NCBI GenBank assembly: GCA_040902655.1
Contig: JBBDWV010000041.1
Span: 28,014 to 60,636 of the forward strand
Direction of reading: 5' to 3'
Length of the DNA stretch: 32,623 nucleotides
Source: Mycobacteriales bacterium
GTDB taxonomy: Bacteria > Actinomycetota > Actinomycetes > Mycobacteriales > SCTD01
Position numbers and translations under genes: made by a program
Notes under the pieces: model-generated
What the model saw: the letters and a program-made list of their open reading frames with translations, nothing else
Told to the model about the DNA's origin: nothing
Databases searched by the model: none
In this document: positions 1 to 32,623 of the stretch, piece after piece
Layout of the letters: each line of letters starts with the position of its first letter
Numbering within the stretch: position 1 is the first letter of the stretch

Positions 1-17
1 CAGCCCGTTGAGGGCTG
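1..17 (-). terminator. Possible hairpin downstream of tRNA-His
   Basis: A six-base-pair inverted repeat (CAGCCC / GGGCTG) with a five-base loop lies about 18 bases past the 3' end of tRNA-His. It could end the tRNA transcript. There is no visible U tract and the window edge cuts off the context, so this is weak. Confidence 0.25.
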
Positions 18-34
18 CTGGCTGAGGTCGTCGG

Positions 35-108
35 GGTGAGTGACGGGGCTCGAACCCGCGACAACCGGGATCACAACCCGGTGCTCTACCAGCTGAGCTA
101 CACCCACC
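35..108 (-). tRNA. tRNA-His (GTG anticodon)
   Basis: Read on the minus strand this folds as a complete cloverleaf. It has a 7-bp acceptor stem (GTGGGTG with CACTCAC, one G-U pair), a D arm, a CCGGG/CCCGG anticodon stem closing the loop TTGTGAT (anticodon GTG), and a T arm with GGTTCGAGCC. Position 108 supplies the extra G-1 and position 35 the C73 discriminator, the pair that histidyl-tRNA synthetase recognises. CCA is not encoded in full; only CC follows. It sits just downstream of orn on the same strand. Confidence 0.95.
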
Positions 109-133
109 ATGGTGCGTGCCGAGCATACCGGCT

Positions 134-826
134 CTAGTCGGTGACCTTCTCCGCATCCGCCGCCAGTGTCGAGGCCCCGGGCGGGTCGCCGGGCCCCCCA
201 ACCCCCCCCCCCCCCGGGGGCAACCCCGATCCCGCCGACAGCCCGGTGGCCAACGCCGCGGCCTGCTCCGAGCTCGGTCCCGGCTGCGGCACGAACATCG
301 CCGCGCGGTAATAGCGCAGCTCCTGCACCGACTCCAGGATGTCGGCCAGCGCCCGATGCCCACCGCCCTTCTTGGGCGCGTTGAAGTAGATGCGCGGGTA
401 CCAGCGCCGGGCCAGCTCCTTGATCGAGCTGACGTCCACCATCCGGTAGTGCAGCCAGTCGTCGAGCACCGGCATGTCGCGGGTCAGGAAACCGCGGTCG
501 GTTCCGATCGAGTTGCCGCACAGCGGCGCTTTCTTCGGCTCCGGCACCCACTGCTTCACATAGGTCAGCACCAGGTCCTGTGCCTCCTGCAGCGTTACTG
601 CCGAGGCGAGCACCTCGCCGGTCAACCCTGAGGCGGCGTGCATCTCGCGTACGACGTCCGGCATCCGCTCCAGCTGTGCGGCACTGGTACCGATGACGAC
701 GTCGACACCCTCGCCCAGGACGTTCAGCTCCGAGTCGGTCACCAGCGCCGCGACCTCGATGAGCAGGTCCGAGCCCAGGTCGAGCCCGGTCATTTCGCAG
801 TCGATCCACACCAGTCGGTCGCTCAT
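134..826 (-). CDS. orn: Oligoribonuclease (DEDDh 3'-5' exoribonuclease)
   Basis: Degrades 2-5-nt RNA (and pGpG from c-di-GMP breakdown) to mononucleotides in the cytoplasm. All DEDDh residues are visible: D9 and E11 (IDCEMTG), D110 ([10 protein letters not shown]), H157 and D162 ([10 protein letters not shown]). The conserved fold ends near residue 180, the usual Orn length. About 50 further residues form a Gly/Pro/Ala-rich tail. That tail crosses an uninterrupted run of 14 C at 202-215, so its reading frame depends on the exact run length. Start chosen at the ATG directly before the conserved [11 protein letters not shown]; the ribosome site is weak. In a c-di-GMP-responsive flagellate (PilZ gene at 7528-8145) Orn would also clear pGpG; that link is inference. 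Confidence 0.95.
198..225. repeat. Long C/G homopolymer tracts in the orn tail
   Basis: Six C, two A, then 14 consecutive C (202-215) followed directly by five G. The tract lies inside the poorly conserved C-terminal tail of orn. Such a run is prone to polymerase slippage and to sequencing error; an indel would change only the last ~20 residues of the protein. Confidence 0.9.
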
Positions 827-1030
827 GCGGGAAGGCTACGTCGCCGTCACCACCGGTCTGCGCGCCGGCACCGGCTCGCTCGAGCCAGGCTCGCCACCCG
901 TTCGGGCTACCGCGAAGCGGCAGAGCAGGCGCACAGTGGACCTGCCGCGCCCCTGGTGAGTTCTGATCGGCATCGGGGACGCGGCCTGAGCTCTCAGCAG
1001 CGCCGTGCGGCGGCCGAGCCCCCGTGAGCG

Positions 1031-1103
1031 TGCGCCCGGCAGGATTCGAACCTGCGACCAAGTGCTTAGAAGGCACCTGCTCTATCCCCTGAGCTACGGG
1101 CGC
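1031..1103 (-). tRNA. tRNA-Arg (TCT anticodon)
   Basis: Minus-strand cloverleaf with acceptor stem GCGCCCG/CGGGCGC, D arm GCTCAGGGGATAGAGC, anticodon loop CTTCTAA (anticodon TCT, decoding AGA/AGG) and T arm with GGTTCGAATCC; the discriminator is A. CCA is not encoded. Confidence 0.94.
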
Positions 1104-1110
1104 GGGGAAG

Positions 1111-1138
1111 GTTGACCAGGAGGACCGATCTGGTCGAC
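1111..1138. repeat. Imperfect inverted repeat upstream of tRNA-Arg
   Basis: GTTGACCAG and CTGGTCGAC flank a ten-base spacer, one mismatch in nine. It lies 8-35 bases upstream of the tRNA-Arg 5' end, where promoter or operator elements would be. The rest of 1104-1352 holds no gene or other element I can support. Confidence 0.4.
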
Positions 1139-1352
1139 GTTCAACCCTGACCGGACGGGGTCAGGTCCGAGCGGACCTTCGAGATCCTTCAGGAATCGAC
1201 AAGGAGCCGGCTTGCTCTGTCGGCGATTCTCATGTGCGCAGGCTACCGCCCGACTTCTGGGCTGACCGGTGTGACGCGAGTGGTGCCGGGCAGCGTCGGC
1301 GCCTGGCGGCTCACGGAAAGGTACTCCGAGAGCTGCCGAGACCTGACGTCTC

Positions 1353-2060
1353 TCAGGCGCGCAGGGCTGTGGGGCTGTCCGGCAAAGATGAACTCTGTGC
1401 CCGCAGCGACAGCGCCCCGAAGACGGCGCCGAGCGTCGCGTACAGCAGCGCGAGCAGGCCGAGCGAACGGACCCGGAAATCGTAGACGAGCGCAGCAGGC
1501 GCCCCCACGGGGTCGTTGTTGTCCGGCAGCAGTACGTATCCCAGCGTTACGGCAGCTACCGCGGCGGCTGTCACCGCCGTCTGGCGCACCGGCGGCGCGA
1601 CCCCGCGGGCGGTCAGCGCACGCAGCCCCGCGTACGAGGCGGTGACGACGAGGACGCCCAGGGCGACCGCGAGGAGATAGCCGGACGTGCGGCCCGCGAG
1701 GGTCTCCGGATCGCCTACCCCTGGGGGGCTCGCGGGGTAGCGCAGCTGTGGGATCAGCGCGAGCGCGGTGAAAGCGCCCGCGGACAGGCCGATGCTGCGC
1801 CGCCACGGCGTACCGCCCGGCGGCAGGATGCGGTAGGCGACAGCGAACAGCAGACCGAGGGCCAGGCCGGCGAGCAGGAAGCCGGCGGGCATGCCAAGGA
1901 GCTTCTGGGTCTCCCGACTGACGGGGCCGGTGCCGTCAGCCGGTCCTTCCAGGGCGATGGCTGCACTCAGAACCGGCTCGACGAACAGGTAGGCCGCCAA
2001 CGAGGTGAGCAAGCCGGCGGCGGTGCCACTGACGGCACCGCGAACGAACACGTTGCGCAT
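1353..2060 (-). CDS. cbtA: CbtA-family cobalt transport membrane protein
   Basis: Predicted integral membrane subunit of the CbtAB system, thought to take up cobalt for cobalamin synthesis. The 235-residue sequence has about six hydrophobic segments (roughly residues 8-28, 58-77, 88-105, 125-148, 158-178, 195-218) and the family-typical N-terminus RNVFVRGAVSGTAAGL. It also carries LRYPASPPGVGDPETLAGRTSGY, written here as the block at about residues 106-128, a conserved CbtA loop. The start ATG follows cbtB by 13 bases, so the two are co-transcribed behind the cobalamin riboswitch at ~2306-2480. That context supports the cobalt assignment more strongly than the sequence alone; transport has rarely been shown biochemically for this family. 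Confidence 0.88.
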   Translation of the reverse strand: MRNVFVRGAVSGTAAGLLTSLAAYLFVEPVLSAAIALEGPADGTGPVSRETQKLLGMPAGFLLAGLALGLLFAVAYRILPPGGTPWRRSIGLSAGAFTALALIPQLRYPASPPGVGDPETLAGRTSGYLLAVALGVLVVTASYAGLRALTARGVAPPVRQTAVTAAAVAAVTLGYVLLPDNNDPVGAPAALVYDFRVRSLGLLALLYATLGAVFGALSLRAQSSSLPDSPTALRA

Positions 2061-2073
2061 GTCGGCCGCTGCT

Positions 2074-2274
2074 CTAGTGGCAGGGAGTGCCGAGCATGTG
2101 GCGGGCGTCGTGGAAGAGTTCGTGCACCGTCGAGTCGCCGGCCGCCGCCTTCACCAGCTGGGCCAGCTGGCCCTGGTCGAACGCAACGGCGAACAGCAGG
2201 GCGACCGCCATCAGTACGGGCAGCAGGTGCAGCAGTGCCGGGACCGGACGCAGGTGAACTGCCAGCTGGGACAT
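2074..2274 (-). CDS. cbtB: CbtB-family small cobalt transport subunit
   Basis: A 66-residue protein with one transmembrane helix (about residues 12-31) and the C-terminal motif HELFHDARHMLGTPCH, the His-rich putative metal site that defines CbtB. The start is fixed by TAGGAG four bases before the ATG at 2274; upstream in-frame starts would lie inside the riboswitch. It is the first gene of the cbtB-cbtA pair. A small hairpin (CGGGG/CCCCG at 2286-2302) sits right before the ribosome site and may belong to the riboswitch expression platform. Confidence 0.9.
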   Translation of the reverse strand: MSQLAVHLRPVPALLHLLPVLMAVALLFAVAFDQGQLAQLVKAAAGDSTVHELFHDARHMLGTPCH

Positions 2275-2305
2275 TGGACTCCTACCGGGGTCAGCCGCCC
2301 CGCAT

Positions 2306-2480
2306 CGGTGGTGCGACAGCTCGAGTCTCCTGACTCCCGGATCTGCACTCGCCCCCGACCTTCCCGCCCGAAGAGGGCAGTGGCCGAGCGTGGGGGTTCG
2401 CTTCCCGGTCACAGTGGCGGGACCGCGCCGGACTCTCACCGGCTTCCTCGTGCGCTGTCGCGTGACCTGCCGACTTCACC
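2306..2480 (-). promoter_or_regulatory. Cobalamin (B12) riboswitch
   Basis: On the minus strand the conserved core is easy to read: GGTGAGAGTCC (2440-2430), GCCACTGT (2418-2411) and the B12 box AGTCAGGAGACT (2337-2326), in the right order and spacing. It lies directly upstream of cbtB. Adenosylcobalamin binding would reduce cbtBA expression, here probably at translation, because the B12 box is only about 50 bases from the ribosome site. Outer boundaries are approximate. Confidence 0.92.
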
Positions 2481-2562
2481 ACCTGCGGCCGTGAGCGTCA
2501 AGACGACTCCTTGTTGCGGCCGTCACGCGGGGGCAGACGGCTTGCATCCCACCCGGCGCTGC

Positions 2563-2591
2563 CCGTCCACAGGCACGGCTTGTCCACAGGC
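2563..2591 (+). promoter_or_regulatory. Two DnaA-box-like direct repeats before ssb
   Basis: TTGTCCACA at 2580-2588 equals the actinobacterial DnaA-box consensus. A second copy, CCGTCCACA at 2563-2571, matches 7 of 9 positions. Both are part of a 10-bp direct repeat GTCCACAGGC with a 17-bp period, about 95 bases upstream of the ssb start. A DnaA-regulated promoter is possible; chance occurrence is not excluded. Confidence 0.4.
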
Positions 2592-2683
2592 CGCTGGTGG
2601 CTGCTCCCCTGCGGGCGCCGTGACCGGCACCGTCATCGCTGATCCCGGTGGACGAGCCGCCGGGCAGAACCCCGGAGGACCTC

Positions 2684-3145
2684 GTGCTCGAGCCCACCAT
2701 CACCGTTGTCGGCAACGTCGGTGCCCCGCCACGCACCCGTGTCGTGGCCGGCGGCGCCGTCGTCACCGACTTCCGCATCGCCTCGACTCCGCGAAAGGTT
2801 GACCGGTCCACCGGCGTATGGTCCGACGGGGAGACGATCTGGTTCGGTGTCAGCTGCTGGCGGCTGCTCGCGGAGAACGTCGCGGCGTCCGTCAGGACCG
2901 GGGACAGGGTCGTCGTCACCGGCAGGCTGGTCGCGCGCAGCTGGAAGAACGAGCAGGGCGAGGAGCGCAGCGGGCTCGAGGTCGAGGCGCAGACGGTCGG
3001 CTTCGACCTCGCGAGAGGCAAGGCGGTACAGGAGCGCTCGGCTCCGCTGGCCGTCACCACCGACCCTGGCTACCCCGTAGTGGAGGCCCCGGAGGAGGTG
3101 GACGAGGAGGAGTCCGCGATGGAGCCGCACATGCACGCGGCCTGA
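2684..3145 (+). CDS. ssb: Single-stranded DNA-binding protein (SSB paralogue)
   Basis: Binds ssDNA through one OB fold (about residues 4-110 of 153): the ITVVGNVG opening strand, the TDFRIAST strand, WFGVSCW and the VVVTGRLVARSW strand match SSB. The chosen start is GTG at 2684, because GGAGGA lies four bases upstream and the protein then begins right at the OB fold; an upstream GTG at 2648 would add 12 residues without a ribosome site. The C-terminus is acidic (EEVDEEES) but lacks the DDDIPF-type tip used by replicative SSB to bind partners. I therefore read it as a secondary SSB (SsbB-like), probably not the essential replication protein. No rpsF/rpsR neighbours, which also argues for a paralogue. 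Confidence 0.85.
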   Translation: MLEPTITVVGNVGAPPRTRVVAGGAVVTDFRIASTPRKVDRSTGVWSDGETIWFGVSCWRLLAENVAASVRTGDRVVVTGRLVARSWKNEQGEERSGLEVEAQTVGFDLARGKAVQERSAPLAVTTDPGYPVVEAPEEVDEEESAMEPHMHAA

Positions 3146-3290
3146 CCCGTCCGGCCTGACCCGTCCGGCTGAGTCACGGCTCGGCCCCACCCCCACCCGG
3201 CGCGCTGGCCCCGGGTTCGCCGTCCGGGTGATGTGCCGCCGGTGGGGCTGGAGGCCTTCAGGTGAAGGGCTTGGTGGGCGATGGAAGAGG

Positions 3291-4232
3291 ATGACCTCGC
3301 CCGCACCCGCTCCGCCGGTCTCCGCCCCGCCGGTCTCCGCCCCGCCGCCCGCCGCCCCGCCGCCCGCCGCCCTGCCGCCCGCCGCCCTGCCGCCCGCCGC
3401 CCCGCTGCCGCGCGCGGTCCGGATGCTGCTGGGCGACCTGCACCGCCTGCCCGGCCAGCGGCCGGCACTGCTGCGTGTGGTCCAGGTCACCGACGATCCC
3501 GACTCCTCCGCGCGTGAGCTCGCGGACGCCGCGGCCCTCGACCCGGCCTTCGCTGCCCGGCTGTTGCAGCTGGCCAACTCCGCCTACTACGGCCGTATGG
3601 GCCAGATCACCGCGATCGGACCTGCCGTCAGTGCGCTCGGTGCCGAGACGCTCCGCGGCCTCGCCGTCACGATGGCGCTCGGACTCTCCGGTGAACATGG
3701 GCCGTTGCCGCACGGCTTCTGGGATCGGGCGGCGACCACCGCAGCGGCGAGTCGTCTGGTCGCGCCCCGGGTGGGTGCCGATTCAGGGGATGCCTTTTGC
3801 GTAGGACTGCTGTGTGAGGTCGGTCAGGCCCTGCTCTTCCGGGCAGCGCCGGAGATGTACTCCACCCTGCTCGCCGCCGGGAACGAGGCGGCCCTGGCCG
3901 CGGCAGAGCTGGAGTGGTGCGGCACGACGAACGGCGAGCTGGCCGCAGCCGTTCTGGGCGCCTCCGGGCTGCCGGCACAGGTCTGCCGGGCGATCGCGCG
4001 GCACCAAGGCGTGGCGCCGGTTCCTGGTCAGTCTGTCTCGTTCGACCCGCTCACTCGCGCGCTCCGGGCCGGCGTCCTGCTCGCGCGGGCTGTGGCCACC
4101 GGCGAGGTCGACGAGAAGACGTCGGACGCATTGGCGGCGGTGGTCGGCGGGACGTTCGACGAGACGATCATGCGCAAGCTCGCGCTGCGCACGGCGGCGC
4201 ATGCCGCCGCGCTGAGCGCCACGATGCGGTAG
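3291..4232 (+). CDS. HDOD-domain protein
   Basis: HDOD domains are HD-like folds without metal-binding residues, found in signalling proteins linked to chemotaxis, motility, quorum or c-di-GMP control; the biochemical role is mostly unknown. After a Pro/Ala-rich leader (about residues 4-42), the HDOD domain runs to about residue 250. It includes the typical blocks DPAFAARLLQLANSAYYG and ISALG-like VSALGAETLRGLAV, and CVGLLCEVGQALL. The start is ATG 3291, closely preceded by GGAAGAGG; an ATG 63 bases upstream is in frame but gives an Arg-rich, unlikely N-terminus. The leader is built from 15-bp-type GC repeats coding PPVSA and PPAAL units. No partner gene lies next to it; a motility link is only suggested by proximity. 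Confidence 0.85.
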   Translation: MTSPAPAPPVSAPPVSAPPPAAPPPAALPPAALPPAAPLPRAVRMLLGDLHRLPGQRPALLRVVQVTDDPDSSARELADAAALDPAFAARLLQLANSAYYGRMGQITAIGPAVSALGAETLRGLAVTMALGLSGEHGPLPHGFWDRAATTAAASRLVAPRVGADSGDAFCVGLLCEVGQALLFRAAPEMYSTLLAAGNEAALAAAELEWCGTTNGELAAAVLGASGLPAQVCRAIARHQGVAPVPGQSVSFDPLTRALRAGVLLARAVATGEVDEKTSDALAAVVGGTFDETIMRKLALRTAAHAAALSATMR

Positions 4233-4567
4233 GCGGTCTCACGCATCTTCGGGTGCAGTCTGCGGCTGAGCGTGCGCCCTCGGGATGCGTGCGGGTCGCC
4301 CTGTGCTGCTGGTCCCGGTCAGGCTGGTTCCCCGTGCTCGGGCCCGAGCTCGTGCCGTTTTCGGTGCCAGCAGCGCCTGATCCGCGCACAGGCGTGGCAC
4401 CAAGATCCGCCGGGCAGCCCGGCCGGGTAGCCGGGCCGAACGGTATGCGGGCGATAACGGGCGGCTCAGCGACCTTGCAGCAGGTGCAACGGCCAGGACA
4501 GCCACTACCGGCACCTTGCGGCGTTGCCGTGGCCAGCCGCCGGCGCACAGCTGCGGGGGCCGGGGCC

Positions 4568-4669
4568 GGGGCTGGGCTGCCGCGGGGCGGGGCAGGGGCT
4601 GGGCTGTCGCGGGGCGGGGCAGGGGCTGGGCTGTCGCGGGGTAGGGCCGGGGCTGCCGCGGGGGCGGGG
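4568..4669. repeat. G-rich 27-bp tandem repeat
   Basis: Three 27-bp units begin at 4568, 4595 and 4622. They share GGGGCTGGGCTG-[C/T]-CGCGGGG and differ by a few bases. A fourth partial unit runs 4649-4669. All G runs (three to five G) are on the plus strand, giving strong G-quadruplex potential. Confidence 0.85.
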
Positions 4670-4701
4670 ACCAGCCAGGCGTGGACATGTGCCGCACCGC
4701 G

Positions 4702-4752
4702 GGTGTGCACCACAGGTCAACTTTTTCCGATTGTTGACCTGTGGTGCACACC
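4702..4752. repeat. Perfect 20-bp inverted repeat
   Basis: The left arm GGTGTGCACCACAGGTCAAC (4702-4721) and its exact reverse complement (4733-4752) flank an 11-base A/T-richer spacer. The arms are much less GC-extreme than their surroundings. Neither side is followed by a T run, so it is not a classical terminator. It could be a miniature mobile element, a dispersed palindrome family or a large operator. Confidence 0.9.
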
Positions 4753-5160
4753 TCCCGACAACACACACCTCTCCGGACCGGCACACCGCGCTCATGACCA
4801 GGCAGCCAGCGCGTTCGATTCGGCCACTCCTCGAGGCCTCTTCGGGTGCAGGCGATGCGCTGAGAGTGCGCGCGCTTGCCAGCCCGGCGAGGTTGCGTCG
4901 CCGCACGGCGCGTTGGCGGCCCTGTCAAGGGGCCGGGAGCCGCCGTACGACCCGCCGTCGGGTGCTGAGTCGATCTTCGAGGTCACCTCGAGTACTGGGG
5001 ACGCCCCGGAAGGCCAGCGGCCCGCCGTGGTGACCCAGGCCACTGCACAGCGCCGCAGCTCCACGTCCGGGGCCCCGCCCCGGAGATGCATGGGGGCGTC
5101 CGCCCGTCCCGGTGCTGCTCGACGGGAGCACCGCGTCGTCGCTCCCGTACGCTCGAAGCC

Positions 5161-6839
<1,679 letters not shown>

Positions 6840-6843
<4 letters not shown>

Positions 6844-7226
6844 CCACGTCCCGGACGTACGAAGGACGTGCCGTCTGCGGGGCCGGCCCGTCCTTCACTG
6901 TTGTCGTCCTGCTCAGCGGTTACGTGCTGTTCGCCCCGACTGCCGGCGGGCCGTCGCTGTTCGAGGGCTCGGACAAGGTGGTCCACCTGGTCCTGTTCGG
7001 CCTGTTGGCGGCCACCACCCGGTGGCGGTTCGGTCCGCAGCGGCGCGGCCTGGTGGCCGTCGTGGCGTACGCCGCCGGGAGCGAGGTCGTCCAGGCCGCG
7101 CTGCTCACCAACCGCAGCGGTGAGGCATACGACGTGGTCGCCGACCTGCTGGGCGCGGCAGCGGGGTGGCTGCTGGCCCGGCGGCTGCTGGCCCGGCGGC
7201 TGCTGGCCCGGCGGCTGCGGCGCTGA
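6840..7226 (+). CDS. VanZ-like family small membrane protein (start uncertain)
   Basis: The frame shows VanZ-like features: a hydrophobic segment SFTVVVLLSGYVLF, the family motif DKVVHLVLFGLLA, a third helix (LVAVVAYAAGSEVVQAAL) and the DVVADLLGAAAGWLLA block that resembles the VanZ D-x-x-x-N-x-x-G end. The role of the family is unclear outside teicoplanin resistance. The start is a problem: no ATG/GTG/TTG lies between the ettA stop and the first helix in this frame. A CTG at 6840 overlaps the ettA stop (CTGA), a possible coupled rare start. A good site, GAAGGA before GTG 6868, is in another frame, so a one-base indel at 6868-6891 is the alternative; a GTG at 6924 would cut into the first helix. 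The C-terminus consists of three exact LLARR units. Confidence 0.6.
7170..7217 (+). repeat. 15-bp tandem repeat encoding LLARR x3
   Basis: CTGCTGGCCCGGCGG occurs three times in tandem at the 3' end of the VanZ-like gene. Unit length is a multiple of three, so copy-number change keeps the frame and adds or removes LLARR at the C-terminus. Confidence 0.85.
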
Positions 7227-7264
7227 CCCCCGTGACGGCCGAGGCATACCGGCGCACTGCCAGT

Positions 7265-7531
7265 TCAGGAGCCGGCGTCCTCCTGCCGCCGTCGCACCTC
7301 GGCCCCGTCGGTCCCGCCAGCGCTTCCGGCGTCCTCCTCGACCGGCTCGCGGGCGTAGTTGCGGACCAGCGCGGACAGCAGCGAGCCGCCGCCCCAGGCC
7401 AGCAGGAGGGCGGCGGCGTAGCGCAGGCCGGCCTCCGCCGTGCTGAGCTCGCCGGCCAGCAGTGGTGGCAGGACAGGCAGCCACAGGAGCACGGACACCA
7501 GCAGCACCAAGCCGCGGACGGCCTCGCTCAT
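7265..7531 (-). CDS. Small two-helix membrane protein, last gene of the flhA operon
   Basis: No family recognised. The 88 residues have two hydrophobic helices (about 6-26 and 36-57) and a charged cytoplasmic-looking tail rich in Glu, Arg and Asp. The start ATG overlaps the stop of the PilZ gene (ATGA), so it is translationally coupled and the last gene of the flagellar transcript, convergent with the VanZ-like gene 38 bases away. The coupling suggests a flagellar or c-di-GMP-related role, but nothing in the sequence proves it. Confidence 0.75.
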   Translation of the reverse strand: MSEAVRGLVLLVSVLLWLPVLPPLLAGELSTAEAGLRYAAALLLAWGGGSLLSALVRNYAREPVEEDAGSAGGTDGAEVRRRQEDAGS

Positions 7532-8145
7532 GTCCGGCCCACCGCGCGGGCCCGCCGCTGCTGCTCCATCACCCTGCGGTGCAGGACGTCGGCGGTCCGG
7601 CCGAGGGCGGCGAAGCGCAGCCGCGCCACCTGCCGGTCATCGCTTCCCAGCTCGACGCTGAGCACCTCGGCTGCCAGCGCGAGCTGGCGCCCGTCCAGCG
7701 ACAGGTGGAGCTCCACGGTGCCGCCGACGACCGGCGCCTCACCCGGCCGCAGGACGCATCGGGCGCCGCCTTCGCTGAGGTCGACAACGATGGCGCGCCA
7801 GCGGTGCTCCGCCTGCGTCAGCTCGACCGGCAGCGCATCGGGGGCGCGTGCGAAGGCCCGTTGCTGGGACACCATCGGGTCGTGCAGCACCTCCAGCTCC
7901 CACAGGGGCATGTGGTCCCAGAGCTGCGAGGCCAGCACGGCCGTCAGCTGGTGCAGGCCCGCGCTCGTCTTCCAGCTCAGCACCAGCGTGGTGCCGGCCG
8001 GTAGGTCGAGCTCGACGGGTACCGGCTGCCGCAGGACGAGGCAGCGTGGTGGGCGGACGTCGTCGACGATGCAGATCCGGTCCAAGGCGCCGTCGATCGC
8101 GACGCTCACCTGCTGACCGGCGACCGGCCAGGTCGGGGCGCGCAC
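7528..8145 (-). CDS. PilZ-domain protein (YcgR-like c-di-GMP receptor)
   Basis: YcgR-type proteins bind cyclic di-GMP and slow or stop the flagellar motor. Residues 1-90 form a beta-rich N-terminal domain like the YcgR N-domain. Residues 94-200 form a PilZ domain with both ligand motifs: RxxxR at R96-R100 (RAFAR) and DxSxxG at D122-G127 (DLSEGG). So c-di-GMP binding is expected. GTG start one base after the FlhF-like stop; its own stop overlaps the next small membrane gene. Position in the flhA operon supports a role as motor brake; the actual motor contact (MotA, FliG or FliM) cannot be read from sequence. Confidence 0.85.
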   Translation of the reverse strand: MRAPTWPVAGQQVSVAIDGALDRICIVDDVRPPRCLVLRQPVPVELDLPAGTTLVLSWKTSAGLHQLTAVLASQLWDHMPLWELEVLHDPMVSQQRAFARAPDALPVELTQAEHRWRAIVVDLSEGGARCVLRPGEAPVVGGTVELHLSLDGRQLALAAEVLSVELGSDDRQVARLRFAALGRTADVLHRRVMEQQRRARAVGRT

Positions 8146-8146
8146 G

Positions 8147-9598
8147 TCAGGCTGCCACGCGGCCGGTCAGCAGCGCGGCCCAGCTCGACGGGGTCGCCGG
8201 CTGCTCGCCGAGGCGGGCAACCGGGATGCCCAGCTCCAGCACCGCAGCCGGGTCCGACGTCTCGTCCACCGCGCTGAGGGCCAGCGCGTCGAAGCCGCCG
8301 ACGGCGCGGGCGAAGGCACCCACGTCGTAGGACTTGCGGGTGGCTTCGACCGCACCCCACGTCGCAGACGCGTCGAGAGCGGAGAGGTAGGCCCGCGCCT
8401 GCACGGCGCCGGCTGAGGTCATGGGAGCATCGATCGCGACGATCGTGAGGTTGCGGCGCCGACGCCACGTGGTGCGGCAGGTCTCCGCCGAGTCCACGTC
8501 GCGCAGGACCTGGCGCTCGGGCAGGTCGGTCAGTGTCCGGCGGGAGGTGGCCAGCACCACGGCGGACGCGACGGGCAGACCGAGTTCGCGGGCCATCGCC
8601 CGAGCCGTCTCGAGCGACTGGGGCAGCGGACCGACGACCGCCAGCACGGCACCCGCCCGGTTGACGAGGGCAGGCACCTCCGGCAGACCGCCCAGGCTCT
8701 TCAGGAGTGCGGGGTAGAGGGCATCGTCCGTGCCGAAGGGCTGCAGGTACGCCGGCAGGCCCAGCCGGGCCAGCTGGCCGCCCAGCGTGGAGGCGCCGGG
8801 GGCACGCCCGAAGGGCAGGTTCACCGGCAGCGCCACGGGCGCCGTCAGCAGCGCGTCCTCGGAGGTGCGGGCCGCCGGGATGATGACGGGAGCGACCGGA
8901 CGGGGCTCGAGGAACTGCGGCACCGCGGTCCCCGCCCGCGCCGCCGGCGGCGTGCCGGCCGCGGCATCGAGGTTGGCCAGCAGGGCAGCGAAGGTGCTGC
9001 CCTCGGTGGAGACGTGCGCATTCGCGCGGTCGAGGATTCCCAGGTCCGCGGCAGGACGGTCGGCGGGCGCGGGGCCCTGCGCGGCCTCCACGGTGCCCTC
9101 CAGCGTCACGGGTGCGACGGCGACCGGAGCGGCGACCGGTGCTGCGGCCGGCTGCGGTGCGGATAGCAGCGGGATCGCGGACGGTCCGGTACCGGTCATC
9201 GCCTCCAGGCTCGCGAGCACGGAGGCGAACGACCTGCCCGCGCCGGAAGCCGTGGGGCTGCCGGCCGGCTCGGCCGGGGCGGCGGCCGGGGTCACGGTCG
9301 GGGCCGGGGTCGGCTCGGTCCTGGACTGCAGCGACAGCCCGGAGTGCTCACTGTCGCTCACCTGGTCGGCCAGCTCCAGCAGCGACAGCGGCCTGTCGGC
9401 CGGCTTGTCGGCCACCGTGGCCGGTGCGTCCCCGACCTCGACGCTGACCTCGAAGCGCTGCTTGGCGAAGAAGCCGGCGATCCCACCGGTGCGCACCTTC
9501 TCGGCGCGCACGATGCGGGCACCTGCGCCCAGCTCGTTCTTCACCCTGGCGAGCAGGGCCTCCAGGTCCGGTCCCTCAAGCTGCAACTGCGTGGGCAC
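8147..9598 (-). CDS. FlhF-like protein with degenerate GTPase domain
   Basis: FlhF is an SRP-family GTPase that fixes flagellar position and number. Here residues 1-55 match the FlhF B domain (DLEALLARVKNELGAGARIV, then FFAKQRFEVSVEV). Residues 60-300 are a long Ala/Pro-rich linker with two FASVLASLEA/FAALLANLDA-like helices. Residues 310-483 keep the outline of the NG domain (SAVDETSDPAAVLELGIPVARLGEQ at about 442-466 corresponds to the TKLDET...GQ region). However, the P-loop GxxGxGKT is replaced by VGPLPQSLETA (322-332) and the DTAGR motif by IDAPMTSAG (389-397). It should not bind or hydrolyse GTP in the usual way. GTG start, with GGAG nine bases upstream; overlaps the flhA end by 23 bases. 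Confidence 0.75.
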   Translation of the reverse strand: MPTQLQLEGPDLEALLARVKNELGAGARIVRAEKVRTGGIAGFFAKQRFEVSVEVGDAPATVADKPADRPLSLLELADQVSDSEHSGLSLQSRTEPTPAPTVTPAAAPAEPAGSPTASGAGRSFASVLASLEAMTGTGPSAIPLLSAPQPAAAPVAAPVAVAPVTLEGTVEAAQGPAPADRPAADLGILDRANAHVSTEGSTFAALLANLDAAAGTPPAARAGTAVPQFLEPRPVAPVIIPAARTSEDALLTAPVALPVNLPFGRAPGASTLGGQLARLGLPAYLQPFGTDDALYPALLKSLGGLPEVPALVNRAGAVLAVVGPLPQSLETARAMARELGLPVASAVVLATSRRTLTDLPERQVLRDVDSAETCRTTWRRRRNLTIVAIDAPMTSAGAVQARAYLSALDASATWGAVEATRKSYDVGAFARAVGGFDALALSAVDETSDPAAVLELGIPVARLGEQPATPSSWAALLTGRVAA

Positions 9599-11630
9599 CT
9601 GTCACGACTCCGATCGTGTCGAGCTGAAGCTGGTCGGCCAGCTCCGCGTAGGAGAGAACGGGCAGCCGCGGCGCGGCGGTCCTGGTCAGCTTGCGGACGG
9701 CGGGCCGCAGTTGCGGCGAGCAGACGAGCACCGGGCGTTCGCCGCGCTGCTCGGCCTGCTGGGCCTGGTTGGCGACACCGAGGACGAGCCGCTCGGCGTA
9801 CGCCGGGTCCAGGGCCAGGAAGCTGCCACCGTCGCCGGGTCGCAGGGCCTCGAGCATCGCGTGCTCGGCCAGCGGCTCGAAGGTCAGGACGGGCAGCCGG
9901 CCGTCGACGGCGTAGGCCATCGAGATGGCCGCCCCCAGGTTGGCGCGCGCAGCCTCCACGAGGGCCTCGGGGTCCTTGGTCGCGCGGGCCCGCTCGGAGA
10001 TCGCCTCGAAGATGCGGACCAGGTCGCGTACGGCGACCTCCTCCTCCAGCAGCCCCTGCAGGACCCGCTGGATCTCGCCCAGGGTCAGCTGCGCCGGGGT
10101 GAGCTCGTCGACCACGGTCGGGGCGCTGCGGCGCACCATGTCGACCAGCATCTTGACGTCCTCGCGGCCCAGCAGGCGGGAGGCGGAGGTACGCACGACC
10201 TCGGCCAGGTGCGTGGTGATCACCGAGGCGCGGTCGACGACCGTGCAGCCCATGATCTCGGCCTGCTGCTGGAGTTCGCTCGGCACCCACTTGGCGGGCA
10301 GGCCGAAGACCGGCTCGCGGGTCACGACGCCGGGCAGCGCGGTCAGGTCGTCGCCGATCACGAGGACGGATCCGGTGGGCGCCTCGCCCCGGCCGGCCTC
10401 GACCCCGTGCACCTTGATCGAGTAGTGGTGCGGCGGCAGGTCCAGGTTGTCCCGGGTGCGCACGAGCGGGATCACGATGCCCAGGTCGAGCGCCAGCTTG
10501 CGGCGCAGCGAGCGGACCCGGTCGAGCAGGTCGCCGCCCATCGACGGGTCGACGAGCTCCACCAGGTCGTACGCGACCTCGAGCTCGAGGGGCTCGACCC
10601 GCATGTCGTTGGCCAGCGCCTCGGGGGAGTCGGGGGAGGCGGCCGGCAGCTCCGGGGTCTGCGCCTCGGCGGCGCTGGCGGCGGCCTGCTGGTCGTCCGG
10701 CAGTCGCATGGAGATGATCAGCACCGTGATCCCGACGAGCAGGAAGGGGAACTTCGGGAGCCCGGGCACGAGGGCGAGCAGGCAGACGGCGCCGCCGGCC
10801 ATCCGGACCGCCGAACGCTGCCGGCCGATCTGGCCGAGCAGGTCCGATCCCATGTCGCCGTGGGTGGCCGAGCGGGTGACGATCAGGCCGCTGGCGACGG
10901 AGATGAGCAGCGCCGGGATCGCCGTGACCAGGCCGTCGCCGATGGTGAGCAGGCTGAAGGTGGAGATCGCCTCGCTCATCGGCATGCCCCGCTGGGCGAC
11001 GCCGATGAGGAAGCCACCGAACAGGTTGATCGTGGTGATCAGGATGCCGGCGATGGCGTCGCCCTTGACGAACTTGGAGGCACCGTCCATCGCGCCGTAG
11101 AAGTCGGCCTCCGCGGCGACGTCGGCCCGACGCTGGCGGGCCGTGTCCTCGTCGATCAGGCCGGAGTTGAGGTCGGCGTCGATGGCCATCTGCTTGCCGG
11201 GCATCGCGTCGAGGGTGAACCGGGCGCCGACCTCGGCGACCCGGCCGGCACCGTTGGTGATGACGACGAACTGGATCACCATCAGGATCAGGAAGATCAC
11301 CAGGCCGACGATGAGCGAGCCGCCGATGACGAACTCGCCGAAGCTCTCGACCACCTTGCCGGCGTAGCCGTCCAGCAGCACCAGCCGGGTCGAGCTGACG
11401 TTGAGCGCCAGCCGGAACATGGTGGCGACCAGCAGCAGCGCCGGGAAGATGGCGAAGTCCAGCGGGCGCTTCGCGTACATGCTGACCAGCAGGATCAGCA
11501 GCGCGCCGGTGATGTTGACGACGATCAGCAGGTCCAGGACGAACGCCGGCAGGGGGACGACCATCATCAAGACGATGGCGACGACGGCGGCGGGTATTGC
11601 CATGTGGCCGAAGCGGCTCTTGCTCTTCAA
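9576..11630 (-). CDS. flhA: Flagellar export gate protein FlhA
   Basis: Main export gate of the flagellar type III apparatus; uses the proton motive force and docks chaperone-substrate complexes. At 684 residues it is the usual length. The N-terminal ~310 residues hold about eight membrane helices. The FHIPEP signature lies at about 127-150 (NGAGRVAEVGARF then AMPGKQMAIDADL). The C-terminal ~340 residues are the cytoplasmic docking domain. Start is TTG at 11630, with GAGGA just upstream; ATG at residue 10 is the alternative. It is separated from flhB by 93 bases containing a sigma-28-like promoter, so it can be transcribed apart from the upstream operon. Confidence 0.96.
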   Translation of the reverse strand: MKSKSRFGHMAIPAAVVAIVLMMVVPLPAFVLDLLIVVNITGALLILLVSMYAKRPLDFAIFPALLLVATMFRLALNVSSTRLVLLDGYAGKVVESFGEFVIGGSLIVGLVIFLILMVIQFVVITNGAGRVAEVGARFTLDAMPGKQMAIDADLNSGLIDEDTARQRRADVAAEADFYGAMDGASKFVKGDAIAGILITTINLFGGFLIGVAQRGMPMSEAISTFSLLTIGDGLVTAIPALLISVASGLIVTRSATHGDMGSDLLGQIGRQRSAVRMAGGAVCLLALVPGLPKFPFLLVGITVLIISMRLPDDQQAAASAAEAQTPELPAASPDSPEALANDMRVEPLELEVAYDLVELVDPSMGGDLLDRVRSLRRKLALDLGIVIPLVRTRDNLDLPPHHYSIKVHGVEAGRGEAPTGSVLVIGDDLTALPGVVTREPVFGLPAKWVPSELQQQAEIMGCTVVDRASVITTHLAEVVRTSASRLLGREDVKMLVDMVRRSAPTVVDELTPAQLTLGEIQRVLQGLLEEEVAVRDLVRIFEAISERARATKDPEALVEAARANLGAAISMAYAVDGRLPVLTFEPLAEHAMLEALRPGDGGSFLALDPAYAERLVLGVANQAQQAEQRGERPVLVCSPQLRPAVRKLTRTAAPRLPVLSYAELADQLQLDTIGVVTGAHAVAA

Positions 11631-11695
11631 AGGTCCTCGCGTGTGCTCCGGCCGTCCGTGGAGCAGGTAACCGCCGTCCTGGCGTCCCTCGATGC

Positions 11696-11721
11696 ATCGG
11701 CGATGGGACGGCCTGCTTGAG
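11696..11721 (-). promoter_or_regulatory. Sigma-28/FliA-like promoter of flhA
   Basis: CTCAAG (11721-11716), 14-base spacer, GCCGAT (11701-11696), in the flhB-flhA gap and about 65 bases from the flhA start. Identical spacing to the four other sites in this window; the upstream bases CGCTAACG extend the similarity with the fliM site. Confidence 0.75.
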
Positions 11722-11723
11722 CG

Positions 11724-12824
11724 TTAGCGCAGAGCCAGAGCCGGCTGCCGGACCGTGTGTGTACCGGCCGCGGCGCCGCGCGCCTTGAGCGAGAAGATGA
11801 AGGCGAGCACCTGCGCGACGGCGCCGTACAGCTCCGCCGGGATCTCCTCGCCGATCTCGCAGGCCTTGTGCAGGGCGCGTGCCAGGGGGATGTCCCGCAC
11901 CATCGGCACCCGGTGCTCGTCCGCGCGTTCGCGGATCTTCGCGGCGATGATCCCGCTGCCCTTGGCGACGACCCGCGGCGCGCCGCCCAGGGGGTCGTAC
12001 CGGAGGGCGACCGCGACGTGGGTGGGGTTGACCAGCACGACGTCGGCGCTGGCGATGTCCGACATCATCCGGTTGCGGCTCATGCTCATCTGGCGCTGGC
12101 GGATCATGCCCTTCATCTGCGGGTCGCCGTCGGCCTGCTTGTACTCGTCCTTGATGTCCTGCAGGCTCATCTTGAGCTCCTTGAGGTGCTGCCGCTTCTG
12201 CATCGCGTAGTCGGCGGCGGCCAGCAGCAGGCCGAGCATCGCGGCGTTGCGCAGGAACGACATCGCGGCGCCGCCCACGCCGGAGAGCACCGTCGTCAGG
12301 GCCAGCCCGCCGGGGTTGACGAGCAGCGGGATGAAGCCGGACAGCGCGTGGTAGGCCATGCCGCCGAGCACGGCCAGCTTGATGATCTCCTTGCAGGCCA
12401 TCCAGGCGGTCTTCGCGCTGAACATGCGCTTGATACCCGGCAGTGGGTTGAGCTGCTTGAACTTGGGCTTGAGGGCCTGTGGGCTCAGGACCAGTCCGAC
12501 CTGCGCGAGGTTGGCCAGCACGCCCAGCGTCATGAGGGCGAGCGCCATCGGCGCGACGGCGATCAGCGCGCCGCGCATGCCGTGGCCCCAGAGCGCCAGG
12601 GCCAGCCCCGGGTCCGGGTTGGCGATGACGTCCTTCATCTGGGCGGCGAGCCCGTAGAGGTGGTCCTGGGCGCGCGAGAACGTCCACGGCAGCAGCAGCG
12701 TCATCGCGAAGGTGGTGAGCCAGGCGGAGACCTCGGGAGACTTGCCGACCTGACCCTTCTTGCGGGAGTCCTTGATCTTCTTCGGAGTGGGCTTCTCGGT
12801 CTTCGAGGCCTTGTCGCTGCTCAC
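11724..12824 (-). CDS. flhB: Flagellar export gate / specificity switch protein FlhB
   Basis: Inner-membrane export component that switches substrate class from rod-hook to filament with FliK. 366 residues: a basic N-terminus (EKPTPKKIKDSRKKGQVGKS), four membrane helices up to about residue 208, then the cytoplasmic domain with the self-cleavage motif NPTH at 266-269. Cleavage after Asn266 is expected. The start ATG overlaps the fliR stop by four bases. The intact NPTH fits a functional hook-length switch together with fliK at 21457-22863. Confidence 0.96.
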   Translation of the reverse strand: MSSDKASKTEKPTPKKIKDSRKKGQVGKSPEVSAWLTTFAMTLLLPWTFSRAQDHLYGLAAQMKDVIANPDPGLALALWGHGMRGALIAVAPMALALMTLGVLANLAQVGLVLSPQALKPKFKQLNPLPGIKRMFSAKTAWMACKEIIKLAVLGGMAYHALSGFIPLLVNPGGLALTTVLSGVGGAAMSFLRNAAMLGLLLAAADYAMQKRQHLKELKMSLQDIKDEYKQADGDPQMKGMIRQRQMSMSRNRMMSDIASADVVLVNPTHVAVALRYDPLGGAPRVVAKGSGIIAAKIRERADEHRVPMVRDIPLARALHKACEIGEEIPAELYGAVAQVLAFIFSLKARGAAAGTHTVRQPALALR

Positions 12825-13588
12825 GAGAAGGCCCCCATGAGCACCGCGCCGTCGCGCACCGCGTGGCGCACCAGGTTCTCCACGATGTTCGGCATGAGCG
12901 GGATGGCCAGCCCCACGAGGAGCATGCTGAGCAGGATCTTGATCGGGAAGCCGAGCGTGAAGACGTTCATCTGCGGCGCGGCCTTGCTGAGCAGGCCGAG
13001 GGCGACCTCGGTGAGGAACAGCGCACCGACGATCGGCGCCGCGATCTCGAGCGCGGCGAGGAAGAACATGCCGAGGTTGTCGATCAGCAGCTCGGAGATG
13101 CTCGCGAAGTCCGGTACGCCCGACGGCATCGCGGCGAAGGAGTTGAGAAAGCCGCGCACCAGCATCAGGTGCCCGTCGACCGCGAAGAGCAGGGCGAGCG
13201 AGAGCAGGTGGTAGAAGCGGCCGAAGACGGCCGTGTTGGCGTTGGTGAACGGGTCGAAGGACGCGGCGATGGTGAAGCCGGCGAAGAAGTCGATGATCTC
13301 ACCGGCCGCCTGCACCGCGGCGAAGATCAGCTGGGTGAGGAAGCCGAGCGCGAGCCCGGCACCGACCTGCATCAGGGTGGCCACGATCAGGGGCCCCACC
13401 TCCGGGGGCGGTGCGCTGGCGGCGACCACCGGCGTGACCGGGATGGCCAGGGCGACGGCGAACGCCATCTTGGCCTGGGTCGGGATCATGCGCGTGTTGA
13501 ACGGCGGGCAGACGACCAGCCAGGCCGAGGCGCGGACCACCGCGAGCACGAAGCCGAGGAGCAGGTCCGTCGACAGCGTCAGGGTCAT
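12821..13588 (-). CDS. fliR: Flagellar export protein FliR
   Basis: Integral membrane part of the FliPQR export channel core. 255 residues with about six hydrophobic segments. Typical FliR blocks are present: CPPFNTRMIPTQAKMAFA near residue 27, GEIIDFFAGFTIAASFDP near 95 and the late LGFPIKILLSMLLVGLAIP. ATG overlaps the fliQ stop (ATGA) and its own stop overlaps flhB, giving tight translational coupling through fliQ-fliR-flhB. Confidence 0.95.
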   Translation of the reverse strand: MTLTLSTDLLLGFVLAVVRASAWLVVCPPFNTRMIPTQAKMAFAVALAIPVTPVVAASAPPPEVGPLIVATLMQVGAGLALGFLTQLIFAAVQAAGEIIDFFAGFTIAASFDPFTNANTAVFGRFYHLLSLALLFAVDGHLMLVRGFLNSFAAMPSGVPDFASISELLIDNLGMFFLAALEIAAPIVGALFLTEVALGLLSKAAPQMNVFTLGFPIKILLSMLLVGLAIPLMPNIVENLVRHAVRDGAVLMGAFS

Positions 13589-13860
13589 ACCTTGTCAGCC
13601 AGCTGGGGGATCATCTCGTAGAGCCCGGTGGTGAACGACACGATCTCGGCGAGCATCCAGTTGCCGGCGAGCAGGATGACCAGGGCCACCGCGCCGAGCT
13701 TGGGCACGAAGGTGAGGGTGACCTCCTGGATCTGGGTGACCGACTGCAGCAGCGAGATGCCGAAGCCGACGCCCAGCGTGACGATCAGGATGGGCGCGGC
13801 CAGCTTGCCCGCGATGATGATCGCCATCAGGGCGATCTCCAGCACAGCGGTGTCGGACAT
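13585..13860 (-). CDS. fliQ: Flagellar export protein FliQ
   Basis: Small two-helix subunit of the export channel. 91 residues, the usual size; helices at about 14-38 and 52-75 and the family block ILIVTLGVGFGISLLQSVTQ followed by QEVTLTFVPK. ATG start 24 bases after fliP, with an AGAG-type ribosome site. Four-base overlap with fliR. Confidence 0.95.
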   Translation of the reverse strand: MSDTAVLEIALMAIIIAGKLAAPILIVTLGVGFGISLLQSVTQIQEVTLTFVPKLGAVALVILLAGNWMLAEIVSFTTGLYEMIPQLADKV

Positions 13861-13884
13861 GGTCTCTCCGGTCTCGGGGTCGTC

Positions 13885-14751
13885 TCAGGTGTAGCTGGAC
13901 AGCAACGACCGGACGACCAGCGCCCACCCGTCGACCATGACGAAAAGCAGCAGCTTGAACGGCAGGGAGATGAGCACCGGCGGGAGCATCATCATGCCCA
14001 TGGACATCAGGGACGAGCTGATCACGATGTCGATGACCAGGAAGGGGATGAAGATGACGAAGCCGATGATGAAGGCGGTCTTGATCTCCGACAGGACGAA
14101 GGCGGGCACCAGGGCCGACATCGAGACGTCCTCGGGGCGCGGCGGCCGCTCGTCGCCGTTGGCCTTGACGAACAGCGCCAGCTCCTTGGGCTTGACCTCC
14201 TTCAGCATGAAGGTGCGAAGCGGCTGGACGCCGTCCTCGTAGGCCTGGCTGTAGTTCTTCTCGCCGTTCAGCAGCGGCTGGATGCCCTGCTCGTTCACCT
14301 TCTCCAGCGTCGGCCCCATGATGAACAGGCTGAGGAACAGCGACAGCCCCACGATCACCTGGTTCGGCGGGATCGCCTGCACGCCGAGCGCGTTGCGGGT
14401 CAGCGACAGCACGATCACGATGCGGGTGAAGCTGGTCATGAGCAGCAGCAGCGCCGGCGCCAGCGACAGGACGGTCAGCAGCAGGATGGCCACGATGGCC
14501 TTGCTGGGCTCGTCGCCGGAGTCCAGGTCCAGGGTGACCGAGCCGCCGCCCTCGGGCTCCGGGGCCGCCGGGGCGCCGGGTCGTGGCATCTCCGGCGCCA
14601 CCGGAGCCGCCTGTGCCAGCACGATCGTCCCGGGACCGGGTGCCTTGGCACCGACAGCGGCCTCGGCCGGGGTGGCGAGCGCGAGGGCCGCCATCACCAG
14701 CAGCACGAGCAGCGCGCAGCGCGCAGCCGTGCCACGCACGAGCGTGGACAT
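13885..14751 (-). CDS. fliP: Flagellar export protein FliP
   Basis: Core subunit of the export channel. 288 residues: a cleavable signal peptide (about 1-32, LLVLLVMAALALATPAEA), a Pro/Gly-rich mature N-terminus, then the FliP domain from about residue 78. Family signatures are clear: LLLMTSFTRIVIVLSLTRNALG, the PPNQVIVGLSLFLS block and FVIFIPFLVIDIVISSSLMSMGMMMLPP. ATG start with GGAG four bases upstream. The signal peptide is normal for FliP, unlike other gate proteins. Confidence 0.96.
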   Translation of the reverse strand: MSTLVRGTAARCALLVLLVMAALALATPAEAAVGAKAPGPGTIVLAQAAPVAPEMPRPGAPAAPEPEGGGSVTLDLDSGDEPSKAIVAILLLTVLSLAPALLLLMTSFTRIVIVLSLTRNALGVQAIPPNQVIVGLSLFLSLFIMGPTLEKVNEQGIQPLLNGEKNYSQAYEDGVQPLRTFMLKEVKPKELALFVKANGDERPPRPEDVSMSALVPAFVLSEIKTAFIIGFVIFIPFLVIDIVISSSLMSMGMMMLPPVLISLPFKLLLFVMVDGWALVVRSLLSSYT

Positions 14752-14793
14752 GGAGCTCCGTTTCGGAGGAGAGGGAAGGAAGAGGGAGGAAGA

Positions 14794-15171
14794 TCAGGAC
14801 GTGCGGACGGTGCGGTCCTTGAGGAACTCGAGGAAGGGCCCCCAGCCGGGCTTCTGCGGGGTGGCCGGCCCGATCGCCGACGTGACCGGGGCGAGCGCGA
14901 GCTCCGCCTCGAGCAGCAGCGGGTCGGCCTCGGCGAGGACGGAGACGGAGGACTCGGTGACGCCGAGCACCAGGGTGCGGCCGCCGACCCGGACGAGCTG
15001 CACGGAGCTGCTCCGGCCCAGGCCCTGACGGGCGAGGACGTCGATCCGGCTGGTCGGCTTGCCGCTGCTGCCGGGAGCGAGTCCGCGCCGGCGCAGGATC
15101 CGGGCGGCCAGCATCATCAGCCCGAAGACGACGGCCAGGGAGATGGCCAGTCGCGCGAGCAGCGCGACCAT
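14794..15171 (-). CDS. fliO: Flagellar biosynthesis protein FliO
   Basis: Short membrane protein that helps assemble and stabilise FliP. One transmembrane helix (about residues 4-25) is followed by RRRG and a small cytoplasmic SpoA-like domain (RIDVLARQGLGRSSSVQLVRVGGRTLVLGVTE, here about residues 41-73). Start placed at ATG 15171 because GGAGGA lies seven bases upstream; an in-frame GTG at 15186 would add five residues and has no site of its own. FliO is the least conserved export protein; position between fliN and fliP supports the call. Confidence 0.85.
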   Translation of the reverse strand: MVALLARLAISLAVVFGLMMLAARILRRRGLAPGSSGKPTSRIDVLARQGLGRSSSVQLVRVGGRTLVLGVTESSVSVLAEADPLLLEAELALAPVTSAIGPATPQKPGWGPFLEFLKDRTVRTS

Positions 15172-15189
15172 CGAGACGTCCTCCACGGC

Positions 15190-16011
15190 CTAGCGCCGGA
15201 CCGCGTCGAGGGTGCGGGTACCGATGATCTCGGAGATACGGATGGCGAACTCCTCGTCGATGACGACCACCTCGCCGCGGGCGATCAGCGTGCCGTTGAC
15301 CAGGACGTCCACCGGGCTGCCCGCGGCCCGGTCGAGCTCGACGACCGCACCGGGCGTGAGGGCGAGCAGGTCGCGCACGGTCATCCGGGTGCGGCCGAGC
15401 TCGGCGGTGACGCCCATCTCCACGTTGTGGAGCAGGTCCATCGGACGCGCGGCCCGGCTGGCGGGGCGCGTCTGGTCCAGCGGCTGGAACGTGTGGGTGG
15501 TCGCGTTCTCCCGCGGCTCGGGGATCTCGGACGCCTCGGGTGCGAGCTCCTGCTCGACCAGCAGCGCGATCGTGGCGACGTGCTCGCCGCCGGTGCGCAG
15601 CAGGACCGCGGCGAAGAGCCGGCCGTCACCCAGGCCGGCCAGGGCGATGCCCGGCTCCACCTCGTGTGCCGCCTCGATCTGCAGCGACTCACTGCTGAAC
15701 TGCTCGAGCGCCGTGCCGGCGTCCGCCAGGGCGGGACCGAGCGCGGCCAGCAGCTCCTGGGCCCCGAACGGGCTGTTCTCCAGGGCGGAGGAGAGGCTGT
15801 CGGCGACGACGAGCACCAGCCGCCCGACGGCAGCGCCGCGCACGTTGAGCGAGACCGCCCGGCCCTTGCCGTCCGGGGGCAGCAGGTCCGCCACCGTGGC
15901 GTCGCTGAGGGGAGCGTCGGCCACTGCCGACAGCGGCAGGGTACGGGCGGCTGCGGCGGCGACGGCGGTCACGGCGTCGCGGACGCTGTCGCGGGTGCTG
16001 AGCACGGTCAT
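15190..16011 (-). CDS. fliN: Flagellar C-ring protein FliN with a long N-terminal domain (FliY-like)
   Basis: FliN forms the lower C-ring and docks the export ATPase. The SpoA domain is at about residues 190-267 (LHNVEMGVTAELGRTRMTVRDLL through GEVVVIDEEFAIRISEII). At 273 residues the protein is about twice the length of a plain FliN. Residues 10-155 form an alpha/beta domain whose order (strand, LVLVVADSL helix, helix LLAALGPALADAGTAL, strand LQIEAA) resembles the CheC/CheX fold found in FliY. The catalytic ExxN is not visible, so phosphatase activity is doubtful. ATG overlaps the fliM stop by four bases. Confidence 0.88.
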   Translation of the reverse strand: MTVLSTRDSVRDAVTAVAAAAARTLPLSAVADAPLSDATVADLLPPDGKGRAVSLNVRGAAVGRLVLVVADSLSSALENSPFGAQELLAALGPALADAGTALEQFSSESLQIEAAHEVEPGIALAGLGDGRLFAAVLLRTGGEHVATIALLVEQELAPEASEIPEPRENATTHTFQPLDQTRPASRAARPMDLLHNVEMGVTAELGRTRMTVRDLLALTPGAVVELDRAAGSPVDVLVNGTLIARGEVVVIDEEFAIRISEIIGTRTLDAVRR

Positions 16012-16997
16012 GGGCGGGAGTCCTTGTCGTTGTTCGAGTCGACGATCATGAAGGCGAGCCGCCGGCCCTTGCTTCCGGGCACGGCGAAGGCACAGGTGCT
16101 GTCGGCGGCGCAGACCGAGAGTGGCGCGCTGACCGGGTGGCGCAGGGGGAGCACGTCTCCGACGCGCAGATGGAGGATCTCGGAGGAGGTGAGGGTGACC
16201 GGGTCGAAGCGCACGGCGACGTCCACCGGCACTCCCGAGAGCCCGGCGGTGATGGCCCGGGCCGACTCCACGGGGTCGGTGCCCTTGCGGTCGGCGAACA
16301 GCGCGTGGCCGGTGACCTGCTCGAGCACCGGCTGGAGCGCGGTGAAGGGCAGGCACAGCGTCGCCGGCGCCTCCTTGCCGCCGATGCGTACGTCGAAGGT
16401 GGCCACGACGACCATGTCCGACGGAGCGGCGACCTGGGCGAACTGGGGGTTGAACTCCAGCTGGACGATGCTGGTCTTCACCTTGGCCAGGGACTCGAAC
16501 GCGTAGTCCAGCTCGTGCAGCACCCGCACCAGCAGCTCGCGCATCAGCACGCTCTCGATGTCGGTCAGTGCCCGCGCGGGCTGGTTGCCGTCGCCGTTGC
16601 CGCCGAGCAGGCGGTCGATCGCGGCCATCGCGATGCCCAGCGGCAGCTGCAGGATGCCGGCGCCCGGCAGCGGGTCGACGTTGAGGATCGCCATCAGGGT
16701 GGGATCCGGCGAGGAGCGGATGTACTCGTCGTAGGAGACGTGGTCGATCGAGGCGACCGACACCTGGGACACCGACCGCAGGGTGGTGGACAGGATCGTC
16801 GTGAACTGGCGCGCGAAGGTCTCGTTGACGATCTGCAGCGCCCGCGCGTGGTCCCGGCTGAACTTGCTGGGCCGCCGGAAGTCGAAGGGTTGGGGCCCCG
16901 ACTTGCGGCGGGCCCGCTTGCCGGACGGCGGCGCGGGGCTGTCCACTGCTGCGTGCTCTGCCGCGATGTCGGTCGTGCTGGTTGCTGCCACACACAC
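16008..16997 (-). CDS. fliM: Flagellar motor switch protein FliM
   Basis: C-ring switch protein that receives CheY-P and transmits to FliG. The middle domain begins with FDFRRPSKFSRDHARALQ (38-55) and keeps the LGGNG turn (131-135); a SpoA domain ends the protein (about 250-325). The usual N-terminal CheY-P-binding helix (LSQDEIDALL-like) is not recognisable in residues 1-35, which are Ala/Pro/Lys-rich. GTG 16997 is the longest start, but the promoter -10 ends at 17001, so transcription should start near 16994. GTG 16991 (third codon) is then the likelier start, and the mRNA leaderless or nearly so. Confidence 0.93.
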   Translation of the reverse strand: MCVAATSTTDIAAEHAAVDSPAPPSGKRARRKSGPQPFDFRRPSKFSRDHARALQIVNETFARQFTTILSTTLRSVSQVSVASIDHVSYDEYIRSSPDPTLMAILNVDPLPGAGILQLPLGIAMAAIDRLLGGNGDGNQPARALTDIESVLMRELLVRVLHELDYAFESLAKVKTSIVQLEFNPQFAQVAAPSDMVVVATFDVRIGGKEAPATLCLPFTALQPVLEQVTGHALFADRKGTDPVESARAITAGLSGVPVDVAVRFDPVTLTSSEILHLRVGDVLPLRHPVSAPLSVCAADSTCAFAVPGSKGRRLAFMIVDSNNDKDSRP

Positions 16998-17000
16998 AGC

Positions 17001-17026
17001 ATCGGCAGGGCCCCAGAACGCTTGAG
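17001..17026 (-). promoter_or_regulatory. Sigma-28/FliA-like promoter of fliM
   Basis: CTCAAG (17026-17021), 14-base spacer, GCCGAT (17006-17001), between fliL and fliM. Upstream bases CGCTAAGG match the flhA site. The predicted transcription start falls on the first codons of fliM. Confidence 0.75.
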
Positions 17027-17065
17027 CCTTAGCGCACCGGAGTCACCGCGCGGCTCCTGGCGGCC

Positions 17066-17545
17066 TCACTGCATGACGAACTCGGTGAAGTACACCTCCA
17101 TCACGTCGTGGTGGTAGCGCTCGGCGACCCGCTTGCTCAGCTCGTCCTTGGCCGCCTGCCGGGCCGTCGGTGAGGCCAGCTCTGCATAGGTGCGGCCGCC
17201 CAGGAAGGCGATGGCCTCGTCGAGGGCAACCGCGCCGGTCACGCCGTGGCCGCTGCTGGGCTTGGCGACCACCTGCAGGGCCAGGCCGACCTTGAGCAGC
17301 CGGCCGTCGGCCAGGTTCATCGTGATCGGCTCGAGGGACAGCACCTCCCCGGCCTCCGGCTTCTTCGCGACCGCCTCCTCGCCACCGGCATCACCGGCGC
17401 CGGGTCCCAGCAGGAAGTACCAGCCGGCCGCCAGGGCCACCAGGGGCACCGCGATCAGGAGCAGCTTCTTGCGGCCGCCTCCGGAGGCTTGCTGGGCACC
17501 CTCCTCGGCCGGCTTCGCGGCTGCCTTCTTCGTGGTCGTGGCCAT
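17066..17545 (-). CDS. fliL: Flagellar basal-body protein FliL
   Basis: Single-pass membrane protein that rings and supports the stator. 159 residues: a Lys/Ala-rich cytoplasmic start, one helix (about 27-46, LLLIAVPLVALAAGWYFLL), then the periplasm-facing FliL domain with SLEPITMNLADGRLLKVGLALQV and the C-terminal YFTEFVMQ. Start ATG 17545 is one base beyond the motB stop; an upstream in-frame extension would overlap motB coding and is Pro/Arg-rich. Cotranscribed with flbD-motA-motB. Confidence 0.93.
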   Translation of the reverse strand: MATTTKKAAAKPAEEGAQQASGGGRKKLLLIAVPLVALAAGWYFLLGPGAGDAGGEEAVAKKPEAGEVLSLEPITMNLADGRLLKVGLALQVVAKPSSGHGVTGAVALDEAIAFLGGRTYAELASPTARQAAKDELSKRVAERYHHDVMEVYFTEFVMQ

Positions 17546-17546
17546 C

Positions 17547-18446
17547 TCAGTGCTTCTCCTTCGGGGGGGCGGGTGCCGCTGCGGCGGCGCCTGCCGGACG
17601 GGGGGGCGCCGGCGCGGAGTGCGCGGCGGGTAGGGCGGCAACGGGAGCACCCGCGTCGGCGGCCGTGGCACGCACGATCACCTCGACCCGGCGGTTGACC
17701 GCCCGGGTCTGCGGCGTGTTCTTGACCAGCGGGCGCTGGTCGGCGTAGCCGGCGGCGCTCATCCGCTTCGCCGGGATCTTCTGGCTGGCGATGATGTAGC
17801 GCAGCACGGTGGTCGCGCGCTCTGTCGACAGCTCCCAGTTGGAGGGGAACCGCCCGCCGCTGATCGGCAGGTTGTCGGTGTGCCCCTCGACGGTGACCGG
17901 GTTGGGGATCGGCACGAGCGCCGGGCCGATGCCGTCGAGCACGGTGCGGCCGGCCGGCAGGAGCGTGGCCGAGCCGAGCGTGAAGAGCACCTCGTCGGTG
18001 ACGATCGTGACGACCAGGCCGCGCTCGTCGATCTTGAAGCGGACGGAGTTCTGCAGCCCCTTCGCGGTGAGCGACTCGGTGATCCGCCGCTGCACCTCCT
18101 TCAGCTGCTCGTTCTCGTTGGAGACCGCCTTCGCGCGGGCCTTCTTCTCGTCCAGCGCGGCGACCGCCGCCTGGATGTTGACCGCCAGCTGCTCCTCGGG
18201 GGCCGTGGGCGCGGACGGGGTGTCCAGCAGCCCGCTGCCGCCGTCGAGCAGCGTCGGCCCGGTGCCGAAGTACTCCCGGACGCTGCCGGCCAGCTGCTCG
18301 GCCTTGGTCTGGTCGACGACCGACATCGCGTACATCACGAGGAACAGCGCCATCAGCACCGTGAGCATGTCGGCGTAGGTGACCAGCCACCGCTCGTGGT
18401 TCTCGTGCTCCTCCTCCTCGTGGTGCTTGGCCCGCCTGGCGGACAT
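17547..18446 (-). CDS. motB: Stator protein MotB
   Basis: Peptidoglycan-anchored stator half of the flagellar motor. A His/Glu-rich cytoplasmic N-terminus leads into one helix with the ion-binding Asp, YAD at residue 26 (WLVTYADMLTVLMALFLVMY). A long periplasmic linker follows, then an OmpA-like domain (about 150-270) with VEGHTDNLPI and NWELSTERA. The C-terminal 30 residues are Ala/Pro-rich. ATG overlaps the motA stop (TGATG). Proton rather than sodium use cannot be decided here. 299 residues, normal size. Confidence 0.95.
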   Translation of the reverse strand: MSARRAKHHEEEEHENHERWLVTYADMLTVLMALFLVMYAMSVVDQTKAEQLAGSVREYFGTGPTLLDGGSGLLDTPSAPTAPEEQLAVNIQAAVAALDEKKARAKAVSNENEQLKEVQRRITESLTAKGLQNSVRFKIDERGLVVTIVTDEVLFTLGSATLLPAGRTVLDGIGPALVPIPNPVTVEGHTDNLPISGGRFPSNWELSTERATTVLRYIIASQKIPAKRMSAAGYADQRPLVKNTPQTRAVNRRVEVIVRATAADAGAPVAALPAAHSAPAPPRPAGAAAAAPAPPKEKH

Positions 18447-19225
18447 CAGGCCGCTTCCTTCTCGTCCGAGGGTGTGGCGGCGCGCGGCGGGAGGAAGGCC
18501 CGCAGCTTCTGCTCGATCACGCGGGGGTTGCTGCCGGCCTGGATCGACATCAGGCCCTCGATCAGCAGGTTCATCCGGCGGACCTCGAGCTCGCTGATGC
18601 GCTTGAGCTTGGTCGACAGCGGCAGGAAGATCACGTTGGCGGACAGCACGCCCCACAGGGTCGCCAGGAAGGCCGCGCCGATCATGTGGCCGAGCTCGGT
18701 GGGCTTGTCGAGGTTCTCCAGCACGTGCACCAGGCTCAGCACGGTGCCGATGATCCCGATGGTGGGGGCGTAGGCGCCCATGTCGCCGAACAGCTTGGCC
18801 GCCGACTTGTCGCCGGCCCGCTTGGCGTCGACCTTGGCGTCGAGGATGTCGCGCAGCTCCTCGGGGTCGGTGCCGTCCACGAGCAGTTCGACGCCCTCCT
18901 TGAGGAACGGGTCGTCGATCTCGCGGGCCTGCTCCTCCAGCGCGAGCAGGCCGTTGCGCCGGGCCTGCTCGGCCAGCGTCACCAGCACCGTCACCGACTC
19001 GTCGGCAGGGGTGACCTTGCTCGTGAACGCGTGCTTGAGCGCGGCGGGCAGGCTGAGCGTGTCCTTCAGCAGGCCACCGGCGACCGACACGCCGATGGTG
19101 CCGCCGAAGACGAGCAGCATTGGCGGCAACATGAACATCGCCGTCGGGCTGCCGCCCTCGAGCATGTTGGCCAGGAAGATCGCGCCGAACGCGATCGCGA
19201 TGCCGATCAGGGTGGCCGGATCCAT
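18446..19225 (-). CDS. motA: Stator protein MotA
   Basis: Ion-conducting stator half. 259 residues with four membrane helices (about 2-20, 30-50, 148-170, 180-202) and a large cytoplasmic loop between helices 2 and 3 (LAEQARRNGLLALEEQ through the EELRDILD region) that touches FliG. The TIGIIGTVLSLVHVL helix 3 is typical. Start ATG 19225 begins MDPATLIGI and has GGAG seven bases upstream; it lies one base after the flbD stop. Confidence 0.95.
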   Translation of the reverse strand: MDPATLIGIAIAFGAIFLANMLEGGSPTAMFMLPPMLLVFGGTIGVSVAGGLLKDTLSLPAALKHAFTSKVTPADESVTVLVTLAEQARRNGLLALEEQAREIDDPFLKEGVELLVDGTDPEELRDILDAKVDAKRAGDKSAAKLFGDMGAYAPTIGIIGTVLSLVHVLENLDKPTELGHMIGAAFLATLWGVLSANVIFLPLSTKLKRISELEVRRMNLLIEGLMSIQAGSNPRVIEQKLRAFLPPRAATPSDEKEAA

Positions 19226-19226
19226 C

Positions 19227-19484
19227 TCAGTGCTCCAGAGGGGGGGACGGGACGACATGCAGGGCAGGGCTGCCGACCGGCGAGGTCTCCAGCCGGCCGG
19301 CCAGGGCGACGACGCTGGCGCGGTACTCCCGGACCAGCTCGATGAGCTGCGCGACGCTCTCGCTGACGAGCACCTTGTGGCCGTCGCACAGCGTGATCAC
19401 CGTGTCGGGTGTGGCCTCGGCGCGCTCGATGAGGTCCGGGTTGAGCGCGAACGGCAGCCCGGTGAGCCGCGTGAGCATGATCAT
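19227..19484 (-). CDS. flbD: FlbD-family flagellar protein (short)
   Basis: The small FlbD/SwrD-type protein, typically encoded next to motA or fliL in Gram-positive flagellar loci; SwrD in Bacillus raises stator torque. Family pattern is plain: MIMLTRLTGLPFALNPDLIE, then TPDTVITLCDGHKVLVSES. Start placed at ATG 19484, six bases after AAGG; ATG 19490 and 19478 are also possible. It is not the NtrC-type FlbD regulator of Caulobacter. First gene after the flgE hairpin, directly behind a sigma-28-like promoter. Confidence 0.9.
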   Translation of the reverse strand: MIMLTRLTGLPFALNPDLIERAEATPDTVITLCDGHKVLVSESVAQLIELVREYRASVVALAGRLETSPVGSPALHVVPSPPLEH

Positions 19485-19532
19485 GGTCATCCTTGAGTCG
19501 ACGTGCGGCCCATCCATGGCCGCTTCTAGTCC

Positions 19533-19558
19533 ATCGGCGTCCGGGGCCGTTACCTGAG
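19533..19558 (-). promoter_or_regulatory. Sigma-28/FliA-like promoter of flbD-motAB-fliL
   Basis: CTCAGG (19558-19553), 14-base spacer, GCCGAT (19538-19533). An overlapping second CTCAAG (19565-19560) lies just upstream. The predicted transcription start near 19525 leaves a leader of about 40 bases. Confidence 0.75.
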
Positions 19559-19623
19559 CCTTGAGCGGTCGTCGGCCGCGTCATGTGTGCCGCTGCACAG
19601 GTGGCCGCCGGCCCACGACGCCA

Positions 19624-19658
19624 CGATGCCGGGCCCGCGTGCAGCGGGCCCGGCATCG
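19624..19658 (-). terminator. Strong hairpin after flgE
   Basis: A perfect 15-bp stem (CGATGCCGGGCCCGC and its complement) with a five-base loop, 17 bases past the flgE stop. No U tract follows, as is common in high-GC actinobacteria. It separates the flgB-flgE transcript from the flbD promoter. Confidence 0.8.
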
Positions 19659-19674
19659 GTGACGTACGGGGGAG

Positions 19675-20937
19675 CTACCGCTTGAGGTTGACCAGGTCCT
19701 GGAGCAGCTCGTCGGAGGAGGAGATGACGCGGGAGTTGGCCTGGAAGCCGCGCTGGGCGACGATCAGGTTGGTGAACTCCTGCGCCAGGTCGACGTTGCT
19801 CATCTCGACCGTGCCGCCGGACAGCGTTCCGCGGCCGCCCTCGCCGGCGACGCCGGTCTGCACCAGGCCGCTGTTCGGTGACGGGCGGTACATCGAGCCG
19901 CCGACCTTCTCCAGGCCGCCCGGGTTGGCGAAGTTGGCCATCGCGATCTGTGCGATGGCCTCCTGCATGCCGTTGGAGAAGATGCCCATGACGGTGCCGT
20001 TCGGGGAGATGGTGAACGACTGGAGCGCGCCGATGGCCGCACCGTCCTGCTCGAGCGCCGCCACGCTGTTGGAGCCGGCGTACTGCGTCATCGGCTCGTC
20101 CGGGGTGCCGAACTGCACGGTGACGTCCTTGGTGAAGTTGCCGACGCCGGCCATGCCCGCGGCGGCCAGCGTCATGCTGGGCTCGTTGAACTTGCCGGTG
20201 GCGGCGTCCCAGGTGAGCGTTCCGGTGCCGACGACGGCGTCAGGGGTGGAGCCGTTCGCGTTCGGCGCGGTCGCCTCCACGCTCCAGGTGTCGTTGCCGG
20301 TCTGCGTGTAGGTGATCGACAGCTTGATGGGCGCGCCCTGGCTGTCGAAGATGGTGACGCCGTTGGTGATCGAGACCGGGTCGGTCGCAGCCGCGTCGTA
20401 CTCGGTGTCCGGAATGTTGCCGCCGAGCCGGACCGTGCCGGTCTGGACCGGTGGCAGCGTCTGGCCGATCGGCAGCCGGACGGGCTCGAGCGGGCCGTTG
20501 GGGTTGATCGCGCCGGCGTTGGCCTTCCAGCCGAGCACCGAGGCGCCGGACGGCGTGACGAGCGAGCCGTTGGCGTCGAAGTTGAAGCTGCCGGAGCGGG
20601 TGTAGAGGTTCTCCCCGCCCTGCTGGACGGCGAAGAAGCCGTCGCCCTGGATCGCGAGGTCGGTGGCCCGGCCGGTGAGCTGGCTGGCGCCCTGCGCGAA
20701 GTTGGTGCTGATGGCACCGAGCTTCACACCGAGGCCGACCTGCGCGGGGTTGGTGCCGCCGGCGCCGTTGACCGGCGCGCCGGCGCCCTGCAGGGTCTGG
20801 CTCAGCACGTCCTGGAAGACGGTGGAGCTGCTCTTGTAGCCGGCCGTGTTGACGTTGGCGATGTTGTTGCCGACGACGTCCATCATCGTCTGGTGCGTGC
20901 GGAGACCGGAGATACCGGAGTACATCGAGCGAAGCAT
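19675..20937 (-). CDS. flgE: Flagellar hook protein FlgE
   Basis: Polymerises into the hook outside the cell, exported by the flagellar type III system. 420 residues: the N-terminal rod/hook motif MLRSMYSGISGLRTHQTMMD and GNNIANVNTAGYKSS, the DLAIQGDGFFAVQ block at about 93-105, a central FlaE-type region (about 150-320), and the C-terminal helix VDLAQEFTNLIVAQRGFQANSRVIS. Length and the central domain favour FlgE over the rod proteins FlgF/FlgG. ATG start with AGGAGA four bases upstream. Last gene of the flgB operon, followed by a strong hairpin. Confidence 0.93.
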   Translation of the reverse strand: MLRSMYSGISGLRTHQTMMDVVGNNIANVNTAGYKSSSTVFQDVLSQTLQGAGAPVNGAGGTNPAQVGLGVKLGAISTNFAQGASQLTGRATDLAIQGDGFFAVQQGGENLYTRSGSFNFDANGSLVTPSGASVLGWKANAGAINPNGPLEPVRLPIGQTLPPVQTGTVRLGGNIPDTEYDAAATDPVSITNGVTIFDSQGAPIKLSITYTQTGNDTWSVEATAPNANGSTPDAVVGTGTLTWDAATGKFNEPSMTLAAAGMAGVGNFTKDVTVQFGTPDEPMTQYAGSNSVAALEQDGAAIGALQSFTISPNGTVMGIFSNGMQEAIAQIAMANFANPGGLEKVGGSMYRPSPNSGLVQTGVAGEGGRGTLSGGTVEMSNVDLAQEFTNLIVAQRGFQANSRVISSSDELLQDLVNLKR

Positions 20938-20989
20938 TGTCTCTCCTGAAGAAGGTGGGGCTCGAAAGGGAAGATCACAGGCGGTACGG

Positions 20990-21021
20990 GAGCCGGCCCG
21001 GTGCGGGCCGCTCACCGGCTC
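20990..21021. repeat. Hairpin between flgD and flgE
   Basis: GAGCCGG and CCGGCTC pair around an inner CCCG/CGGG stem, at the flgD stop codon. It could attenuate or process the transcript so that FlgD and FlgE levels differ, or be incidental in such GC-rich DNA. Confidence 0.45.
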
Positions 21022-21451
21022 AGCTGCCGGCGGGGCGTACCTCCTTGACCGCAGGAAGTGAGACCTCCGTGTCTCCGGTGAGCAGGACGGGGCCACCCGG
21101 GTCGAACCGGACGCCCGTGACGGTGGCGACGACATCGCTGCCGTCGAGGCCGCTGGACACGACCGACTTGCCGATCAGGCCGCTCGCGCCGAGCGCGCGG
21201 TTGGCGCTGATCAGCTCGGCGTTCTGCTTGGACAGCTCGTCCAGCTTCTCGACGACGGTGAACTGCGCCGTCTGGGCCATGAACTCGGTGCCGTCGGTCG
21301 GGCTGAGCGGGTTCTGGTACTTCAGCTGGGCGACGAGCAGCTTGAGGAAGGTGTCCTTGCCCATCTCGTTGCCGGGCGCGACGCCTGCCGGGCTCGCGCC
21401 CGTGATGTCGCTGATCCGGTTGCCGGTCAGACCGGACAGTGGTGTGGTCAT
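21020..21451 (-). CDS. flgD: Flagellar hook-capping protein FlgD (short form)
   Basis: Scaffold cap on which hook subunits assemble. 143 residues: the conserved N-terminal part MGKDTFLKLLVAQLKYQNPL (about 30-49), SPTDGTEFMAQTAQFTVVEKL and a small C-terminal strand region. The full FLG-Ig and Tudor-like domains of enterobacterial FlgD (~230 residues) are absent, as in many Gram-positives. ATG start five bases after the fliK stop. Confidence 0.93.
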   Translation of the reverse strand: MTTPLSGLTGNRISDITGASPAGVAPGNEMGKDTFLKLLVAQLKYQNPLSPTDGTEFMAQTAQFTVVEKLDELSKQNAELISANRALGASGLIGKSVVSSGLDGSDVVATVTGVRFDPGGPVLLTGDTEVSLPAVKEVRPAGS

Positions 21452-21456
21452 GGCTG

Positions 21457-22863
21457 CTACATCCGTAGGTCGAGGGCGGCGTCCGGGTCCGGAGCCGGGG
21501 CGGGTACGGGGGAGTCGTCGCTGTCGGCGGCGCCCTGGCCGCCGGAGCGACGCTGTGCGGCCGACTTGTCGCGCTGGTCGTCGGCCTTGCCGCTGTCGAC
21601 CGACAGGTCGCTGGCGGTGAGGCCATGGGCCTCCAGCTGCTGGCGCAGGTCGGCCAACGAGGCCCGCAGCAGCTCCTTGGAGACGTCGTCGGCGGCATGC
21701 ATCGCCACGCTGATCTCGCCGCCACGCAGCGAGATCTCGACCTGGACCGCGCCGAGCTCTTCGGGGTAGAGCTTCAGCGACATGGTGTAGCTGCCGTCCG
21801 GGCCCTCGAGCACCGGCGCGAGCTGGGTGACGACCTGGGTGGCCGGCGGTGCGGCCGGTGCCGGAGGTGCGGGAGGCACCGGCGTGCTGACCGGACGGGT
21901 GTCGGTCTGCGGTGCGGCGGCGACGGCCTCGGTGGAGACCGGGCCGGTCGGACCGGCCGGGCCGGCAGGGCGGGACTCAGCCGGGGTAGCCGGTGCGGCG
22001 GTCAGCGCGGCGGGAGGTTCGTCGGCGGGCTCATCGGAGCCGTCGCCCGTGGCCGATGCCTGCTCGACGGCGGTCGCCTCGACAGCGGTCGCATCACCGG
22101 CGGCCGGGTCCTGGGACCCGACCGGGCCGACGGTCGCCGGCTGCGCCGACGCCGGGTGGCTCGCACCCGTGGCGGCCGGCCCGCTGCTGGAGGCGGTGGC
22201 GGAAACGGAGGCGGAGCCCGTGGCGGAGGCGGAGGCGGAGCCTGTGGCGGCCGGCGCGGTGCCGGTGCTGGTGGCGGTGGCGTCTGCCTGCCCGGGCGCC
22301 CCTCCGGGGGAGGCCGTGCCGGCGAGAGCCGGCGTGCCGGTTCCCGTCGTGGTTCCCGCCGCGCTGGCCGGCAGTGCGCCGGCCGGAGCGCCGGGTGAGG
22401 TCCCGGTTGCCGGAGCGCTCTCCTCGGCTGCGGCAGGGACGGCGGAAGCGGCGGGAGTCGAGCCGGGGAGGCCGGCACCGGCCGGCGGGGCGGGAGTCGA
22501 GCCGGGGAGGCCGGCACCGGCCGGCGTACCGGCCGGCACCTCGGTGCCGGGGAGGCCGCCGGCCAGCACGGGCCCATCGGCAGCGGCGGGCACCTCGGTG
22601 CCGGCAAGGCCACTGGCCAGCACGGCCCCACCGGTCAGGACAGGCCCACCGGTCAGCACGGACCCGTTCGCGGTCGACCCGCTCGGCAGCCCGCTGGTGG
22701 CGGACCCGCCGGCCGTGTCCGCGGTCACGGCCGAAGGGGAGGCCCCCGACACCAGACCGGCCAGCATCGCGGCGAAGTCGTCGGCTGCGGCCGGGGACGT
22801 CGCACGGCCGGCTGCGCTCTTCGCCGGCGCCGCGCCCGCGGGCAGGGTGCTCACCGTGGTCAT
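21457..22863 (-). CDS. fliK: Flagellar hook-length control protein FliK
   Basis: Secreted ruler that measures the hook and triggers the FlhB switch. 468 residues. The N-terminal two-thirds are Ala/Gly/Pro/Ser/Thr-rich and repetitive. The conserved hook-length domain is at about 350-435: DGSYTMSLKLYPEELGAVQV, then VEISLRGGEISVAMHA and LRASLADLRQQLEAHGL. Start ATG 22863 overlaps the preceding hydrolase stop (ATGA). Ruler length should depend on the repeat-rich part; see the 39-bp repeat at 22452-22529. Confidence 0.93.
   Translation of the reverse strand: MTTVSTLPAGAAPAKSAAGRATSPAAADDFAAMLAGLVSGASPSAVTADTAGGSATSGLPSGSTANGSVLTGGPVLTGGAVLASGLAGTEVPAAADGPVLAGGLPGTEVPAGTPAGAGLPGSTPAPPAGAGLPGSTPAASAVPAAAEESAPATGTSPGAPAGALPASAAGTTTGTGTPALAGTASPGGAPGQADATATSTGTAPAATGSASASATGSASVSATASSSGPAATGASHPASAQPATVGPVGSQDPAAGDATAVEATAVEQASATGDGSDEPADEPPAALTAAPATPAESRPAGPAGPTGPVSTEAVAAAPQTDTRPVSTPVPPAPPAPAAPPATQVVTQLAPVLEGPDGSYTMSLKLYPEELGAVQVEISLRGGEISVAMHAADDVSKELLRASLADLRQQLEAHGLTASDLSVDSGKADDQRDKSAAQRRSGGQGAADSDDSPVPAPAPDPDAALDLRM
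22452..22529 (-). repeat. 39-bp tandem repeat inside fliK
   Basis: Two near-identical 39-bp units starting at 22452 and 22491, encoding GAGLPGST plus PA-type linkers, with diverged partial copies on the higher-coordinate side (GGLPGTEVPA). Unit length keeps the reading frame. Confidence 0.75.
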
Positions 22864-23900
22864 GCAGCCTCCGCTCGGAGCTCGGCCATGATCTTGCGGA
22901 CGTAGTTCTGGGTCTCCTTGTACGGCGGGATGCCGCCGTGCTTGGTGACCGCGCCGGGACCGGCGTTGTAGGCGGCCAGTGCCAGCTCGGTCGAGCCGAA
23001 GCGCGCCAGGTGCGACTTCAGCAGCCGGGCCGCGCCGTCCACGGCCTCCGCCGGCTTCCAGGGGTCGATGCCGAGCCCGCCGGCGGTGGCCGGCATGAAC
23101 TGCATGAGTCCCTGCGCACCCGCGGGGCTCTTCGCGGCCGGGTTGAACCCGGACTCGGCCCGGGCGACGGCGGTGAGCAGGGCGGGGGAGACGCCGTGGC
23201 GTTGCCCGGCGCTCTGGAACAGGCCGGCGAACGCCGCCTCGCCGGAGCCGGCGCCGGAGCCGGCGGCGGGCCCGGCGGACCGCAGCGCACCGGCGAAGCC
23301 GGCGGCCGCAGCCGGGGCGGACGAGGCCGCGCCGTCGGGCAGGATCCGCCGGATGGTGGTGGCCTTCGACAGGTCGACGTTCTGCATCTTGACCACGTCG
23401 CCGGTCTTCGGGGCGACCACCCACTGGCCGTCCCCGGCGTACATGCCGATGTGGTCGGGGGCTGGGCGCTCGCGCTTGAAGAAGACGAGGTCGCCCGGGC
23501 GGGCCTCGGCGGCGCTGACCTCGCGGCCGGCCGTGGCCTGGTCGCGCGAGACGCGCGGGATGTCGATGCCGAACTGCTTGTAGGTGTACTGCATCAGCCC
23601 GGAGCAGTCGAAGCCGCCGGGTGCCGCGCCGCCCCAGACGTAGGGCGTGCCCAGGTGCTCCTTGGCCTTCGCGAGGACCGCGGCGCCGTCGACGCCGGCT
23701 CCGGGTCCGCTCGCGCGGGACAGCTGGGTCTGCGAGCTGGCCAGTACGTTGCCGAACGCGGCGCTGGCGCCGACACTGCCGGGCCGGGCGGCCGCGGCGG
23801 TCGCCATGGCGGGACGGGCGGCGAGCTGGATGGCCGGGGCCGGGAAGCGGCTCTGGATCTCCAGCATCCGGGACTGGACGGCGGCGAGCCCGGTGCTCAT
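22860..23900 (-). CDS. Flagellar peptidoglycan hydrolase: NlpC/P60 plus lytic transglycosylase
   Basis: Two wall-cutting domains in one 346-residue protein. NlpC/P60 endopeptidase, about 72-188: catalytic Cys99 in FDCSG and His150 in DHIGMY; the third polar residue, expected before AP at position 162, is Val. SLT-type lytic transglycosylase, about 225-345: catalytic Glu249 in ARAESGFNP, then GAQGLMQFMPATA and LALAAYNAGPGAV. No classical signal peptide, so export through the flagellar apparatus is likely, as for FlgJ, which it probably replaces in opening the wall for the rod. Residues 1-35 contain the QSRMLEIQSRF motif seen in such flagellar proteins. ATG has AGGAG six bases upstream and overlaps the fliJ stop. 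Confidence 0.9.
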   Translation of the reverse strand: MSTGLAAVQSRMLEIQSRFPAPAIQLAARPAMATAAAARPGSVGASAAFGNVLASSQTQLSRASGPGAGVDGAAVLAKAKEHLGTPYVWGGAAPGGFDCSGLMQYTYKQFGIDIPRVSRDQATAGREVSAAEARPGDLVFFKRERPAPDHIGMYAGDGQWVVAPKTGDVVKMQNVDLSKATTIRRILPDGAASSAPAAAAGFAGALRSAGPAAGSGAGSGEAAFAGLFQSAGQRHGVSPALLTAVARAESGFNPAAKSPAGAQGLMQFMPATAGGLGIDPWKPAEAVDGAARLLKSHLARFGSTELALAAYNAGPGAVTKHGGIPPYKETQNYVRKIMAELRAEAA

Positions 23901-24328
23901 CGGTCGCTCCTGCCGTGGCGGGAGACGACCAGCTCGTCGGTGGTCAGCTCGTCCTCCTTCTGGGTCTGGGCCTGGTGCTCGCTGCGCTGCCGTTCGTCGA
24001 GCCGCTCCAGCGCACCCACGCGCGAGGCGGTCTCGCTCCATGCAGTGCGGGCCCGCGTGGCGTCCTCGTGAGCGCGACGCACCCGGCCGCGCTGCTCGAT
24101 CACAGCGGCAGCGAAAGCCGATCGGGTGGACTGCTCGAAGAGGAAATCGGCACGTGGCTGGATTCCTGAAGGAATGAGGCACTTCTCGTACGCCGCCGTC
24201 TGCTCGGTGAGCTGCTGCTCCTGCGTCCTGATCGCGGCGTTGGCGGCCAGCAGCTGCCCGCGCGCAGCCTCCTCCTGCATGCGGCGTACGCGCAAAACCG
24301 GCTCCAGGCGGAAGTGGTAGCGCTTCAC
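23897..24328 (-). CDS. fliJ: Flagellar export chaperone FliJ
   Basis: Coiled-coil stalk of the export ATPase, resembling the gamma subunit of F1. 143 residues, nearly all helical, starting KRYHFRLEPVLRVRRMQEE and continuing with Gln/Glu/Arg-rich heptads. GTG start overlaps the fliI stop (GTGA), as expected for coupled synthesis with the ATPase. Low sequence conservation; position between fliI and the hydrolase/fliK genes is decisive. Confidence 0.9.
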   Translation of the reverse strand: MKRYHFRLEPVLRVRRMQEEAARGQLLAANAAIRTQEQQLTEQTAAYEKCLIPSGIQPRADFLFEQSTRSAFAAAVIEQRGRVRRAHEDATRARTAWSETASRVGALERLDERQRSEHQAQTQKEDELTTDELVVSRHGRSDR

Positions 24329-25623
24329 GCGACCCCGACCAGCGCGTGCAGCCGGCTCCAGCTCTCCTGCGCCGACGACGCCTCGTGCATGTCCTGGCGC
24401 AGGAAGGAGCTGATGCCCGACTCGAGCTGGACGGCGCGGTCCACGAGCGGATTGGTGCCGGACACGTAGGCGCCGATCTCGAGCAGGTCCTTGGCCTCGC
24501 GGTGCGCGGCCATCAGCCGGCGCAGCGAGGTGCCGGCGGCCCGCTGCTCGGGCGTCGTGACGGCCGTCGCCACGCGGGAGACCGACTCCAGCACGTCGAT
24601 GCTGGGGAAGTGCCCGGCCGTGGCCAGCTTGCGGGTGAGCACCACGTGACCGTCCAGGATGGAGCGGGCGGCGTCACCGATCGGCTCGTTCATGTCGTCG
24701 CCCTCGACGAGCACGGTGTAGAGGCCGGTGATGCTGCCGACCTCGCCGGTGCCGGCCCGCTCGAGCAGCTGGGGGAGCAGCGCGAAGACCGACGGCGGGT
24801 AGCCGCGGGTGGCCGGCGGCTCGCCGGCGGACAGGCCGACCTCGCGCTGGGCCATCGCGAAGCGCGTGACGCTGTCCATCATCAGGACCACGTGCCGGCC
24901 CTGGTCGCGGAACCACTCGGCGATGCGGGTCGCGGTCAGCGCTGCCCGCAGTCGCACCAGCGCCGGCTCGTCGGAGGTGGCGACGACGACGACGGAGCGG
25001 GCCAGCCCCTCCTCGCCCAGGTCGTTCTCGAGGAACTCGCGCACCTCGCGGCCACGCTCGCCGACCAGCGCGATGACGGTGACGTCGGCCTCGCTGTTGC
25101 GGGCAACCATCGACAGCAGGCTGGACTTGCCGACACCGGAACCGGCGAAGATGCCCAGGCGCTGGCCGCGGCCGACGGGAATGAGGGTGTCCAGGGCGCG
25201 TACGCCGAGGGTGAGCGGCTCCGAGACGCGGGCGCGCCGCAGGGCGTGCGGGGGGACCCCACCGACGCCGGACTGCTCGAGGCCCTCGAGCCGGGGGCCG
25301 CCGTCGACGGGCCGGCCCAGGCCGTCGAGCACCCGGCCGAGCAGCTTGCTGCCCAGGCCGATCGTGAGCGGGCCGCCGCTGGCCTCCACCGAGGCCCCGG
25401 CGCGGACGCCCTGCAGCGTGCCGAAGGGCATGCACACCAGCCCGCCGTCGCGCAGTGCGACGACCTCGGCGGGCAGCCGGGTGCCGGCCACGTCGATGTG
25501 GACGGCGTCGCCGATGGCGGCGTCCAGGCCCTCGACCTCGAGGTTGAGGCCGACGACCCGGCGCACCCGTCCGGTGACGCGGGGGCGGGCCGCCTGCAGC
25601 GCCTGCTCGAGCTGCAGCGTCAC
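24325..25623 (-). CDS. fliI: Flagellum-specific ATPase FliI
   Basis: Hexameric ATPase that prepares substrates for export. 432 residues. Walker A is GSGVGKS at 161-167, the catalytic Glu is in VGERGREV (E190), and Walker B ends in MMD250, followed by SVTRFAMAQREVGL, the type III ATPase signature. GTG start overlaps the fliH stop (GTGA). Confidence 0.96.
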   Translation of the reverse strand: MTLQLEQALQAARPRVTGRVRRVVGLNLEVEGLDAAIGDAVHIDVAGTRLPAEVVALRDGGLVCMPFGTLQGVRAGASVEASGGPLTIGLGSKLLGRVLDGLGRPVDGGPRLEGLEQSGVGGVPPHALRRARVSEPLTLGVRALDTLIPVGRGQRLGIFAGSGVGKSSLLSMVARNSEADVTVIALVGERGREVREFLENDLGEEGLARSVVVVATSDEPALVRLRAALTATRIAEWFRDQGRHVVLMMDSVTRFAMAQREVGLSAGEPPATRGYPPSVFALLPQLLERAGTGEVGSITGLYTVLVEGDDMNEPIGDAARSILDGHVVLTRKLATAGHFPSIDVLESVSRVATAVTTPEQRAAGTSLRRLMAAHREAKDLLEIGAYVSGTNPLVDRAVQLESGISSFLRQDMHEASSAQESWSRLHALVGVA

Positions 25624-26366
25624 GGCTGCTGTCCCCGCAGCACCGCGGCGACGCGGGCCAGCGCCGGACCGATCTGCGCGTCGACCTGCCGACCGGCGGC
25701 CTCCACGACGCAGCCGCCGCGCTCGATCGAGCGGTCCGCGACGACGACCACGCGACGCCCCGCGGCGAGCGAGTTCACCTCGCCCAGGACCGCGGCGTCG
25801 TCCGGGTGGAGCTTCGCGGTGGCGGCGCAGTCCTCGGGAGCCAGCACCAGCGCCCGCACGAGCGCGTCACGTCCGGGGTTCTCGCTGATCGAGAGCTCCC
25901 GGTCGAGCACGGCCCGGGCGACGTCCAGCGCCAGATCGACGACCTGGTGCTCGATCTCGGCCAGGCTGACGGCTTCCCGCTGGCGGAAGGCCTCAGCTGC
26001 CCCGGCCAGCAGCGCGACCGCCTCGACCAGCTGTGCCTGCTGTCGTGCCTGCGCGTCGGCGGCCTGCTGGGCAGCGTGCTCGGCGGCGACGTGCGCCTCT
26101 GCCGTGGCGACCGCCAGGCCGGCGGCGTAGCCGGCCCGGTGGCCTTCGGCGTGTCCCTGCTCGACGGCCTGCTGCCGGGCCGTCGCGACGACGTCCTGCA
26201 GGTGCGGGTCGGTCAGCCGGGCATCCACGGTGTGGATCGGGGCGAACGGGCTGGTGCGCAGGTCGGCGTCCATCCGGGCCGGCCGCACCCCGTGGGCATC
26301 GCTGCCGCGCAGGACGGTGCCGCGCTGGGCGGTCCCGTGCACGGGAGTCTCAGACCACGTACTCAT
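25620..26366 (-). CDS. fliH: Flagellar assembly protein FliH
   Basis: Peripheral stalk and regulator of FliI. 248 residues: a variable N-terminus, a long Ala/Gln/Glu coiled coil (about 58-130, with the GHAEGHRAGYAAGLA Gly-repeat segment typical of FliH), and a C-terminal domain (about 135-240; LHPDDAAVL and SIERGGCVVEAAGRQVDAQI match FliH/V-type E subunits). ATG start overlaps the end of fliG by 17 bases. Confidence 0.92.
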   Translation of the reverse strand: MSTWSETPVHGTAQRGTVLRGSDAHGVRPARMDADLRTSPFAPIHTVDARLTDPHLQDVVATARQQAVEQGHAEGHRAGYAAGLAVATAEAHVAAEHAAQQAADAQARQQAQLVEAVALLAGAAEAFRQREAVSLAEIEHQVVDLALDVARAVLDRELSISENPGRDALVRALVLAPEDCAATAKLHPDDAAVLGEVNSLAAGRRVVVVADRSIERGGCVVEAAGRQVDAQIGPALARVAAVLRGQQP

Positions 26367-27363
26367 CGCGGTCCCCTCGGCTGATGACGATCTGGCCGGA
26401 CTCCTCGAGCGATCGGATGGTCGAGATGACCACGGCCTGCGCCTCCTCGACGGTGGCGAGGCGGACCGGACCGAGCATCTCGATCTCGTCGGCCAGCGTG
26501 AGCGCGGCGCGCTCCGACACGTTGTTCATGATCTTGTCGCGGAGATCCTGGCTGACGCCCTTCAGCGCCGTCGCCAGCTCCTTGGAGTCGACCTGGCGCA
26601 GCACCAGCTGCACGGAGCGGTCGTCGAGCGTGAGGACGTCCTCGAACATGAACATCTGGCTGCGGACCTCTTCGGCGAGCGCCGGGTCGCGCCGCTCCAG
26701 CCCCTCCAGGATCAGCCGCTCGGTCGCCCGGTCGGAGTTGTTGATGATGTCGATGAGCGGCTGGAGGCCGCCGGCGGCGGAGAAGTCGTTGGACTGCAGC
26801 ACCGAGGAGAGCTTGCGCTCGAGAATGGTCTCGACCTGCCGGATCACCTCCGGGGAGGTGTTCTCCATGGTGGCGACCCGGTGGGCGACGTCGGCCTGCA
26901 GGTCGTTCGGCATGCCGGACAGCACGACCGCGGCCTGCTCGGCCCGCATGTGGGCCAGCACCAGGGCGACCGTCTGCGGGTGCTCGTCCTGCAGGAAGGA
27001 CAGCACCTGGCGCGCATCCGCCCGGCGCAGGAACTCGAAGGGCATCTCGACCAGCGAGGCCTCCATCCGCTTGAGCAGCTCGGCGGCCTTCTCCGCCCCC
27101 ATGCTGGCCTCGAGGATCTCGCGGGCGAAGTCCATGCCGCCCTTGCCGTAGTGCCGGCGAGCGGTGGCGAGCTCCTGGAACTCCTCCATCACCGCGTCGA
27201 CGACGTCGTTGCCGACGGCCTCCAGGCGGGCGATCTCGTTGAGGACCTCCTCGACCTCGCTCTCGCGCAGCGACTTCAGGACGAGGGCGGAGCGCTCCCG
27301 ACCGAGCTGCACGAGCAGGATGGCGGCCTTCTGCGGTCCGGTGATCGTGGCGGTGTCGGCCAT
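26350..27363 (-). CDS. fliG: Flagellar motor switch protein FliG
   Basis: Rotor protein that meets the stator and sets rotation sense. 337 residues, normal. N-terminal FliF-binding part starts GPQKAAILLVQLG; the middle domain carries EHPQT (127-131) in FLQDEHPQTVALVLAHM; the C-terminal domain has the torque helix region (DDRSVQLVLRQVDSKELATAL, then LRDKIMNNVSERAA). ATG has GGAGG eight bases upstream, two bases after the fliF stop. Confidence 0.96.
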   Translation of the reverse strand: MADTATITGPQKAAILLVQLGRERSALVLKSLRESEVEEVLNEIARLEAVGNDVVDAVMEEFQELATARRHYGKGGMDFAREILEASMGAEKAAELLKRMEASLVEMPFEFLRRADARQVLSFLQDEHPQTVALVLAHMRAEQAAVVLSGMPNDLQADVAHRVATMENTSPEVIRQVETILERKLSSVLQSNDFSAAGGLQPLIDIINNSDRATERLILEGLERRDPALAEEVRSQMFMFEDVLTLDDRSVQLVLRQVDSKELATALKGVSQDLRDKIMNNVSERAALTLADEIEMLGPVRLATVEEAQAVVISTIRSLEESGQIVISRGDRDEYVV

Positions 27364-27365
27364 CG

Positions 27366-28961
27366 TCAGGACCTCCGGTCGGCGAGCCAGCCGCGGAGCA
27401 ACTGCGCGACCTCTTCGGGCTGGCGCTCGACGAGCTCGCCGATCTCGCCCTGGATGTGGATGCGCTGCCTGTCCTCGACGCTGAGCGGTGGCGGCTCGAG
27501 TGCCCGCCGCTCGGCGGCAGCGGCCAGCGCCGCGGCCTCCGCCGCGTCCGCATCGATCTGCGTGGCGACGATGTCGTACGGCAGCTCGACCTCCGTGCGC
27601 TGGTCGCGGCGCATGACGCGCAGGGCGTAGAGCAGGAGCAGTCCGACGACCAGCAGCACACCGACGGTGCGGATCAAATTCGCGCGTTCGGCCGCCTGCT
27701 CGGCGGCCTCGATCTTGGCGAACTCCTCCGCCGCGGCATTGGCGGCCGTCTCGTCGAACGCCATCCGGCTGACCTCGACGACGTCGCCGCGCTCCCGGTC
27801 GATGCCGGCGGCGGCGGCGACCAGCTGCTCGATCTCGGCCGGGGCGATGACGCCGGCGGCCTCGGCGTCCAGGACGACGGCGACCGACAGCCGCTCGACC
27901 TTGCCCGGAGCCGACTGCACCTGCTCGGTGACCTTGTCGACCGCCAGCGTGCGGCTCTCCTGCCCCTTCTCGTAGGTGCTGTCGCCACCGGCCAGGGCCG
28001 GGTTGTTGACGTTCTCCGGGCCGAGGACGCCGCCGACGATCTGCCCGCCCCCCTCATACTTCTCCGTGGTGACGGACTCGTTCACGGCAGGCGCCTGCTT
28101 GTCCTCGGGGTTGAACCGCTCGCTCGTGGTGGCCCGCTTGTCGAAGTCCAGCGCGGCCTTGACCCGCACGACGGCCTTGCCGCTGCCGACGATCGGGGTG
28201 AGCATCTCCTGCACCGAGGTCTGCAGCTCCTTCTCGAACGCCGCGGTCTGCACGGCGCGGGCGTCGCCCGCGGCGGCGTTGGCGCCGTCCTCGCCGGCGG
28301 CCGACAGCACGGTGCCGTTGGCGTCGGCGAGCGTCACCTGGTCGGGCGTGAGGCCCTCGACGCTGGAGGAGACCAGGTTGACCACGGCCTGCACCTGGCC
28401 GCCGGTCAGGTTCTTGCCCGGCTTGGTCTTGACCAGCACGGATGCGCTCGGCTTGCGGGCGTCCTCGGAGAACAGCGCCTCCTCGGGCATGACCAGGTGC
28501 ACGGTGGCGGCCTCGACACCCTCGATCGAGGTGATGGTCTTGGTCAGCTCGCCCTCGAGCGCCCGCTGGAAGTCGACCCGCTGGCGGAATTCCGAGGTGG
28601 TGATGCCCTGGCTGTCGAGCAGTTCGTAGCCCGACTTGCCGTCCTGCGGCAGCCCGGCCGCCGACAGGTCCAGCCGGAGCTGGTAGACGTCCTTCTGCGG
28701 GACGAGGATCGTGGAGCCGCCGGCGGCGAGCTGGTACTTCGTACCGCGGGTGCTGAGCTCCTCGGTGATGGCGGCGGCATCGCCGGCGGCCAGGTTGGTG
28801 AAGACCGGCACCATCGAGGGCTTGGCGGCCCAGGAGGTGAAGACCGCGCCACCGATGAGCAGCGCCACGAGGGCGATGGCGGTGACGGCCTTCTGGCCGG
28901 CGGTGAAGCCGGCGAGAAGCGTGCGCAGGCTCTGCGGGAGCTTGGAGAGCTGGGCGGGCAT
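27366..28961 (-). CDS. fliF: Flagellar MS-ring protein FliF
   Basis: Forms the MS ring in the membrane, base of the flagellum. 531 residues with two membrane helices (about 24-45 and 437-457) around periplasmic ring-building motifs: an YscJ-type domain (about 50-220, with SGYELLDSQGI, FQRALEGELTKTI and VHLVMPEEALF) and a FliF-specific region. The C-terminal tail (ending with EEVAQLLRGWLADR) binds FliG. ATG overlaps the fliE stop (TGATG). Confidence 0.96.
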   Translation of the reverse strand: MPAQLSKLPQSLRTLLAGFTAGQKAVTAIALVALLIGGAVFTSWAAKPSMVPVFTNLAAGDAAAITEELSTRGTKYQLAAGGSTILVPQKDVYQLRLDLSAAGLPQDGKSGYELLDSQGITTSEFRQRVDFQRALEGELTKTITSIEGVEAATVHLVMPEEALFSEDARKPSASVLVKTKPGKNLTGGQVQAVVNLVSSSVEGLTPDQVTLADANGTVLSAAGEDGANAAAGDARAVQTAAFEKELQTSVQEMLTPIVGSGKAVVRVKAALDFDKRATTSERFNPEDKQAPAVNESVTTEKYEGGGQIVGGVLGPENVNNPALAGGDSTYEKGQESRTLAVDKVTEQVQSAPGKVERLSVAVVLDAEAAGVIAPAEIEQLVAAAAGIDRERGDVVEVSRMAFDETAANAAAEEFAKIEAAEQAAERANLIRTVGVLLVVGLLLLYALRVMRRDQRTEVELPYDIVATQIDADAAEAAALAAAAERRALEPPPLSVEDRQRIHIQGEIGELVERQPEEVAQLLRGWLADRRS

Positions 28962-29278
28962 CAGACCTGCATCCTCATGATCTCGGTGAAGGCCTCGACG
29001 GCCTTGTTACGGACGGCAACGGTCATCTCGGTCGCGAGGCCGGACTGCGCGCTGGCGATCATGTAGTCGTGGATGTCCTTCAGGTCGCCGGTGGCGGCCT
29101 GGACGGCGAGCGTGTCGGTGGTCGAGTGCAGGCCCTGCAGGTTCTCGATGCCCTGGGTGACCATGTTCGCGAAGCCCTCGTCGGGCTTGGCGACCGTGTC
29201 CACGGTCGGCATGCTGGGGAGCGCGATGCCGGACAGGCCCGGCAGGCCCGGCTCGAAGCCGATCGGCGAGATGCTCAT
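28961..29278 (-). CDS. fliE: Flagellar hook-basal body protein FliE
   Basis: Adaptor between MS ring and rod. 105 residues; the C-terminal half is typical: ATGDLKDIHDYMIASAQSG followed by AVRNKAVEAFTEIMRMQV. The N-terminus is Pro/Gly-rich and variable. ATG overlaps the flgC stop. Confidence 0.95.
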   Translation of the reverse strand: MSISPIGFEPGLPGLSGIALPSMPTVDTVAKPDEGFANMVTQGIENLQGLHSTTDTLAVQAATGDLKDIHDYMIASAQSGLATEMTVAVRNKAVEAFTEIMRMQV

Positions 29279-29679
29279 CAGCGCTGCCCCAGCCGCAGGG
29301 CCTGGGAGTAGGCGTCCTTGGCCCGCTCGATCACCGAGATGTTCGCCTGGTAGCTGCGCTGGGCGATCATCAGCTGGGTCATCTGGTCGCCGAGGTCGAT
29401 GTCCGGCATCCGGACCATCCCCTCCTCGTCGGCGAGCGGGTGCTCGGGGTTGTGCACCATCCGGCCCTCCGGGTCACCGAAGACGGCGCCGGCGACCCGG
29501 ACGCCGCCGGCGCCGCCGTACTCGTTGGCCTGGGCGACGATCATCCGGGACTGGAAGGCGTCCTCGTCCGTGCGACGGGCGGTGTTGATGTTGGAGATGT
29601 TGTCGGAGACGGCATCGAGCCACTTGCGCGAGGTGCGCATGCCGGACGACGCCACGTCGAACGCGGCGAACAGGGACAT
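29278..29679 (-). CDS. flgC: Flagellar proximal rod protein FlgC
   Basis: Rod subunit, exported. 133 residues: FDVASSGMRTSRKWLDAVSD and NISNINT at the N-terminus, a short middle, and the C-terminal helix LGDQMTQLMIAQRSYQANIS. ATG 29679 overlaps the flgB stop (TGATG); longer in-frame extensions read through flgB and are not real. Confidence 0.95.
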   Translation of the reverse strand: MSLFAAFDVASSGMRTSRKWLDAVSDNISNINTARRTDEDAFQSRMIVAQANEYGGAGGVRVAGAVFGDPEGRMVHNPEHPLADEEGMVRMPDIDLGDQMTQLMIAQRSYQANISVIERAKDAYSQALRLGQR

Positions 29680-30014
29680 CAGGCGCTTCCAATCGCTCTG
29701 CGGAGTCCGTTGAACTTGTTGTTCAAGGCGGTGACGGTGAGCTCGTAGCGCAGGCCGGTCTCCATCGCGGCGACCGTCTCGGTGTCGAGGTTCACGTTGT
29801 TGCCGTTGAGCCGGGTGGGCTCCAGCGAGCGGGCCACGTGGGGGGCGCTCGGGGCCTCGCCGTTCGCGGCGGCGGCGCGCAGGCTGGACTCGAAATCCAC
29901 CTTGCCCGCCAGGAAGTTGGGGGTCTCGATGTTGGCGATGTTGTCCGCGATCGTCCGCTGGCGCAGGGACAGCCCGCGCAGGGCGCTGTGCAGGACGCCT
30001 TCGACGCCGGTCAT
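29679..30014 (-). CDS. flgB: Flagellar proximal rod protein FlgB
   Basis: Rod subunit next to FliE. 111 residues: LHSALRGLSLRQRTIADNIA, then NIETPNFLAGKVDFE, and the C-terminal LNGNNVNLDTE and ALNNKFNGLRRAI. ATG 30014 is placed by similarity; the ribosome site is poor. First gene of the flgB-flgE operon, with a sigma-28-like promoter about 140 bases upstream, so the leader is fairly long. Confidence 0.92.
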   Translation of the reverse strand: MTGVEGVLHSALRGLSLRQRTIADNIANIETPNFLAGKVDFESSLRAAAANGEAPSAPHVARSLEPTRLNGNNVNLDTETVAAMETGLRYELTVTALNNKFNGLRRAIGSA

Positions 30015-30154
30015 CGGCGGGACACGAGCTGCGGGCGGGGTGGGGCGATCCGAGCATGACTGGCCGACACCGTCGACCCTCCTCTGGGAAGAGTGGGGAG
30101 TCACCGCCCGGTCCCTGGGCAGTTGCGGTCGAGCGATCCGTGCTCACAGAGTCT

Positions 30155-30180
30155 TTCGACCACACGCGTCCCCGCTTGAG
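30155..30180 (-). promoter_or_regulatory. Sigma-28/FliA-like promoter of flgB operon
   Basis: CTCAAG (30180-30175), 14-base spacer, GTCGAA (30160-30155). The preceding GTTAGGG resembles the extended upstream part of the fliM and flhA sites. It is back to back with the promoter of the CheX-like gene. Confidence 0.65.
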
Positions 30181-30206
30181 CCCTAACGGGTGATGCTGTG
30201 CCGGTG

Positions 30207-30232
30207 CTCAGGAACGGGCATGCTCTGTCGAA
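30207..30232 (+). promoter_or_regulatory. Sigma-28/FliA-like promoter of the CheX-like gene
   Basis: CTCAGG (30207-30212), 14-base spacer, GTCGAA (30227-30232). Divergent from the flgB promoter 27 bases away. The predicted start near 30239 leaves a leader of about 48 bases. Confidence 0.65.
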
Positions 30233-30286
30233 GGAACAGATGCCGACCTCGACAGAGGCCGGTTCGACGTGGACGGAGGAGATCCG

Positions 30287-30796
30287 ATGACCCCCGGTCA
30301 GCTCGCCACCCCGGTCGTCCCCGTTCCGGTGCCGCAGGCGGCGCAGGTCGGTGAGCTCCTGCAGACGCTCACCGGCGGAGCGGTCGAGGTCGCTCCCGGC
30401 CCTCCCGTCCTGCCGGGGCGTGAGCCCGCGCTCGTGGCGGTCTACGTCACCGACGACACCGTGACCGGCGCGGTGGTGGCCTGCGAGCTGTCGCTGGCCG
30501 CCCACGCGGGTGCGGCCCTGGGCGCTGTGCCCGTCACCGAGGCCGAGCAGGCACTGGCCTCGGGCGTGCTGTCCGCCGACCTGTCCGAGAACGCCGACGA
30601 GGTCCTCAACGTGCTGGCTGCGGCCTTCAACACCCCCGGGGCGCCCGCCCTGCGGCTGTACCGGGTGTACGCGGTGGGGGAGCCGCTCCCGGCCGAGATC
30701 GGCCGGGTGCTCGGCTACGTGATGCGCCGGGTCGACCTGCAGTTGCACATCGTCGGGTACGGCGGGGGCAGGTTGTCGGTCGTCGCGGTCGGCTGA
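30287..30796 (+). CDS. CheX/CheC-like chemotaxis phosphatase family protein
   Basis: CheC/CheX/FliY proteins dephosphorylate CheY-P. This 169-residue protein has the fold pattern: a strand (ALVAVYVTDD), a Gly/Ala helix (SLAAHAGAALG), the central helix with E105-x-x-N108 in DEVLNVLAAAFN, which corresponds to the family active-site ExxN, and the late helices. The preceding Asp/Ser of the full signature is not in place, so activity is uncertain. ATG 30287 has GGAGGA six bases upstream. It is divergent from flgB and behind its own sigma-28-like promoter; it converges with the hybrid kinase, seven bases between stops. An alternative reading is a divergent C-ring or signalling protein of the same fold. 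Confidence 0.65.
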   Translation: MTPGQLATPVVPVPVPQAAQVGELLQTLTGGAVEVAPGPPVLPGREPALVAVYVTDDTVTGAVVACELSLAAHAGAALGAVPVTEAEQALASGVLSADLSENADEVLNVLAAAFNTPGAPALRLYRVYAVGEPLPAEIGRVLGYVMRRVDLQLHIVGYGGGRLSVVAVG

Positions 30797-30803
30797 GCGG
30801 GCC

Positions 30804-32623
30804 TCAGCCGGGACGGCGGGCGTCGGGCTGCTCGAGCGCGGCGTCCACCACCTCGAGGAAGCGGTGCACGTCCAGCGGCTTGGTGACGTAGTCGAACGCG
30901 CCTTCCTCCCGCAGCTGCCGCACCCGGTTAGGGCTGGCGTCGGCGCTGGCGATGACCACCGGGATGTGCCGTGTCCGCGGGTCGGACTGCAACCGGTTCA
31001 GCACGTCCCGGCCGGACAGGTCGGGCAGGTGCAGGTCGAGCACGACGATGTCGGGCAGGTGCTGGGAGGCCAGCTCCAGGGCCAGCCGGCCCAGCATCGC
31101 GGGCAGCACGGAGATCTCCGGCCGCCGGCGCAGCATCGCCTCGACCAGCCGCAGGTTGGTCAGGTTGTCCTCGACCAGCAGCAGCGTCCGCCGTCCGCCG
31201 GCAGACGGTGCCGGCGGTGCGGCGGGGTGGATGGCCTCCACCGGCTGCTCGGTGATCGGTAGGTCGATCCAGAAGGTCGAGCCCTCGCCGGTGGCGCTGG
31301 TGACGCCGATCTGTCCTCCCATCGCGTGCACCAGCTGCCTGGTGAGGGCCAGGCCCAGGCCGGTCCCTTCCACGCCGGCGGCCTCCGCGTCGAGCCGCTC
31401 GAACGGCTCGAACAGCCGATGCTGGCGGGCCGGGTCGATGCCGGGGCCGCTGTCGCGGACCGATACCCGCAGCAGGTCGCCCGCCCGGCGCTCGCAGGAC
31501 ACCTGCACCTCACCGCCGTCGTGGTTGTACTTGACCGCGTTCGACAGCAGGTTGAGCAGGATCTGCCGGCACCGCTGACGGTCGGTGTGCACGTACGCGT
31601 CGCAGTGCTCGGGCGAGACGGCCAGCCGGATGGAGCGCGCGTCCGCCAGCGGCCGGATCAGGGCCGCCGCGTCGTCGAGCAGTTCTGCCGTGTGCACCGG
31701 CTCGAGCGAGATCGTCATCGCCCCGGCCTCGATGCGCGAGAGGTCCAGGACGTCGTTGACCAGCGCGAGCAGGTGCCGGCCGGCCTTGACGATGTGGCCG
31801 ACCGCCTCCTCGTCGTCGGTGTTCAGCTCCGTGAGCTCGAGCAGCTGGCCGAAGCCGAGGATGGCGTTGAGCGGCGTACGGAACTCGTGGCTCATCCGCG
31901 ACAGGAACTCGCTCTTGGCCAGGTTGGCCTGGGTCGCCTCCTGCCGGGCGCGCTCGGCCTCCTGCTGGGCCAGCTCGGCCTCTCGCTGGGTCCGCTCCAG
32001 GACGACGCGCTGCTCGCGCTCCTCGGCCAGCAGGGCGCAGCGCTGCAGCGCGAGCCCGGCGACGGCGGCCATGGCGGACAGCAGACCGACCCCCTCGAGG
32101 CCGAAGAACCGGGTGTAGGCGCTGGTCCAGACGACCAGGTCGCCCCGGCCGTCGCCGAGCGGGACGATCTGCAGCGGCGTGCTGTCCGCCCCGGACGGCT
32201 GCTCCGGCAGCAGGCGCATCCCCACCGGCGGCGCGGCGCCGTAGGAGGCCGAGACGGTGCCGCTGGCATCCACGAGCGCTGCGCCTGCACCGCCGACGAT
32301 GGCCGCCGTGGGCGGCAGGAGTGCGCGCGCCACGTCGTCGACGGTCGTCGCGCCGAGCACAGCCATCGTCGCGCTCTGCAGGCGGTCCCGCTCGGGCTGC
32401 GACCACGACATCCGGATCGCGCGCGGCGGGCTGAAGCCCAGACCGAAGCCGATCGCGCTGGCCAGCACACCCGCCTGGACGGTGAGGTCCAGCAGCACCG
32501 CGTCGCGCCCGACGTTGGCTCCGACCAGCAGCAGGGTCAGCGCGAGCACCCCGGTCCCGGCGCTCATCAGCCGCATCCGGCGGCGTGCGACGGTCGGCTG
32601 CCCCCGTCCGGCTGCCCACAGCC
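30804..32623 (-). CDS. Hybrid sensor histidine kinase with receiver domain (5' end outside window)
   Basis: A membrane-linked kinase that passes phosphate from its own His to a C-terminal Asp. Counting from ATG 32576: hydrophobic segments about 5-20 and 32-48; GAF-like region about 65-180; coiled coil 182-222; HisKA with His230 in SHEFRTPLN; HATPase_c about 325-440 ([30 protein letters not shown]); receiver about 467-580 with Asp514 ([12 protein letters not shown]) and Lys in TKP. The frame stays open from 32576 to the window end with a plausible protein ([10 protein letters not shown] before a helix), so the true start probably lies outside. No dedicated partner gene is seen. A motility role is suggested only by position. 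Confidence 0.9.

Follow-up and report, generated by a model that had tools for sequence, protein, structure and literature searches.

The window, by which we mean the whole stretch of 32,623 nucleotides analyzed here, carries a perfect inverted repeat in a 928-bp gap (4233–5160) between an HDOD-domain gene (3291–4232, plus strand) and a gene for an ABC-ATPase with an ABC_tran_Xtn domain (5161–6843, plus strand), both called with a custom codon-usage script rather than a standard gene finder. The left arm (GGTGTGCACCACAGGTCAAC; 4702–4721, plus strand) is followed by an 11-base spacer (TTTTTCCGATT; 4722–4732) and by a right arm (4733–4752, minus strand) that is its exact reverse complement, and both arms end inward in GTTGAC. 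With loops of 3–20 bases allowed, no other perfect hairpin in the window is as long as this 20-bp stem, and base composition predicts 1.6e-5 perfect 20-bp stems there. The runner-up, at 19624–19658, is a G+C-rich 15-bp perfect palindrome with a 5-base loop, situated in a gap between two minus-strand genes. Only 27 of the 51 bases of the 4702–4752 palindrome are G or C, compared with 72% for the window. The sequence-only reading had described exact 20-base arms around 11 bases, a gene-free setting, a composition unlike the GC-rich surroundings, GTTGAC-type inward ends and the lack of a T tract that would support a terminator, and on all of these it was right: no T tract lies 3' of the stem, and a terminator scan of 3000–8500 called nothing at the site. 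Rfam returned two sub-threshold microRNA matches only for 4000–5400 (25.3 of 98 and 19.5 of 90 bits).

The palindrome is only the core of a longer conserved sequence, which spans about 4650 to 4812. A covariance model of the family (R1) matches the unit 4679–4781 on the plus strand (C41:32692–32794, 113.9 bits), and the alignments reveal outer, weaker inverted segments within it (GACATGTGCCGC... and ...CAGCACACAYGTC); across the repeat the outer segments are likewise weakly inverted (GACATGTGCCGC and CACACAYGTC). When the whole gap was compared with the family copies by blastn, match ends clustered at 4650–4690 on the left and 4782–4812 on the right, giving approximate and rather fuzzy outer limits of 4650–4812 (plus strand) for the entire repeat. 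The best copy matched 4614–4811 at 89%, and most others matched from 4684 to about 4811. As RNA, positions 4680–4790 are predicted to fold at −61 kcal/mol (z = −7.4), a value equalled by none of 200 shuffles.

The genome from which the window derives (3.56 Mb in 62 contigs, 97.9% complete; G000), probably actinobacterial to judge by composition and gene families, contains 48 matches to the arm with at most three mismatches and 29 matches to a whole-palindrome pattern, with none for the backwards control in either search. Sixteen copies were used to build a covariance model, which found 35 places, a minimum count because scoring was confined to the best 65 first-look candidates, and a looser pattern added three more (C13:30435, C17:88917, and C52:4575). 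The family thus comprises at least 38 copies, each an imperfect palindrome within a 100–160 bp repeat except for the perfect one in the window, and the copy count proposed as a check in the sequence-only reading bears out its candidate of a non-autonomous mobile element or dispersed palindrome. Among the 36 copies whose 51-base core is complete, a mean of 3.6 of the 20 pairs are mismatched. Two copies are identical at all 51 core bases, and contig ends cut or adjoin two copies (C4, C32 start).

Conservation is strongest at the center of the repeat, not at its termini, and extends beyond the arms by about 25 bases on the left and 30–60 on the right before falling to background level, with longer flanks common to one group of related copies. 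There are two stem classes: the majority of copies read ACCACAGG/CCTGTGGT, and eight read AGGAGAGG/CCTCTCCT or close to it (C50:13310, C17:161470, C13:11056, C1:28805, C17:72698, C13:30435, C17:88917, and C52:4575). The family consists of subfamilies of near-identical copies and is dispersed, non-coding, and lineage-limited.

Within the core, each arm has the letter pattern TGNNCA-NN-A-NN-GGTCA, in both species that carry the family. In an alignment of 44 cores (36 from G000 and eight from its congener G003), 12 of the 51 columns are invariant (T5, C7, T16, C17, A18, T34, G35, C37, T41, T44, G45, and A47) and a further set is nearly so (A8, A11, G14, G15, T22, T33, A36, and C38). Of 38 half-site pairs at the G000 loci examined, 36 are exactly 15 bases apart, although spacings of 5–45 were allowed; the spacer keeps its length and its letters vary. 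In the search pattern, CACAGGTCAA and TTGACCTGTG were separated by 13 unspecified bases. Among looser pairs in G003 the spacing is 15 in seven of 12, the other five having five different spacings.

Pairing is kept less widely than these letters. Base-paired cells make up 81.9% of the stem, and two-sided changes occur in 54 cells, a total reached by none of 500 shuffles and by no slid control (at most 27); much of this signal comes from one subfamily split, however, and the pairs that show a two-sided change are not unusually many (eight, a count reached by 453 of 500 shuffles). Summed over the variable pairs 9, 10, 12, and 13, standard pairs are formed in 124 of 144 cells in G000, against 14 of 32 in G003. 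The stem is therefore well kept in G000, partly through common descent of subfamilies. The structured RNA proposed in the sequence-only reading may yet apply: its predicted fold is strong, but the variable pairs are mostly not kept in G003. Wobble cells are unevenly divided between A-C and G-T (26 and 10 in G000, 7 and 11 in the congener); we discarded this asymmetry as a sign of a minus-strand hairpin in G000, as it arises mostly from one pair.

The family has a narrow distribution. The covariance model was run on 61 genomes including G000 under stricter filters, and looser pattern searches covered 121 genomes in one case and 24 genomes of the same taxonomic family in the other. One of eight congeners, G003, carries eight diverged copies detected by the covariance model, and neither model nor pattern searches found copies in the other seven. 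Beyond the genus, 112 genomes yielded no credible copy: a single pattern match with two mismatches in G026 was taken as chance, as were single weak matches in G032 and G036, and G036 and G037 also matched the backwards control. No blastn match to the repeat was obtained in plasmids and phages, and the strict pattern had no matches in viral contigs; four matches there to a loose pattern were rejected (40–41% G+C, different flanks, three representing the same locus). A shorter pattern with 16 fixed bases hit 78 stretches of unrelated bacteria in 257 billion bases of contigs, which, taken together rather than checked singly, is about chance level (near 120 expected by our estimate). A literature search, in itself a weak negative, found no paper describing the palindrome family.

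The gap at C13:30435 holds a diverged copy in G003 too (L233 and L168), and no other G003 copy matches the surroundings of a G000 copy. With one copy thus shared between the two species at a common site, not all copies are recent; with eight and 38 copies, such a coincidence is in itself not very improbable (roughly estimated at 0.2). Two other sites show an apparent difference between species in the presence of a copy: the genes flanking C32:97587 are 550 bp apart in G000 and 30 bp apart in the congener G008, and the gap at C17:72698 measures about 480 bp in G000 and 24 bp in G004, the stretch being missing from G003 and G002 also, with larger differences there. A clean empty site was not found, since intergenic lengths differ in every congener examined and the gaps hold other sequence or hairpins. 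Several congeners (loci L239, L246, L240, and L241) carry strong hairpins of their own downstream of the acyl-CoA dehydrogenase gene facing the copy at C32:97587, three of them of the GAGGCCGG...CCGGCCTC type.

All 31 copies for which both neighbors could be read are intergenic, in loci with a coding share of 85%; the smallest distance to a gene is −1 (a 1-base stop-codon overlap), and no gene is predicted inside any of them. Fourteen lie in convergent, 14 in co-directional, and three in divergent gaps, compared with 38, 142, and 45 of the 225 other gaps in the same loci, a convergent excess (Fisher p = 0.0012) that becomes stronger against the 62 background gaps of at least 120 bp (four convergent, 27 co-directional, and 31 divergent; p = 2e-5). 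The deficit of divergent gaps is significant only against the latter background (3/31 vs 31/62, p = 1e-4; 3/31 vs 45/225, p = 0.22). In co-directional gaps the repeat shows no preferred orientation (eight with, six against the genes).

A gene 3' end adjoins at least one side of 28 of the 31 readable copies, at distances from the unit that range from −1 to more than 1000 bases. The neighboring genes are ordinary ones, including those for ribosomal L10 and L1, SRP54, LeuA, PurD, and acyl-CoA dehydrogenases, and no transposase or integrase family matches were found at 1e-5 in the 62 of 70 neighbor proteins scanned (one scan was run at 1e-3). One copy (L176, 4095–4197) lies between the ribosomal L1 and L10 genes, upstream of L10, where an L10 leader might be expected. 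Another stem of at least nine pairs precedes the copy at two of 41 gene ends facing one, and such a stem occurs within 70 bases of eight of 62 other gene ends; the windows compared differ and the difference is small, so we regarded it as too weak to argue that copies replace gene terminators.

G000 holds other repeats as well. A second dispersed hairpin, GGTGCCAGCAGCGCCTG...CAGGCGTGGCACC (also written GGTGCCAGCAGCGCCTGATCC...CAGGCGTGGCACC), occurs in the gap of the window at 4363–4401 (plus strand); it has seven copies with at most one mismatch in G000, six of them within 500 bp of a palindrome copy. A third palindrome class, TGATCAACGCC and GGCGTTGATCA separated by about 40 bases, has seven distinct copies in 427 kb of G000 sequence (overlaps counted), whereas 176 kb from congeners gave no credible copy. 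Read as TTGATCAACGCC...GGCGTTGATCAA, these are found at L184 3998–4063, L270 3307–3372, L148 928–993, L173 4376–4441, L178 5521–5585, and L183 5493–5558 and 7501–7566, and all seven have a total length of 65–66 bases. The copies at C17:72698 and C52:4575 share about 290 bp, 77% identical, that end in this third hairpin. A G-rich tandem repeat with a 27-base unit occupies 4554–4655 of the window and is in part common to the left side of the C52:13294 copy. Pairs resembling GGTGCCAGCAGCGCCCGCTT, 84–90 bases apart, at C5:174587, C17:110641, C25:32137, and C62:54862 of G000 probably represent a different repeat.

Taken together, these observations indicate that the palindrome is probably the core of a REP/MITE-like dispersed repeat of about 100–160 bp, non-autonomous and non-coding, that is moved in trans; we file it under its broad kind only, as one of the dispersed intergenic palindromic repeats. 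An enzyme supplied in trans would recognize the two inverted arms at their fixed spacing, reading them either in duplex DNA or in a folded single strand, and would then copy or move the unit. Insertions elsewhere would presumably be harmful, those into genes or promoters being weeded out, which would leave copies at gene 3' ends. Transcripts entering from either side would there contain a strong hairpin, which may block 3' exonucleases or aid termination. The intergenic regions concerned are repeat-rich, as would be expected of mobile repeats more than of one dedicated site.

Direct traces of movement were sought in G000. Target duplications, a check suggested by the sequence-only reading, did not emerge: outside the unit, the 36 copies gave no excess over shuffled pairings, a comparison weakened by the fuzzy ends, and one 4-base pair present in nine copies (maximum of eight in 60 shuffles) lies inside the conserved unit. 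An autonomous parent was likewise not found, as 47 of the 48 arm matches belong to palindromes, the 48th is truncated where its contig stops, and all 23 matches to the outer ends with at most two mismatches fall at known copies; such a parent could be lost or could reside in the unassembled part of the genome. PF01797 (Y1 transposase, RAYT) had no matches in G000, while five of 14 control genomes were positive.

Other explanations were weighed against this mobile repeat. It is unlikely that the family serves some undescribed system as its recognition site, one in which a two-fold symmetric protein (a transposase, recombinase, or nucleoid protein) reads duplex half-sites TGNNCA-NN-A-NN-GGTCA at a fixed 15-base separation and has spread its own sites through one genus without a Y1 transposase, a REP tag, or target duplication. 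Given the two further dispersed classes, several such palindrome systems may coexist in G000. Integron sites similar to attC were also considered and rejected: the attC core is GTTRRRY, and the arm letters do not fit it.

It is likewise unlikely that the copies are binding sites of a two-fold symmetric chromosomal protein acting in nucleoid organization, segregation, or replication, with the arms as half-sites and the spacer setting their geometry. The nearly constant separation with variable spacer letters, the recurrence of the same letters in both arms and both species, and the limited standard pairing at the variable pairs in G003, which indicates that letters rather than pairing are kept, would all suit such a protein. 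Conservation nevertheless continues 25–60 bp outside the half-sites and the copies form near-identical groups, as in copied units, and absence from seven of eight congeners is unlike a core chromosome function; binding alone also leaves the sequence clustering of copies unexplained.

Hairpins that selection maintains next to genes, as bidirectional terminators or at mRNA 3' ends, would account for the abundance of adjoining gene 3' ends, for the strong RNA fold and, weakly, for the slightly rarer occurrence of another stem before a copy. We consider this quite improbable, because the site has neither a T tract nor a terminator call, distances between gene end and unit are widely spread, and pairing is poorly kept in the congener. 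Published REPs are placed likewise without having been chosen as terminators. Exact dyad symmetry would also be expected of the operator of a transcription regulator, which the sequence-only reading had listed among its candidates, but the placement of copies (only three of 31 divergent, 14 convergent) and the lack of an apparent common pathway among neighbor genes make this highly improbable. A chance palindrome or an assembly artefact is refuted by the very low expectation noted above and by the spread of copies over many contigs and into another species.

What looks like a single palindrome in raw sequence can belong to a family spread over the whole genome. The usual explanations for small palindromic repeats are Y1 transposases (REPs) and recognizable parent transposons (MITEs), neither of which was found here. 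With its tightly kept spacing and half-site letters, the family is well suited to the question of how such repeats are copied and whether they are useful at gene ends. If it is an ordinary REP- or MITE-like repeat, its relevance lies mainly in annotation and in assembly, two copies being cut by contig ends or adjoining them.

Among known systems, intrinsic terminators resemble the family in their stable stem adjoining gene ends and differ from it in that the family lacks a T tract, has long conserved sequence outside the stem, and shows family structure. MITEs (PMC10969869, PMC2229807) measure less than 500 bp, carry terminal inverted repeats and, as long as they are young, are flanked by target duplications. 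Like ERIC, RUP, and Correia, the family resembles them in being non-coding, shorter than 500 bp, imperfectly palindromic, dispersed between genes, and present in tens of copies; it differs in that no target duplication or matching parent was found and in that conservation peaks at the center, not at the termini.

REPs and REPINs offer a further comparison. According to PMC3733652, REPs are defined by a GTAG or CGTC tag, the GTAG class has an associated Y1 transposase (some species being without one), and the repeats are found mainly between co-directional and convergent genes. GTAG is absent within 30 bases of the palindrome in all 36 copies, and CGTC occurs within that distance on either strand in 14 of 36, with at most four at one position and no conserved CGTC in the window copy. 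The family therefore differs from REPs in having neither GTAG nor a fixed-position CGTC, and no Y1 transposase match in its genome. It shares with REPs and REPINs short palindromic intergenic units, a preference for convergent and co-directional gaps, and near-identical subfamilies. In REPINs (PMC3116915), conserved ends in inverted orientation enclose a spacer whose length is constant, a layout that the family resembles; its own conserved letters surround a central 11-base spacer and do not stand at the outer ends.

Follow-up and report, generated by a model that had tools for sequence, protein, structure and literature searches.

The accepted description of FlhF, as studied in B. subtilis, Shewanella, Vibrio and Pseudomonas, is of a switch that is driven by GTP and works as a pair with FlhG, whose DQAxxLR motif stimulates FlhF (PMC12826062). 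In these systems the gene follows flhA, and the protein, which homodimerises in a GTP-dependent manner, combines an N-terminal FliG-interaction domain (FID, or B domain) with a flexible linker and an NG fold. Work in Shewanella has shown that the FID (residues 1-60) is both necessary and sufficient for FliG binding, and that the binding of the NG domain to HubP is unaffected by GDP or GTP (PMC11236974). The FlhF-FliG interaction of P. aeruginosa responds to nucleotide, being favoured by GTP and weakened by GDP (PMC12713375), and in Vibrio several GTPase-motif mutants lose their flagella altogether, whereas others, K305A among them, continue to produce some (PMC6092412). The data from these latter two organisms indicate that losing nucleotide binding has consequences in other lineages. 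Here we describe an actinobacterial homologue that shares the gene position and the three-part layout of these proteins, but lacks the G1, G3 and G4 motifs and an FlhG partner.

The gene lies on the minus strand at 8147..9598 of the window, the whole 32,623-nucleotide stretch of DNA that was analysed, and encodes 483 aa from a GTG start at 9598 to a stop at 8149-8147. Upstream, on the same strand, is flhA (9576..11603; TIGR01398, 828.8 bits), whose 3' end overlaps the start of the flhF homologue by 23 nt. One base past the latter begins a gene for a PilZ-domain protein (7528..8145, minus strand; PF07238, E 5e-12), which is followed by one for a small membrane protein of 88 aa (7265..7531, minus strand) whose start overlaps the PilZ stop. 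The pseudo-flhF gene is part of an operon flhA–pseudo-flhF–PilZ–small membrane protein. The place of the small membrane protein is conserved with the deep lineages considered below, and the PilZ gene occupies the place that flhG and then PilZ take in them. The remainder of the window consists of a flagellar cluster with, as named from their translations, flhB, fliR, fliQ, fliP, fliN, fliM, motA/B, flgE, flgD, fliK, fliI, fliG, fliF and others; the fliG product (26350..27363, minus strand) is the predicted binding partner of the FID, a role taken from the Shewanella work (PMC11236974). The cluster also holds an open reading frame (22860..24182, minus strand) whose translation apparently combines an NlpC/P60-like peptidase with a lytic transglycosylase-like domain, and which could serve in peptidoglycan penetration.

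The protein divides into a predicted FID (residues 1-58; 9425..9598), an Ala/Pro-rich linker (residues 59-269; 8792..9424) and a C-terminal domain that we term the pseudo-NG domain (residues 270-483; 8150..8791), an SRP-GTPase fold devoid of nucleotide-binding motifs, all three on the minus strand, with the FID delimited by its profile match and by the definition from Shewanella (PMC11236974). The FlhF profile TIGR03499 aligns its positions 7-100 with residues 8-103 (E 2.9e-7), a match that is restricted to the B domain and the beginning of the linker, recurs in nine of ten members of an alignment of relatives, and at 30.8 bits stays below the curated equivalog cut-off of 174.15 bits. The window protein is hence a homologue of FlhF that stands outside the FlhF GTPase family as defined. 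Its pseudo-NG domain matches no Pfam family, and phmmer searches of the PDB sequences with the window protein returned chance matches only. Single relatives gave weak Pfam matches (TsiV, Pribosyltran and two DUFs), scattered over one to three members each, which we took to be due to chance.

The want of any Pfam match would suit a reading in which an unrelated Rossmann-like domain had been fused to an FlhF B domain. Against it stands the comparison of profiles: when aligned to intact actinobacterial FlhF, the pseudo-NG profile alone reaches an hhalign probability of 88% (E 2.8e-6) and the full-length profile 98% (E 1.5e-13), with the N-domain helix, beta1, the G3 strand, the TTK/TRK motif and the C-terminus all in register. 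The structural comparisons speak against it too. An AlphaFold2 model of the pseudo-NG domain, built from 42 sequences and spanning 222 residues, has a pLDDT of 95.2 and a pTM of 0.90 (a single-sequence model of the full protein, with a pLDDT of 39, was not used), and the 50 PDB matches listed by Foldseek are all SRP GTPases, namely Ffh/SRP54, FtsY and FlhF. VIA-align superimposes the model on FlhF of S. putrefaciens (8r9r) with Z 16.0 over 212 residues at 3.9 A and on that of B. subtilis (2px3) with Z 15.3. We therefore regard a domain fusion as extremely improbable; as modelled, the C-terminal domain is clearly of the SRP-GTPase NG type. The NG domains of Ffh and FtsY share this predicted fold (Z about 16), but those proteins retain their GTPase motifs and carry an M or A domain, unlike the window protein with its N-terminal FID, and their NG domains measure about 255-300 residues in contrast to the shorter 222 modelled here. 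In both alignment and model, the segment between the second strand and G3, the place of the IBD insertion (G2 region), seems shortened. The FlhF-like character that an earlier note on this DNA had read into the B domain and the outline of the NG domain is thus borne out, respectively by the profile match and by the alignment to intact FlhF together with a model that resembles the SRP GTPases rather than departing from them.

That note had further claimed that the GxxGxGKT and DTAGR motifs are gone, and so they are, together with G4. On the minus strand, the P-loop (G1) position reads VGPLPQSLETA (residues 322-332; 8603..8635), the G3 (DTAGR) position AIDAPMTSAG (residues 388-397; 8408..8437) and the G4 position (TKxD, TKLDE in the intact form) ALSAVDE (residues 440-446; 8261..8281). 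The signatures G..G.GK[ST], DTAG and TKxD are each absent from all 105 NG domains of the family, and all three occur in each of 11 intact FlhF controls; a loss common to every relative, set beside their presence in every control, is not a matter of chance. The preserved fold and a few nearly invariant positions, such as an ATRKxxD motif (8324..8344, minus strand) that aligns with the (A)TTKxxD of FlhF, might be thought to betray a divergent NTPase whose NG domain still binds nucleotide through a non-canonical site. We consider this distinctly unlikely, given that the P-loop, DTAGR and TKLD are missing from 105 of 105 members and that, in the model, a helix begins immediately after the first P-loop glycine, which would leave no phosphate-binding loop. 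A second, intact FlhF was also sought in the window's genome, and no match there passes the TIGR03499 cut-off; the other matches to that profile, confined to G-domain positions, were interpreted as Ffh/FtsY-type proteins and further P-loop proteins.

A profile search of 150 genomes from the order recovered relatives in 40. The named genome collection yielded another view of the family, with 148 relatives, of which 80 were kept for study; these come from Actinoplanes, Planobispora, Planomonospora, Micromonospora, Actinomadura, Acidothermus, Motilibacter, Cellulomonas, Actinotalea and Acidimicrobiia MAGs, among others. The retention of the gene after flhA, proposed from the single locus, proved general, as flhA lies directly upstream in 80 of 80 loci. 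Some relatives of family f16 (L012, L016, L026, L031 and L035) have a linker that runs to hundreds of residues, within open frames of up to about 1660 aa, and in which Ala/Glu/Arg repeats or Trp, Ser and Glu abound. One copy, L100, lies on a contig titled Proteobacteria MAG BP9.bin99; motif for motif it is nearly identical to that of the Actinomycetes MAG L122 from the same sample series and close to Cellulomonas-like forms, and the contig is probably mis-binned.

Median pairwise dN/dS values are 0.07 for the FID, 0.40 for the linker and 0.19 for the pseudo-NG domain (220-226 pairs per region, which are non-independent). The FID is the most conserved part of the protein, and the pseudo-NG domain retains 41% mean column identity with near-invariant positions. 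The purifying selection seen across the family indicates that the pseudo-NG domain is maintained rather than decaying. The earlier note had allowed that the window's copy might simply be decaying beside intact relatives; among the relatives examined in the class none has kept its P-loop intact, purifying selection acts on both domains, and the decay of this single copy is ruled out by the motifs it shares with its family and by the dN/dS values.

At the level of the class, the picture is one of further erosion in certain lineages. Among 49 flhA-positive class genomes that we opened, 26 have the FID with the pseudo-NG domain, three have an FID whose NG domain is missing or escaped detection (L218, L221 and, at a contig end, L256), one has the gene cut by the end of its contig, and in the other 19 flhA is followed by no FlhF-derived gene; nor did a profile search of those 19 genomes find a convincing pseudo-NG match elsewhere (one stood at E 5e-4). 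Of all parts of the protein, the FID persists longest: in Acidimicrobiia-like families, and in three genomes from the family of the window itself, it is joined to a shortened or unrecognisable remnant. In the latter three (L184, 6917-7891; L185, 6027-6908; and L186), the shorter form after flhA consists of the FID, N-domain-like helices and a G-domain remnant, and their FlhA proteins group with those of Acidimicrobiia-like lineages (SH-aLRT 99), a hint at the exchange of flagellar clusters within the family. Flagellated members of families f20, f21 and part of f22 (L224, L227, L228, L242, L243, L255, L261, L263 and L264) have no FlhF-derived gene after flhA; what comes next there is either a small membrane protein or csrA with genes for hook-associated proteins. 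Likewise, the small flhA-positive genomes of family f26 (L300, L306, L310, L312 and L313) have no FID or FlhF directly downstream, and their gene order may differ.

These FID-plus-stub forms and the complete losses in 19 of the 49 genomes are what one would expect of a relic, in which the GTPase function was lost and the gene drifts, kept only by its overlap with flhA and its place in the operon. However, such drift is at odds with the selective constraint and near-invariant positions of the pseudo-NG domain, with its well-folded predicted structure and with its retention across many families, and we hold this explanation to be unlikely.

The deeper history of the locus emerges from genomes in which FlhF is intact. 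TIGR03499 scores above its cut-off in 15 of 396 genomes of the phylum, all of them in three deep families, and the deep genomes that were opened have the order flhB-flhA-flhF-flhG-PilZ-position protein-small membrane protein, with an FlhG that bears the DQAxxLR motif. In the lineages f35, f36, f42, f56, f60, f70 and f73, FlhF has its P-loop and no flhG adjoins it. In three genomes (L304 and L305 of family f56, and L314), an open frame that starts at the edge of the locus, within the end of flhA, comprises both the FID and a P-loop FlhF, possibly as an flhA-flhF fusion or a long shared frame. True FlhG proteins in the controls score 467-526 bits with the FlhG profile, and the search for FlhG found only generic MinD/ParA matches, which reach at most about 60 bits in 24 pseudo-FlhF genomes (that of the window and 23 others) and at most about 54 bits in the P-loop-bearing intermediates tested. 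In the window's genome the best of these, at 48 bits, is a Soj/ParA-like protein; the MinD-like matches that were read individually, as candidates for an FlhG encoded elsewhere, are of the Mrp/ApbC or Soj types.

In a tree of 69 FlhA sequences, all P-loop-less or FlhF-less rows fall in one clade (SH-aLRT 100) and the P-loop holders form a basal grade. With FlhF and FlhG together in the deep lineages, P-loop-bearing intermediates that lack FlhG, and a single P-loop-less clade, FlhG was probably lost first and GTP binding thereafter; since the tree is a quick search rooted on the FlhG-bearing rows, this order is well suggested rather than proven. The P-loop-less form is confined to one actinobacterial clade, in keeping with the suggestion that it is specific to actinobacterial flagella. 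The degenerate FlhF recognised at the outset stands, and to it are now added two elements that the earlier note did not contain, namely the probably earlier loss of flhG and the continuing erosion.

The gene order bears on another possibility, that the pseudo-NG domain no longer has a part in positioning and has acquired a new function, serving the neighbouring PilZ protein as an adaptor that links FliG or basal-body assembly to c-di-GMP. A PilZ gene directly follows in the window, PilZ matches adjoin the gene in several relatives, and the order is kept from the deep lineages after the removal of flhG. Yet PilZ-position proteins already follow flhF-flhG where FlhF is intact, so that the PilZ neighbourhood is ancestral, and many loci returned no PilZ match in what was a single-sequence query. 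We therefore think it doubtful that PilZ coupling has supplanted a role in placement.

A GTP-independent scaffold or placement role fits these observations best. We propose, as the probable function, that the protein is a pseudo-GTPase working as a constitutive tether between FliG and a landmark, given that it retains the FID and NG modules but neither the nucleotide switch nor the activator of that switch. By analogy with Shewanella FlhF, the FID would bind FliG and thereby capture FliF-FliG (MS-ring/C-ring) building blocks, while the pseudo-NG domain, held permanently in one conformation, would dock nucleotide-free on a putative landmark or membrane partner. With the GTPase stimulator FlhG already lost, a GTP on/off cycle would have been left without its regulator, a situation that could have favoured a constitutive tether. 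Such a tether would bias the site or the number of basal bodies. Release, which elsewhere is proposed to be driven by GTP hydrolysis, would have to come about by another route, perhaps through FliM/FliN displacing the FID from FliG or through input from the neighbouring PilZ (c-di-GMP) protein. The GTP dependence seen in P. aeruginosa and Vibrio implies that the protein of the actinobacteria must have adjusted to working without the nucleotide. Conversely, flagellated relatives with an FID-plus-stub form or no such gene imply that the tether is dispensable in evolution, and that the pseudo-NG domain may matter little in places. On balance, we lean towards extending the proposal to the whole clade, in which nucleotide binding would have been abandoned and the protein turned, step by step, into a constitutive adaptor that links FliG to a polarity cue, with FlhG lost first, then the P-loop, and the FID kept under the strongest selection.

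Our search of open-licence papers found no biochemical or genetic work on this family, no description of a degenerate or pseudo-GTPase FlhF and no pseudo-GTPase of the SRP family. The nearest parallel is the dynein light intermediate chain, a G-domain fold described as a pseudo-GTPase (PMC4359372); that fold, however, is Ras-like and eukaryotic. In a motility-island table for Kineococcus, the genes between flhA (1673) and csrA (1677) are unnamed (PMC2587704). Actinobacterial classes without FlgFG have been reported as lacking FlhF too (Zhu et al., 2023; PMC10746217), on the basis of BLAST and PSI-BLAST searches with queries from B. subtilis or Salmonella. Over much of that clade FlhF is unrecognised rather than lost, and is often present as a pseudo-GTPase; in some lineages of the classes listed as FlhF-less it is shortened to an FID-plus-stub form or lost. 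This corrects the record of FlhF-less later actinobacterial classes.

If the proposal is true, the Ffh/FtsY/FlhF family would gain here, as far as the literature searched reaches, its first natural pseudo-GTPase branch, and flagellar placement would be shown to be possible without a GTP switch. Evolution has here dissected the GTP-driven switch, probably removing first FlhG and then GTP binding, and this natural dissection makes directly testable which part of the work of FlhF needs GTP. The open-licence literature examined names no spatial regulator for the flagella of zoospore formers such as Actinoplanes, and the pseudo-GTPase would give these organisms a named candidate for flagellar placement.
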